DNA from: an uncultured Lentisphaerota bacterium | GTDB lineage: Bacteria; Verrucomicrobiota; Lentisphaeria; Victivallales; UBA1829 | Direction: 5' to 3' | Assembly (NCBI GenBank): GCA_900320095.1 | Contig: ONQZ01000012.1 | Coordinates: 1 to 49,449, forward strand | Length of the DNA stretch: 49,449 nucleotides | In this document: positions 1 to 49,449 of the stretch, in pieces | How the letters are laid out: each line of letters starts with the position of its first letter | Position numbering within the stretch: the stretch's first letter is position 1 | Notes under the pieces: generated by a model | The model's input: the letters and a program-made list of their open reading frames with translations, nothing else | Told to the model about the DNA's origin: nothing | The model's database searches: none | Translations under genes and position numbers: made by a program

Positions 1-164
1 CGGGTTCATGCTCTCTCCTATGGTTGCCGGCAAGCTTCCATTAAGATGGCATGAATCCGCTTTTTTTCAAGTCCTGAGAAAAAATATGGGATGGCTGTGG
101 GTTTATTCGGTATTGGCACGCGGGCGACCATTTCCAATGCGGAGGACAGAATTGTGATGTAGAG

Positions 165-386
165 GTGCCTCAATATCGGCTTTATGAATTGGACGACTTA
201 GCTATGGCGTATTTTATCAGCAATGTTGTGTGGGATATTGGCGAGCTACAGAGAAGAGGAGACCCCTTAAGGGGGAGAGATATGTCCGGACTATGGTTCC
301 CTCTCGAAGAAGGAAAGGAATCTCATTTCGTTTGTGGTGTGTCAAAAAATGGTCGTGCTGTAAACGAATATGGCAAGGAAGTGTAA
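165..386 (+). CDS. Doubtful short ORF, possible 3' remnant of a broken gene
   Basis: This is a 73-residue ORF from a GTG codon with no convincing ribosome binding site. The same frame is open back to about position 78 and encodes Trp/Cys/His-rich text that looks protein-like. Upstream of a TGA at 75-77 all three forward frames show short stretches that also look coding. This could be the end of a frameshifted, decayed gene, or chance. I recognise no family. It stops about 70 bases before the convergent YggS gene. Confidence 0.25.
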   Translation: MPQYRLYELDDLAMAYFISNVVWDIGELQRRGDPLRGRDMSGLWFPLEEGKESHFVCGVSKNGRAVNEYGKEV

Positions 387-456
387 CTCGCGGTCTCCAT
401 AAGATGTTGAAACGTGAGTCGTTTTTACGTCTGAGGATGGCGGATTCCGTTTGTCT

Positions 457-1152
457 TCAGTGCGCAGGATAGGTGCGGCCACCAAAAATCGCGGTGCCGA
501 TGCGGACGATGGTCGCGCCCTCGGCGATGGCTTCGCGGAAATCGCCGCTCATGCCCATGGAGAGTTCGGGCAGTTTGACGCCGAATTCCTGTTCGAGCGC
601 GTCGCGCTGTGTACGGAGCGAGGCAAACACGCGGTGCAATGCGGCTTCATCGGACCCGAGCGGCGCCATGGTCATCAGGCCGCGCACTCGAATGCCGGGG
701 AGCGAGAGGGCGGCCTCGAGCGAGGCGCGGAGGTCGTCGGGAGAACGGAACCCGGTCTTGTTCTCCTCGCCGGAATTGACCTCGAACAGGATGCTGACCG
801 TTTTATGGAGCGAATCCGCGGCGGCCGAGATCTTCCGCACGAGCTTTTCGGAGTCGACGGAGTGGATCCAGCTCGCGAGCGCGGCGGCTTTCGCGGCCTT
901 GTTGGACTGGAGCGAGCCGATCAGATGCCATTCGATCGTGTCGGGCAGGACGGGGACCTTCGAGGCGAGCTCCTGCACGCGGTTTTCGCCGAAACACGTC
1001 TGGCCGCACGCAAACGCCTCGGCGACGTCTTCGGCGGGGAAGGTCTTGGAGACGGCGAGGAGGCGGACGGAGCCCGCGGGGCGTCCGGCCGCGATTTCGG
1101 CGGCGGCGATCTGCTCTCGGACGGATTCGAGGTGGTCGCGGATGGTATTCAT
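457..1152 (-). CDS. YggS/PROSC family pyridoxal phosphate homeostasis protein
   Basis: A 231-residue protein of the COG0325 (YggS/YBL036C/PLPBP) family. These cytoplasmic single-domain alanine-racemase-like barrels bind PLP and buffer its free level; no catalytic activity is established. The PLP-binding lysine is K36 in AVSKTFP. The family signatures CFGENRVQE, WHLIGSLQSNK, MGMSGDF and VRIGTAIFG are present in order. The ATG at 1152 was chosen because the family begins there; the open frame continues upstream only as a shadow of the neighbour. The exonuclease stop codon is separated from this ATG by a single base, so the two are probably translationally coupled. No terminator is obvious between the stop and the left edge. 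Confidence 0.93.
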   Translation of the reverse strand: MNTIRDHLESVREQIAAAEIAAGRPAGSVRLLAVSKTFPAEDVAEAFACGQTCFGENRVQELASKVPVLPDTIEWHLIGSLQSNKAAKAAALASWIHSVDSEKLVRKISAAADSLHKTVSILFEVNSGEENKTGFRSPDDLRASLEAALSLPGIRVRGLMTMAPLGSDEAALHRVFASLRTQRDALEQEFGVKLPELSMGMSGDFREAIAEGATIVRIGTAIFGGRTYPAH

Positions 1153-1153
1153 G

Positions 1154-2167
1154 TCAGAAATCGAACTCCAATTGATCGGAAGCGGGCTTCTCCGGTGCCT
1201 TTTCGGCGGCGGGAGCCGGCTGTTCCGGTTTCGCGGGCTTTGAGGCGGCGAACAGGTCGTCGGGATCGTCGCAGGCGTCTTCGGACGCGGTTTCCGGCGC
1301 GATTTTGTCGAGGTCGCGGATGATGCTGTGCAGGTCGAGCTTTGCGGCGAGCTCGCGGATGCGGCGGAAATCGGGTGCGGTGCGCACGAGCATGGCGTCG
1401 GACCAGCTTGCGCCCGCCGGAGGTTCGCGGAGCAGACGCACCAGCGCCTGGTTTTTGCGGAGATGTTCTGCGCCGTCGACGAGTTTGCGCCGGAGATTTT
1501 CGTTTGCGACCGAGGATGGATTCGCGAGGATGGCGTCGATGGAGCCGCAGGCGCAGATGAGCTTGGCGGCGGTCTTCGGGCCGACACCCTCGATGCCGGG
1601 GATGTTGTCCGCCGTGTCGCCGACGAGCGCGAGGTAGTCGATGATGCCGGACGGCGGCACGCCGAACTTCTCCACCACGGCAGCTTCGTCGCGCAGCTCG
1701 AACCCGGTCCCGGAGCGGGACGGGATGAGCATGGCGACGCGGTCGTTGACGAGCTGGGCGAGGTCCTTGTCCGCCGAGATGATGCGGATCTCGCGCTCGG
1801 GGAACGCGCACGTGAGTGCGGAAATGAGGTCGTCCGCCTCCCACGCCTGCTGCTCGAAGAGCGGCCAGCCGAACGCCCGGATCAGGTCGCGGATGATCGG
1901 GACCTGCGCGTTCAGGTCGGGCGGCGCGGGCGGACGGTTCGCCTTGTAGTCCGGGGCGAGCTCGAGCCTGTGCGCGGGTTTCCCGAGGTCGAAGACGAAC
2001 GCGCCGTCGAACGCGTCGGCGGGGTAGTCCGCGTGAAGCTTGAGCAGGAACTTCGCCATCGCGAAGACCGCGTTGGTGGGCGTGCCGTCGTGGGACGTGA
2101 GCACGCGCACCGCGAAGTACCCGCGGAAGATCTGAGCGTAGGAGTCGATCAGGATGAGGGAGCGCAT
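1154..2167 (-). CDS. Stand-alone 5'-3' exonuclease (Pol I N-terminal/flap endonuclease type) with a possible clamp-binding tail
   Basis: A 337-residue protein matching the 5'-3' exonuclease domain of DNA polymerase I (FEN family), without a polymerase domain. Acidic metal-ligand motifs are visible: LILIDSY near the start, VFDLGKPAHR, a DYKANRP arch segment, EADDLI, SADKDLAQL, and the helix-hairpin-helix region GDTADNIPGIEGVGPKTA. From about residue 280 the protein becomes a Pro/Ala/Lys/Glu-rich linker, probably disordered, and ends in QLEFDF. That hexapeptide resembles the beta-sliding-clamp motif (QLxLxL/F). Its likely role is removal of RNA primers or flaps in Okazaki-fragment processing and repair. 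The ATG at 2167 has no clear Shine-Dalgarno. The gene lies downstream of gpmI, separated from it by a family A repeat. Confidence 0.88.
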   Translation of the reverse strand: MRSLILIDSYAQIFRGYFAVRVLTSHDGTPTNAVFAMAKFLLKLHADYPADAFDGAFVFDLGKPAHRLELAPDYKANRPPAPPDLNAQVPIIRDLIRAFGWPLFEQQAWEADDLISALTCAFPEREIRIISADKDLAQLVNDRVAMLIPSRSGTGFELRDEAAVVEKFGVPPSGIIDYLALVGDTADNIPGIEGVGPKTAAKLICACGSIDAILANPSSVANENLRRKLVDGAEHLRKNQALVRLLREPPAGASWSDAMLVRTAPDFRRIRELAAKLDLHSIIRDLDKIAPETASEDACDDPDDLFAASKPAKPEQPAPAAEKAPEKPASDQLEFDF

Positions 2168-2224
2168 GGGGCAGGGGGGGACGCCGGGGAGCGGACGGAC
2201 GAAACGCTTTGTTTGAGGTTAAAC

Positions 2225-2313
2225 GTGCCGGGCGCGAAGTCCCGGCACTGTATCAGCACCGCTTGCAGTGTGCCCGAGCGAAGCCGGGCACTGCTTCAAC
2301 ACTGCTTGCAGTG
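2225..2313 (-). repeat. Family A composite hairpin repeat after gpmI
   Basis: On the minus strand this begins directly at the gpmI TAA. The order is: hairpin CACTGC-AA-GCAGTG, linker TTGAAGCA, hairpin GTGCCCG...CGGGCAC, a second short hairpin ACTGC-AA-GCGGT (one G-T pair), linker GCTGATACA, hairpin GTGCCGGG...CCCGGCAC. The order (short AA-loop hairpin, linker of TGA-A/T type, longer GTGC...GCAC hairpin) recurs at five other gene ends in the window with different stem sequences. There is no T-tract, so it is not a standard terminator. Confidence 0.75.
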
Positions 2314-3963
<1,650 letters not shown>

Positions 3964-4045
3964 GGGAAAACTCCTGAAGGTTGGTGCGCCGCCGCGTTTC
4001 GCGGGCGGGCGTGTTGTGTTTCGGTTGAAAATGTCATAACCTATT

Positions 4046-4074
4046 AATATACCACGCGAGGCGGGCCGATGCAA
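4046..4074 (-). promoter_or_regulatory. Sigma70-type promoter of gpmI
   Basis: On the minus strand, TTGCAT at 4074-4069 is followed after 17 bp by TATATT at 4051-4046. It lies about 80 bases upstream of the gpmI start and diverges from the rpsO promoter. Confidence 0.7.
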
Positions 4075-4123
4075 GCGGGAAGCCCGGAAGGAACGAAAAA
4101 TGGCAAAAAAAAGCGAAACGGAC

Positions 4124-4151
4124 TTGCATTTTCCGAAAAGGCATGTATCTT
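4124..4151 (+). promoter_or_regulatory. Sigma70-type promoter of rpsO
   Basis: TTGCAT at 4124-4129, a 16-bp spacer ending in ATG (extended -10 TGn), and TATCTT at 4146-4151. It is about 47 bases upstream of the rpsO ATG and back to back with the gpmI promoter. Confidence 0.6.
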
Positions 4152-4198
4152 AAAAGGATAAAATTCGTTTTAAATCCCGCAAACAGGAATGGAATTCA

Positions 4199-4468
4199 AT
4201 GGAAAAAGAAACTAAAACCGCGATCATGCAGAAATACGCCCGCCACGAGGGTGACGTCGGATCCCCCGAGGTCCAGATTGCCGTGCTCAGCACCAAGATC
4301 GCCGAACTCACCGATCACATGCGTTCTCACAAGAAGGACAACAGCTCCCGTTTCGGCCTCATGGCCATGGTCAACCGCCGCAAACGCCTGCTGAAGTACC
4401 TCTCCAAAGAGAACCACGAGCGCTATCTCTCCCTCGCCGCCGAACTCGGTATCCGCGGCCAGAAGTGA
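4199..4468 (+). CDS. rpsO: 30S ribosomal protein S15
   Basis: An 89-residue protein of exactly the family length. S15 binds the central domain of 16S rRNA early in small-subunit assembly and helps form an intersubunit bridge. Diagnostic text includes GSPEVQIAVLSTKI, LTDHMRSHKKDN, SRFGLMAMVNRRKRLLKYL and the C-terminal LGIRGQK. It sits immediately upstream of pnp, the same order as the well-known rpsO-pnp pair of many bacteria. Its own promoter lies upstream, and a strong hairpin at 4498-4542 lies just after the stop. Confidence 0.98.
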   Translation: MEKETKTAIMQKYARHEGDVGSPEVQIAVLSTKIAELTDHMRSHKKDNSSRFGLMAMVNRRKRLLKYLSKENHERYLSLAAELGIRGQK

Positions 4469-4887
4469 CAGCACCCTGCTCTTTGAATCGACACGCGAAA
4501 ATGGTTGCGTTCCCGGGCTGAACTCGGGGATGCGGCCATTTTGTGTATTATAACCCTTTCACCAAAACCGTCCGCCGCGTGAAAAATGGCCGGCTTTTCC
4601 GGTCAAATGACGCGGCGGCAATCCAACAACCGCCGACAGGAGCCACGCTCACCTGCTGCCCGTTCCCTGCGGAACCCGAAGCGGACGCGAGCCCTGAAAC
4701 TGAATGGATGCACCATTTCGACGGCGGCCGGTGTGGAATTGACGTTATCAGCTCCCGACATGGACAGCAAATCCGGGTCCGGGCGCGGAGGCTGATACCG
4801 CGGTTCCACGCGGGCAAGCTGACCGAACAAATCCATTCGGGGACATGCAGGCTCCTGAGGCACCAAACCACCTCAAGGAGGTACCAC
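4469..4887 (+). promoter_or_regulatory. Long structured rpsO-pnp intergenic leader
   Basis: This is 419 non-coding bases between rpsO and pnp. Four structures can be drawn by eye. (1) 4498-4542: AAAATGG pairs with CCATTTT, enclosing a 9-bp stem (4507-4515 with 4525-4533) across a 2x2 internal loop. (2) 4572-4618: CCGCCGCGT pairs with ACGCGGCGG, enclosing TGGCCGG/CCGGTCA with a 5-nt loop. (3) 4798-4813: CCGCG/CGCGG. (4) 4870-4882: ACCTC/GAGGT, which covers the pnp Shine-Dalgarno. Hairpin 1 ends in TTTTGTG and may terminate part of the rpsO transcript. In E. coli the pnp leader is an RNase III hairpin used for autoregulation; an analogous role here is inference. An in-frame ORF extension through this leader is not PNPase-like. 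Confidence 0.6.
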
Positions 4888-7005
4888 ATGCTGGAAGAGA
4901 TTTCAGTCAAAATCAACATCGGACCGGGCCGCGACCTCACGCTGGCAGCCGGTAAGCTCGCTCACCTCGCCAACGGCTCCTGCACGGTCCGTCAGGGCGA
5001 CACCATCGTCTTCTCCGCCGCCTGCTCCGGCGAAGCGAAGAAAGGCCAGGACTTCTTCCCGTTGCAGGTCGACTACCGCGAGAAGTATTCCGCGGCCGGC
5101 AAGTTCCCCGGCGGCTACATCAAACGCGAAGGCCGTCCCAGCGACAAGGAGATCCTGATCTGCCGCATGGCGGACCGCCCGATCCGTCCGCTCTTCCCGG
5201 AAGGCTTCTTCGATGAAGTCCAGGTCTGCGGCCTGCTGCTCTCCGCCGACGGCGTGAACGAGGGCGACGTGCTCTCCATGCTCGGCGCGTCCACTGCGCT
5301 CGTGCTCTCCGACCTGCCGTTCCAGGGCCCGATCGGCGCCGTCCGCGTCGGCTGCATCGACGGCGAGTTCATCGCGAACCCGACGATCCAGGAAATGGAA
5401 AAGAGCACGCTCGAGCTCGTGTACGCCGGTCTGCCGGACAAGGTCATCATGATCGAGGGCGAGGCGAAGGAATGCTCCGAGGACACGCTCGAAAAGGCGA
5501 TGATCTTCGCCAACGAGATCGTGAAGAAGCAGTGCGAGGCCCAGCTCGAACTCGCCGCCAAGGTCGGCCGTCCGAAGAAGGAGCCCACGCTCCACCTCGT
5601 CCCGGAAGATTTCAACGCCGCCATGATCGCGCTCATCTCCGACAAGATCGAGGCCGCGTGCCTCGTCCCCGGCAAGGAAGACCGCGAAAAAGGCCTCTCC
5701 GAGCTGAAGGAACTCTGCGCGGAACAGCTCAAGGAACAGTACCTCGAAGCCTACGGCGAAGAGGATTTCAATTTCTACCTCGGCATGGCGTTTGACAAGT
5801 ACGTCCGCGCCACCATCCGCAAGGCGATCCTCGAGAAGGGCTACCGTCCCGACGGACGCGGCGTGACCCAGATCCGCCCGCTCTCCGCCGAAGTCGGCGT
5901 CCTCCCCGTCGTCCACGGCAGCGCGCTCTTCCAGCGCGGCGAGACCCAGGCGCTCGTGATCGCCACCCTCGGCGGCCCGAAGGACGCCCAGGAATCCGAC
6001 AGGATCTACGGCGGCACCAACGTCAAGAAATTCTATCTGCACTACAACTTCCCGAACTACAGCACGGGCGAAACCGGCCGCATCGCCGGCCCCGGCCGCC
6101 GCGAGATCGGACACGGCAACCTCGCCGAACGCTCCGTTGCGCAGGTCGTGCCGAAGGACTTCCCGTACACCGTCCGCTGCGTCTCCGAGATCATGGCGTC
6201 CAACGGCTCCACCTCCATGGCGTCCGTCTGCGGCGCCACGCTCGCCCTGATGGACGCCGGCGTGCCGATCAAATCCCCGGTTGTGGGCATCTCCTGCGGC
6301 CTCGTGACCGACGACACCGGCAAGGAACTCCTCCTCACCGACATCATCGGCGCGGAAGACCACTTCGGCGACATGGACTTCAAGGTCTGCGGCACCGAGG
6401 AAGGCATCACCGGATTCCAGCTCGACCTGAAGCTCCCCGGAATCCCGATCGCCACGCTCGCACGCGCCATGCAGCAGAACAAGGCCGCGCGCGCCGAGAT
6501 CCACAAGGTCGTCCGCGACTGCATCGCCGCGCCGCGTCCCGAGGTCAGCCCGCGCGCTCCGCAGATGGAAGTCATCCATATCAACCCGGACAAGATCGGC
6601 GCCCTCATCGGTACCGGCGGCAAGAATATCAAGGAGATCACCGAATCCACGCAGTCCCAGGTCGACATCGCGGACGACGGCTCCGTCAGCATCCTCGCCG
6701 GCAACAAGGAGATCCTCGAAGAGGTCAAGCGCAAGATCCAGTTCTACACCGCCGAGGCCGAGATAGGCAAGATATACCGCGGCGTCGTCAAGACCGTCAA
6801 AGACTTCGGCGCGTTCGTCGAGATCCTGCCCGGCCAGGACGGCCTGCTGCACATCTCCGAGATGGCGAACTACCGCGTCGCGAACGTCACCGACATCTGC
6901 AAGGAAGGCGACGTCGTGAGCGTGAAGGTCGTCGACATCGACCGTAGCGGCAAGATCCGCCTCAGCCGCAAGGCCGCCCTCGAAGAACTCGACGGCAAGA
7001 AGTGA
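4888..7005 (+). CDS. pnp: Polyribonucleotide nucleotidyltransferase (PNPase)
   Basis: A 705-residue trimeric phosphorolytic 3'-5' exoribonuclease of mRNA decay. Two RNase PH domains (about 1-230 and 310-540) flank the helical domain. The second core carries the catalytic region GDMDFKV and the motif FNFPNYSTGE-type sequence. A KH domain follows (GALIGTGGKNIKEIT, canonical GxxG), then a C-terminal S1 domain (IGKIYRGVVKTVKDFGAFVEIL...GLLHISEM). The ATG at 4888 was chosen because AAGGAGGT lies 5 bases upstream and family homology begins at MLEEISVKINIG. The Shine-Dalgarno can be sequestered in a 5-bp hairpin, suggesting translational control. A strong terminator follows at 7098. Confidence 0.97.
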   Translation: MLEEISVKINIGPGRDLTLAAGKLAHLANGSCTVRQGDTIVFSAACSGEAKKGQDFFPLQVDYREKYSAAGKFPGGYIKREGRPSDKEILICRMADRPIRPLFPEGFFDEVQVCGLLLSADGVNEGDVLSMLGASTALVLSDLPFQGPIGAVRVGCIDGEFIANPTIQEMEKSTLELVYAGLPDKVIMIEGEAKECSEDTLEKAMIFANEIVKKQCEAQLELAAKVGRPKKEPTLHLVPEDFNAAMIALISDKIEAACLVPGKEDREKGLSELKELCAEQLKEQYLEAYGEEDFNFYLGMAFDKYVRATIRKAILEKGYRPDGRGVTQIRPLSAEVGVLPVVHGSALFQRGETQALVIATLGGPKDAQESDRIYGGTNVKKFYLHYNFPNYSTGETGRIAGPGRREIGHGNLAERSVAQVVPKDFPYTVRCVSEIMASNGSTSMASVCGATLALMDAGVPIKSPVVGISCGLVTDDTGKELLLTDIIGAEDHFGDMDFKVCGTEEGITGFQLDLKLPGIPIATLARAMQQNKAARAEIHKVVRDCIAAPRPEVSPRAPQMEVIHINPDKIGALIGTGGKNIKEITESTQSQVDIADDGSVSILAGNKEILEEVKRKIQFYTAEAEIGKIYRGVVKTVKDFGAFVEILPGQDGLLHISEMANYRVANVTDICKEGDVVSVKVVDIDRSGKIRLSRKAALEELDGKK

Positions 7006-7014
7006 TATCGCATT

Positions 7015-7081
7015 GTGCGCGGCTACGCTTCGCGCACACCGCAAGCGGTGCTGTGGCAGTGCTCTGCTACGCTTCGCGCAC
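7015..7081 (+). repeat. Family A composite hairpin repeat after pnp
   Basis: This starts 9 bases after the pnp stop. The order is: hairpin GTGCGCG...CGCGCAC, short hairpin ACCGC-AA-GCGGT, linker GCTGTGGCA, and a second GTGC...GCAC arm pair. It has the same layout as the copies after gpmI, the DUF362 gene, the ABC-F gene and the response regulator, but a different short-stem sequence. Confidence 0.7.
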
Positions 7082-7097
7082 GAAGGGCTTGCCCTCA

Positions 7098-7137
7098 GGG
7101 ACCGGATTCCACATAGGTTTCCGGTCCCTTCCTTTTG
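7098..7137 (+). terminator. Rho-independent terminator of pnp
   Basis: A perfect 9-bp stem, GGGACCGGA with TCCGGTCCC, with a 13-nt loop, followed by the T-rich tail TTCCTTTTG. Confidence 0.8.
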
Positions 7138-7170
7138 CCTCGATTCCGGAATGAAAGAACGATCATTGAT

Positions 7171-7300
7171 GAAATCTGACCGAATGAAATCGTGAAATCT
7201 GACCGAATGAAATCGTGAAATTTGACCGAATAAAAACGCGAAATTTGACCGAATAAAAACGTGAAATTTGACCGAATGAAATCGTGAAATTTGACCGATT
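7171..7300 (+). repeat. 23-bp iteron array upstream of the AAA ATPase gene
   Basis: Five full direct repeats of exactly 23 bp start at 7171, 7194, 7217, 7240 and 7263, with a partial sixth at 7286. The core is GAAATTTGACCGA (or GAAATCTGACCGA), followed by a more variable 10 bases. No unique spacers are present. The last unit ends GACCGAT, and six bases later the -35 box TTGAAA begins. The same arrangement recurs at 8657. Confidence 0.95.
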
Positions 7301-7305
7301 CGTAC

Positions 7306-7333
7306 TTGAAAAGTTGAAAAAAGGAGTTATATT
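7306..7333 (+). promoter_or_regulatory. Promoter of the AAA ATPase gene, abutting the iteron array
   Basis: TTGAAA at 7306-7311, a 16-bp spacer, and TATATT at 7328-7333. The ATPase ATG is about 34 bases downstream, with AAGGAGG a few bases before it. The distance from the last GACCGAT of the array to the -35 is 6 bp, identical to the second array. Confidence 0.75.
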
Positions 7334-7366
7334 ATTTGGTGAAACACAAGCGAAGGAGGCAGACCG

Positions 7367-8644
7367 ATGAAACGCAAGGATTACAAACCGCGCCTGATCG
7401 ACCGGCAGGTCGAGGATTTTCTGACCGCAATGGGAGCCGTCGTCATTGAAGGTCCCAAGTGGTGCGGAAAAACGTGGACTTCCGCTCAGCACAGCGGCAG
7501 TGAGTTCTACGTGGGGAGTCCGGATGGAAATTTCCAGAACAAGCGTCTCGCGGAGCTTTCCCCGGAAAAGGTCCTGGAAGGCAAATCGCCACGGATGCTG
7601 GACGAATGGCAGGAAGTCCCCGCGCTTTGGGACGCGGTCCGCGCCGAGGTGGACAGACGCAATGCAAAGGGGCAGTTCATTCTGACCGGGTCCGCCACGC
7701 CGAACAGGAAGGGGATCCTCCACAGCGGAGCCGGAAGGATCGGCCGGATTCGGATGCGTCCAATGACCCTGTACGAATCGGGCGCATCATCGGGCGAGGT
7801 TTCCCTGCGCGAACTGTGTATCGGCGAAGAGTTCCCGACCCGGATGAACGAAGCTGTTTCCCTGCAGCATCTCGCGGAGCTTCTTGTCCGTGGCGGATGG
7901 CCGGGCAATCTTCAGGTCCCGGAATCCTCGGCGGGGATCCTGGCGAAGGAATATATTACGGCGCTCCTGGAAACGGATGTGTACCGGGTGGATGAAAAGA
8001 CGCGGGATGCGCACAAGATGAACCTGCTTCTGCGGTCTCTGGCGAGAAACGAGAGCACCACGGCGTCCCTCTCCGTCCTGAAAAAGGATATCGGCGGCGT
8101 GGACGGCGAAACGATCGACGATGACACGATTTCGGCTTATCTGGACGTTCTGAGGCGGCTTTTCCTGCTGGACAACCAGTTGCCGTTTGCTCCTGCGGCC
8201 CGCTCGTCGATCCGCATCAAACAGGCGGAAAAACGCCATCTCGCCGACCCGTCGCTGGCATGTGCCCTGCTCAAAATGACGCCGCAGGGGCTGATCAACG
8301 ATTTGAACACCTTCGGGTTCCTTTTCGAGGGAATGTGCATCCGGGATCTGCGCGTCTATGCCAATTCGTTCGGCGGAGAGCTGTACCATTATCAGGACTA
8401 CAGAGACAACGAATTCGACGCCGTGGTCGAACTGCCGGACCGGAGCTGGTGCGGCTTCGAAGTGAAACTGGGCGCGCATCAGATCGACGATGCGGCGGCG
8501 AATCTCCTGCGCATCAATGCGGCGATCAGGACGGCCGGAGGCAATCCGGCTTCCCGCCTCGTCGTGATCTGCGGCCTCAGCAACGCGGCCTATCTGCGTC
8601 CGGACGGCGTGTACGTCGTCCCGATTACCATGCTGAAACCGTAA
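7367..8644 (+). CDS. AAA-family ATPase with DUF4143 C-terminal domain
   Basis: A 425-residue protein of the AAA_14/DUF4143 family (COG1373). Walker A is GPKWCGKT at 29-36 and Walker B is RMLDEWQ with D79/E80. A sensor-like LTGSATP segment and an arginine-rich GRIGRIRMRPMTLYE strand follow, typical of the family. The C-terminal third has the restriction-endonuclease-like pattern of DUF4143: DYRDNEFDAVVEL followed by GFEVKLG, which reads as D-(E)xK. The cellular role of this family is poorly defined. Context is unusual: 23-bp iteron arrays lie both upstream and downstream, the latter driving a Sel1 lipoprotein. It is the only local candidate for a protein that reads the iterons, but no DNA-binding domain is recognised, so that link is inference. 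Confidence 0.9.
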   Translation: MKRKDYKPRLIDRQVEDFLTAMGAVVIEGPKWCGKTWTSAQHSGSEFYVGSPDGNFQNKRLAELSPEKVLEGKSPRMLDEWQEVPALWDAVRAEVDRRNAKGQFILTGSATPNRKGILHSGAGRIGRIRMRPMTLYESGASSGEVSLRELCIGEEFPTRMNEAVSLQHLAELLVRGGWPGNLQVPESSAGILAKEYITALLETDVYRVDEKTRDAHKMNLLLRSLARNESTTASLSVLKKDIGGVDGETIDDDTISAYLDVLRRLFLLDNQLPFAPAARSSIRIKQAEKRHLADPSLACALLKMTPQGLINDLNTFGFLFEGMCIRDLRVYANSFGGELYHYQDYRDNEFDAVVELPDRSWCGFEVKLGAHQIDDAAANLLRINAAIRTAGGNPASRLVVICGLSNAAYLRPDGVYVVPITMLKP

Positions 8645-8656
8645 ACACGAGTTCGT

Positions 8657-8720
8657 GAAATTTGACCGACTGGAATCGTGAAATCCGACCGATTGAAATC
8701 GTGAAATCCGACCGATCTGC
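8657..8720 (+). repeat. Second 23-bp iteron array, upstream of the Sel1 lipoprotein gene
   Basis: Three units start at 8657, 8680 and 8703, again with an exact 23-bp period. The cores are GAAATTTGACCGA or GAAATCCGACCGA. The last GACCGAT lies 6 bp before the -35 TTGAAA, the same geometry as in the first array. Confidence 0.93.
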
Positions 8721-8722
8721 GC

Positions 8723-8751
8723 TTGAAAAACGAAAGAATGGAAGTTATATT
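8723..8751 (+). promoter_or_regulatory. Promoter of the Sel1 lipoprotein gene, abutting the second iteron array
   Basis: TTGAAA at 8723-8728, a 17-bp spacer, and TATATT at 8746-8751. The surrounding text closely resembles the ATPase promoter (CTTGAAAA ... GTTATATTAT), which suggests that the array plus promoter was duplicated as a block. Confidence 0.75.
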
Positions 8752-8784
8752 ATCCGCAGAACGGCAAAAAAAGGATGCAATACG

Positions 8785-10128
8785 ATGAAATTCAAGCCCC
8801 GCCTGTCCATGTTTCTGCTGACCGGCATGTTTCTGCTACTGTCTTTTTTTGCGTCGTCGTGTTATTATTCCTGGTCCATGTCCGGTGAAGGCTACGAGGG
8901 CGGCCATGTTTATCTGGTGAAGGTGCCCGGGCGATGCGTGGATTACGATTACTTCGAATCGCAGGATCCGCTGGATTACCTGAGGAAAACGGATTTGCTG
9001 TATGCCTATGATCAGGATTTTTCCGGATATGAGGTGTCAAGCGAGCGGTATCAGGCCAGTTTGGAAACGTATGAGGAGTTGAACTCGCAGGGGTATTCGG
9101 TCGGCGGCAAAGGCGACGGCATGATCTGGGACAGGGAGGAAAGAAAAGTGATCCGTTTCGCGCTTCCTCCGGGGACCTTGTTCCGCGTGACGCATTTCCG
9201 GTGGAATATGGACACGGAGACGAAGATTTATGCCGATGTCTTAAACGGTCCTTTGGCCGGAAAGGAAATCGAGGTGGGTGGTCTGGGCACGTATTTTCAT
9301 TACCCCGACGGCATAGACGATCTGTTCGAGTATCCCGCCGGGCGGACGCAGCCGTTCTGGCTGGAGGAAGACCTGTTTTATGTTGTTTTGGACCCGGATG
9401 TCGTGCAGGACCTGGGCAGGCTTTCGGACGAGGAACTGAAGGCGAAAGGGCTTTGGCTGGAACCGGGCACGGAGGCGGCGAAAGCCGTCGTAAAACAGCT
9501 CCCGGAGGGGATCGACCTTGAGCGGCTGCAGAAAGACGCGGAGAACAACGACGTCGCCGCGCTGATTCAGCTGGGCAAGCTCTATTACGAGGGCGCCGGA
9601 GTCAGGAGAGACCGTGCCATGGCTGAGTATTTGTTCCAGAAAGCCGCCGCCCAAGGAAGCAGTGAGGCCGAAATCCGGCTGGCCATTGTCCGCGCGGGTG
9701 ATTTTTGGGGAACGCAGAGGGCGGCGGTGGAAGACGTCTTCCGGAAACACGCGGAACAGGGCGAAGTCGAAGCGCAGTTCTGCCTCGGTCTCCTGCTGGG
9801 GTACAAAGGAAACAGGAACAGATGGAATCCCGATTCGGTCCTGTGGTATCAGAAAGCCGCCGATCAGGGAGATGCGCGGTCGATGCGGGCGCTCGGGATG
9901 TTTTATGCGACGAGCGAACGACCTGAAATGGCGGCGGAATGGTTCCGGAAAGCGGCGGAGCTTGGCGATTTCGCCGCCCAGCGGAACCTGGGGCATCTGT
10001 ACCTCAGGGGCAAAGGCATGAAAAAGGACAAGGCCGAGGCGCGGAAGTGGCTGGAAAAGGCCGCCGCCCAGGGTGATTCCTATGCACAAGAACTTCTTGC
10101 CGAATCTTTCCCGGATTCCGAAAAATAG
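8785..10128 (+). CDS. Sel1-repeat lipoprotein
   Basis: A 447-residue protein with a lipoprotein signal (hydrophobic stretch then FFASSC, lipid cysteine C26). A roughly 250-residue N-terminal part of unknown fold follows, rich in Tyr, Asp and Glu. About five Sel1-type TPR repeats make up the C-terminal part, recognisable as AxxQGxxxAxxxLGxxYxxGxGVxxD variants and WYQKAADQGDARSMRALG. Sel1 repeats form superhelical protein-binding scaffolds; no enzymatic function is implied. The ATG at 8785 was chosen because AAGGA lies 10 bases upstream and it starts the signal peptide; the longer in-frame start at 8662 would run through the iteron array. Its promoter carries the same iterons as the upstream ATPase, so the two are probably co-regulated. 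Confidence 0.85.
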   Translation: MKFKPRLSMFLLTGMFLLLSFFASSCYYSWSMSGEGYEGGHVYLVKVPGRCVDYDYFESQDPLDYLRKTDLLYAYDQDFSGYEVSSERYQASLETYEELNSQGYSVGGKGDGMIWDREERKVIRFALPPGTLFRVTHFRWNMDTETKIYADVLNGPLAGKEIEVGGLGTYFHYPDGIDDLFEYPAGRTQPFWLEEDLFYVVLDPDVVQDLGRLSDEELKAKGLWLEPGTEAAKAVVKQLPEGIDLERLQKDAENNDVAALIQLGKLYYEGAGVRRDRAMAEYLFQKAAAQGSSEAEIRLAIVRAGDFWGTQRAAVEDVFRKHAEQGEVEAQFCLGLLLGYKGNRNRWNPDSVLWYQKAADQGDARSMRALGMFYATSERPEMAAEWFRKAAELGDFAAQRNLGHLYLRGKGMKKDKAEARKWLEKAAAQGDSYAQELLAESFPDSEK

Positions 10129-10451
10129 CATTCCAGTCTCTCAAATCTTTCCTGTCCCAGCTTGCAATATCGCCGAGGAACGATTTGGACGAACGCGGAG
10201 TAATTATGTTGAGCGCCGGAAACACCTTCATCTCCGAGGCCGCTCCATCCGGCAGCGGATGTGCGGTCAATGATTCCCTCGCATTTTCCTTGTATTTCCG
10301 GTATTTTCCGCTTGTTTTTTTGCATGGGGCGTGGTATAATAAAGTTGTGATACCTCAAACCCTCCAATTTAGGAACTAAAGAGCCAAGACACCTCTAAAC
10401 CCTTTCATTTGATTGTTTGTTTCGCTTCAATTCAAGGAAGGAAAGGCAACT
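10129..10451 (+). other. Intergenic region before the GH43-like gene
   Basis: This is 323 bases. The only clear element is the promoter at 10312-10340. No RNA gene, terminator with a T-tract or long repeat was seen; short ORFs in it have no protein-like features. Confidence 0.5.
10312..10340 (+). promoter_or_regulatory. Promoter of the GH43-like/esterase pair
   Basis: TTGTTT at 10312-10317, a 17-bp spacer, and a perfect TATAAT at 10335-10340. It lies about 110 bases upstream of the ATG at 10452, leaving a moderately long leader with no obvious riboswitch. Confidence 0.7.
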
Positions 10452-11555
10452 ATGTTCATGAGAAAAACGTTTTGTTCCGTAAAACCTGTCCCGATTCTGC
10501 TGGTATTGGCGTGTGCTGCGGCATTTTTCACCTCGTGTGCGACGGATTCCGGGGAACCTGTATCGCGAAAAGCACAGGGATTGCAGCTTCCGCAGGAAAA
10601 GAATCCGGATCTCATGGATGCGGGCAAGCGCAAGGCAATCGCGGAAGAGGCTCTTGCGAAAATCGACAGCCAGTTTCCGGGTCTCGGTCAAGTACGCACA
10701 TCACCTTTGAATCAGCTGAGAATCCGCGACATTTGCATCCTGCCGAATGATGATGGGTTGTATTACCTTGTGGCATCCGGCGGCGTCCGCACGGCGGATG
10801 GGCAATTCGGGCGTGGATTTGTGACGTATGTCAGCGAAGACCTGGAACAGTGGCGCGGCCCTTATCCGGCATTCATACCGAAGGAGGGGACGTTCTGGCG
10901 CATTCACGATTTCTGGGCACCGGAACTTCATTGCTGGAAGGGCAATTACTATATCTTCGGGACGACCGGAGATGATTCGCACCGAGGCACCCAGATATTC
11001 CGTTCGACCAGCGGCAATCCTGCCGGGCCTTACGAGCCCGTTAGCCCGCGTCCGGTGACGCCGGAGGATTGGATGTGCCTGGACGGAACGCTTTACGTGG
11101 ATGAGGCGGGCGCCCCGTGGATGGTGTTCTGCCACGAATGGGTACAGGTCACAGACGGAACCATCTGTGCTGCGCGGCTCTCGGATGATTTCACACATCT
11201 GGAAGGCGAACCGGTTCTGCTGTTCCACGGTTCCGACGGTCCGAACAACCACCCTGATCCGGGCAAGGATAATTATGTGACCGACGGGGCATATCTTTTC
11301 CGTGAGGGCGGGCAGTTGAAAATGATCTGGAGCGGTTATGACAACGGCGCCTACAATCTCTGGCTGGCCGTGTCGGAAAGCGGAAAACTTCAGGGGCCGT
11401 GGAAACAGATTGCGAAGCCGCTCTACACGAAAGACGGCGGGCACGGGATGCACTTTGTGACATTCGAGGGGAAACATAAAATCATTCTCCACGCGCCAAA
11501 CCGCGATTCGCGTGCTGTCCTCCTGGACTGTGACGGGAAGGCTGTGCAGCCGTAA
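10452..11555 (+). CDS. GH43-like five-bladed beta-propeller glycosidase lipoprotein
   Basis: A 367-residue predicted lipoprotein (lipobox FFTSC, C29). The body resembles glycoside hydrolase family 43, whose members include xylosidases and arabinofuranosidases. Visible features are an early IRDICILPNDDGLYYLVAS blade with the candidate base aspartate, the signature DFWAPELHCWKGNYYIFG, APWMVFCHEW, and VTDGAYLFREGGQLKMIWSGY. In typical GH43 enzymes the general acid is a glutamate in an E-G/A-P segment. Here the comparable segment reads TDGA, so the acid may differ or lie elsewhere. The ATG at 10452 follows GGAAGGAAAGG. An esterase lipoprotein follows after 89 bases, suggesting joint action on substituted plant polysaccharide; substrate is inferred only. 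Confidence 0.78.
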   Translation: MFMRKTFCSVKPVPILLVLACAAAFFTSCATDSGEPVSRKAQGLQLPQEKNPDLMDAGKRKAIAEEALAKIDSQFPGLGQVRTSPLNQLRIRDICILPNDDGLYYLVASGGVRTADGQFGRGFVTYVSEDLEQWRGPYPAFIPKEGTFWRIHDFWAPELHCWKGNYYIFGTTGDDSHRGTQIFRSTSGNPAGPYEPVSPRPVTPEDWMCLDGTLYVDEAGAPWMVFCHEWVQVTDGTICAARLSDDFTHLEGEPVLLFHGSDGPNNHPDPGKDNYVTDGAYLFREGGQLKMIWSGYDNGAYNLWLAVSESGKLQGPWKQIAKPLYTKDGGHGMHFVTFEGKHKIILHAPNRDSRAVLLDCDGKAVQP

Positions 11556-11644
11556 ATGCGGGAAAGTTCAGGCTATAGGAAAACCTATTCGAACGAATCA
11601 ACATAACAAACAGCCCGAGACAACAAAACGGGCGGAGGTACAAC

Positions 11645-12556
11645 ATGAAGAACTTATTGAAAGCGGCATCCATCCTGAGCGTGGCGGTACTGTCCGCATG
11701 TGCAACAGTCTCATCCGACGGCGACGACCCGTCGAAGGATTACGCCTGGGCGCGGGCGACCGTGGAAGCCGCGGAGCCCGGCGACCTGTCCGGCATCACG
11801 CCGTACGGGAAATTTCAGCGCTACACCTACTTTTCGCGCACGGCAGGCCGCGACACGAACCTGAACGTCCTGCTGCCGCCCGATTATTCGAAGGACAAAC
11901 AGTATCCTGTTGTCTACATCCTGCACGGATATACCGACGACGAGACCTGGATGGCACGCGACGTCGTCGGCATCCCGCAAATGCTGACGCGGCTCTACGC
12001 GGACGGGAAGGCCAAAGAAATGATCGTGGTCCTGACCTACAACTTCACGAACAAGGAACATGCGCGTGTCAACGGACTTGACATCATGACCGCCATCAAG
12101 GGCTACGACGATTTCATCGACGACATGGTCACCGACGTGATCCCATTCGTCGAAAAGACTTTCTCCGTGAAGAAAGGCCGCAGGAACGCCGCGATCACGG
12201 GCTTCTCCATGGGCGGCCGCGAATCCATGTTCATCGCGTTCCGTCACCCGGAACTTTTCGGCTATGTCGGCGCGGTCTGCCCCGCACCCGGACTGATTCC
12301 CGTGCCGAATTCCCCCATGCATCCCGGCCAGATGACGCCGGAGGAAATGAAGTTCCCGGCGGAATACACCCCGAAATTCTTCCTGCTGAGCGCGGGCGGA
12401 AACGACAACGCGGTCCGCAATACGCCGTCGGACTACAGCAAGATCCTGACTGACAACGGCATGGATCATATTTTCAACCTGACGCCCGGCACGGGTCACG
12501 ACCCCTCAAGCGTCAAACCGCATCTGTACAAGTTTTTCCAGATCATCTTCCAGTAA
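11645..12556 (+). CDS. CE1-like esterase lipoprotein (alpha/beta hydrolase)
   Basis: A 303-residue predicted lipoprotein (AVLSAC, C19) of the esterase D/feruloyl-acetylxylan esterase type. The nucleophile is S188 in GFSMGG, the likely acid D254 in SAGGNDNA and the base H285 in TGHD. The oxyanion region is YILHGYTDDE, and the N-terminal strand NLNVLLPPDYSKDKQYPVVY is characteristic of the family. GGAGG lies shortly before the ATG. With the preceding GH43-like enzyme it forms a plausible two-gene unit for removing side groups and sugars from hemicellulose. Exact ester specificity (feruloyl or acetyl) cannot be read from sequence. Confidence 0.85.
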   Translation: MKNLLKAASILSVAVLSACATVSSDGDDPSKDYAWARATVEAAEPGDLSGITPYGKFQRYTYFSRTAGRDTNLNVLLPPDYSKDKQYPVVYILHGYTDDETWMARDVVGIPQMLTRLYADGKAKEMIVVLTYNFTNKEHARVNGLDIMTAIKGYDDFIDDMVTDVIPFVEKTFSVKKGRRNAAITGFSMGGRESMFIAFRHPELFGYVGAVCPAPGLIPVPNSPMHPGQMTPEEMKFPAEYTPKFFLLSAGGNDNAVRNTPSDYSKILTDNGMDHIFNLTPGTGHDPSSVKPHLYKFFQIIFQ

Positions 12557-12721
12557 CACCCTGAACAATATCGAACGGGAATGAACCTCGTTTTCAACGG
12601 GGATTTCGCCGCCCGGCGCAATCCGGGGTAAAGGACAGGACCGAAGCGGAGAAATGCCTCCGCAAGGCCGCCGTTTGACGAAATCCTCCAACTTTTTGCA
12701 ATGTCAGAAAGGAACAGCCCC

Positions 12722-13816
12722 ATGCCGTCGCGAATCGTCAGCAGAGTGTTCGTTCTCTTCGCCGCCGCACATTTTGTGTTCTTTTGCGCGGGATGCAGAC
12801 ACGAAGTGCGTACCGGAAAGAATGATGAAACGGTCAGCGCAGTGATCACGCCGCTCCAGATCGGACCGCTGCTACTTCCTTTCGGCGAGGAAAATGTCAC
12901 CACCTACGGGCTTGCCACCGGACTGATTACCGTAAACACCGAGTCGTACGGGATATCCGCCACAGTTTTGGGCTCGGGATTCAAGGGGACCAACTACGGG
13001 ATATCATGCAGCCCTGTATTCTGCGTCGAAGGCAATGATTCAACGTTCAACGGGATCACGGCCGGTGTTCTGAATTTCGGGGATATTCTCGGGTATGCGG
13101 GCATCGGAATGCAGAACGGCATTTCCATTTTCCCGCTTGAAACCTATAGTTGTTCGAACGGATTATCCGTCGAAGGGATGACTCTGAGCAAAGCATTCTC
13201 CGGTGTCGATCTTTGCGCCTGCTCCGTATGCGGAACCGTTGGATACGGACTGCAGATAATCGGACTGGACATTTCCTCATTTGATCAAAGTGCAATAACC
13301 GGCTGTCAGATCGGAGGGCTCCTGCGTTCGTCCGTGCATGGCGCACAGATCGGTCTGATCACATACAATCGGGGTGATTCGTATGATTTGAAACGCGACG
13401 ATCCGAAATGCCTGAATGTGGGGCTCCTGAATTTCGATCTGAAGAATGGATTTCAGATCGGGGCGGTCAATAACACCTCGGAAGGGAGTCCGGTTCAAAT
13501 CGGGCTGTTCAACACCAGCTTCGACGGCAGTCCGTTCCAGATCGGTCTGCTGAACTACAACCCGAACGGATTCCTGCCGGTCTTTCCGTTTTTCAATTAC
13601 AGCGTCAGAAAGGGCGCTTCCGAAAGGTTCAAACAGTATCGGGCGGATGCCGAAAAAGGCGATGTCGATGCACAGTATGAAGTCGCGTGCTGCTATCTGG
13701 ACGGACACGGGACAAGCTGTCTCCCCGGATTGGCGCACGACATGCTCAAAAAGCTCGCCGAACAGGGACATGAAAAGGCGAAAGAGAAACTGAAGGAACT
13801 CGGTGAAACGGAATGA
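12722..13816 (+). CDS. LA_2272-type surface-repeat lipoprotein with C-terminal Sel1 repeat
   Basis: A 364-residue predicted lipoprotein (FFCAGC, C25). The central 250 residues are short Gly-rich beta repeats of the form VxIGLxNxxxxGxxxQIGLxN, for example NVGLLNFDLKNGFQIGAVN and PFQIGLLNYNPNG, ending FLPVFPFFNYS. This is the pattern of the LA_2272 family of surface repeats. A single Sel1-like repeat follows (RADAEKGDVDAQYEVACCYLDG). The function of the family is unknown. The ATG at 12722 was preferred over the one at 12701 because AAGGA lies 9 bases upstream. It is one of four Sel1/TPR-containing envelope proteins in the window. A weak stem with a T-rich tail lies about 13890-13930. Confidence 0.72.
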   Translation: MPSRIVSRVFVLFAAAHFVFFCAGCRHEVRTGKNDETVSAVITPLQIGPLLLPFGEENVTTYGLATGLITVNTESYGISATVLGSGFKGTNYGISCSPVFCVEGNDSTFNGITAGVLNFGDILGYAGIGMQNGISIFPLETYSCSNGLSVEGMTLSKAFSGVDLCACSVCGTVGYGLQIIGLDISSFDQSAITGCQIGGLLRSSVHGAQIGLITYNRGDSYDLKRDDPKCLNVGLLNFDLKNGFQIGAVNNTSEGSPVQIGLFNTSFDGSPFQIGLLNYNPNGFLPVFPFFNYSVRKGASERFKQYRADAEKGDVDAQYEVACCYLDGHGTSCLPGLAHDMLKKLAEQGHEKAKEKLKELGETE

Positions 13817-13963
13817 TCCTTCCAGCGTTCAGCAATACACGAAAATGAACGAAACCGAAAAAAACATTGCCGGCCGGGAAACATTCCGGAGCTGACACGA
13901 TGGCACCGGATTTTCCGAGTTTTTTTGCGCGGAAACAACAGATGACAAACGGTTGAATTGGCT

Positions 13964-14413
13964 ATGCAGGAACAGGATGAACGGATACGGGGTGTGACCG
14001 GGGAAGCCGAGCCGGCGGATGATCGGCGGACGATCCGGGATGCCAACGCGTGTCCGCGCGTCCGGGGGCTGGTCTATTTCGACCTGCTGCTGATCGGCGG
14101 GACGCCGCTTCTGCTGGTCTTCGAGCTCATCCGGCGGCTGGTCCGGTTCGTGAAGAAACTCTGCCGCCGGGGCACGCCGCCCGTGCCGCAAATGGAAGAA
14201 CAGCCGCCCCCGAAGAAGGAATTCGGCATTGAATGGTTCACCGCCATCTGTGTTTGTATTTTCATCGTGGAAGAAACGTTTATCGGACTCCCCTATGTGT
14301 GCATGAGCTGGCATTTTATGGATTGTCCCGACATCGAGATCCCCATCGAGATCCTGCTTTTCCCCTGTCACGCGACTCTTAATCTGATCCTGTTCGGGTC
14401 GATGTTCTATTGA
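13964..14413 (+). CDS. Hypothetical small membrane protein
   Basis: A 149-residue protein of no recognised family. The N-terminal 35 residues are charged, then come a hydrophobic segment (about 40-57: YFDLLLIGGTPLLLVF), a basic and proline-rich cytoplasmic-looking linker (RRLVRFVKKLCRR, PQMEEQPPPKK), and two further hydrophobic segments (about 94-110 and 128-148). Proline-framed cysteines lie between the last two. The ATG at 13964 is the second in-frame candidate; there is no strong Shine-Dalgarno. A bidirectional terminator follows at 14484. Confidence 0.55.
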   Translation: MQEQDERIRGVTGEAEPADDRRTIRDANACPRVRGLVYFDLLLIGGTPLLLVFELIRRLVRFVKKLCRRGTPPVPQMEEQPPPKKEFGIEWFTAICVCIFIVEETFIGLPYVCMSWHFMDCPDIEIPIEILLFPCHATLNLILFGSMFY

Positions 14414-14483
14414 GCGAACCTGACAGGACGCGCCGCGTCCGGTAGAGGCGCATTCGTGCGGCGCATTACCCGTTCCCCTTCCA

Positions 14484-14539
14484 CAAAAAAAGCCCGCATC
14501 CGTTGTATGCCGGATACGGACTTGGGCATATTTGTTTTT
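14484..14539. terminator. Bidirectional terminator between the small membrane protein and the DUF362 gene
   Basis: An A7 run, then GCCC-gca-TCCGT, a 12-nt loop, ACGGA-ctt-GGGC (3x3 internal loop), then ATATTTGTTTTT. It can serve the plus-strand gene ending at 14413 and the minus-strand gene ending at 14613. Confidence 0.75.
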
Positions 14540-14543
14540 CCCT

Positions 14544-14640
14544 GTGGCGTTGCGTAGCAAGCCACTACTTCAGTCCAGGACTTGTCCTGGTGCGCAAGCG
14601 AAGCTGAGCGCACTACTTCAGTCCAGGACTTGTCCTGGTG
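14544..14640 (-). repeat. Family A composite hairpin repeat at the DUF362 gene end
   Basis: An exact 30-bp sequence occurs twice (14563-14592 and 14611-14640), 48 bp apart. Each holds the hairpin CCAGGAC-AA-GTCCTGG and the linker ACTGAAGTA. The two copies alternate with GTGC...GCAC-type hairpins (14587-14612 and 14544-14565). The stop codon and last few codons of the DUF362 gene lie inside the first minus-strand copy. Confidence 0.85.
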
Positions 14641-15749
14641 TCGAGGTCGATGAGCTCGTACTGGTCGGTGCCGAATCCGATTTTCAGGGCGTGGTCCACG
14701 GTGACGCGCCAGCGGGTGTTGTCGTGCGCGTCGTTGAAGACGTCGTTTCCGTGCCCGCAATCGTCCATCCAGGAGCCCTGCAGGCGCGGCATCTTGTTGC
14801 AGAGGTCGCAACATGCCACGTCGAGCGCGACGGGGTCGAATCCGGCGAGCATGCCGATGTCGGGGATGATCGGGGCATCGTTTTCGGAATGGCAGTCGCA
14901 GTTCGGCGAGACGTCGCAGATGAGGCTGATGTGGAAACTCGGCTTGCCGTTCACGACGGCGGCGGCGTATTCGGCCATCTTCTCGTCGAGCGGCTCGGTG
15001 GACTTCGCCATGGAGGCGTGGATGGCGTCGACGGGGCACACGCTGAGGCAGCGTCCACATCCGGCGCAGGCTTCGCGGTCGAGCGACATCTTTTTCGCGG
15101 CGGCATCGAAATGCAGGGCGTTGTTCGCGCACTGTTTGAAGCACATTTTGCAGCCGATGCAGAGGTCGCGGTCGAGCTCCGCCTTGCCGTCGCTGTGCAT
15201 CGCCATTTTTCCCGCGCGCGAGGCGCAGCCCATGGCGAGGTTCTTGATCGCGCCGCCCATGCCGGTCAGCTCGTGGCCCTTGAAGTGGTTCAGCGTGACG
15301 ATCACGTCCGCATCGGAGATGGCGCGGCCGATCTTCGCGGTCTTGAAGTGGACGCCGTTCGGGACGGGGAGCTCGACCTCGTCGTTGCCCTTCAGCCCGT
15401 CGCCGATGATCACGTGGCAGCCCGTGGTGAGAGGGCCGAATCCGTTGAGGTCGGCGGTCTCGAGGTGCTCCAGCGCGTTCTTGCGGTAGCCCGGGTAGAG
15501 CGTATTGCAGTCGGTCAGGAACGGTTTTCCGCCGCGCTGCTTCACGAAATCGGCGACGACCTTCGCGTAGTTCGGGCGCAGAAACGCCAGGTTGCCGAGC
15601 TCGCCGAAGTGCATTTTGATCGCGACGAACTTGTCGCGCAGGTCGAGCGTCTCGAATCCGGCTTTCGCAATCAGGTTGTGGAGTTTGTCGGGCAGGGGCG
15701 CGCCGTACATTTTCGTGCGGAAGTTGCAGAAATAGATTTTCTCGGGCAT
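14613..15749 (-). CDS. DUF362 domain protein with two [4Fe-4S] ferredoxin motifs
   Basis: A 378-residue protein. The DUF362 part spans most of the sequence (KIYFCNFRTKMYG..., KMHFGELGNLAFLRP, VTLNHFKGHELTGMGGAIKNLAMG). Two ferredoxin cysteine clusters are inserted at about 195-245: CIGCKMCFKQC and CAGCGRCLSVCPVDAI. DUF362 proteins are presumed redox or iron-sulfur proteins of uncertain function. The ATG at 15749 has GGAG six bases upstream; longer starts to 15860 are unlikely. The C-terminal residues TRTSPGLK are encoded by a family A repeat that also supplies the TGA stop, so the natural end may have been altered by repeat insertion. A promoter lies at 15804-15831. Confidence 0.9.
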   Translation of the reverse strand: MPEKIYFCNFRTKMYGAPLPDKLHNLIAKAGFETLDLRDKFVAIKMHFGELGNLAFLRPNYAKVVADFVKQRGGKPFLTDCNTLYPGYRKNALEHLETADLNGFGPLTTGCHVIIGDGLKGNDEVELPVPNGVHFKTAKIGRAISDADVIVTLNHFKGHELTGMGGAIKNLAMGCASRAGKMAMHSDGKAELDRDLCIGCKMCFKQCANNALHFDAAAKKMSLDREACAGCGRCLSVCPVDAIHASMAKSTEPLDEKMAEYAAAVVNGKPSFHISLICDVSPNCDCHSENDAPIIPDIGMLAGFDPVALDVACCDLCNKMPRLQGSWMDDCGHGNDVFNDAHDNTRWRVTVDHALKIGFGTDQYELIDLDTRTSPGLK

Positions 15750-15803
15750 GCTGGACTCCATGGGCATTGCTGGGAGTGAAGAGAGATTGTGAAAAGATGA
15801 AGA

Positions 15804-15831
15804 TACAATAGCACGCCGCAGGCGAAAATCA
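15804..15831 (-). promoter_or_regulatory. Promoter of the DUF362 gene
   Basis: On the minus strand, TTGATT at 15831-15826, a 16-bp spacer ending in GTGC, and TATTGT at 15809-15804. It is about 55 bases before the chosen ATG and has the extended -10 TGC seen elsewhere in the window. Confidence 0.7.
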
Positions 15832-15972
15832 AATCCATAACCGGAAAAAACTTTCCGCAAATCAGGAAAAAAACGTCCCGCGGATCAGGAAAAACGCGCA
15901 CCAATCCGGTCTGAAGAGATCGAATGGTGGGGGAAAAAACGGAAAGCCAACGTTAGGTTTTTTCTTCTTTTG

Positions 15973-16212
15973 CATTTGCGCGTCTCGCGGTTAAGTATAA
16001 AGTTGCCGAGCGCAAGCGAGCCTACCACAATCCTAAAAAACTCTGCCGTTCGCGTCTCTGCGGTAACAATATGCTGTCGAGCGAAGGAAGGCCACTGCAA
16101 TCCGTAAAACTCTGCTGTGCGCGCCTCGCGGTCAAATAAAAAGATGCCGAACGAGAGCGAGGCTACCACGGCGGCGAAGCCGCCCCCAGCAACGCGGGGA
16201 CGCATTGCGTCC
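15973..16212 (+). repeat. Family B repeat cluster, left side of island 1
   Basis: Three tandem units of about 70 bp begin near 15978, 16051 and 16119. Each unit reads GCGCGTCTCGCGG (or a variant), an A/T-rich spacer, then a CGAGCGCAAGCGAG-like core and a CTACCAC-like tail. The last unit is followed by hairpin GGCGGC-gaa-GCCGCC (16170-16184), CCCC...GGGG, and hairpin GGACGC-att-GCGTCC (16198-16212). The hairpin end points toward the island genes. Confidence 0.85.
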
Positions 16213-16362
16213 TTATTCTCTCTGAAAGAGCGGAAAAAACTAAAAAAAGCAGAAAAACCGTTTGATTTTTCTCCGTTCGCATGTAAATTGTGTTTTTGGA
16301 GTCGCTTTCCTGTTCTTCGGGAATCCGGTTCCAAGCTCATTCTATCGGTTATTTCAGCAAAA

Positions 16363-16501
16363 ACACATGTAAACCCGCCAAGTTTCAAACATTTTTGCCC
16401 AAGAATACGAAATACACCAGCAAGGACCATTGTGTCTTCAAGTCTTGCTGGGCGTATCTCTGTCGTTTCTTGGGCAGGTTCTTGGCGGGACCTACATGTG
16501 T
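16363..16501. repeat. 139-bp interrupted palindrome with four nested stems
   Basis: Perfectly matched arms, from outside in: ACACATGTA (16363) with TACATGTGT (16493); CCGCCAAG (16375) with CTTGGCGG (16481); TGCCCAAGAA (16396) with TTCTTGGGCA (16467); CCAGCAAG (16417) with CTTGCTGG (16444). Internal loops are unequal (3/4, 13/4 and 11/15 nt) and the apical loop is 19 nt. The three inner left arms share a CCnnCAAG-like word. It could be a structured RNA, the end of a mobile element, or clustered binding sites. Confidence 0.85.
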
Positions 16502-16628
16502 GACGTACGGGGATTCGTCCGGCTTTTTTGTACTCAACCGTCAAGAATTCTGAACTTGACGTTTGCAATCAAAACCGCCCGCATCCTCAAAAGTTGGAAA
16601 ACAACAACACAAATGAAGAGGTCAGGCT

Positions 16629-17990
16629 ATGGAATTCAAGATCGAGTGTCCCTGGTGCAATCAGCATTATTCCGTTGATGATTCGTTCATCGGGCAAAAT
16701 GTCGAGTGTTCCGTTTGTGGAAAACAGTTTATAGTCAATAAGCCAACTGTTTATGCTCAGGCAATAGAAAAAACAACAGAATACTCCACAAATCAGTCAC
16801 ACACCCCGGAGAAAAAAGTTTTTGCGTTCAAAAATAATACTCGAAAAGTTCTCATTGGCTGCGCTGTCCTTGTGGTCGTCGCGGTTTCTATCTGTGTCGT
16901 TTGCTATATGAGATACATCCCGGAAAAAGAATACAAAAACGGCATCAAAGCGTATAATGAACAACGCTACGAAGAAGCTGTCGTTTTTTTTCAAAAAGCA
17001 GCTGAACATGGACATGAAGAGGCAAAAAACAAATATAAAAAAACATTAGCAGAAATCAGCTGCAATAAAGGAAAAAAAGCATTTGTTGAGCATCGTTATG
17101 CAGAAGCAGTTGAATATCTTCAGAAAGCAGCGGATTTGGGGCATTCGGATGCACAGGTTTTACTCGGATTGTGCTATTATAATGGAGAGGGGATTATAAA
17201 AAACTCTGATGAAGCTGTTATATGGTTTCGCAAAGCCGCGGAACAAAACAATCTGCAAGCACAGTATCGGTTAGGATTGTGTTATTTGGTGGGGATAGGA
17301 GTTAATCCCAGAGAGGAAGAAGGGCTTTATTGGCTTCAAAAAGCAGCTGAACAAGGAAATCTTGAATCACGGGTTGCTTTAGGGGATTTTTATTACAATA
17401 AAGGCAAGACATTGGAGAATTACTCCGAGGCTCTAAAATGGTATCAAAAAGCAGAAGAAACTGGGATGATCTCGGATGAGACAAAGGAAAAAGCTCTGAT
17501 GTGTATAACATTCCAAAATGCATATAATGGAGATGACGCTTCACAGCTGGCAGTATTTGTTGCTTATGAGGGAGAATTGTTTGGTCTTAAAAAAGATGAA
17601 ACTGAGGCTAAAAAGTGGTTGGTCTTATCTGCGGATGCAGGGAATCCTAAAGCTCAAAGACATCTTGGTGATATGCTTATGCATAGCGGTGAAGAAAAAG
17701 AGGGGTTAAAATGGTTAGAGAAGGCTGGTGAACAGGAAGACCTTGATGCGATGGTACTCCTTGCGAATTATTACAAAAATAAAATTGATGAAGTATATAA
17801 AGACTCTACTTCTTCATCTTCTATTGGTAGAATTGTTGCTGCAGATTTGTATCGTGAAAAAGCAATAAAATGGGCGAATAAATATAATGCAGGGATTTCG
17901 CAAGTCATTCGGCAGGCAGTAGAGGCCGCCTTCTCGGAAGAGGAAACTGTCGACAAAGACGAACAAAATAGCATAAACACTGATGAGTAG
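16629..17990 (+). CDS. Zinc-ribbon, single-TM, Sel1-repeat protein
   Basis: A 453-residue protein. An N-terminal zinc ribbon of the MJ0042/zinc_ribbon type uses C7, C10, C27 and C30 (CPWC ... CSVC). A single membrane segment lies at about 74-94 (VLIGCAVLVVVAVSICVVCYM), after which come TPR/Sel1 repeats to about 420, then an acidic tail. With no signal peptide, the zinc ribbon is likely cytoplasmic and the repeats outside or in the periplasm. The gene is clearly AT-rich compared with its GC-rich neighbours, with A/T-ending codons, which suggests recent transfer. It lies in the repeat-bracketed island and is convergent with a Ser/Thr kinase, sharing a bidirectional terminator. Function is unknown. 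Confidence 0.85.
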   Translation: MEFKIECPWCNQHYSVDDSFIGQNVECSVCGKQFIVNKPTVYAQAIEKTTEYSTNQSHTPEKKVFAFKNNTRKVLIGCAVLVVVAVSICVVCYMRYIPEKEYKNGIKAYNEQRYEEAVVFFQKAAEHGHEEAKNKYKKTLAEISCNKGKKAFVEHRYAEAVEYLQKAADLGHSDAQVLLGLCYYNGEGIIKNSDEAVIWFRKAAEQNNLQAQYRLGLCYLVGIGVNPREEEGLYWLQKAAEQGNLESRVALGDFYYNKGKTLENYSEALKWYQKAEETGMISDETKEKALMCITFQNAYNGDDASQLAVFVAYEGELFGLKKDETEAKKWLVLSADAGNPKAQRHLGDMLMHSGEEKEGLKWLEKAGEQEDLDAMVLLANYYKNKIDEVYKDSTSSSSIGRIVAADLYREKAIKWANKYNAGISQVIRQAVEAAFSEEETVDKDEQNSINTDE

Positions 17991-18052
17991 GAGAAAGAAC
18001 ACAATGTTTCCATGGGGTTGATCAATTTGGATTATTCTTCAAAAAGATGAAA

Positions 18053-18091
18053 GCCTGCTCCACACAAAACTGAAGCAGGCCTTCTTTTTTT
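18053..18091. terminator. Bidirectional terminator between the Sel1 and kinase genes
   Basis: GCCTGCT (18053) pairs with AGCAGGC (18074), with CTTCTTTTTTT on the plus strand. On the minus strand the same stem is followed by TTTCATCTTTTT. It serves both convergent genes. Confidence 0.8.
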
Positions 18092-18107
18092 GAGAAAAGA
18101 TTGTTAC

Positions 18108-19025
18108 TTATTGTCTAGTTACATCTTCGTATATTTGCAGGAAATGATCTAAAATATCATTGGGGTGGGGACGTTTTGAGTAATCTAAAGAAAGCATTGC
18201 TCTTATTGAGTTAAAAACAAGGCCTCCATGTTTGCCTGCATCCTTAATAAAACCGATCTTGTTTAATGTTACTTGAGATTTTATATCACCGGGAACAAGA
18301 GGATTTTCACCAGTAAACATTTCTGCAAGTACTAAGCCTAGCTGAAAAACATCTGATTCAATATGCAAGGTATCTTTTCTATTTGCAAAGTTAACCAGCT
18401 CCGGCGTTCTATAGAAATGGGGCATTGCAACATACCCGTCCTCTCCATGGGTTATGCTGTCATTAAGACATTTTATGTCATCTTCAATTTGAGATGGGTC
18501 ATCACTGGATAGCTCTTTCATTAAGCCAAAATCTCCCAAAATAGCGTTATGATTGTCTATAAAAATATTACTAGGTTTTATATCTCGGTGGATAATATTT
18601 CTATCCCGCAAAAAAATAAGAGCATTAAGAAGAGTGCATGAAAACAAGATTTTTTCCCTAAAATCAATACTATCTTCTCTTATGCATTTTTCCAATGTGT
18701 CCGGCATATAATTTGTAATGATAAAAGGGTATGTGGTGTTATTGCTTTCCAAATGATATTCACCCGAGTCATGATGTCTTACAATAGAAGGATGGGCAGT
18801 AGTTTTCAGAAAATTCGCTTCTCTGTTAAAACGCTCTATCCTCTTAGCTGATGAAAGGTTATATAGTATCTTTGCAACAAAGGATAACCCTCGACAAGCT
18901 CCGGACGTACAAACAACAAGATATGAGATTGCGTTTCCTCCAATACCGAGATTCCTATGAACCTGATAATAGTTCTCTGTTTCCGATTTGAGAGATTGAC
19001 CAATTCTGATAGCACTTCTAATCAT
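18108..19025 (-). CDS. Stand-alone Hanks-type Ser/Thr protein kinase
   Basis: A 305-residue kinase domain with no PASTA repeats and no membrane segment. Key residues are present: the glycine loop GIGGNAIS at 27-34, catalytic K52 in VAKIL, probable E69, the catalytic loop HRDIKPSN (D148, K150, N153), and DFG at 165-167. TPEL replaces the usual APE, and SDVFQLGLVLAEMFTGENP is the canonical helix F region. It should therefore be active. GGAGG precedes the ATG. The gene is AT-rich like its island partner. Substrates are unknown; the neighbouring zinc-ribbon/Sel1 protein is the obvious one to test. Stand-alone bacterial kinases occur in some defence loci, but nothing else here supports that. Confidence 0.92.
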   Translation of the reverse strand: MIRSAIRIGQSLKSETENYYQVHRNLGIGGNAISYLVVCTSGACRGLSFVAKILYNLSSAKRIERFNREANFLKTTAHPSIVRHHDSGEYHLESNNTTYPFIITNYMPDTLEKCIREDSIDFREKILFSCTLLNALIFLRDRNIIHRDIKPSNIFIDNHNAILGDFGLMKELSSDDPSQIEDDIKCLNDSITHGEDGYVAMPHFYRTPELVNFANRKDTLHIESDVFQLGLVLAEMFTGENPLVPGDIKSQVTLNKIGFIKDAGKHGGLVFNSIRAMLSLDYSKRPHPNDILDHFLQIYEDVTRQ

Positions 19026-19095
19026 TTCATTCCTCCATTGTTATCTAGTTCTTAATATATTGGCGATAAAAACAGCTTATGCTGTCTTTTGTTTA

Positions 19096-19123
19096 AATAT
19101 AGCATATGGAAAAAACGAGTCAA
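19096..19123 (-). promoter_or_regulatory. Promoter of the Ser/Thr kinase gene
   Basis: On the minus strand, TTGACT at 19123-19118, a 16-bp spacer ending in ATGC, and TATATT at 19101-19096. It is about 70 bases upstream of the ATG. Confidence 0.75.
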
Positions 19124-19263
19124 ATAAGAATCACAAATTTGTTTGATGTATTTGAACTTACATGCTTATATTTGTTCTATAGAATTGGTTCGAATTAAGT
19201 CAAAAAGATGGTCTATGAATAAATGTGTTTTTTTTAAAAATCTGTATTCAACTGGTTTTTAGA

Positions 19264-19405
19264 TGGACCGCTTCGCTGGGGGCTCGCATTCGCGAGCCTC
19301 GGTAAGCTCGCTTGCGCTCGACATGTTATTATTACCGCGGAGGCGCGAATGGCTGAGTTATTTTGATTGGGGAAGGAGCATATTTCCCTGACCGCGAGGC
19401 GCGAA
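19264..19405 (-). repeat. Family B repeat cluster, right side of island 1 (inverted)
   Basis: Read on the minus strand this matches the left cluster. Near the island is a truncated GGAC, then CGCTTCGCTGGGGG, hairpin GGCTCGC-attc-GCGAGCC (19281-19298), CTCGGTAAGCTCGCTTGCGCTCG, an A/T-rich spacer, and ACCGCGGAGGCGCGAA. A second ACCGCGAGGCGCGAA unit follows at about 19391. The outer hairpin GGACGC/GCGTCC is missing here. The hairpin end again points into the island. Confidence 0.8.
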
Positions 19406-19439
19406 CGGCGGAAGATTTTAAATAGCGGAAGAACTATCC

Positions 19440-19466
19440 GTGCACTGGATCAGCACACGCTGTGTG
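19440..19466 (-). repeat. Family A element after the ABC-F gene
   Basis: On the minus strand, immediately after the TGA: hairpin CACAC-agc-GTGTG, linker CTGATCCA, then GTGCAC. It is a short version of the family A layout. Confidence 0.6.
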
Positions 19467-21467
19467 TCAGTCTGCGTCGTTGTATTTCTTCATGAAGTCT
19501 TCGTGTTCGGAGGCGAGGCGTTCCCATTCGACGGTGGCCTCGGCGATGTCGTAGTCGAGCGCCTTGCGGCGTTTCTGGAGGGCGGCGAAATCGGTCTGCG
19601 GGGTGGCTTCCATGAGCTGCTTGTCGATCTCCGCCTTCTCGTTTTCGGCGTCCTCGATGATCTTCTCGCATTTCGCCAGACCGCGTTCGATGCGGCGTTT
19701 TTCGGGGAGCAGGGCGTTGCGTTTCGCGGCCTTCTCGCGGCGGCGGTCCTTGCCCGCGGTCTGCTGAGGCTGAGCGGCGGAACCTGAATTCGCAGACGAA
19801 TTGGACGAGGCGGACGAAGAAGCCTTGTTCTGCTGATTGTTCGAGGCGGGCGCGTTCGCGGCTTCCTCCTCGGCGAGCTTTTCCTTGTAGTAGTCGAAGT
19901 TGCCGAAGAAGCGTTTCACGCGGTCGTGGCGCATTTCGAGGATGGTGGTGGCGGTGCCGCGGATGAATTCGAGGTCGTGGCTGACGAAGCAGACCGTGCC
20001 CTTATAGTTCATGATGGCGTCCTGTAACGCCTCGCGCGCGGCGATGTCGAGGTGCGTGGTGGGCTCGTCGAGGATGAGCAGGTTCGGTGGGTTCACGAAG
20101 ATGCGCGCGAAGCAGAGGCGGATCTTCTCGCCGCCGGACAGCACCTTGCACTGCTTCATGGCGTCGTCGCCGGAGAACCCGAACGCGCCGAGGATCTCGC
20201 GGATGCGGGAGGGCGGGGTGTCGCCGGGCGCGGCGTGCTTCACGACGTCGTACGCGGCCTCCTCGGCGGGGAGGAGTTCGGCGAATTCCTGTGCCTGATA
20301 GCCGATCACGACGTTGTGTCCGAGGCGTGCGCGGCCGGAGGTCGGGGCGAGTGTGCCGGCGATGATGCGGAGCAGCGTGGTCTTTCCCATGCCGTTGTAA
20401 CCCACGATGCCGAGCTTGTCGCCGTTGTTGACCGTGAACGAGACGTCGCGGAAGACGAAGCGCGCGCCGTCGTAGGAATGCGAGACGTTTTCGACGGCGC
20501 AGACCTCGGCGCCGCAGCGGGGCGGCTCGGGGATGCGGATGCGCCCCTGGAAATGAAGCTGTTCGGGCAGTTCCTCGGTCTCGATCTTGTCGAGCATCTT
20601 GATCCACATCTGGACTTGGGCGGCCTTGCTCGCCTTGTAGCGGAAACGCTCAATGTTCTCCTTCAGCTTGTCGCGGCGCTTTTCGGTGTTCTTGCGGGCG
20701 GCCTCGGCGAGCGCGGAGCGCGTTTCGCGTTCGACCACGTACTTGCTGTAGCTGCCGGAATAGCGCGTGGCCTTGCCGCCGTTGATCTCGAGCGTGACGT
20801 TCGTGAGGGAGTTGAGCAGGAAACGGTCGTGGGAGATGAGGAGGAGCGTGCCGGTGTAGACGCGCAGGCGGCGCTGAAGCCATTCCACGGCGGGGATGTC
20901 GAGGTAGTTGGAGGGTTCGTCGAGGAGCAGGATGTCCGGTTCGGAGAGCAGGACGCGAGCCATGGAGGCGCGCATCTGCCAGCCGCCGGAAAACGAGTTC
21001 AGCGGCTTGTGGAAGACGTCCTCGTCGAACCCGAGTCCGGCGAGGGCGGCTTCGGCACGGTGCCCGGAATCGTAGCCGCCGAGGTGTTCGTAGGTGGTCT
21101 GCAGGTGGCCGAACTCGTCGAGCAGCTGGCGGTTGGCGGGATCGGTCTCGAGGGCGCGTTCGACCTCCGCGAGACGCGCCTGGATGAGCGGGAGCTCGCC
21201 CGTGGCGGCGACGTAGGACAGCACGTCCTCCTGCTTGTCGGAGAGGTCGATCTGCTGGCGGAGAATGCCGATGCGGAGGCGTTCCGGGATCAGGATCTCG
21301 CCCTTGTCGGGCGGGAGCTCGCCGAGGATCATGCTGAAGACGGTGGTCTTGCCCGCGCCGTTCGGGCCGACCATGCCGACGCGCTCGCCCTGATTGATGC
21401 GGAACGAGGCGTTGTCGAGGATGGACTTGCCGCCCAGGAGCTTGGTGACGTTCTGGAAATCGATCAT
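19467..21467 (-). CDS. ABC-F family ATPase (Uup/EttA-like)
   Basis: A 666-residue cytoplasmic protein with two ABC domains and no membrane part. First domain: Walker A GPNGAGKTT, signature SFSGGWQMR, Walker B ILLLDEPSNYLD. A charged linker at about 240-310 matches the P-site tRNA interaction motif of ABC-F proteins. Second domain: GYNGMGKTT, LSGGEKIR, LLILDEPTTHLD. From about 540 a Ser/Asn/Ala/Gln-rich stretch leads to a C-terminal coiled coil of Uup type. ABC-F proteins act on the ribosome or on branched DNA/ribosome assembly; which applies here is not readable. It follows typA by 57 bases on the same strand and probably shares its transcript. Confidence 0.93.
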   Translation of the reverse strand: MIDFQNVTKLLGGKSILDNASFRINQGERVGMVGPNGAGKTTVFSMILGELPPDKGEILIPERLRIGILRQQIDLSDKQEDVLSYVAATGELPLIQARLAEVERALETDPANRQLLDEFGHLQTTYEHLGGYDSGHRAEAALAGLGFDEDVFHKPLNSFSGGWQMRASMARVLLSEPDILLLDEPSNYLDIPAVEWLQRRLRVYTGTLLLISHDRFLLNSLTNVTLEINGGKATRYSGSYSKYVVERETRSALAEAARKNTEKRRDKLKENIERFRYKASKAAQVQMWIKMLDKIETEELPEQLHFQGRIRIPEPPRCGAEVCAVENVSHSYDGARFVFRDVSFTVNNGDKLGIVGYNGMGKTTLLRIIAGTLAPTSGRARLGHNVVIGYQAQEFAELLPAEEAAYDVVKHAAPGDTPPSRIREILGAFGFSGDDAMKQCKVLSGGEKIRLCFARIFVNPPNLLILDEPTTHLDIAAREALQDAIMNYKGTVCFVSHDLEFIRGTATTILEMRHDRVKRFFGNFDYYKEKLAEEEAANAPASNNQQNKASSSASSNSSANSGSAAQPQQTAGKDRRREKAAKRNALLPEKRRIERGLAKCEKIIEDAENEKAEIDKQLMEATPQTDFAALQKRRKALDYDIAEATVEWERLASEHEDFMKKYNDAD

Positions 21468-21524
21468 GGGGCCGTCTTCGTCGTTTCAGCGGGAATACAT
21501 CGGAACCGTCTTAAAAATTCGGGC

Positions 21525-23354
21525 TTACTCCGCGCCCTCGGCTTCGGCTTTCAGCATCTTGCCGCGGATGCGGCGGCGTTCGAGCGAGGTCAGGTATTTC
21601 TTGCGGAGGCGGATATTGAGCGGCGTGACCTCGACGTATTCGTCGTCTTCGATGTATTCGAGCGCTTCCTCGAGCGAAAGCTTCGCGGCGGGCGCGATCT
21701 TGAGGTTGCGGTCGGACCCGGCGGCGCGCATGTTGGTGAGCTTCTTCGCCTTCTGGAGGTTGACCTCCAGGTCGTCGTCGGTGCAGTGGGAGCCGACGAT
21801 CATGCCTTCGTAGGTCTCCACGCCGGGGTCGATGAAGAACGTGCCGCGGAGCTGGAGAGCGTCGATGGCGTAGGCTTCCGCCTTGCCGCGTCCCATGCTG
21901 ACCATCACGCCGTTGGTGCGGCTGGGCACGTCGCCCTTCATGGGCTCGTAGTGGTCGAAGCGGTGGGAGATGATGGCTTCGCCGGCGGTGGCGGTCATGA
22001 CCTTGCTGCGGAGGCCGATGATGCCGCGCGTGGGGATCATGAACTCGAGGAGCTGGCGCGAACCGTGCTGTTCCATCTTCATCATCTCGCCGCGACGGAG
22101 GCCGACGATCTCGATGACCTTTCCGGCGGCGGAGCCGTCGACGTCGACTGTGAGCTCTTCGATCGGTTCGTTCTTCACGCCGTCGATCTCCTTGATGATG
22201 ACGTGCGGCTTGGTGATCGTGAGCTCGTAGCCTTCGCGGCGCATGGTCTCGATGAGGATGGCGAGGTGGAGCACGCCGCGTCCGCTGACCTTGAAGCTGT
22301 CGCCGTCGCCTTCCTCCACGCGCAGAGCCACGTCGCGCTCGGCTTCCTTCAGGAGGCGTTCGCGGATGTGACGGCTGCTGATGAATTTGCCTTCCTGCCC
22401 GAAGAACGGGGAGTCGTTCACGCGGAACATCATGGAGAGGGTGGGCTCGTCGATGGAGATCGGGGGCAGGGCCTCGGGCGCGGAGGCGTCGGCGATGGTG
22501 TCGCCGATGTCGATGTGCTCGACGCCGACGAGGGCGCAGAGGTCGCCGCACGGGACCTCGCGGACTTCCTTGCGGGAGATGCCCTCGAACGTGAAGAGCT
22601 GCTTGATCTGCGTCGGGATGACCTTGCCGTCGCGCTTGATCTGGCAGAGCGGCTTGTCGAGCGAGAGCGTGCCGCGGTGGACGCGGCCGATGCCGATGCG
22701 GCCCACGTAGTCGTTGTAGTCGAGCGTGGTGATCTGGATCTGCGCCGGGCCGTCGTTCATGGACGGCGGCGGGATGTGGTCGATGATGGCGTCCATGAGC
22801 GGCAGGATGGAGTCGCGGGCGCCGTTTTCGAGGTCGGTGGTGGCCCAGCCGTCGCGTCCGCTGGCGTAGAGCACGGGGAATTCGAGCTGTTCCTCGGTCG
22901 CGTCGAGGTCGATGAAGAGGTCGTAGACGGCGTTCAGGACCTCCTGCGGGCGGGCGTCGGGACGGTCGATCTTGTTGATGATCACGATGGGGCGGAGCTT
23001 GAGCTTCAGCGCCTTGTCCAGCACGAAACGCGTCTGGGGCAGGGGGCCTTCGGCGCTGTCGACCAGCAGCAGGACGCCGTCCGCCATGTTCAGGACGCGT
23101 TCCACCTGGCCGCCGAAATCGCTGTGGCCGGGAGTGTCGATGATATTGATCTTGGTGTCGCGGTAGTTCACGCTGATGTTTTTCGCGAGGATGGTGATGC
23201 CGCGTTCGCGTTCGAGTTCGTTGCTGTCGAGGAAGCAGGTGTGCATTTCCTGGTTTTCGCGGAAGAGCTTGGCCTGGCGGATGATCTCGTCGACGAGCGT
23301 GGTCTTGCCGTGGTCGACGTGCGCGATGATGGCGATGTTTCGGATGTTCTGCAT
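21525..23354 (-). CDS. typA: Translational GTPase TypA/BipA
   Basis: A 609-residue GTPase of the EF-G family, of normal length. The G1 motif is AHVDHGKTT, the G3 motif [10 protein letters not shown] and the G4 motif NKIDRPDA. Domains II, III and V and the TypA-specific C-terminal domain follow, with [34 protein letters not shown] and the end [11 protein letters not shown]...YEGMIVGSH. TypA associates with ribosomes under stress and aids 50S assembly at low temperature. The ATG at 23354 begins [15 protein letters not shown] as expected; the 19 upstream codons overlap the promoter. The ABC-F gene follows. Confidence 0.97.
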
Positions 23355-23401
23355 AAGTGTCTGTGGTTGTGAAAAAGCGTTGGAAAACAAATATAAACTA
23401 T

Positions 23402-23430
23402 AATATAGCACAGTTTTTATAAAAATGCAA
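23402..23430 (-). promoter_or_regulatory. Promoter of typA
   Basis: On the minus strand, TTGCAT at 23430-23425, a 17-bp spacer ending in TGTGC, and TATATT at 23407-23402. Confidence 0.75.
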
Positions 23431-23507
23431 TGCGCGCGTGAATGATTCCGGGGAGAATCCGGAGAAAAAAAGGGACGCGTTTTTTACGGCGGAGCGGGAC
23501 CGGGCGG

Positions 23508-24107
23508 TCAGAGCTCGGCGAGCCGGAACACGAAAAACACGAAATGCAGTCCCAGGACCGGTACGTTCACGACCTTCAGCGGGTAATACCGTTCTTTCAG
23601 CAGGATGAGGAGCAGGCCGAGGTCCGCCACGATGATCTGGAACAGGCTGCTGTACGGCCAGAAGTTGTGCGTGAAGGTCTCGACCAGGAAAAAGTCCGTC
23701 AGAAGGAAGCACGAGACCAGAGACGCGCAGACGCTGTCGGAGAAAAACAGTTCGGCGAGCAGATAGAACAGCAGAATGGCCTGCGGGATGTTGTCGCCGT
23801 CCCATCCGGGGCCGATGCAGATGACGGAAACGCTTTTTACCGTCACGAGATATAAAAAGCCCCACGCCGGGATGCTGCGCCAATTACGTTTGACGAACTG
23901 AAGCCAGCGCGGGCCGGATCCGGACGATTCCGCGTTTTCCTCGTCCCCGGACAGAGGATCCGGGGCGGAATCGTCGGCGGCGGAATCGTCGTCTTCCCCG
24001 GGCGGACTGTCCGCGGCATCGGGACGGGCGTAATCCGCCGGATCGAACGGGGCTTCAGGCTGTCCGTTCCGCCGGGAATACGCGTCCTTGTCCGAGTGTG
24101 CCGACAT
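23508..24107 (-). CDS. Hypothetical membrane protein with acidic N-terminus
   Basis: A 199-residue protein of unrecognised family. The first 65 residues are acidic and proline/serine-rich, probably disordered and cytoplasmic. About four hydrophobic segments follow (roughly 77-97, 104-124, 126-143 and 155-172, with a further hydrophobic end at 180-196). The start codon is 25 bases downstream of the Nif11-domain gene, so the two likely form an operon. There is no signal peptide, and no conserved catalytic motif was seen. Confidence 0.6.
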   Translation of the reverse strand: MSAHSDKDAYSRRNGQPEAPFDPADYARPDAADSPPGEDDDSAADDSAPDPLSGDEENAESSGSGPRWLQFVKRNWRSIPAWGFLYLVTVKSVSVICIGPGWDGDNIPQAILLFYLLAELFFSDSVCASLVSCFLLTDFFLVETFTHNFWPYSSLFQIIVADLGLLLILLKERYYPLKVVNVPVLGLHFVFFVFRLAEL

Positions 24108-24132
24108 GGTCCGCCGAGGGGGGGTGAGCGGA

Positions 24133-24420
24133 TTACTGGAGGGAGGCGAGCCACTCGGCGACGGCGTCCGCGGAGCCGCCTTCGGTCTTGATCTCTTCCT
24201 CGTAGACCTCGCAGATCATGGCGGAGAGGTGTTCCATGTCGATCTTCTTGCCGGAGAGGTCGCTGACGACTTTCAGGAGGTCGTGCTTGGAGAAGGTGTA
24301 GTTGTTGGAGGCGACGAGGTCGGCGATCTCCTTTGCGGAAGCGGCGCGGCCGATGGCGTCGCGGAATTCATCGTCGGACATGAGGCGGACACAGAAGGCT
24401 TTTGCGAGTTCAACGGACAT
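24133..24420 (-). CDS. Nif11-domain protein (Nif11-like leader peptide family)
   Basis: A 95-residue protein. Most of it resembles the Nif11 domain: VELAKAFCVRLMSDDEFRD, then a small-residue turn, IADLVASNNYTFSKHDLL (the GYxFTxEEL-like motif), then an acidic helix. Nif11 domains occur as RiPP leader peptides that end in a double glycine before the core peptide. Here GG is at 81-82, followed by only SADAVAEWLASLQ, with no cysteine and two serines. No modification enzyme or peptidase-transporter gene is nearby. It may be a plain Nif11 protein or an orphan precursor. AAGGA lies 8 bases before the ATG at 24420, and it has its own promoter. Confidence 0.75.
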   Translation of the reverse strand: MSVELAKAFCVRLMSDDEFRDAIGRAASAKEIADLVASNNYTFSKHDLLKVVSDLSGKKIDMEHLSAMICEVYEEEIKTEGGSADAVAEWLASLQ

Positions 24421-24467
24421 GGTGAAAATCCTTTCAGATGGATGGTGAATGAATGTCAGTGAGAGAT

Positions 24468-24495
24468 ACAATAGCACGGAAATGCTTTTTTTCAA
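24468..24495 (-). promoter_or_regulatory. Promoter of the Nif11/membrane protein operon
   Basis: On the minus strand, TTGAAA at 24495-24490, a 16-bp spacer ending in GTGC, and TATTGT at 24473-24468. Confidence 0.72.
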
Positions 24496-24558
24496 CCTGA
24501 TCCGCGGAGAAAAACCGCGCCGTGGATCGCGAAAACGTGAAATCATGCGGAAAACGAC

Positions 24559-24586
24559 TTGAAAAACGCGTGAGGAGAACTATACT
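24559..24586 (+). promoter_or_regulatory. Promoter of the GT-C-like membrane protein gene
   Basis: TTGAAA at 24559-24564, a 16-bp spacer, and TATACT at 24581-24586. It diverges from the Nif11 promoter about 65 bases away. Confidence 0.72.
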
Positions 24587-24618
24587 ATAAAACCACATCC
24601 ATTCACGGAATACTTGAG

Positions 24619-26631
24619 ATGCTGATCCTGTTTCTCTGCAAAATGCTGTTCTTCCTGTTCGCGGCGATCCCCGTTTCGGTTGCGATGCTGGCGGCGTGGA
24701 ATGCCGCGCGGTCATCCGAGGTCGGGGCGGCGGAACGTTTCCTGCTTGCGGCGGCGTACGGCACGGCGGTCATGCTGGCGTCGGTGGGCGTGCCGGGGAT
24801 GTTCGGATGCCTGTCGGTTTTTTCCGTGGAGATCTGCTGCCTCGTGTTTTCGGTCGGGCTGTACTGGATCGCGCGGCGGATGCGGAAGGACGGCGGAGAG
24901 GAGGGACAGCCGTCCGCCTCGGAAAAACCCGCGTTTTCCCTGAAACTTCGCGGCGAAAAGTTCTGTTTCGGGCTGCTGCTGTGCGGCACGGTCATTCTGA
25001 GCATGTCGTGTTTCGCGGCGCACCTCGGAACGGACACGTTTTTCTACCACCTGTATTTTCCTGCGATGTGGCTTCTGGACGGCAGTCTGGCGTACGTGCC
25101 GGTCCCGGGCTACACGTGCGAATACTATCCGGCATACGGGGAAATGCTGTACTGTTTCCTGATGGCGCCGACGCCGGGGAGCGCGGACATCGCGTGCCTG
25201 CTTCAGGTGTGGGCGCTGGTGCTGAACGCCGGGGCGGTCTGTGTGCTCGGCGGCCTGTTCGGGGCATCGCGGACGGCGTGCCTCGCGTCCGCCGCGCTGG
25301 TCATGTTCACGAGCATGGTCTCCGGCAACGCCGTGATGGCGTACACGGACGTGCTGAACGGCGGATACCTGACCGCCGGGCTCGCGCTGCTCTGCGCGGG
25401 CGCGTCCCGACGTCATATCCCGTCGTGCCTGGGCGCGGGGATCCTGCTCGGGATCGCTGCCTCAATCAAGCTGACCGGGCTGATGCTCTCGCCGGTCCTC
25501 GCGCTGGCGGTCATGGCATATTTCTTCGTGCGGAAGCCGGACGCGCGCAAATGCGTCATCATGTCCGCGGTCACGGCGGCCGTCTTCGCCGCGCCGTTCT
25601 ACCTGCGGAGCTGGATCGTCACGGGCAATCCGTTCTACCCCGTGCGGATCCCGCCGTTTTTCAACGCCGGACTGGAGTTCGAACGGCATGCGGTCGGGTT
25701 CACAGCTGAAGCATGGGACTTTTTCTTCCGCGGCGGCTCGTGGGGACTGAACATCCCGAGCGGGGTCCTGTGGGGGCTTGCGCCGTTCGCCGAGCTTGCG
25801 GTCGCGCTGATTTGCAGAAAAACACAGGAACGCGCCCTGATCATTCTGCTGACACTTGTGCTGCTCGGATTGTTCGCCGTTCAGCTGAACGTTTACCCGG
25901 AGATCGCGCAGGCGCGGCAGTACATCCCGTGGATCATGGCGGGTTCCCTGCTGCTGCCCGTGGCGCTGACGCCCGCCGCGGAACGCTTCCCGCGGGTGTT
26001 CCCGGTTGTGATCACGGTCGTTCTGCTGGCAGTCTATTATTCACCGGTCACGGCGAAGTTCGGATATGTGCTGGTTCCGCTTGCCGGCGCGGCGATGATG
26101 TTCGTGCCGGACCGCCGGATGCGCCGCGCGGTCTGCATCGTGCTCATCCTGTGCTTTCCCGCCGGGGCGTTCCTCTCGGCGACGCGGGAACTTGATCCCG
26201 GCGTCCGCGAACACGGCAACGTGCTGGTGTTCGGGCGCGGTCCCGCTGAGTGCATCCGGCGGGTGGTCCGCGCGTCGGAGGACGAAGGGCCGAAGACGAC
26301 GGCGGTGACCGGGACCGTGTTTTCCTACGGTTTCATGGAGGACGCCGCGGGGAACCGCGTGATCTCGGTCCCGATCAATAAACGGAACTCGCTGAAGCCG
26401 CACGAGTTCGGATCGCTGGCGGAAATGCGCGCGGACCCGGTCGATGCGGAGGAGTGGATCGCGCGTCTGGACGCGGCGGGCGCGGATTATCTTTATATCG
26501 AGTTCAGCGACGACGCGGAACGTCTGCCGGATCCCGGCTGGGAATACCGTGCGGCGAAAGCGCATCCGGAACGTTTCCGCTGTCTGTACGACGACGATGT
26601 GTGCGCGTTGTTCGAGATGCTGAAGAAGTGA
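24619..26631 (+). CDS. Polytopic GT-C-like membrane protein (putative lipid-linked-sugar glycosyltransferase)
   Basis: A 670-residue protein with about 12 hydrophobic segments through residue 530 and a soluble C-terminal tail. The first large loop holds GTDTFFYHLYFPAMWLLDG, resembling the D-x3-YHL-x2-P-x2-WL pattern of GT-C/PMT-ArnT-like glycosyltransferases, where the acidic residue is catalytic. YLRSWIVTGNPFYPVRIPP is another element seen in such proteins. They transfer sugars from polyprenyl-phosphate carriers on the periplasmic face; acceptor and sugar are unknown. The ATG at 24619 has only a weak Shine-Dalgarno. The stop is immediately adjacent to the convergent uvrC stop, with no room for a terminator. 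Confidence 0.7.
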   Translation: MLILFLCKMLFFLFAAIPVSVAMLAAWNAARSSEVGAAERFLLAAAYGTAVMLASVGVPGMFGCLSVFSVEICCLVFSVGLYWIARRMRKDGGEEGQPSASEKPAFSLKLRGEKFCFGLLLCGTVILSMSCFAAHLGTDTFFYHLYFPAMWLLDGSLAYVPVPGYTCEYYPAYGEMLYCFLMAPTPGSADIACLLQVWALVLNAGAVCVLGGLFGASRTACLASAALVMFTSMVSGNAVMAYTDVLNGGYLTAGLALLCAGASRRHIPSCLGAGILLGIAASIKLTGLMLSPVLALAVMAYFFVRKPDARKCVIMSAVTAAVFAAPFYLRSWIVTGNPFYPVRIPPFFNAGLEFERHAVGFTAEAWDFFFRGGSWGLNIPSGVLWGLAPFAELAVALICRKTQERALIILLTLVLLGLFAVQLNVYPEIAQARQYIPWIMAGSLLLPVALTPAAERFPRVFPVVITVVLLAVYYSPVTAKFGYVLVPLAGAAMMFVPDRRMRRAVCIVLILCFPAGAFLSATRELDPGVREHGNVLVFGRGPAECIRRVVRASEDEGPKTTAVTGTVFSYGFMEDAAGNRVISVPINKRNSLKPHEFGSLAEMRADPVDAEEWIARLDAAGADYLYIEFSDDAERLPDPGWEYRAAKAHPERFRCLYDDDVCALFEMLKK

Positions 26632-28128
26632 TCAGAGCGGATCGACCGATCCATCGGAGGCGTGTTTGTCCAGATAGTCGCGGATGGTGCGCGCGAACTC
26701 GATGCCGATGCCGCTGACGCGGGCGGCGATCTCCTCGGCCGTGGCGTTGCGGAGCGCGCGGACGGAGCCGAATTCGCGCAGGAGCGCGGCCTTTCTCGCC
26801 TCGCCGATGCCCTCGATTTCGTCCAGCAGGGAATCGCGGATGGTCTTCAGTCTGAGCTCGCGGTGGTAGGTGATGGCGAACCTGTGCGCCTCGTCGCGTA
26901 CCGCCTGCAGGAGCTTGACCGCAGCGCTGTCCAGCGGCAGGCGTATGGACTCGGATTCGCCGGGGATAAAGACCTCCTCGTGTTTTTTCGCGAGGCCGAT
27001 GACGGGGAACGGCGGGCAGTGGATGGCGACGAGGGCGTCGAGCGCGCTGGAGAGCTGGCCCTTGCCGCCGTCGACCATGAGCAGGTCGGGCAGGGGACGG
27101 CCTTCCTCCATGAGGCGGGTGAAGTGCCGCGTGACGGCCTCCTTCATCATGGCGAAGTCGTTCGGACCCTCGACCGTGCGGATGCGGAATCGGCGGTATT
27201 TCTTCTTGTCCGGGCGGCCGCCGGTGAAATGCACCATGCTGGCGACGGCGAGCGTGCCGGAGATGTTCGAGATGTCGAAGCACTCGATGTTTTCGGGCAT
27301 GACGGGGAGGCAGAGCTCCTCGCCGAGCTCCTTCACGGCGCCTTCGCCGGCGTCGAGGGAGGGGATTTTGACGTTCGCTAGGTTGCGGCGGCGTCCGGCG
27401 TAGAGACAGTCGAGATTGTCGGCCACGTCGCGGAGGTTGGCGGCTTTCTCGAACTGCTGTTTCGAGGCGGCCTCGGTCATGCGCTGCTTCAGGATCGCGG
27501 CAACCTCGCCGATGTGACCGTTCAGCACGTCGATCAGCTTCTTCACGCGCTCGTCGTATTCCTCCTTCGTGACCTCGCCTACGCACGGGCGGCAGCAGTC
27601 GCGGACGGTCCCGGCGAGGCAGTGCGCGCGGTCCTCCGGCCCCGGCTCGGCGCAGCGGCACACGCGGATGCCGAAATGCCGCACGAGGAAGTCGGCGGTG
27701 AGGTGGAGCGCGCCGCCCTTCGGAAACGGCCCGAAATAGAGGCAGGAATCGTCCTTCTTGAGGCGTGCGAATTTGAGGCGCGGGAAGGTCTCGGCGGGGT
27801 CGATCTTCAGCATCAGGTATCGCTTGTCGTCGCGCATGAGGACGTTGTAGTGAGGCGCGTACTCCTTGATGAGGCGGGATTCGAGGATCAGCGCCTCGTC
27901 CTCGGTGCGGACCGTGATGGTTTCCCAGGTGGCGATGGAGTGGATCAGCGAGCGGAGTTTCGGGTCGGCGGTGCGGATGCGCGAGTCCTGGAAATACTGG
28001 CTCATGCGCCGCCGCAGGTTTGCCGCCTTGCCCACGTAGATGACCGTGCCGAAGCGGTCGCGGTAGATGTAGCAGCCGGGCTTGTCCGGGATGTCCGACG
28101 GCCTGAACTCGGGATGCAGTTTCGACAT
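26632..28128 (-). CDS. uvrC: Excinuclease ABC subunit C, short variant
   Basis: A 498-residue nucleotide-excision-repair nuclease that makes both incisions with UvrB. The GIY-YIG domain is at about 15-95 (PGCYIYRD, YVGKAANLRRR). The cysteine cluster at 157-182 matches the iron-sulfur region. The UVR motif is at about 205-240. RNase H-like catalytic residues are D285 (ECFDIS), D324 (GPNDFAMM), D353 (VDGGKGQL) and H415 (DEAHRFA). The (HhH)2 tail is at about 432-490. The interval between the UVR motif and the first RNase H aspartate is about 45 residues, against about 160 in E. coli UvrC (from memory), so a whole segment is missing while all catalytic residues remain. GGAGG precedes the ATG. Confidence 0.95.
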   Translation of the reverse strand: MSKLHPEFRPSDIPDKPGCYIYRDRFGTVIYVGKAANLRRRMSQYFQDSRIRTADPKLRSLIHSIATWETITVRTEDEALILESRLIKEYAPHYNVLMRDDKRYLMLKIDPAETFPRLKFARLKKDDSCLYFGPFPKGGALHLTADFLVRHFGIRVCRCAEPGPEDRAHCLAGTVRDCCRPCVGEVTKEEYDERVKKLIDVLNGHIGEVAAILKQRMTEAASKQQFEKAANLRDVADNLDCLYAGRRRNLANVKIPSLDAGEGAVKELGEELCLPVMPENIECFDISNISGTLAVASMVHFTGGRPDKKKYRRFRIRTVEGPNDFAMMKEAVTRHFTRLMEEGRPLPDLLMVDGGKGQLSSALDALVAIHCPPFPVIGLAKKHEEVFIPGESESIRLPLDSAAVKLLQAVRDEAHRFAITYHRELRLKTIRDSLLDEIEGIGEARKAALLREFGSVRALRNATAEEIAARVSGIGIEFARTIRDYLDKHASDGSVDPL

Positions 28129-28155
28129 GCGCGCCTCCGTTCCCCCTCCGTCCGC

Positions 28156-29208
28156 TCAGACGCGCCCGGTGATCAGCATGCAGTCGCCGTAGCTGAAGAA
28201 CTTCATGCGTTCCTGCACGGCGATGCGGTAGGCCTTGCGGATCGGCTCCATGCCGGCGAACGCGGACACTAGCATGAGGAGGGTGCTTTTCGGCAGGTGG
28301 AAGTTGGTGAGGAGCATGTCGGCGGAGCGCACATGGTAGGGCGGGTAGATGTAGATGGACGTCTCCCCGGTGCGCGCCGTGAAAACGCCGTGGGCGTCCA
28401 CGCAGGATTCGAGCGTGCGGAGCGAGGTGGTGCCGACTGCTAGGATGCGGCCCCCGGCGGCGTGGACGCGGTTGAGGCGTTCGGCGGCCTCCGGCGTGAA
28501 GACGAAATACTCCGCGTGCATCGGGTGGTCCTCGATCTTCTCCTCGGACACGGGCTTGAACGTGCCCGCGCCGACGTGAAGCGTGAGCTCGACGCGTTCC
28601 ACGCCTTTCTCCTTCAGCGCCGCGAACGTCTTTTCCGTGAAATGCAGCCCTGCGGTCGGAGCCGCGACCGCGCCCTTGCACTGGGCGTAGATCGTCTGGT
28701 AGCGGTCGCTGTCGAGCGGCTGGTCGGGACGTTTGATGTACGGGGGCAGGGGGAGGTGTCCGCAGGCGGCGAAAACCTCCTGCGGGTCGTTTCCGGCGAG
28801 GTCGATCACGCACGAGCCGTCGGGGAGTTTCCCGGCGACCGCGACGCGGTACGGGGAGAGCTCACCGCCGGAGGTGCGAAGCCTCAGCACGGTGCCCTCT
28901 TTGAGGCGTTTCGCGCCGCGCGCCAGGCAGATCCAGCGGCCTTCGGTGTCGGGATTCAGGTAGAACAGCTCGACTTCCGCGCCGGTGGATTCCTTGCGCG
29001 CGAACATGCGCGCCGGGATGACGCGGGTGTTGTTCAGCACGATCGCGTCGCCGGGCCGCAGATAGTCCGGGAGCGATTCGAACATCCCGATTGAGACGTC
29101 CGACGTGGCGGGATTGAGCACGAGCATGCGGTCCGCGCCGCGCACCTGCGAAGGCTCCTGCGCGATCAGTTCCTCGGGCAGTTCGTAGTCGAAATCACTT
29201 GTGAGCAT
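28156..29208 (-). CDS. queA: S-adenosylmethionine:tRNA ribosyltransferase-isomerase
   Basis: A 350-residue enzyme of queuosine biosynthesis. It transfers the ribosyl part of SAM to 7-aminomethyl-7-deazaguanine in tRNA to make epoxyqueuosine. Family signatures are FDYELPEELIAQEP, DAIVLNNTRVIPARMFA, KGAVAAPTAGLHFTE, LTLHVGAGTFKPV, HAEYF and TNFHLPKSTLLMLVSAF. Length is normal. The start overlaps the 3' end of glgA by 14 bases, implying translational coupling in an operon that continues into uvrC 27 bases later. Confidence 0.97.
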   Translation of the reverse strand: MLTSDFDYELPEELIAQEPSQVRGADRMLVLNPATSDVSIGMFESLPDYLRPGDAIVLNNTRVIPARMFARKESTGAEVELFYLNPDTEGRWICLARGAKRLKEGTVLRLRTSGGELSPYRVAVAGKLPDGSCVIDLAGNDPQEVFAACGHLPLPPYIKRPDQPLDSDRYQTIYAQCKGAVAAPTAGLHFTEKTFAALKEKGVERVELTLHVGAGTFKPVSEEKIEDHPMHAEYFVFTPEAAERLNRVHAAGGRILAVGTTSLRTLESCVDAHGVFTARTGETSIYIYPPYHVRSADMLLTNFHLPKSTLLMLVSAFAGMEPIRKAYRIAVQERMKFFSYGDCMLITGRV

Positions 29209-30661
29209 CTTCGTACATCCGCTCGTAGTTTCCGGCGGTGCGGTTCCAGGAGAAGTCGGTGGTCATGGCGCGGCGGATCATTTTGCGGAAGATGTCCGGC
29301 TTGCCCTTGCGGACGTTCGCCGCCCACGTGATGGTGTTGTTCAGCGCCATGGAGTTGAGGTCCCAGAACACGAATCCGGTCGCGGGGGACTTGTCGTTGT
29401 CGAGGTTGATCACGGTGTCGGCGAGGCCGCCCGTGCTGCGGACGACGGGGAGCGTGCCGTAGCGCATGCTGTACATCTGGTTGAGGCCGCACGGCTCGTA
29501 GCGGGAGGGCATGACGAAGAAGTCGGCGCCGGCCTCGGCGAGGTGGGCGGTCGCCTGGCTGGCGTATCCGATGTACACGCCGATCTTGCCGGGGAATTTT
29601 CCGGCGAGGTAGCGGAACCAGTTTTCGAGATACATGTCGCCGCTGCCGATCACCACGAACTGCATGTCGAAGTTCTGCGCGAGGTATTCGAGGCCGCGCG
29701 CGAAGACGTCCAGCCCCTTCTGTTCGGCGAAACGGGAGATCGTGGCGAAGAGCGGCACATCGGGATCCTGTTTCAGGCCGAACTGCTTCTGAAGCGCCGC
29801 CTTGCAGACGGCTTTGCCGGAGAGGTCGTCGGGCGTGAACATGGCGGGCAGCGTCTTGTCCTTCGCGGGATCCCACTCGTCCACGTCGATGCCGTTCAGG
29901 ATGCCGCGGAGCCTGCCGCGGGCGGCGACGTGCCGGAGCGAGGCGTCGAGGCCGAATCCGTACTCGGGGGAGAGGATTTCGGACGCGTAGGTCGGGCTGA
30001 CGGCGTTCACCATGTCGGAGGTCATGATGCCGCCGTGGAGGTAGTTGAGGCAGTCGTGGTATTCGAGGCATGTGTAGTTGAAGAAATCCCACCCGAGCCC
30101 GGTCCAGTACAGCTTCTCCTTCGGGAAAATGCCCTGGTATCCGATGTTGTGGATCGTGAGCGCGCTGCGGCATTTCTGGAACGCCGGGAGCGTGCGGTAG
30201 TAATCGCTCTTCAGGTACACGCTGCACAGCGCGGCGTGCCAGTCGTTCACGTGCAGAATGTCCGGATTGAGCTTGCGGAGCACGGCGACCTCCATGGCGG
30301 CGCGGCAGAAGAACGCGAACCGCTCGGCGTTGTCGTCGTATTCCCTCCCGTCCCAGTCGTAGAGGCGCGGCCGGTCGAAAAAGCGGTCATACTCCAGGAA
30401 CATGAACGTGAGGTTCTTGTTGATCTTCAGGATGTTGACGCCTGCCCACTCCATGCCCGGGCCGAACGGGATGCCGATGAGGTCGAGGCGTTCGTCGAAC
30501 TTGAGGTTGAGCTTCCCCATCTGCTGACGGTAAAACGGCATGAAGACCGTGACCTGGTGTCCGCGTTTGGCGAGGGCTTCCGGCAGAGCGCCGGAGACGT
30601 CGGCGAGGCCGCCGGTTTTCGCGTAGGGAGTGGCTTCGCTGGTGACCCAGAAGATTTTCAT
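29195..30661 (-). CDS. glgA: Glycogen synthase (ADP-glucose type, GT5)
   Basis: A 488-residue GT-B enzyme that elongates alpha-1,4-glucan from ADP-glucose. The N-terminal ADP-glucose loop is KTGGLADVSGALPEAL. HVNDWHAAL, TIHNIGYQGIFP and the C-terminal PSRYEPCGLNQMYSMRYGTLPVVRSTGGLADTV are diagnostic of GT5. Length and start match bacterial GlgA; the ATG lies 9 bases after AAGGAA. No other glg genes are in the window. Upstream by 67 bases is a rhomboid gene on the same strand; downstream it overlaps queA. Confidence 0.97.
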   Translation of the reverse strand: MKIFWVTSEATPYAKTGGLADVSGALPEALAKRGHQVTVFMPFYRQQMGKLNLKFDERLDLIGIPFGPGMEWAGVNILKINKNLTFMFLEYDRFFDRPRLYDWDGREYDDNAERFAFFCRAAMEVAVLRKLNPDILHVNDWHAALCSVYLKSDYYRTLPAFQKCRSALTIHNIGYQGIFPKEKLYWTGLGWDFFNYTCLEYHDCLNYLHGGIMTSDMVNAVSPTYASEILSPEYGFGLDASLRHVAARGRLRGILNGIDVDEWDPAKDKTLPAMFTPDDLSGKAVCKAALQKQFGLKQDPDVPLFATISRFAEQKGLDVFARGLEYLAQNFDMQFVVIGSGDMYLENWFRYLAGKFPGKIGVYIGYASQATAHLAEAGADFFVMPSRYEPCGLNQMYSMRYGTLPVVRSTGGLADTVINLDNDKSPATGFVFWDLNSMALNNTITWAANVRKGKPDIFRKMIRRAMTTDFSWNRTAGNYERMYEDAHK

Positions 30662-30728
30662 TTGCGGTTCCTTTCGGTGTGAATCGGGGATGGGGTAGGG
30701 GAGAATGGTTTCTTGTGGGGAGAGAAGT

Positions 30729-31646
30729 TCAGGAGTGGCGCATTTCCTCGCGTGCCTGTTTCAGGCGCTGAAGCTCCTGTTCGGTCAGGCTGTTGATGCC
30801 GGAGCGGGAAATCTTGTCGAGCAGGTAGTCGAGCTCGCGCTGGGAGACGCGCGTGCCGTTGAATCCGTAGTTGGAGCCCGTACTGAAGTTCGGGCCGTAG
30901 TCGGGCTCGCGGTCAGGACTGCGGCGATAGGTCCAGCCGGAGGCCGATGAATTGCCGTTGCTGCTGCCGCGCGGCTGGCGATATCCGCGGCGACCGCCGG
31001 GGGCGGCCAGCGGGTCCCAGAGCATTTCGCGGCGGAAGAAGATCTTGATGAAGAGGTAGCCGCCGATGAACCCGGCGATGTGGACGAGGTTCGCCACGCC
31101 GGGCTGGCCGCCCGTGACCTCCAGCACGAGCTCCAGGACGAAGAACACGATCGCCATGGTCCTGAGCTTGATCGGGAACGGGATGAAGAGCAGGAGCATC
31201 GGCGTTTCCGGCGCCATGACCGCGGCCGCGGCCGTGACCGCCATGACCGCGCCGCTCGCGCCGCAGAGCACCGCCGGGCTGTTCCACGCCGCCGCCAGCC
31301 AGACGAGGTTGCCGAGCAGGCCGGTGGAGAGGTAGAGCCCGAGGAATGCTTTGCCTCCGAGACGCGGCGCGACGATGCCGCCGAAGATGTAGAGGCCCCA
31401 CATGTTGAAGATGATGTGCGAGAGGCCGCCGTGCATGAACATCGCGGTCAGCGGCTGCCAGAACATCCCGCCCCGGAAATGGTCTCCGCTGAGCCAGAGC
31501 ACGTCGATCGCGAACTGCTGCTGCGCCATCGTGAAGATGTACGCCAGTACGTTGACCGCGATCAGCGCGTAAACGCATTTCAGCCCGGTCTGAACCGTGT
31601 TTTCCGGTTCGGGCCGCCGTCTCATATAGTCTCTGTCGTCCAGCAT
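30729..31646 (-). CDS. Rhomboid family intramembrane serine protease
   Basis: A 305-residue protein with six membrane segments. The nucleophile is S131 in GASG and the base H189 in VHIAGFIGG. H72/H77/N81 lie in MHGGLSHIIFNMWG, the oxyanion region. The C-terminal tail from about 205 is soluble, Gly/Ser/Arg-rich, and ends in SQRELDYLLDKISRSGINSL-type sequence followed by a helix, as in many rhomboids with a DUF6576-like tail. The ATG at 31646 was chosen from the Shine-Dalgarno AGGAG upstream and because it gives the normal N-terminus. It probably leads an operon with glgA, queA and uvrC. Substrate is unknown. Confidence 0.92.
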   Translation of the reverse strand: MLDDRDYMRRRPEPENTVQTGLKCVYALIAVNVLAYIFTMAQQQFAIDVLWLSGDHFRGGMFWQPLTAMFMHGGLSHIIFNMWGLYIFGGIVAPRLGGKAFLGLYLSTGLLGNLVWLAAAWNSPAVLCGASGAVMAVTAAAAVMAPETPMLLLFIPFPIKLRTMAIVFFVLELVLEVTGGQPGVANLVHIAGFIGGYLFIKIFFRREMLWDPLAAPGGRRGYRQPRGSSNGNSSASGWTYRRSPDREPDYGPNFSTGSNYGFNGTRVSQRELDYLLDKISRSGINSLTEQELQRLKQAREEMRHS

Positions 31647-31684
31647 GGTCCTGCATCTCCTGTCAAAAATGTTTCGCAAACAAT

Positions 31685-31713
31685 AATATACTCCGCGGGC
31701 GGGCGTTTTTCAA
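31685..31713 (-). promoter_or_regulatory. Promoter of the rhomboid-glgA-queA-uvrC unit
   Basis: On the minus strand, TTGAAA at 31713-31708, a 17-bp spacer, and TATATT at 31690-31685. The TATATT is about 40 bases from the rhomboid ATG. Confidence 0.75.
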
Positions 31714-31723
31714 GCAGAAACAA

Positions 31724-31760
31724 GCCGCCGGGGCAGGTGTTTTTCTTCTGCTCCGGCGGC
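31724..31760 (-). terminator. Terminator of the DUF4139 gene
   Basis: On the minus strand, GCCGCCGG pairs with CCGGCGGC around a 21-nt loop, followed by TTGTTT. It lies directly upstream of the rhomboid promoter. Confidence 0.6.
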
Positions 31761-31783
31761 GGGAACGTTTCGAAATCCCTGTG

Positions 31784-33631
31784 TTATCTGTCTTTGATGA
31801 CTTTGTATGTGTAGGTAAGCGTCTTCTTGCTGTTCGCGGGGAGAGTGATGTCCCAGACGAGCCTGTTCTTGCTGTTCATGGTGCGGTCGGTCGTCATGAC
31901 GGACTTCGCCGGTTTTTCGTCCGCCTCGATCAGTTCGCCGAAGAAGACGGAATCGACGCTTATCTTCACATCCTTTCCCGTGCGGTTCACGAGGGCAAGC
32001 TCGACCGTGACGTCCGGGTAACGGTAGCGCAGTTCGGGGAGTCCTTCCGTCCTCGGCACGCGGAAGACGCGTTCGCGGTTGCCGCTCTCGAAGTGGGACA
32101 TGGTGCAGGAGACGCCCAGCGCGTGCGTGATCTTGACGGACGCGAGTTCGCCCGAGCCGAACCAGGAGCCGGTGCTCTGGCCGAGGATCTTGCCGTCGCG
32201 TTCGATCTCGTAGGGGGCGGTGGTGAGGGCGAAATCGAACGGGTTGCGGAAGCGGACGGTGCTCCAGACGTTCGTGTCGGGCGTCTTTTCCCCGAACGCG
32301 AATTCGCCCTGAAGCGGAGCAGACCAGGTCGTGACGTATTCGAAATCCGCCGTTTTCGATGCGACGGGGAGATACACGACGTCGCCCTTCTTCATCGTGA
32401 GCTTTCCGACGGATTTGTACTGGATGTCCTCCATGCCGGAGGCGGACCACTTGGACGGCGGCGCGGCCGGCTCGTCTTCCTTGTCGATCTGGACGACCGG
32501 GCGCGCGTTGCTCATCACGCTCTGGCTCAGGATGCCGGATGTGGCGTTGCGGATGTAGTTCGGGGTGCCCGCCGACGGGTTGGCGAGCGACTGGAGGAAC
32601 GTGCTCATGGGGAGCTTCTTGGCGACGGCGGCGACGACGGACGCGAAGTCGAGGCTCGGGAACCCGGAAATGAACTCGACTTCGGCGTTCTCGAAGTCGC
32701 AGTAGTTGTTCATGACCGTAGCCGCGGCGCTGACCGTAAGCCTGCCGTCCGCTTTTTCATTTCCCTTTCCCTCAACAAGATCCAGCCGGTAGAACGGCGA
32801 CCAGGTGATCCCCTCGGTCAGGTAGCGCATGCGGACGGGGCGGTAATCCTCCATCGTCGCTGCGACGATCTGGATCTCCTCGGTCTGCTTGACCGGCTTC
32901 GGCGCAGGCGGCCGCGGGACGTCGTCGCCCCCGTACAGGCTCTTCGCGTTGATCTCCACCACGTCGTCCTGCCGGACGGCGATGAAGTTCCCGTCGTCCG
33001 TTTCGATCGTGAGGAAGTTCGCGCCGAACGGGGAATGCGATTTCACGGTGGAGGCCGAGGATGAAATGCGGATCGGCATGGAGGAGGATCGGTACGCCGA
33101 CATCTCGTCCATGAGCTCGTAGGCGGGCGTTTCCGTCGGCTGTTCCTGCGGCAGAGGCTTCTGGTTGCCGACCACGCGGCCTGATATCTTCGTGCCGTCC
33201 TTCGTGCGCACCGTGACCTGCTGCCACTCGAAAACGTCGGTCATGGTGTTCCAATCGGGACGGTAGCCCGGCGCATCGTTCTTCTTCGCGGCGGGCGCGG
33301 GTTCCGGCGTGACAAGCTTTTCGACCGTGGTGCGGCGGAGCCTCGCCGTCGGATAATCGAACCACAGCGTGCCGTGGCGTGGCGCGATGCTCCGGGTCAG
33401 GACGAGCGGTTCGGACCAGTCGCGCGGCGCGATCTCGCGCGTGACGAAGCAGAAGCCGTTCTTGTAGAGCGAGACCTTCACGATCGGGGCGTTGTCCGGC
33501 TCCTTTTTGTCGGCGTTCTTTCCGTTCTTTTCGGATGCGGACTGCCCGTGGAGCGGGACGGGCGCGAAAACGCCTGTGAAAACAAGACTGAGGACAGCGG
33601 CGCACGGCAGGACGAGCAGGATTTTCTTCAT
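31784..33631 (-). CDS. Secreted DUF4139-domain protein
   Basis: A 615-residue protein with an N-terminal signal peptide (KKILLVLPCAAVLSLVFTGVF then a small-residue cleavage region). A short beta-rich domain with SLYKNGFCFVTREI follows. Then come a segment typical of these proteins (VTVRTKDGTKISGRVVGNQ, a DDGNFIAVRQDDVVEI strand) and the DUF4139 core (GITWSPFYRLDLVEG, AAATVMNNYCDFENAEVEFISG, AFGEKTPDTNVWSTVRFRNPFDFALTTAP). Domain function is unknown; such proteins are usually periplasmic or surface-associated. The ATG at 33631 follows AAGGAAGGA. A near-consensus promoter lies about 60 bases upstream. Confidence 0.8.
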   Translation of the reverse strand: MKKILLVLPCAAVLSLVFTGVFAPVPLHGQSASEKNGKNADKKEPDNAPIVKVSLYKNGFCFVTREIAPRDWSEPLVLTRSIAPRHGTLWFDYPTARLRRTTVEKLVTPEPAPAAKKNDAPGYRPDWNTMTDVFEWQQVTVRTKDGTKISGRVVGNQKPLPQEQPTETPAYELMDEMSAYRSSSMPIRISSSASTVKSHSPFGANFLTIETDDGNFIAVRQDDVVEINAKSLYGGDDVPRPPAPKPVKQTEEIQIVAATMEDYRPVRMRYLTEGITWSPFYRLDLVEGKGNEKADGRLTVSAAATVMNNYCDFENAEVEFISGFPSLDFASVVAAVAKKLPMSTFLQSLANPSAGTPNYIRNATSGILSQSVMSNARPVVQIDKEDEPAAPPSKWSASGMEDIQYKSVGKLTMKKGDVVYLPVASKTADFEYVTTWSAPLQGEFAFGEKTPDTNVWSTVRFRNPFDFALTTAPYEIERDGKILGQSTGSWFGSGELASVKITHALGVSCTMSHFESGNRERVFRVPRTEGLPELRYRYPDVTVELALVNRTGKDVKISVDSVFFGELIEADEKPAKSVMTTDRTMNSKNRLVWDITLPANSKKTLTYTYKVIKDR

Positions 33632-33688
33632 GGCAGGGGATCCTTCCTTGTGAGGTGAAAAACCGGATGCGAAGCGTGATAACGCATT

Positions 33689-33717
33689 AGTATACACTGG
33701 ATTCGCGGAATTGTCAA
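33689..33717 (-). promoter_or_regulatory. Near-consensus promoter of the DUF4139 gene
   Basis: On the minus strand, TTGACA at 33717-33712, a 17-bp spacer ending in GTG, and TATACT at 33694-33689. Confidence 0.82.
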
Positions 33718-33795
33718 GCGTTATCAAATAGTTTTACAAGATTTCGGAGCGGAGCCGGGTACGGCGCATTTGCCGCGGAAAACTTGGAAACGAAC

Positions 33796-33824
33796 TTGAT
33801 AAAACGCGGTTCGCGTGCTATATT
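33796..33824 (+). promoter_or_regulatory. Promoter of pgi
   Basis: TTGATA at 33796-33801, a 17-bp spacer ending in GTGC, and TATATT at 33819-33824. It is 64 bases before the pgi ATG and diverges from the DUF4139 promoter. Confidence 0.78.
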
Positions 33825-33887
33825 ATATGGATATCTTTTATACTTGAACCCGCCATTTTATCTGAATCATTTTGAAAGGACGGACTT

Positions 33888-35492
33888 ATGTCGGAACAGA
33901 GTGCCATGTGGATCGAACGCTGCCATAAATATACCATCATCGACGGGGAATCGTCGTTCCAGATCAACTTCGCCGGAATGAAATTCGAGGACGAGGACCT
34001 GCAGGCGATCGAGCCGCGTTTCGCGTCCGTCCACGCCGAGATGCAGAAGATCGAATGCGGCGAGATCAAGAACCCGGACGAAAACCGCAAGGTCACGCAT
34101 TTCACCGACCGCTCCGTGTACTCCGGCAGCGCCGAGTTCGCCGACGTCGAGGAATTCGCCGCCGACATTCGCGCCGGCAAGCTGACCGGATCGACCGGGA
34201 AGCGTTTCCAGGCCGCGATCATCAACGGCATCGGCGGGTCCGCGCTCGGTCCGCAGCTGCTCCAGATGGCGCTGAACGGCCCGTACTGGAACGAGCTCAA
34301 CGAAGAACAGCGCGGCGGCAACCTGAAGATCTATTTCCTCGACAATACCGACACGGCGGGAGCCGCCGACGCCATGCGCGTCTGCGATCTGGAGACCACG
34401 CTCGTCGTGAACATCTCCAAGTCCGGCGGCACGCAGGAGACCCGGAACAACATGATCTTCTGCGAAAACGCCTACGCGAAGGCCGGACTGCCGTTTGCCA
34501 AGCACGCATGCGCCATCACAATGAAGGGCAGCGAGCTCGACCTGCACGCCTCCCGCGAGGGCTGGCTGAAGACGTTCGAGATGGCGGAGTCCATCGGCGG
34601 TCGCACCAGCGAGACCAGCATCGTGGGGCATCTGCCCGCCGCGCTCGCCGGGATAGACTTCGGCGCGTTGCTGGAAGGCGCGTGCCACATGGACGCCCTC
34701 ACGCGCAACCCGGCGCTCCTGCACAACCCCGCCTACATGCTGTCTGCCATGTGGTACATCGCCGGAAACGGCAAGGGCGACAGGAACATGGTGATCGTAC
34801 CGTATTCCGACCGACTGATCCTGCTGTCGCGCTACCTGCAGCAGCTGGTGATGGAGAGCCTGGGCAAGGAGCTCGACCTGGACGGCAACGTGGTCCACCA
34901 GGGGCTGAACGTCTTCGGCAACAAGGGCGGCACCGACGCCCACGCGTTCATCCAGCAGCTCAACGACGGCCGCAACGACTTCTTCATCACGTTCATCGAG
35001 GTCCTGAAGGACAGCACGCCCGCGCCCGTCTCCGACGGCATCGACATGGGCGATTATCTGCACGGATTCCTGACCGGCCTCTCCAACGCTCTACGCGGAC
35101 ACGGCCGCAGCGTGATCGAGATGCGGATCCCGGAAGTGAACGCGTTCTGCCTCGGCATGATCATCGCGCTGTACGAACGCGCTGTGGCGGCGTACGCCGA
35201 ACTCATCCACATCAACGCGTTCCACCAACCCGGCGTGCAGGCGTACAAGCTCGCGAGCAAGGGCGTGATCAAGCTCCTGACCGGGCTGGAAGCCTCGCTC
35301 CCCTCCGTCGCGCCGTTCTCCGGGTCCGCCGCCGAACTCGCGCGGAAGCTCAACCTCGAAGACAGCCTCTACGAACTCGAAGGCATCCTCGCGAAACTCT
35401 CCGCGAATTCCGACACGCGCCGCCTCCCGGTCCGCATCGGACGCGCCTGGAGCAAGGATGGCGGCTGGGTGTACACGGTCGAGGCGAAATAA
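33888..35492 (+). CDS. pgi: Glucose-6-phosphate isomerase
   Basis: A 534-residue SIS-fold enzyme that interconverts glucose-6-phosphate and fructose-6-phosphate. Sugar-phosphate binding motifs are GIGGSALGPQLL and NISKSGGTQETRNNM. The catalytic histidine is in FGNKGGTDAHAF, and the C-terminal lysine is in HQPGVQAYKLASK. The sequence is of the longer bacterial type with an extended N-terminus. GAAAGGACGG precedes the ATG. With gpmI and glgA it ties the window to glucose and glycogen metabolism. An ABC exporter with its own promoter follows. Confidence 0.96.
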   Translation: MSEQSAMWIERCHKYTIIDGESSFQINFAGMKFEDEDLQAIEPRFASVHAEMQKIECGEIKNPDENRKVTHFTDRSVYSGSAEFADVEEFAADIRAGKLTGSTGKRFQAAIINGIGGSALGPQLLQMALNGPYWNELNEEQRGGNLKIYFLDNTDTAGAADAMRVCDLETTLVVNISKSGGTQETRNNMIFCENAYAKAGLPFAKHACAITMKGSELDLHASREGWLKTFEMAESIGGRTSETSIVGHLPAALAGIDFGALLEGACHMDALTRNPALLHNPAYMLSAMWYIAGNGKGDRNMVIVPYSDRLILLSRYLQQLVMESLGKELDLDGNVVHQGLNVFGNKGGTDAHAFIQQLNDGRNDFFITFIEVLKDSTPAPVSDGIDMGDYLHGFLTGLSNALRGHGRSVIEMRIPEVNAFCLGMIIALYERAVAAYAELIHINAFHQPGVQAYKLASKGVIKLLTGLEASLPSVAPFSGSAAELARKLNLEDSLYELEGILAKLSANSDTRRLPVRIGRAWSKDGGWVYTVEAK

Positions 35493-35524
35493 CCGGCAAG
35501 TTTCAGGGTTTTTCCCCTGCGAGC

Positions 35525-35553
35525 TTGAAAAATACGCTGCAAGATGCTACATT
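35525..35553 (+). promoter_or_regulatory. Promoter of the ABC exporter-antiporter-P-ATPase unit
   Basis: TTGAAA at 35525-35530, a 17-bp spacer ending in ATGC, and TACATT at 35548-35553. The predicted start of transcription falls near 35558-35562. Confidence 0.7.
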
Positions 35554-35594
35554 AATCCGTGGAATCCAATCCCCCGCTACCCCGCCGCACACCC

Positions 35595-37643
35595 ATGAGC
35601 AGACGCACCGAAAACGAAAAAGAATTCAAGTCAGTGAGCTACTGGCGCATCCTGCGCTTCGTCCGCCCGTACTGGCTCATGCTCACGATCGGCATCGTGG
35701 CCGGCCTGACGGTCGGCGGATCGCTATTCGGCGGCCTGATGCTGATCCCGGACATCGCCATGATCGTGGACCAGGACACCGGCCAGTCCACGAAACGCCA
35801 GAAGACGGCGGAAGAAGTGATCCGCGCGGTCGAAGAAGCCCCGGACGGCATGACCGAGGAGGAAAAGAAGCAGATGGTCACGGAGATCATGCATCCCGTC
35901 GACACCGACCCGAAACTGACCAAGGCGCTGGACCGGCTCCGTACCTGCCAGGAAGTGCTGCATCTGCCCATCGAGGTCGGGAAACGCTCGGTCATGGTGC
36001 AGTGGCCCGTGAAATTCGAGTTTCCGATCGTGGACGACTTCGGGCGCATGACGTGGCAGTTCTTCATGGTCTACGCGGTGCTTTTCATCCTCGCCTGGAT
36101 CCTGAAAAACATCGCGACCTTCATCAACCATTACAACATGCGCTGGGTGAGCGTCCGCGTGATCGCCGACATGCGCAATCTGCTGTATGAACGCCTGCTC
36201 TCCCAGTCGATGAAATTCTTCGGGCACCAGGACGTGGGCCACCTCATCAGCCGCTGCACCAACGATACCGCCATGATCGAGAGCTCGATCTCCGACGTGA
36301 TCGCGGACATCACGCGCTGTCCGCTGGAGATCATCGCCTGTCTCAGCGCGCTGATCGTCCTGAGCATCCAGCACAACATGTTCACCATGCTGATCATCAT
36401 CGTGGTCGGCATGCCGATCTGCGTGATTCCGGTGATGGTGCTCGCCCGCAAGATCCGCCGCATCTACAAAGGCGCGTTTGCGCAGGTCGCCGAACTGGTC
36501 TCCCGGATGCACGAGACGTTCTCCGGCATCCTGCTGATCAAGTCGAACCATACGGAGAAGCGCGAGGTCCGGAAGTTCATGCTGGTGAACGGCCGGTATT
36601 TCCGCACGGTGGTGAAGGCTCTGCTCTGGAAGCTCTTCATGGCACCGGTCATGGAAAGCATCACGGTCACGATCTCGCTGGGATTCCTGGTGTACGCGTA
36701 TTCCCGCGGCGTCTCGATCTCGCAGATGTTCATGCTGCTGGCGCCGGCGTTCCTGATGTACCAGCCGATCAAGGAGATCACCAAGATCGTGAACAACCTG
36801 CAGCGCAGCATGGCGGCCGCGGACCGTTATTTCGACCTGGTCGACACGACCACCGCGCTCCCCGAAAAGCCGGACGCTGCCGAGCTCCGCGAATTCCGCG
36901 ACGCGATCGTCTTCAACCACGTGTCGTTCGCCTACGAACCCGGCCGCGACGTCATCCGCGACATCTCGTTCTCCATCCCGCGCGGGCACATGGTCGCCGT
37001 GGTCGGCGAGACCGGCAGCGGCAAGACCACGGTCGCGTCCCTGCTGTCCCGCCTGTACGACGTGACGGGCGGCGAGGTGCTGATCGACGGGCGGAATGTG
37101 ACCGACTACACGATCGCGTCCCTGCGCAGGCAGATCGGCATCGTGACGCAGGAGCCGATCATCTTCAACGACACCATCGCGAACAACATCGCATACAGCC
37201 GTCCCGGCGCCTCCATGGAGGAGATCCAGCAGGCGGCGGAACGCGCCAACGCGCACAACTTCATCGTTTCCGGCACGCATCCGCTCGGATACGAGGAGGA
37301 GGCCGGCGAAAAGGGCTGCAAGCTCTCCGGCGGCGAAAAACAGCGCATTGCGCTCGCACGCATCATCCTGAAAAACCCGCCGATCCTCGTGCTCGACGAG
37401 GCGACCAGCGCGCTCGACACCGTGACGGAAAAGCTCATCCAGGACGCCCTGAACCGCGTCATGGAGAACCGCACCGTGTTCGCCATCGCGCACCGCCTGA
37501 GCACGATCCGTAACGCCGACCTGATCCTCGTGATGGACAAGGGCGAGATTGTGGAACGCGGCACGCACGAGGAGCTGCTCGCCATGAACGGCCGTTACCG
37601 CAAGCTCCACGACACGCAGTTCTCCATGGAACGCGACGCCTGA
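35595..37643 (+). CDS. MsbA-like ABC exporter (fused membrane and ATPase domains)
   Basis: A 682-residue half-transporter: ABC type-1 membrane domain (about 20-430) then the ATPase domain. Walker A is GETGSGKTT, the Q-loop is TQEPIIFND, the signature LSGGEKQR, Walker B ILVLDEATSALD, and the H-loop AHRLSTI. The closest functional class is lipid or lipid A flippases. Odd feature: TM1 (about 26-51) and TM2 (about 152-172) are separated by some 100 mostly charged residues, probably extracytoplasmic, which ordinary MsbA lacks. Start: the ATG at 35595 has no Shine-Dalgarno. A GTG at 35559 lies at the predicted transcript start and would add 12 residues, so a leaderless start is possible. Confidence 0.88.
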   Translation: MSRRTENEKEFKSVSYWRILRFVRPYWLMLTIGIVAGLTVGGSLFGGLMLIPDIAMIVDQDTGQSTKRQKTAEEVIRAVEEAPDGMTEEEKKQMVTEIMHPVDTDPKLTKALDRLRTCQEVLHLPIEVGKRSVMVQWPVKFEFPIVDDFGRMTWQFFMVYAVLFILAWILKNIATFINHYNMRWVSVRVIADMRNLLYERLLSQSMKFFGHQDVGHLISRCTNDTAMIESSISDVIADITRCPLEIIACLSALIVLSIQHNMFTMLIIIVVGMPICVIPVMVLARKIRRIYKGAFAQVAELVSRMHETFSGILLIKSNHTEKREVRKFMLVNGRYFRTVVKALLWKLFMAPVMESITVTISLGFLVYAYSRGVSISQMFMLLAPAFLMYQPIKEITKIVNNLQRSMAAADRYFDLVDTTTALPEKPDAAELREFRDAIVFNHVSFAYEPGRDVIRDISFSIPRGHMVAVVGETGSGKTTVASLLSRLYDVTGGEVLIDGRNVTDYTIASLRRQIGIVTQEPIIFNDTIANNIAYSRPGASMEEIQQAAERANAHNFIVSGTHPLGYEEEAGEKGCKLSGGEKQRIALARIILKNPPILVLDEATSALDTVTEKLIQDALNRVMENRTVFAIAHRLSTIRNADLILVMDKGEIVERGTHEELLAMNGRYRKLHDTQFSMERDA

Positions 37644-37668
37644 CCGCCCGGAAGAAGGGGAGGAGGAG

Positions 37669-39810
37669 ATGATGACCGATTTTCTGACGCGCGTCCGGGC
37701 ATGGCTTCTGGACGCGACCGGCAGCATGAGCGCGACGAACGAGGAGGCGATCCTGACGGCGCTGCTCCTGATCGTGGTGACCGGGCTGATCGGCGGCATC
37801 GCGGCGAAGAAGCTCAAACAGCCGCTGATTTTAGGCTATATCCTCGCCGGCGTGCTGGTCGGCATCCTGTTCAAGACCGGATTCGGCGAGGTCGCGAACA
37901 CCGCCATCAATTCGCTGGCGAACGTCGGCGTGGCGCTGCTGCTGTTTTCCATGGGGTTGGAGTTTTCCAAAAAGGACATCCGCCCGGTCTTCAAGGTCGC
38001 GGTCTTCGGCGCGCTGGCGCAGGTCCTGTTCACGTTTCTGGCGGGGACCGGGATCGCATGGCTGCTGAGCCGCGATCCGTCCGTCAATTTCGCCGGGGAC
38101 ACGAAGATCCCGCTGTTCAGCTCGAACGTGTCTCTGTTCCTCTTCGGCATCTGCTTTGTCTCCACCAGTACGGCGGTCGTCCTGAAGACGCTTTCCAGCA
38201 AGGGGTTTGAAAACTCGCTCTCCGGACGCGTCATGATCGGCGTCTCCATCGTGCAGGACCTGACCGTGATGCCGCTGATGCTGCTGGTCTGCCAGCTCGG
38301 CGCGCTGTCGTCGTCCGGCGGCGGGCTCTCCTCGCTCATGCCGCTCGTGCTCAGCACGGCGTTCATGGCGCTGATGCTGACGGTCGGCGCGCGGTATCTG
38401 CCGAAGCTCACGGGACGCGCGGCGCGCCTGGAGTCGAAGGAACTCTTCCTGCTCTCCATCACCGCCATCGCGCTGGTGTCCGGCGCGATCTCCGTGGCGA
38501 TGGAGGTGTCCTTCTCGTTCGGGGCGTTTCTGGCCGGCATCGTGCTGAGCGACAGCGCGTACGGACGGAAGGCGCTGTCCGAACTGTCGTCCGTGCGCGA
38601 CTTCTTCGCCATGCTCTTCTTCGTTTCCATCGGGATGATGCTCGACGTGCACTACCTGGGTGCGCACTGGCTGCTCGTCGGGGCGCTGGTCGTGCTGACC
38701 GGACTCGCGCGCACGACGTTCCTCGCCGCCGTCACGTGGATCTTCAAGTACCGCAACGTGATCCCCGTAGCGATGCTGTTCGGGATGTTCCCGACCTCGG
38801 AGATCGCGTTCGTGGTGATCGGGACCGGGTTGCAGGACGGCTTCATCACGACCGAGCTGTATTCGCTGATCCTCTGCGTGGTCGTCTGCTCCATGATCGC
38901 CGGACCGGTCATCAACAACCTCACGGTGCCGGTTTATTCCCTGCTCCGCCGGACGGTCTGGCGGAACCTGCAGAGCACCGGGATCGTGCTGCCGCAGCCC
39001 GATTTGGACGGACACATGGTCCTGATCGGCGGCGGCCGCATCTCGCGCGTGATCGCGCACGTCCTGATCCGCCTGAACCTGAAATATGTGATCGTCGAGC
39101 CGTCCTACGACGCGTACCGCGAGGCGCAGGCCGAGGGCGTGAACGTGATCTACGGCGACCCGATGAGCGACGTGATCCTGAACGCGGCGCGCGTCGGCAG
39201 CGCGAAAGTCCTCGTGCCGATGATCCCGAAACTGGAGGAAAGCCTCGCCGTCGTCGAGCTCGCGCGCAAGGTCAATCCCGGCATCCGCACGGTCATGTGC
39301 GCTGCTTCGCCCGAAAACGAAAAACGGCTTTCCGAGGAGAACGTCGACGAGATCATCCTTTCGAACTTCGAGGTGTCGCTGGAGCTGACCCGGCGCATCC
39401 TCGTGCTGAACGATATTTCCGAGGCGCGCATCCAGAACTACCTGGATTCCGTCCGCGCCAGCCGCTACAAGCCCATGCTCGACGGCAGCCCGGCGTTCGC
39501 GCTCGCCGAGAAGATCCGCGCGTTCCACGGCCTGATCGAACTGCGCTGGACGCAGATCCAGCCGGACAGCCCGCTCGCGGGGCGTTCCATTGAGGAGTCG
39601 CGCGTCCGCGCCCGGACCGGCATGTCGATCGTGGGCGTGGTCCACGACGGCGAGGTCGACGCGAATCCGCGCCCGGACACCGTGCTGCACGTCGGCGACC
39701 TGATCGCCGCGATCGGTAACGAGGAGCAGGCCGCCGCGTTTGCCCGGCTGACGCATTCCGCGATGGCGGGTTCGCCCGAATCCGCGACGACGATGACGAT
39801 CCCGATATGA
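37669..39810 (+). CDS. KefB-type cation:proton antiporter with TrkA-N and TrkA-C domains
   Basis: A 713-residue inner-membrane protein of the CPA2 family. The membrane domain (about 25-430, 12 or so segments) includes LGYILAGVLVG, GVALLLFSMGLEFS, VSIVQDLTVMPLML (the ion-binding QD region) and FSFGAFLAGIVLS. A Rossmann TrkA-N domain (about 445-560, HMVLIGGGRISRVIAHVL then EPSYD, YGDP) and a TrkA-C domain (about 615-700) follow. Such proteins exchange K+ or Na+ for protons under ligand gating. A strong GGAGGAGGAG precedes tandem ATGs at 37669 and 37672. It follows the ABC exporter by 25 bases and precedes the P-ATPase by 29, suggesting one transcript. Confidence 0.92.
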   Translation: MMTDFLTRVRAWLLDATGSMSATNEEAILTALLLIVVTGLIGGIAAKKLKQPLILGYILAGVLVGILFKTGFGEVANTAINSLANVGVALLLFSMGLEFSKKDIRPVFKVAVFGALAQVLFTFLAGTGIAWLLSRDPSVNFAGDTKIPLFSSNVSLFLFGICFVSTSTAVVLKTLSSKGFENSLSGRVMIGVSIVQDLTVMPLMLLVCQLGALSSSGGGLSSLMPLVLSTAFMALMLTVGARYLPKLTGRAARLESKELFLLSITAIALVSGAISVAMEVSFSFGAFLAGIVLSDSAYGRKALSELSSVRDFFAMLFFVSIGMMLDVHYLGAHWLLVGALVVLTGLARTTFLAAVTWIFKYRNVIPVAMLFGMFPTSEIAFVVIGTGLQDGFITTELYSLILCVVVCSMIAGPVINNLTVPVYSLLRRTVWRNLQSTGIVLPQPDLDGHMVLIGGGRISRVIAHVLIRLNLKYVIVEPSYDAYREAQAEGVNVIYGDPMSDVILNAARVGSAKVLVPMIPKLEESLAVVELARKVNPGIRTVMCAASPENEKRLSEENVDEIILSNFEVSLELTRRILVLNDISEARIQNYLDSVRASRYKPMLDGSPAFALAEKIRAFHGLIELRWTQIQPDSPLAGRSIEESRVRARTGMSIVGVVHDGEVDANPRPDTVLHVGDLIAAIGNEEQAAAFARLTHSAMAGSPESATTMTIPI

Positions 39811-39839
39811 TGACGGTTTATAAAAACGGAGGTTGAACG

Positions 39840-42383
39840 ATGAGACATTTGTTTCAGGTGGGCGGGATGCGCTGCGCGTCCTGCCAGGCGCACGTGGCGA
39901 AGGCCGTGAAGGCGGTCCCCGGCGTGCAGAATGTTGAGGTGAATCTGATCACCGGGCGCATGACCGTGGAGACGGACGACGCGCCGGACATGCCGCAGAA
40001 GATCGTCGACGCGGTGAAAAACGCCGGATTCACGGCGGAAATCGTGGAGGAAGCGCCCGCGCCTGTCGCCGTCGAACATTTGTTTCTGGTGGGCGGGATG
40101 CGCTGCGCGTCCTGCCAGGCGCACGTTGCGAAGGCCGTGAAGGCGGTCCCCGGCGTACAGGATGCCGAGGTCAATCTCGTGACCGGGCGCATGACCGTGA
40201 AGTGCGACAACGCGCCGGATATGCCGCAGAGGATCGTCGACGCGGTGAAAGATGCCGGATTCACGGCTGAACAGGTGAATGAAGCGCCCGCGCCCGAGGC
40301 GGCTCCCGAACAGGAAACGGCCGGGCAGGCGAAATCCGCCCCGAAGAAGGCACCGGCCGCCATTCCCGATCCCAGCCGCGAGCTCTTCCGCCAGTTCGTA
40401 TGGTCGGCGATCCTGATGCTTCCGCTCATGTACGTCGCGTTCTCCTCCATGCACGGCTGGCTGAAGGATTATCCGCTCGACGCCGCCTGGCTCCAGCTCG
40501 TTCTCGTGATTCCGCTGCTGTTCGTGAACCGCGTGTATTTCGTCAGCGGCGCGCGACGGTTCCTGAAGCTGTCGCCGAACATGGATTCGCTCATTATGCT
40601 CGGGTCCGGCGCGAGCGTGCTGTACAGCCTCGTGATGACCGGGGAAATGCTGCTCGGAAAGATGCAGGGGGACGCCGCGCGCGTGACCGAGGCGGCGGGC
40701 AACCTGTATTTCGAGACGGCGGGCATGATCCTGGTGCTCGTGACGTTCGGGAAATACTTGGAGGCGCGGGCGAAACGCCGCACGACGGACGCCGTGTCCC
40801 GCCTGATGAACCTGTCGCCGAAGACCGCGGTCGTCGTCCGCGGCGAAAAAGAAGTCGAGATCCCGGCGGACGAACTCGCCGTCGGCGACATTGTGGTGAT
40901 CCGGCCCGGTTCGTCGATTCCGGCGGACGGCGTGGTCGTGAGCGGAAACGGCACCGTGGACCAGTCGAGCGTGACCGGGGAGAGCGTCCCCGCGGGCAAG
41001 GAGCCGGGCGACCGCGTGGTGAGCGGGACGATGAACGTGAACGGTTCGTTCCGGTTCCGGGCGGACCGTGTCGGGCGCGACTCCACGCTGTCGCGCATCA
41101 TCCAGCTCGTGGAGAGCGCGTCGAACTCCAGCGCGCCGATCTCGCGTTTCGCGGACCGCGTGAGCGGCGTTTTCGTGCCGGCCGTGCTGGTCGCGGCGCT
41201 CGCGGCGGGCTGCTTCTGGCTGTTCGTGGAGCACCAGACCGTGTATTTCTCGCTGACGACCGCGATCGCCGTGATGGTCATCAGCTGTCCGTGCGCGCTC
41301 GGACTCGCCACCCCGATCGCGATCATGGTCGGCACGGGCGTCGGCTCCAAGTACGGCATCCTGTTCAAGAACGCCGCCGCGCTGGAGGAGTTGCACGCCG
41401 TCAGGACCATCGTGCTGGACAAGACCGGGACCGTGACCGAGGGGCGGCACCGCGTGACCCGCGTGGTGACGCTGACGCCGGACGGTGCGGAAGCCGGGGC
41501 AGGGGAGGCGGAGTTTCTGAAGATTGCCGCGCCGCTCGAATCGAAGTCGGAGCATCCCTTCGCGCGCGCTGTCGTACAGTACGCGCAGGAACACGGCGTG
41601 ATTGTGTCGGATGCGAGCGTGGAGGATTTCTCCGCGACGCCCGGGATGGGCGTGTCCGGCACGGTCGGCGGCGTCCGCTACGTCTGCGGCAACGCGCGCC
41701 TGATGGAACGCGAGGGGATCGCGCTGGGCGCGCAGGAACCCCTGATCCGCGAACTCGAATCCGGCGGCCACAGCCTGCTCTTCATGGCGGACCGCGACGC
41801 GAAACAACTCCGCGCCGTCATGGCGCTTCGCGACACCGTGAAGGACGGCAGCGCGGACGCCCTGCGCGCGCTCCATGAACTCGGCCTGAAGACCGTGCTG
41901 CTGACCGGAGACACCGAGGTCTCGGCGAAAGCCGCCGCGTCCGAGCTGCGGATCGACCGCGTGATCGCGGGCGTCCTGCCGGACGGCAAGGAGGCGTGCA
42001 TCCGCGAGCTTCAGCAGGACGGTGCGAAGGTGGCGATGGTCGGCGACGGCATCAACGACGCGGCCGCGCTCGCACGGGCGGACGTCGGGATCGCCATCGG
42101 CGGCGGCACGGACATCGCGATGGAGACCGCCGACGTGGTGCTCCTGCGCGGCGACCTGCGCGACGTGGTGACTGCCGTCCGCCTGAGCCGCGCCGTCATG
42201 CGCAACATCCGCCTGAACCTCTTCTGGGCGTTCTTCTACAACGTGCTGGGAATCCCGGTCGCGGCGGGCGCGCTGTATCCGTTCTTCGGGTGGCGCCTGC
42301 ATCCCATGCTCGGGACGGCGGCGATGGCGTGCAGTTCGCTCTTCGTGGTGACGAATGCCCTCCGCCTGCGGAAATTCCGCTGA
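39840..42383 (+). CDS. Copper-type P1B ATPase with two N-terminal HMA domains
   Basis: An 847-residue membrane pump. Two heavy-metal-associated domains start the protein, each with GGMRCASC (C12/C15 in the first). Next come the eight-helix membrane domain with the CPC motif (VISCPCALGLATP), the actuator SVTGESVP, phosphorylation site DKTGT, and hinge MVGDGINDAAAL. CPC plus these motifs indicates Cu+ (or Ag+) export from the cytoplasm. The HMA domains are almost identical at DNA level with a period of 231 bp, indicating a recent in-frame duplication. An 11-bp inverted repeat lies just after the stop. No CopZ or CueR gene is in the window. Confidence 0.94.
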   Translation: MRHLFQVGGMRCASCQAHVAKAVKAVPGVQNVEVNLITGRMTVETDDAPDMPQKIVDAVKNAGFTAEIVEEAPAPVAVEHLFLVGGMRCASCQAHVAKAVKAVPGVQDAEVNLVTGRMTVKCDNAPDMPQRIVDAVKDAGFTAEQVNEAPAPEAAPEQETAGQAKSAPKKAPAAIPDPSRELFRQFVWSAILMLPLMYVAFSSMHGWLKDYPLDAAWLQLVLVIPLLFVNRVYFVSGARRFLKLSPNMDSLIMLGSGASVLYSLVMTGEMLLGKMQGDAARVTEAAGNLYFETAGMILVLVTFGKYLEARAKRRTTDAVSRLMNLSPKTAVVVRGEKEVEIPADELAVGDIVVIRPGSSIPADGVVVSGNGTVDQSSVTGESVPAGKEPGDRVVSGTMNVNGSFRFRADRVGRDSTLSRIIQLVESASNSSAPISRFADRVSGVFVPAVLVAALAAGCFWLFVEHQTVYFSLTTAIAVMVISCPCALGLATPIAIMVGTGVGSKYGILFKNAAALEELHAVRTIVLDKTGTVTEGRHRVTRVVTLTPDGAEAGAGEAEFLKIAAPLESKSEHPFARAVVQYAQEHGVIVSDASVEDFSATPGMGVSGTVGGVRYVCGNARLMEREGIALGAQEPLIRELESGGHSLLFMADRDAKQLRAVMALRDTVKDGSADALRALHELGLKTVLLTGDTEVSAKAAASELRIDRVIAGVLPDGKEACIRELQQDGAKVAMVGDGINDAAALARADVGIAIGGGTDIAMETADVVLLRGDLRDVVTAVRLSRAVMRNIRLNLFWAFFYNVLGIPVAAGALYPFFGWRLHPMLGTAAMACSSLFVVTNALRLRKFR

Positions 42384-42397
42384 GTCGGATGATTGCC

Positions 42398-42440
42398 TGG
42401 AGGATAATCCCGTTTCCTTGATCGGACAGATTATCCTCCA
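42398..42440. repeat. 11-bp inverted repeat after the P-ATPase gene
   Basis: TGGAGGATAAT at 42398-42408 pairs with ATTATCCTCCA at 42430-42440 around a 21-nt loop. There is no T-tract, so it is a hairpin or 3'-end structure rather than a clear intrinsic terminator. Confidence 0.7.
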
Positions 42441-42474
42441 TCCATTCGATAGTTGGAGTTATCTCGATCCTGCC

Positions 42475-42703
42475 TTTCGCGCCTCGCGGTACCAACGGGC
42501 AACCTCCTCCGTTCTCTATAAACTCTGGCATTCGCGTCTCGCGGTTAAGAAAAGATGAGCGAGCGCAAGCGAGCTTTCCGCTTCCTGAGTATTTCCAAAG
42601 TACCTTTGTTTTCGCGCCTCGCGGTTAAGAAAAGATGAGCGAGCGGAAGCGAGTTTTCCAAGGCGCGAAGCGCCCCCAGTGAAGCGTGGACGCGTCTGCG
42701 TCC
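42475..42703 (+). repeat. Family B repeat cluster, left side of island 2
   Basis: Units begin near 42475, 42531 and 42611 with TTCGCGCCTCGCGG (or CGTCTCGCGG). Two of them continue TTAAGAAAAGATGAGCGAGCG-AAGCGAG almost identically. The last is followed by hairpin GGCGC-gaa-GCGCC (42662-42674) and hairpin GGACGC-gtct-GCGTCC (42688-42703), pointing toward the island gene. Confidence 0.88.
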
Positions 42704-42753
42704 TTTCTTTGTTCTTAATCTCATAAATAATCTGAAAAAGGCGGAAATCGTGC

Positions 42754-42782
42754 TTGACTATCCCAAGTTCATGTGATAGATT
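42754..42782 (+). promoter_or_regulatory. Promoter of the island 2 gene
   Basis: TTGACT at 42754-42759, a 17-bp spacer, and TAGATT at 42777-42782. Confidence 0.6.
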
Positions 42783-42873
42783 ATTGTTCGGATACAAAAA
42801 AATGAACGGGTTGTTCCCCGCTTAACGTCCTGCATGCCCCCAACCGGCAACACCTATGGAGGAAAACTATACC

Positions 42874-43764
42874 ATGCAACAAACAAGCTCCAGTGAACCG
42901 AAGAAAAACAGAAAACGGAAATGGTTCAGGTCGTGCCTAATCGTATTCCTCGGATATCTTGCCGTTTCCCTCGTCATCGTCTGCTTGTTCGGCGGAAGCT
43001 GCACGATCTGGACGATCGGTTATATCTGGCCCCGAAGAGTCAAACTCGAAGACCGTCATTTCGAGCTGTCTCCCGATGGCCGCGAAATCGTTTATTCTTC
43101 CGTGCTGGGAATCTACCGAGAAGATCCCTTGGGAGGCAATTACATACGTTCAGATGGAGCGCATTTCAAGAAACGGATCCCGATGGACCCCGTCCCGGAT
43201 GGAATGTTCCTCTTTACGCTGGAAGTCAAGGAAGATCCGTCCCAGGAGAAAGCCAAGTCAAAAAGTGTCCCGACTTCAAAGTGGAGCAGCCCGGTCCCGG
43301 TGGATTATCTTTTTCCTTTCCTGCTGGATTCCATCGGAAGCGACAACCCCGTTCCCGATTACTATCACAACGTCTGGCCCGATGGCACCTTTCGCTTGAT
43401 CATTCATCCCGACGACCGGGATAAACTGTCACAGCCGTTTTGCGTTACAGTCTGGGATAACGGCAAAGCGTATCGTCGAGAGAGGTCCATCCTGGTATTC
43501 CCGCGTGGAAAAAAGGGAAACCGTTATGAGGTCTTGACCGCCAGAATATCCAACGAGGAGGATTCCATTCCCTGGTCGTATCATCGTGTTTTTGAGCTGC
43601 AGCCGTTCGAAGAGAAATTCAATGCCATCGCAAAAAAAGAAACAAGAGAAGACGGCGTGAAAGGCGGATGGTACCTTGTTGGCGGCGCAGTCCTTATGGA
43701 TATCGCGATGCTGCCCGCCGAGGTGCTGTACTGGGCCGGACGGTGGATCGTGCTTCTGTTCTAA
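42874..43764 (+). CDS. Hypothetical membrane-anchored protein of island 2
   Basis: A 296-residue protein. A basic N-terminus (PKKNRKRKWFR) precedes a membrane segment (about 23-43), a Trp/Asp-rich extracytoplasmic domain of about 200 residues and a C-terminal hydrophobic segment GGAVLMDIAMLPAEVLYWAG. That last segment faintly recalls the DxxxLP pattern at the end of YceK-type small lipoproteins, but no family is assigned. The ATG at 42874 was chosen because GGAGG lies 11 bases before it; the ATG at 42856 is part of that Shine-Dalgarno region. It is the only gene between two inward-facing family B clusters, and it has its own promoter. Confidence 0.65.
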   Translation: MQQTSSSEPKKNRKRKWFRSCLIVFLGYLAVSLVIVCLFGGSCTIWTIGYIWPRRVKLEDRHFELSPDGREIVYSSVLGIYREDPLGGNYIRSDGAHFKKRIPMDPVPDGMFLFTLEVKEDPSQEKAKSKSVPTSKWSSPVPVDYLFPFLLDSIGSDNPVPDYYHNVWPDGTFRLIIHPDDRDKLSQPFCVTVWDNGKAYRRERSILVFPRGKKGNRYEVLTARISNEEDSIPWSYHRVFELQPFEEKFNAIAKKETREDGVKGGWYLVGGAVLMDIAMLPAEVLYWAGRWIVLLF

Positions 43765-44082
43765 AACATATCAGGGGAATGAGCGAAATCCGACTGCCTG
43801 CTAAACACAAATTAGCCCCGTTCCGGTATAGATTGATTAACACCTGCCCTTGCACATCCCATGGGCGGTTTTGGACGCATTCGCGTCCCCGCTTCGCTGG
43901 GGGCGGCTATGCCGCCTCGGTAAGCTCGCTTGCGCTCATACATCTTTTTCTTTACCGCGAGGCGTGAACGGCAAGGTTTTTGGGGGATGAGGAGACAGAA
44001 GACCGTTTGTTTGTACCGCGAGGCGCGAACGTCAGGGTTTGTGAAAGAACCAGTATGTCCGAAGCGAAAAAAACACGCGTGT
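43765..44082. other. Non-coding right flank of island 2
   Basis: This is 318 bases between convergent gene ends, mostly occupied by the inverted family B cluster. A plus-strand ORF that begins here and runs through dnaG is an antisense shadow. Confidence 0.6.
43873..44034 (-). repeat. Family B repeat cluster, right side of island 2 (inverted)
   Basis: From the island outward: hairpin GGACGC-attc-GCGTCC (43873-43888), CCGCTTCGCTGGGG, hairpin GGCGGC-tat-GCCGCC (43902-43916), TCGGTAAGCTCGCTTGCGCTC, an A/T-rich spacer, and ACCGCGAGGCGTGAACGGC. A second ACCGCGAGGCGCGAACG unit follows at about 44015. It is the most complete inverted copy. Confidence 0.88.
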
Positions 44083-46041
44083 TCAGATGATGACGCGGTA
44101 TTTCTGCGGGAGCTGGAGGAGGGCGGAGGAGATGTCTTTGATTTCCTTGAAGAGTTTGGCGCGTTCCGGGGCGTCCGGCGCGAGCGTCTTGACCTGCGCG
44201 AGCAATCCGGCGCGTTTCCGCGTGTAGTAATCGGTCAGGATCAGGCGCACGCTCGAATTGTAGGTGTTGCGGAAAAACTTTTTGCTGAGCTCGGGATCGG
44301 CGGCCGGGCAGGAGGCCGGGGGCGCGTCTTTTCCTTCTTCGCGGGTGGCCTCGATGGCGGCGCGTTCCGCGGCGTGTCCGGCGGCGAGGTCGAGCGCCTC
44401 GACGAGCTTCGAGACGTCCGCGCCCTCCATTTCGAGCGAGGTCAGGATGGACGACGGCGCGTCCTTCCATTCGCCGTTCATGGCGCTCTGGAGCAGTGCC
44501 TCGGCGGCTCTGCCGGGGACGGAATCGCCGAGCGAGTTTTCGGGCAGGTCGTCGACCGCCTTCTGCGTGTACTCCTCCGAATCCAGCATCAGGACGAGCA
44601 GTTCGTACACGGCGTTTTCGAGCGAGGTGTTGTGCGGCTTCGGGGGCGGGACCTCGCCCGCCTGCCGCCGCACCGTGTTCGCCGGATGGCGCGCGCCGTC
44701 GAAGAGGCGTCGTTCCGCGACTTTTTCGACGGAGGAGAGGGGGACGTTGAGCTTCTTCGCGAGCCAGTCGAAATAGAATTCGCGCGTGACCTCGTTTTCG
44801 AGCTGGATCATCCAGTAGATCACGTCGTTCGCGGCGGCGGCGCGCCCGGCGGGCGTGGAGGGGTCGACGTTCGACAGGGCGTGTTCAAACGCGAACTCGA
44901 AGAAGTCGACGGCGTCGCGGACGGCTCCGGCGAGGGCGTCGGCTCCGTACTTGGAAAGCGTCTCGTCGGCGTCCTTCGCGCCGGGGTAGCGCACGACCTT
45001 CACGTTGAACCCGAGCGGCAGGAGGATGGCGGCGTCCTTGAAGACCGCCTCGCGCCCGGCGTTGTCGTTGTCGGTGGCGAGGATGGCGGTCGAGGTGTGG
45101 CGTTTGAGGATGGTCGCCTGGTCGGCTGTGAACGCGGTGCCCTGCGGCGCGACGGCGTGCGTGACGCCCGCGCGGTGCATGGCGATGGCGTCGAGCTGGC
45201 CCTCGCAGAGGACCACGGCCCCGGCCTTCGGGATGGAGGTGCGCGCGAAGTTCAGCGCGTAGAGCAGTCGGCCCTTGTGGAAGATCGGGGAATCGGGCGT
45301 GTTCACGTATTTCCAGCCCTGCGAATCCGCCTCCACTGTGCGCGCGCTGAACCCGACGACGCGCCCGGATTCGTTCCAGATCGGGAACATCAGGCGGTTG
45401 CGGAACCGGTCGTAGATGTGAGAGGAGTTTTCGTCCCTGCTGGATGCGATGCCGGACGCGCGGAGCTCGTCGTCCATGAATCCCTCCTTGTGCGCGAACT
45501 GGATGGCGGCGTCCCAGCTGTCCGGCGAAGCGCCGATGCAGAACTTGTCCGCGACGTCGTTTGGGATGCCGCGCGTGCGGAAATACGCCGCGACGGGTCC
45601 GTCGGGGTGTTCGAGCAGATACTGCCGGTAGAATTTCGCGAGCTTTTCGTGCAGGGTGCAGAGGCGTTCGCGCGTGCCGTATTCGGGCTGGCCGTCGAGG
45701 TTTTCGCGCCTGGCGCCGCCGGGTCCGCGCCGGGGCGTCTCCGGGATGATGATGCCGTATTTGTGCGCGAGGTGTTCGGCGGCCGAGGAGAAGTCGAGGT
45801 TCTCCAGCTCCATGACGAACTTGAAGACGTCGCCGCCCTTGCCGCAGCCGAAACACTTGAAATACTGGCGGTCGGTGTTGACCGTGAACGACGGGGTCTT
45901 CTCGTGGTGGAACGGGCAGCACGCCTTCCAGGCGGTGGGGCCGCTCTTCTTGAGCGTGGGGACGTAAGACTGCACGACGTCCACGATGTCGGCGCGCAGC
46001 CGAATCTGGTCCAGTACGTCGTCCGGGATATAGCGGGCCAT
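44083..46041 (-). CDS. dnaG: DNA primase
   Basis: A 652-residue enzyme that makes RNA primers for replication. The N-terminal zinc domain uses C-x2-H and C-x2-C ligands (CPFHHEKTPSF, CFGCGKGGD). The RNA polymerase core with RFRNRLMFPIWNESGRVVGFSAR leads into the TOPRIM domain: LCEGQLDAIAMHRAG with the catalytic glutamate, and ATDNDNAG with DxD. The C-terminal domain, probably DnaB-binding, has a Pro-rich linker near residue 450. Length is normal. It begins 9 bases after the TPR lipoprotein stop, so the pair is probably co-transcribed. Confidence 0.97.
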   Translation of the reverse strand: MARYIPDDVLDQIRLRADIVDVVQSYVPTLKKSGPTAWKACCPFHHEKTPSFTVNTDRQYFKCFGCGKGGDVFKFVMELENLDFSSAAEHLAHKYGIIIPETPRRGPGGARRENLDGQPEYGTRERLCTLHEKLAKFYRQYLLEHPDGPVAAYFRTRGIPNDVADKFCIGASPDSWDAAIQFAHKEGFMDDELRASGIASSRDENSSHIYDRFRNRLMFPIWNESGRVVGFSARTVEADSQGWKYVNTPDSPIFHKGRLLYALNFARTSIPKAGAVVLCEGQLDAIAMHRAGVTHAVAPQGTAFTADQATILKRHTSTAILATDNDNAGREAVFKDAAILLPLGFNVKVVRYPGAKDADETLSKYGADALAGAVRDAVDFFEFAFEHALSNVDPSTPAGRAAAANDVIYWMIQLENEVTREFYFDWLAKKLNVPLSSVEKVAERRLFDGARHPANTVRRQAGEVPPPKPHNTSLENAVYELLVLMLDSEEYTQKAVDDLPENSLGDSVPGRAAEALLQSAMNGEWKDAPSSILTSLEMEGADVSKLVEALDLAAGHAAERAAIEATREEGKDAPPASCPAADPELSKKFFRNTYNSSVRLILTDYYTRKRAGLLAQVKTLAPDAPERAKLFKEIKDISSALLQLPQKYRVII

Positions 46042-46050
46042 GGCCGGAGG

Positions 46051-46809
46051 TCAGCGGATGATTTCCAGGCGCGTCTGAACTTCCTTGTATTCGTCGAGGA
46101 GTTCACGGCGGTTGGCGGAAAGCCGCAGGAAGGAGTTGTAATACTGGCGCGCCTTCATGAGGTCGCCGAGGTAGTAGTCCTGGAGGATGGCGTTGTTCAG
46201 GTGCAGATGCGGATTGTCCGCGTCGAGGGAAAGCGCGGTGCTGAACAGCGCGGCGGCGCGGCGCGCCTCGCCCTTCAGGACCAGGATCACGCCGAGCTCG
46301 TTGTAGACGACCGGGGACTGCTTGAACTGCGGAAGATCGAGCAGACGCCTCGTGAGGTTCAGCGCGTCCTCGGTGTTCAGGCGCAGTTTGGCGCGTGCGA
46401 GCAGGATGAGCGTGTTCGCGTCGTCGGGCCTCAGCTCCAGCGCGCGGGTCAGCGGCTTGATGCTGCTGTCGTATTTCTGCTGGCGGACATAGAGGCGGCC
46501 GAGCGTGTACTGCGCGATGAAGCTGGAGGAATCCGCGCCTGCCCGGACCGCCGCGTTCACGGCCTCCTCGGGACGGTCGTTGTTCTCAAGCGCGATGGCG
46601 TACAGCACGTTCGCGAGCGTGTCGCCGGGCGCTTTCTCCACGGCGTTTTCCGCCTGGTCGAGCGCGCGGCGCCATTTCGCATCCTTCGCGGATGCCAGGG
46701 AACGGCGCATCCATTCGTCGGCGGTCGGTTCCGGTCCGCAGGCGGTCAGCAGGAAAGCCGCGCAGACGGCGGCGAAACAAACTATGTGAAGCGATCTCGT
46801 GAATTTCAT
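46051..46809 (-). CDS. TPR-repeat lipoprotein
   Basis: A 252-residue predicted outer-membrane lipoprotein (LLTAC, C24). About five TPR units follow: ALDQAENAVEKAPGDTLANVLYAIALE, SFIAQYTLGRLYVRQQKYDSSIKPLTRALELRPDDANTL, and so on to the C-terminal helix. TPRs form protein-binding superhelices; some such lipoproteins act in pilus or outer-membrane assembly, which cannot be decided here. AAGGAG lies 10 bases before the ATG at 46809. It is upstream of dnaG in the same direction. A weak promoter-like TGGAAA/TACTTT pair lies near 46845-46875. Confidence 0.85.
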   Translation of the reverse strand: MKFTRSLHIVCFAAVCAAFLLTACGPEPTADEWMRRSLASAKDAKWRRALDQAENAVEKAPGDTLANVLYAIALENNDRPEEAVNAAVRAGADSSSFIAQYTLGRLYVRQQKYDSSIKPLTRALELRPDDANTLILLARAKLRLNTEDALNLTRRLLDLPQFKQSPVVYNELGVILVLKGEARRAAALFSTALSLDADNPHLHLNNAILQDYYLGDLMKARQYYNSFLRLSANRRELLDEYKEVQTRLEIIR

Positions 46810-46901
46810 CGGCGTGGATTCTCCTTTTCCTAAAACCATTTTAAAGTAGCCCATTTTTCCGTTTTTTCCAGTCGATTTCCGCAAAAATGCGGAGGTTTTT
46901 C

Positions 46902-47033
46902 GTGCGCGAGCGGAGCCGCGCACTACCTCGGCACTGCTTGCAGTGTGCCGTGCTACGCGACGGCACGGGGAGGGGGGAGTGTGTTTTTCGTGCGCGAGCG
47001 GAGCCGCGCACTGCTTCAGCACTGCTTGCAGTG
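46902..47033 (-). repeat. Family A composite hairpin repeats after the response regulator
   Basis: On the minus strand, immediately after the TAA: hairpin CACTGC-AA-GCAGTG, linker CTGAAGCA, hairpin GTGCGCG...CGCGCAC. Then comes a hairpin GTGCCG...CGGCAC, a second CACTGC-AA-GCAGTG, linker CCGAGGTA, and a second GTGCGCG...CGCGCAC. The GTGCCGTGCTACGCGACGGC segment is also found at 47638. Confidence 0.85.
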
Positions 47034-47444
47034 TTAAAGGGTGACCGGTTTGCCGTCGAGCACGTCGCGGATGGCGCGCGTGAGCTTCGGCAGGCGGTGG
47101 GGCTTCGCGATGAACCCGGCGGCGCCATTGTCGAGGAGGTCCTGCACGGCGCCCTCCTGCACGAATCCGCTGGAAAGCAGGATCTTCGCGTCCGGGTCGA
47201 TGGCGCGGATCTGGTAGAACGTGCCGTGTCCGCCGAGGCGCGGCATGACCATGTCGAGCAGGACCAGGTCGATCTGGCTCGGGTTGTCGCGGTAGATGGC
47301 GACGGCGTCCTCTCCGTTCTCGGCGAGGAGGACGGAGTATCCGAGGTTCTGCAGCGCCTCGATCAGGAAATCCCAGACGGTTTCCTGGTCGTCCACGATC
47401 AGCAGGGTTTCGGTGCCTCTCGGCAATGCTTCCGGTTCAGTCAT
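47034..47444 (-). CDS. Receiver-only response regulator (CheY-like)
   Basis: A 136-residue single receiver domain. The acidic pocket is DD18-19 (LIVDDQE), the phosphoacceptor D64 (LVLLDMVMP), the switch serine at 91-92 (LLSSG) and the conserved K114 (IAKP). No output domain is present. It probably relays phosphate or acts by protein contact. No histidine kinase is nearby. The ATG at 47444 follows AAGGAAC; the 58 longer in-frame codons run through the promoter. The stop abuts a family A repeat. Confidence 0.93.
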   Translation of the reverse strand: MTEPEALPRGTETLLIVDDQETVWDFLIEALQNLGYSVLLAENGEDAVAIYRDNPSQIDLVLLDMVMPRLGGHGTFYQIRAIDPDAKILLSSGFVQEGAVQDLLDNGAAGFIAKPHRLPKLTRAIRDVLDGKPVTL

Positions 47445-47478
47445 CGGGTTTCGTTCCTTCGGTAAAATTTCACACAAT

Positions 47479-47507
47479 ATTATACCCGAAAACCCGGAGA
47501 AAAACAA
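47479..47507 (-). promoter_or_regulatory. Promoter of the response regulator
   Basis: On the minus strand, TTGTTT at 47507-47502, a 17-bp spacer, and a perfect TATAAT at 47484-47479. Confidence 0.78.
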
Positions 47508-47581
47508 GAGGAAAACCGAAAAAACCGGAAAAAAACCAAATAATCGCGGAATCCGGTCCGTTCCCCGGAGTTTCTTAACGT

Positions 47582-47616
47582 AAAAAAAGCCCCCGGACTG
47601 TTTCCAGTTCGGAGGC
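47582..47616 (-). terminator. Rho-independent terminator of the FG-GAP surface protein gene
   Basis: A 12-position stem (47589-47600 with 47605-47616, one mismatch and one G-T pair), a 4-nt loop, and T7 on the minus strand. Confidence 0.88.
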
Positions 47617-47660
47617 ACAGCAGGCTGTGCTGTAGTAGTGCCGTGCTACGCGACGGCACG
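47615..47660 (+). repeat. Family A element at the end of the FG-GAP gene, opposite orientation
   Basis: On the plus strand: hairpin with ACAGC/GCTGT arms, linker TGTAGTA, hairpin GTGCCGTGctacgCGACGGCAC. It lies between the FG-GAP stop (13 bases away) and its terminator, and is oriented against the gene, unlike the other copies. Confidence 0.7.
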
Positions 47661-47673
47661 GGGCGGGTGCGTT

Positions 47674-49449
47674 TTAAGCGATGACGGTCCAGTTCATGTC
47701 GACGCCGCGGCCGAGTTCGACCCACTGCGAGGTATCGCCGGAGTTGTAGTAGCCGAGCATGCCGGTGGAATACTGGCGCACGAGGAGGTCGTCCTTCTGG
47801 TCGCCGTTGTAATCGCCCGCGCCGACCACGAACCAGTCGTTCGCGTCGAGCTGGCCGATGCTCGTGTAGTTGTCGACGCTGCCGTCGGCGAACATGACCA
47901 TTGAACCGGTCCCGTTGTGGAACAGCACGATATCGTCCTTGCCGTCGCCGGAGAAGTCGCCGATCGCACGGACGTCCCATCCGGACCAGTTGGCGGAGCC
48001 GTGAGACTTCGCCGCGCCGTCGAGCCCGACACTGTAGAACATTTGTCCGCCGTTGTAGCTCATCAGCACGCTGTCCTTCTCGTCGCCGTCGAAATCGCCG
48101 CAGCCGACGAGCGTCCAGTCATCGCCGCCGAAGGAATCGCTGAGCGTGACCCAGGTTTCGGTGCCGTCGGTCCAAGCGCCGAGGGAGTAGAGTTCGGGCG
48201 CGTACCACACGATGGAATTGGCGGATTTCCCGGTGAGCTTGCCGACTTTGTTCTTCCAGTCGATGTCGTCTGCGTTGTTCAGGTAGCCGATGTTCACCCA
48301 CGTGCTGCCGTCCGGCAGGTCGTTCGCATCCGCGTAGTAGCCGATGTAAGCGCCCTTCACGCCTTCGACTTCGACGTTGCCGACGAGCACGGAATCCGCC
48401 TTGCCGTCGCCGGTCATGTCGTAGCAGCCGAGATTTTCCCATTCGGCGGGATGGCTGCTTCCGGCGCTCAGCCATTCGGACGTGCCGTTCATCCAGTAGC
48501 CGTGCTGATAGTTGTTGCCCGTCCACACGAACATCACGTCGGACACGCCGTTGCCGTCGATGTCGCTCTTCGCGGCCGTCGTCCTCGGCGGCGTGGGTTC
48601 CGGATTGTCCTCGATCGTGACGAGCAGGGAATAATCGCCGGCGTTCATGCTCAGCGTGTACAGGTCGTTTCCGATCGCGACGGAGGAGCCGACGGAGAGG
48701 GTTCCGAGTTCGGCGCCGGAGGTGTTTACCACGGTGATGGTCCGGTCGAAATCGGGAGCCCACTCGATCAGCTGGTAGACGCCGTGCGCCTGGGAATCGC
48801 CGACCGTGAGCGTGCAGAGATAATACTTTTCTTCACTGGGGCGCATGTTTATGGCGGAGTACGACTGCTCGTCGACGAGGAACTCGCTTCCCGGCGCGGC
48901 CATCGAGATGTCGAGGTCAAGCGTGCCGCCGTAGAAGGTGAGTTCGGATGCTTCGCGCAGGACGCCGGTCAGGACGCCGCCCGCGCTGACATTGATATGC
49001 CGCACTATGCCGCCGGACTCCACGTTCAGGATGCCCCCGTCCTCCAGGTTCACACGGGAGACAGTTGCGCCGTTGAACGCATAAACTTCCCCGTCGTTGA
49101 CTCTGCCTGTTTCGAACGTGCCGTCGCTCAGCACGTCCACGCGTCCGCCGTCGGAGACGATCGCACCGACCAGATAGGCGCTTTCATGCACAATGGCCTG
49201 TCCGCCGTTCTTCACGATGGTGTTGCTGGACACCGTGCTTCCCTTTGACGCCTGATACGCCCAGCCGTATTGTTCGAGGCTGAACATGCCGCCGTTCACG
49301 ACCACGTTTTCTGCCATGACGTCTTCGAGGATGGACACGGAGCCGCCTTTTTCGATCGTGATGCCACTGACCTTGCCGCCGGTTGCCACGACCATTTCGC
49401 CGCCGAAGTTGACCAGGGTGTTGCTCGCGGTTCCCTTGCTGAGGATGGA
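47674..49449 (-). CDS. Large secreted GG-repeat/FG-GAP surface protein (5' end outside the window)
   Basis: The frame is open to the right edge, so only the C-terminal 591 residues are seen. The first 200 or so are imperfect autotransporter-like repeats (VxNGGxxxVxxGGxxxxxxV, as in IVKNGGQAIVHESAYLVGAIVSDGG). A beta-rich bridging segment of about 100 residues follows. Five FG-GAP/VCBS-like units then carry calcium-binding loops: DIDGNGVSD, DMTGDGKAD, DFDGDEKD, DFSGDGKDD and DYNGDQKDD. There is no C-terminal membrane barrel; it ends in NWTVIA. It is likely an extracellular or cell-surface adhesin-like protein. This combination is common, from general knowledge, in Lentisphaerota genomes. The internal ATG at 49395 is not the true start. 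Confidence 0.82.
   Translation of the reverse strand, partial: SILSKGTASNTLVNFGGEMVVATGGKVSGITIEKGGSVSILEDVMAENVVVNGGMFSLEQYGWAYQASKGSTVSSNTIVKNGGQAIVHESAYLVGAIVSDGGRVDVLSDGTFETGRVNDGEVYAFNGATVSRVNLEDGGILNVESGGIVRHINVSAGGVLTGVLREASELTFYGGTLDLDISMAAPGSEFLVDEQSYSAINMRPSEEKYYLCTLTVGDSQAHGVYQLIEWAPDFDRTITVVNTSGAELGTLSVGSSVAIGNDLYTLSMNAGDYSLLVTIEDNPEPTPPRTTAAKSDIDGNGVSDVMFVWTGNNYQHGYWMNGTSEWLSAGSSHPAEWENLGCYDMTGDGKADSVLVGNVEVEGVKGAYIGYYADANDLPDGSTWVNIGYLNNADDIDWKNKVGKLTGKSANSIVWYAPELYSLGAWTDGTETWVTLSDSFGGDDWTLVGCGDFDGDEKDSVLMSYNGGQMFYSVGLDGAAKSHGSANWSGWDVRAIGDFSGDGKDDIVLFHNGTGSMVMFADGSVDNYTSIGQLDANDWFVVGAGDYNGDQKDDLLVRQYSTGMLGYYNSGDTSQWVELGRGVDMNWTVIA

Follow-up and report, generated by a model that had tools for sequence, protein, structure and literature searches.

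REP and BIME elements are hairpin repeats that occur in inverted pairs, and integrons place a promoter and a fixed element upstream of variable cargo, with folded recombination sites. Defence hotspots are fixed sites with conserved flanking genes where relatives hold different restriction or defence systems, and in pdif modules neighbouring sites stand in inverse orientation. The ideas nearest to the present system in the open-access literature are mobile insertion cassettes and dif modules. In transporter IS and in mobile insertion cassettes such as MIC231 and mic-qnrD, passenger genes lie between inverted repeats, with no transposase inside (PMC3913671). As two reports describe them, Acinetobacter pdif (dif) modules hold accessory genes between Xer recombination sites, and their content is shuffled between replicons (PMC13141974, PMC6449649).

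Here we analyse a window of 49,449 nucleotides, the whole of the stretch under study, from an uncultured rumen Lentisphaeria bacterium (contig ONQZ01000012.1, assembly GCA_900320095.1), in which an AT-rich island (15973-19405) lies between a DUF362 gene and an ABC-F gene. As in mobile insertion cassettes and transporter IS, inverted repeats bracket passenger genes without a transposase. However, the repeats at the termini of those elements are short and defined, and a target duplication is usual, whereas the islands described here end in variable multi-hairpin arrays with no duplication found, and many of them, unlike the known cassettes, are headed by a conserved RNA. The ends of pdif modules are Xer (dif-like) sites, mostly on plasmids, whilst ours are GC-rich hairpin arrays on chromosomal contigs; compared with an integron, there is no cassette array, and the ends are inverted rather than in one orientation. 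What sets the islands apart from defence hotspots is that, at many sites per genome, repeat brackets and an RNA frame the cargo or move along with it. The hairpin repeats in inverted pairs are shared with REP/RAYT elements and BIMEs, but we rejected such elements as the explanation because the Y1 transposase is absent from this genome (92.7% complete); across the genus it occurs in 4 of 13 genomes, mostly as fragments. Our search of the open-access literature returned nothing on either the repeat, which we call family B, or the RNA.

An AT-rich island between inward-facing repeat arrays

The island is laid out as follows.

15977-16212, plus strand: left (5') repeat array, hairpin end facing the island, identified by reading the sequence
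15977-15991, 16049-16064 and 16118-16132, plus strand: units of the left array
16146-16163 (hp1), 16170-16184 (hp2), 16185-16198 (hp3) and 16198-16212 (hp4), plus strand: hairpins of the left array
16262-16289, plus strand: sigma-70-like promoter (TTGATT, 16 nt, TAAATT)
16302-16529, plus strand: structured RNA, from covariation and folding, without an Rfam match
16629-17990, plus strand: cargo gene 1, zinc-ribbon, transmembrane and Sel1-repeat protein, 453 aa, GC 0.40
18108-19025, minus strand: cargo gene 2, protein kinase, 305 aa, GC 0.36
19268-19405, minus strand: right (3') repeat array, hairpin end facing the island
19268-19280 (hp3), 19281-19298 (hp2), 19306-19322 (hp1), 19334-19349 and 19391-19405 (units), minus strand: parts of the right array

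An earlier note, made from the sequence alone, had described two genes more AT-rich than both flanks, set between inverted copies of one repeat whose hairpins face inward on both sides, with neither transposase nor integrase, and each of these points holds. The Sel1 and kinase genes have a GC content of 0.397 and 0.361, against 0.628 for DUF362 and 0.643 for ABC-F; the coordinates place the hairpins inward at both ends; and the island's proteins match Zn_ribbon/Sel1 and Pkinase in Pfam, with no recombinase among their profile matches. By profile, too, the kinase is similar to two defence kinases, PD-T4-6 and mad6 of MADS. The earlier note mentions neither the promoter nor the structured RNA, which are located after the left array and before the Sel1 gene.

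Family B arrays bracket AT-rich inserts across the genus

Aligning 84 distinct ends gave a repeat unit that begins with TTCGCGYCTCGCGGTAA and continues with hp1, which has a GNRA-like loop, hp2 (GGCGGC GAA GCCGCC and compensated variants), hp3 (CCAGC GAA GCGTGG) and hp4 (GGACGC AAC GCGTCC), the last mostly on the leader side. In this genome the core motif has 22 matches at no more than one mismatch, against none for a reversed-pattern control, and a second motif has 5 matches genome-wide where 1.4 are expected; within the window, the short core motif alone at three mismatches does not rise above chance. The core motif is common in most of the genus's 13 genomes, which are incomplete and apparently all metagenome assemblies, and sporadic outside the genus.

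Across the genus, 73 pairs of adjacent array clusters are separated by less than 7 kb, and 56 of these pairs are convergent (7 divergent, 6 ++ and 4 --); like the other genome-wide statistics, these counts come from loci fetched around copies of the repeat motif. The gap between convergent arrays is bimodal, with 10 pairs at 9-190 bp and 46 at 0.7-6.5 kb. These 46 bracketed inserts, spread over the 13 genomes and including two (L131, L137) that are probably spurious single-motif pairs, all have a lower GC content than their flanks (0.444 versus 0.607; Wilcoxon p = 3e-14). Further repeat-bracketed islands, which the earlier note had proposed looking for, do exist, a second one lying in the window itself. 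Neither of the patterns that it named as refuting its reading turned up: the repeats are tied to AT-rich inserts rather than spread evenly, and we found no relatives that keep the island's genes without the repeats. The window island is one case of a genus-wide system.

Cargo changes at fixed sites

Grouping the islands by flanking sequence revealed recurring sites. At one of these (C67), six genomes with flanks 84-98% identical hold five unrelated restriction or defence sets: two HsdR_N/N6-methylase restriction-modification types, a type IIG enzyme, an HsdR_N protein, and GmrSD with ApeA. Cargo varies in the same way at three more sites. The ABC-F site holds the Sel1 and kinase genes in G000, a 441-aa/227-aa pair in G001, G002 and G004, genes for 444 and 148 aa in G005 and a third cargo set in G012. 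Conversely, one cargo can occupy different sites, as with a PDDEXK protein 85% identical at two sites and a 267-aa protein at 87%. Some sites that are filled elsewhere hold convergent but empty array pairs (G010:C174, 17 bp; G003:C71, 123 bp).

Many inserts are predicted, from Pfam and PADLOC profiles, to carry phage-defence genes: fused HsdR_N-N6 methylases with specificity subunits, MmeI, a type IIG enzyme, GmrSD-HNH, ApeA, PDDEXK_4, an SspH-like FtsK protein and the window's kinase. The remaining cargo consists of zinc-ribbon/TM2, Sel1, Lgt and T5orf172 proteins or is of no known type. All of these assignments are profile resemblances, and the functions are predicted ones.

The second island of the window, beside dnaG, shows how sites can be empty.

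42476-44029: second island, whole
42476-42703, plus strand: left array, with units at 42476, 42531 and 42611, hp2 at 42662 and hp4 at 42688
42726-42793: leader, promoter part only, upstream of the 302-aa gene
42856-43764, plus strand: cargo, putative 302-aa membrane protein without a Pfam match
43873-44029, minus strand: right array

The bracketed 302-aa gene stands between dnaG and a P-type ATPase gene in G000, G005 and G002, and in G010 an array adjoins dnaG with different ORFs past it. In six relatives (G001, G003, G006, G008, G011, G012) the same site is empty, with 10-30 bp and no repeats, so whole units, repeats included, are also gained or lost, which fits a mobile element as well as exchange via the flanking genes. 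Empty sites of the kind that the earlier note had suggested seeking are thus present for this twin. None was found for the window island: DUF362 is joined directly to ABC-F in no genome examined, and G011 has a restriction system without repeats at that site.

A conserved pseudoknotted RNA heads many islands

The RNA, of about 230 nt, comprises a 5' hairpin, a long P1 helix, a P3-P5 arm, a pseudoknot (16357-16363 with 16392-16398) and a conserved CGGCTTTTTT end. It is present in 21 of the 46 islands, the conserved stretch beginning close inside the hairpins. The promoter is shared by about 29 islands headed by the RNA and, in part, by islands that lack this RNA; several further islands have the promoter part only. 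Covariation argues strongly for the fold. Across 29 sequences and 43 pairs, 186 cells carry two-sided changes, against 60 when shuffled; across 48 distinct sequences of the order the count is 472, against 135 shuffled and 46-117 slid, with 93.6% of cells paired versus 35-44% when slid. Of the cells of the main pseudoknot helix, which was left out of the fit of this second alignment, 97% are paired. The window's own copy folds with z = -5.6. No Rfam 15 covariance model matches the RNA; the sole Rfam match that we obtained was an unrelated SAM-I/IV riboswitch in L241.

Our RNA model finds matches in 65 of 120 related genomes and 20 of 48 genera, with up to eight copies per genome (six in this one), and across 289 genomes of the phylum the RNA is almost confined to this order. 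In other genera its copies generally lack family B brackets. The genes that follow it outside the genus encode caspase with LRR, WYL, glycosyltransferase, trypsin-like, sigma-factor and Sel1 proteins, and the 1.5 kb after the RNA is AT-richer than its surroundings in 16 of 16 such loci.

We discarded three identities for the RNA: a retron or other retroelement, as the RVT_1 reverse transcriptase is absent from a genome with six RNA copies; carriage by phage, as the motif has no match in IMG/VR; and an HDV-like ribozyme topology, suggested by the helix order, as inspection did not find the expected P3 hairpin. On inspection, a promoter-like sequence that apparently belongs to the cargo gene itself follows the RNA in some cases, so the RNA may be a separate transcript and not a leader. 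Its putative role is most likely that of a separate small RNA or of an attenuator before the cargo.

Evidence for exchange inside the brackets

At the ABC-F site, two species (G002 and G004) share a block of 2106 nt with 10 mismatches (99.5% identical), whose edges are the RNA 3' end (CGTCCGGCTTTTTTGT) and hp3, junctions that lie at repeats, where assemblers make false joins. Outside the block, the 5' array and RNA of G002 are G000-like, the 3' arrays differ, and the flanking ABC-F gene is 91.9% identical between the two. The confinement of near-identity to the stretch from the RNA end to hp3, with diverged arrays outside, indicates exchange inside the brackets. In G010, a same-site parent and an other-site parent have both contributed to a mosaic (0 of 2000 shuffles), whose break lies about 80 nt past the G002/G004 edge, and islands at a fourth site, D, differ in the entire RNA. 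Of the three well-placed 5' breakpoints, two nevertheless lie no more than a few tens of bases from the 3' end of the RNA. Such recurrence is what a site-specific mechanism would predict; alternatively, selection against chimeric RNAs could produce it. As the breakpoints vary, homologous recombination is favoured, even though the RNA end recurs.

Discussion

Our preferred explanation, which we consider somewhat probable, treats the island as an exchangeable cassette and its place as a persistent chromosomal slot, whose content is replaced through homologous recombination between conserved ends. The slot would be bounded by inward-facing arrays of the four-hairpin repeat, and on the 5' side also by the promoter and the conserved pseudoknotted RNA gene. 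Incoming DNA of related cells would replace the content between these ends, presumably by RecA-type recombination; the shared arrays and RNA would serve as portable homology arms, making a recombinase inside the cassette unnecessary; and cargo may be retained for phage defence or surface functions. At the level of sequence, the brackets, their orientation bias, the lower GC, the slot and cargo swaps and the RNA structure are established, as are the near-identical cassette in two species with sharp edges and the empty sites. Of the two readings in the earlier note, one was a cassette moved in trans and the other homologous insertion between pre-existing repeats. Cassette behaviour is upheld by the slot and cargo swaps and the exchange blocks, and the evidence leans to the second option, given fixed-site arrays with changing cargo, varying breakpoints, the lack of a target-site duplication or a common outer end, and some empty convergent pairs.

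A first alternative would make the island a non-autonomous transposon of the mobile insertion cassette or transporter-IS type, its arrays being ends recognised by a transposase encoded elsewhere. The inverted ends without an internal transposase, the gain or loss of a whole unit at dnaG, and the general precedent of multi-site binding arrays at some transposon ends speak for it. Yet a comparison of outer ends in 29 islands found no shared outermost end, the number of units per array end ranges from 1 to 6, target-site duplications show no excess over mismatched controls (43 islands; mean shared k-mer 6.70 versus 6.47), and none of about 40 scanned island proteins is a transposase. We regard a transposon as unlikely, if still the foremost alternative. 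One candidate for a shared outer terminus, AACGTTAGGTTTT, was rejected as specific to the ABC-F site.

Perhaps, instead, a tyrosine recombinase or integron-like enzyme acts in trans, with the hairpins or the 3' end of the RNA as its site. Such site-specific recombination would suit the position of the exchange edges, located at the RNA end and hp3, and the richness of the ends in hairpins, and tyrosine recombinases, counted as one class that would include IntI, occur in 13 of 13 genomes, one of them adjoining an RNA copy in G007. However, they occur in 14 of 14 control genomes as well, the breakpoints shift in G010 and at site D, and the inverted ends differ from those of integron cassettes; we consider this reading slightly less probable than a transposon. 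A related and slightly more doubtful conjecture is that the RNA gene or its transcript is part of a cassette-capture platform, directing the joining of incoming AT-rich genes at its U-run 3' end as an RNA-based analogue of the integron fixed site, and coupled in this genus to the inward hairpin arrays that would close the 3' side.

It is very unlikely that the repeats are passive terminators or insulators that gather around foreign AT-rich genes, with cargo changing only through recombination in the flanking core genes: GC-rich hairpins would suit that role, and flanking recombination could yield the whole-locus differences at dnaG, but the 99.5% identity of G002 and G004 stops at the RNA end and hp3. 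Finally, we consider chimeric contigs joined at repeats highly improbable as the explanation, despite the apparent metagenomic origin of the genomes and the position of some RNA copies near contig ends, as the same architecture recurs in independent MAGs from several ruminants, inside contigs of 100-390 kb, and RNA covariation cannot arise from assembly.

Slots filled by homologous exchange, as we favour, would give uncultured rumen bacteria a means of rotating genes for phage defence and accessory functions through fixed positions in their genomes. Since the slot ends can be recognised by sequence, the cargo pool of the whole order can be mined. The RNA constitutes a large, strongly supported pseudoknotted family, previously undescribed and absent from Rfam 15, and its constant place before changing AT-rich genes raises a question of its own: does it regulate newly acquired genes, or does it help to acquire them?

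A second island and the P-type ATPase gene

The window holds a second island bracketed by repeats (42476-44029), in which a gene for a 302-aa protein lies between the flanking P-type ATPase gene and dnaG, and clean empty sites for it are found in 6 relatives. At this same dnaG|ATPase site, genome G009 carries a 3.4-kb insert (contig C40; locus L176, 4630-8092) with what appear to be three paralogous ORFs in tandem, and family B repeats, the hairpin arrays that face inward around AT-rich islands, are absent from it. The window's P-type ATPase gene contains two HMA domains; at its start is a 219-nt direct repeat of 89% identity (39845-40294).

Other repeat families in the window

Family A, a separate family of paired hairpin repeats (GCACTGCTTCAGCACTGCTTGCAGTGT type), is sited between core genes, and repeats similar to it are present where some islands have their outer borders. 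An AAA_14/DUF4143 ATPase gene is flanked on both sides by tandem repeats of 23 nt (CGTGAAATTTGACCGAATAAAAA type), which also precede a Sel1 gene.

2245-2317, 14560-14660 and 46895-47037: family A repeats
7145-7325 and 8654-8742: tandem 23-nt repeats
7367-8644: AAA_14/DUF4143 ATPase gene
8662-10128: Sel1 gene

Assembly and the surroundings of the structured RNA

In two genomes (L160, G002:C78; L164, G008:C156) the typA gene has a single in-frame stop; these stops may be assembly errors. Many copies of the island-heading RNA lie at most a few hundred bases from contig ends (e.g. G083:C96:6-225, G109:C41:21-207 and G020:C16:9124-9349), which suggests that strains vary at the RNA or that assemblies break there on account of repeats. 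In G007:C1 (L244), a tyrosine recombinase gene immediately precedes an RNA copy and shares its orientation, and an AT-rich gene follows the two; in another genus, a SAM-I/IV riboswitch (Rfam RF01725; L241, 2806-2917) lies ~1 kb from an RNA copy. Long tandem repeats of LRR or autotransporter-like type are frequent within the RNA-headed genes found outside the genus (L263, L265, L273 and L275).

Follow-up and report, generated by a model that had tools for sequence, protein, structure and literature searches.

The region between copA and dnaG of an uncultured Lentisphaerota bacterium contains a single gene, framed by a forward and an inverted array of the same hairpin module of about 95 nt. It lies within a window of 49 449 nt, the whole stretch of DNA analyzed here, which is part of a contig of a 2.75 Mb draft genome (GCA_900320095.1, contig ONQZ01000012.1; genome 92.7% complete). 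A second bracketed island in the same window, located beside an ABC-F gene, is also confirmed. The features of both islands are collected in Table 1.

Table 1. Features of the two bracketed islands of the window and of the genes flanking the copA–dnaG island.
Feature	Position	Strand	Description
First island, left bracket	15977–16212	+	
First island, RNA	16298–16530	+	Structured RNA gene with T-run end; z = −5.97; not found in Rfam
First island, gene	16629–17990	+	Sel1-repeat protein
First island, gene	18108–19025	−	Protein kinase
First island, right bracket	19268–19405	−	
Left flank gene	39840–42383	+	Heavy-metal P-type ATPase (copA-like)
Left bracket	42471–42703	+	Three boxes TTCGCGYCTCGCGGT (42476, 42531, 42611), two hairpin modules; ends in hairpin 42688–42703 with a T-rich tail (terminator-like)
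Promoter-like sequence	42754–42782	+	TTGACT-17-TAGATT
Cargo gene	42874–43764	+	296 aa (302 aa from an upstream ATG)
Right bracket	43873–44036	−	Inverted module 43873–43968, with inner hairpin 43873–43888 and a box at 43954; further box at 44015–44029
Right flank gene	44083–46041	−	DNA primase (dnaG); present in 13 of 13 genus genomes

The module comprises the box TTCGCGYCTCGCGGT, a variable hairpin, a second hairpin, often CCCCAGCGAAGCGGGG, and often a last hairpin GGACGC..GCGTCC. The arms of the two arrays pair across the gene at 77–90%. The initial annotation described the GGACGC/GCGTCC hairpins as outer elements; both are indeed present, but they form the inner edges of the brackets. No claim of one conserved fold is made for the brackets, since RNAalifold predicted only 4 pairs on their alignment and single-strand folds of six modules gave z-scores from −0.86 to −3.37. 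The promoter-like sequence is only a 9/12 match, with 1.2 such matches expected by chance, so its assignment is weak.

The product of the cargo gene has a predicted helix at each end and a beta-rich middle, at low confidence (pLDDT 64.6). It has no Pfam family over its cut-off, and a fold search gave no match at E ≤ 0.001. The family is found in 12 of the 41 genomes searched and is confined to the genus among these, where distant relatives form a family of several copies per genome.

Inward-facing brackets across the genus

The initial annotation proposed that finding this geometry twice made chance less likely, and suggested a general insertion format for accessory genes. To test this we built a model, R1, from 32 modules; a strict text pattern had found only 7 and was replaced by a profile. 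R1 finds 34 modules in the own genome, and 9–51 per genome in 12 of 13 genus genomes, these counts being lower bounds. None was found in G007. (Numbers beginning with G denote genomes of the genus, G000 being the own genome; those with C denote contigs, and those with L loci. Three of the mates are RUG12414, RUG11954 and RUG10770.) Among the 150 best hits in the genus, a list whose cut-off means that partners are missed, neighboring arrays at most 5 kb apart are inward-facing (+−) in 26 of 32 close pairs, with 3 ++, 1 −− and 2 −+ (binomial p = 4e-11 against 25%, and 3e-6 for 26:2). In the own genome we count nine inward pairs and one outward pair within 5 kb. The format is therefore genus-wide, although the rule is not strict. 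The own genome also has single arrays without a partner in mid-contig (C63:25039 and C48:12651), and relatives of the cargo gene at G004:C6, G001:C38 and G001:C15 lie in loci without R1 brackets.

In the loci compared there are 39 inward pairs under 7 kb, of which 33 enclose more than 500 bp and six enclose only 31–203 bp. One of these six, at L077:7672–8327 (C70 of the own genome), is an empty frame with 89 bp between its brackets; tracts like AAATAGTTTCAAAATAGTTTCAA repeat nearby and in L075. For the 25 islands of more than 500 bp in the own genome and in 20 regions that were chosen as inward pairs, and so say nothing new on orientation, GC content is lower inside than in the flanks in 25 of 25 (medians 0.43 and 0.61). 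The cargo includes Sel1-repeat proteins, a kinase, PDDEXK-like nucleases, an FtsK-like ATPase, an Lgt-like protein and AIDA-type adhesins, while many proteins have no family. Genes behind copies of the RNA elsewhere include glycosyltransferases, a radical SAM protein and an Hsp70-like protein. PADLOC analysis of 10 proteins lying behind the RNA gave WYL, a viperin model on a radical SAM/SPASM protein, a PDC-M61B match on an Hsp70-like protein and two weak PtuA matches, so defense is not the common theme shown. There was no match of the RNA in plasmids or phages, nor of the left bracket in phages.

Could the inward arrangement merely reflect the outer genes? Arrays belonging to gene 3′ ends or terminators would face inward wherever two genes converge, as copA and dnaG do, and REP repeats are known near 3′ ends (PMC3733652). 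However, the flanking genes of the first island are in tandem and yet its brackets still face inward, so bracket orientation follows the island and not the outer genes. Moreover, empty sites keep no array at all, and the history of the copA–dnaG unit differs from that of its flanks (see below). This explanation is already largely refuted, and we regard it as very unlikely.

Most other islands carry a further component that the initial annotation missed, a structured RNA gene of about 233 nt. It is present in 15 of 18 islands over 500 bp in the selected regions and in two of seven in the own genome, including the first island of the window, but it is absent from the copA–dnaG island. In all 23 RNA-bearing islands examined (three of them selected for the RNA) its core starts 139–165 bp from one bracket and points inward. 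That bracket ends in the GGACGC hairpin in 23 of 23, followed by at least five T in eight bases in 19 of 23, against 1 of 10 at the far side. RNAalifold gives 46 pairs, of which 20 show compensatory change; 97.1% of cells pair, and none of 500 shuffles reaches this or the covariation score. No Rfam match was found at E ≤ 1 in 15900–19450 of the window, there was none at gathering score in 11 island loci but a tRNA, and none in the copA–dnaG island. The RNA occurs in 29 of 36 family genomes and, with stricter filters, in 43 of 288 sampled genomes of the phylum, 41 of them in two families of one order. Outside the genus no R1 modules lie beside it in the 19 loci examined, and genes often follow on its strand. 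It is a candidate new RNA family.

Empty, filled and refilled sites

Comparison of related genomes supports an insertion or exchange format for accessory genes. In six of twelve mates (G012, G001, G006, G011, G003 and G008) the coding ends of copA and dnaG are about 6–25 bp apart with no bracket left. G005 and G002 hold the same gene with both brackets. G010 has the right bracket and other genes, its contig ending before copA, and G009 has 3.4 kb of other genes without a full bracket pair; in G004 and G007 copA was not found in the stretch taken. Clean loss of a unit would also leave an empty site, so that insertion and loss are not distinguished here. Comparing G000 with G005, copA differs at 140 of 1583 positions and dnaG at 55 of 618 (9%), but the unit 42471–44075 differs at only 31 of 1522 (2.0%). 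The change occurs at 42471, the outer edge of the left bracket, and between 44078 and 44091 on the right. So the bracketed unit has a more recent common history than its flanks. An 80-bp stretch (42530–42609), the period of the bracket modules, is missing in G005 and was left out of the comparison as a gap; such a loss is expected from recombination between neighboring modules.

The islands are not one-off insertions but slots whose cargo turns over. At the ABC-F site G000 carries Sel1 and kinase genes, while G001, G004 and G002 carry a pair encoding 441 and 227 aa, G005 a diverged version, and G012 other genes; in G012 and G002 only the ABC-F side is shared. G011 carries other genes at this site without a full bracket pair. 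The 441 and 227 aa pair (L097:6287–8298, L127 and L133) has no Pfam family over its cut-off, and is 94–99.5% identical in three species at one site. Both flanks are shared between C73 of the own genome, G005 (L102) and G012 (L114), as they are between G009 (L107), G003 (L100) and G005 (L194), and between G002 (L099) and G011 (L112). L102 and L114 have much the same cargo, while the others differ in whole or part. A site filled in G001 and G009 with different genes is empty in the own genome at C33. Conversely, the PDDEXK gene occurs at two different sites (L102 and L110).

Interestingly, the cargo alone can have a separate history. In G004 against G002 at the ABC-F site the cargo differs at 11 of 2131 positions (99.5% identity), yet the RNA before it differs at 64 of 213 (30%), the right bracket at 14 of 78 (18%) and the ABC-F gene by 9.3%. 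The switches are at CGTCCGGCTTTTTT, at the RNA 3′ end, and at the inner bracket hairpin. In L102 against L110, however, the RNA moved with the cargo, so the limits are not always the same. All these genomes are drafts from metagenomes (69–94% complete), and a chimeric join at shared repeats could mimic cargo exchange; the exactly shared stretch at the left limit is about 15 nt.

Cassette exchange and related systems

On balance we favor, with reasonable confidence, the view that the island is an exchangeable accessory-gene cassette. The two inward-facing arrays frame one gene and its promoter-like sequence, and the terminator-like hairpin of the promoter-side array would shield the cassette from transcription arriving from copA. 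We infer that cargo is swapped mainly by ordinary homologous recombination between the shared frame sequences of incoming and resident DNA, although the activity that first fills an empty site is unknown. No recombinase was recognized by Pfam in the cargo proteins scanned. A ComEC-type protein is found in 13 of 13 genomes, but this is weak support as it is also detected in E. coli, and G007 has ComEC while lacking brackets. Nor does plain homologous exchange account for the direct flank duplications of 104 and 155 bp found at one site only (L096:5116–6820 and L197:4491–7845), which repeat the 3′ end of an upstream gene and its terminator; the own genome (L075, near 6739–6763) has this site empty.

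A non-autonomous transposon, moved by a transposase encoded elsewhere that recognizes the structured inverted ends, is possible but less likely. The inverted ends, the empty sites, the occurrence of the same nuclease cargo with its RNA at two different sites, the limits close to the outer bracket edge at copA–dnaG and the six inward pairs with almost no cargo are consistent with this. Yet there is no general target duplication among the 39 inward pairs (one with too short a flank), and bracket length and module number vary. The Y1 transposase PF01797, the only transposase family searched for across the genome, is absent from the own genome and found in 4 of 13 genus genomes, three of these being partial matches.

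The limits of the G004/G002 exchange might alternatively suggest a site-specific platform, in which an undescribed activity cuts and joins cargo at fixed points, the RNA 3′ end and the inner bracket hairpin. The constancy of RNA position, RNA direction and the RNA-side hairpin in 23 of 23 islands is in keeping with this. But only one pair shows both limits sharply, L102/L110 moved with the RNA included, the copA–dnaG island has no RNA, and the conserved stretches at those limits would also guide homologous recombination; without a search for integrases, we consider such a platform improbable. The idea that brackets and RNA together form a dedicated exchange platform, giving chromosomes with many parallel, RNA-headed gene slots of which islands without the RNA would be derived forms, is not excluded but remains doubtful.

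In the sister islands a promoter-like sequence, the structured RNA and a T-run are followed by cargo on the same strand, an order shared with leader RNAs with terminators (attenuators). The RNA is probably a 5′ leader that controls read-through, and the copA–dnaG island is a variant without it. Unlike known leaders, it has no Rfam match in the stretches scanned.

These slots can be recognized by sequence alone and compared across species, giving a visible anatomy to accessory-gene turnover in poorly known bacteria. Within the terms and the open-licence library searched we found no description of this format, but elements of it are familiar. Integron gene cassettes appear similar in having promoter-headed slots for different accessory genes with structured repeats at the cargo limits; here there is one slot per site, with many sites and inverted brackets, no search having been made for the integron integrase or attC sites. 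REP, BIME and REPIN repeats are likewise short hairpin repeats in many copies, paired in inverted orientation and forming mosaic arrays, and the CGTC-tagged REPs are said to lack a dedicated transposase (PMC3733652). However, the brackets described here, of about 80–850 bp, enclose up to 6.5 kb of genes, and a RAYT-type gene is missing in 9 of 13 genus genomes, so that RAYT-driven REPINs are not supported. Minimal mobile elements of Neisseria likewise appear to be small accessory cassettes between conserved genes, with different cargo at one site, and to be exchanged by homologous recombination, which for the cassettes described here is only inferred. The cassettes described here have their own inverted hairpin brackets, which are lacking in empty sites, most carry a common RNA gene, and the homology lies partly in the frame and not only in the flanking genes.
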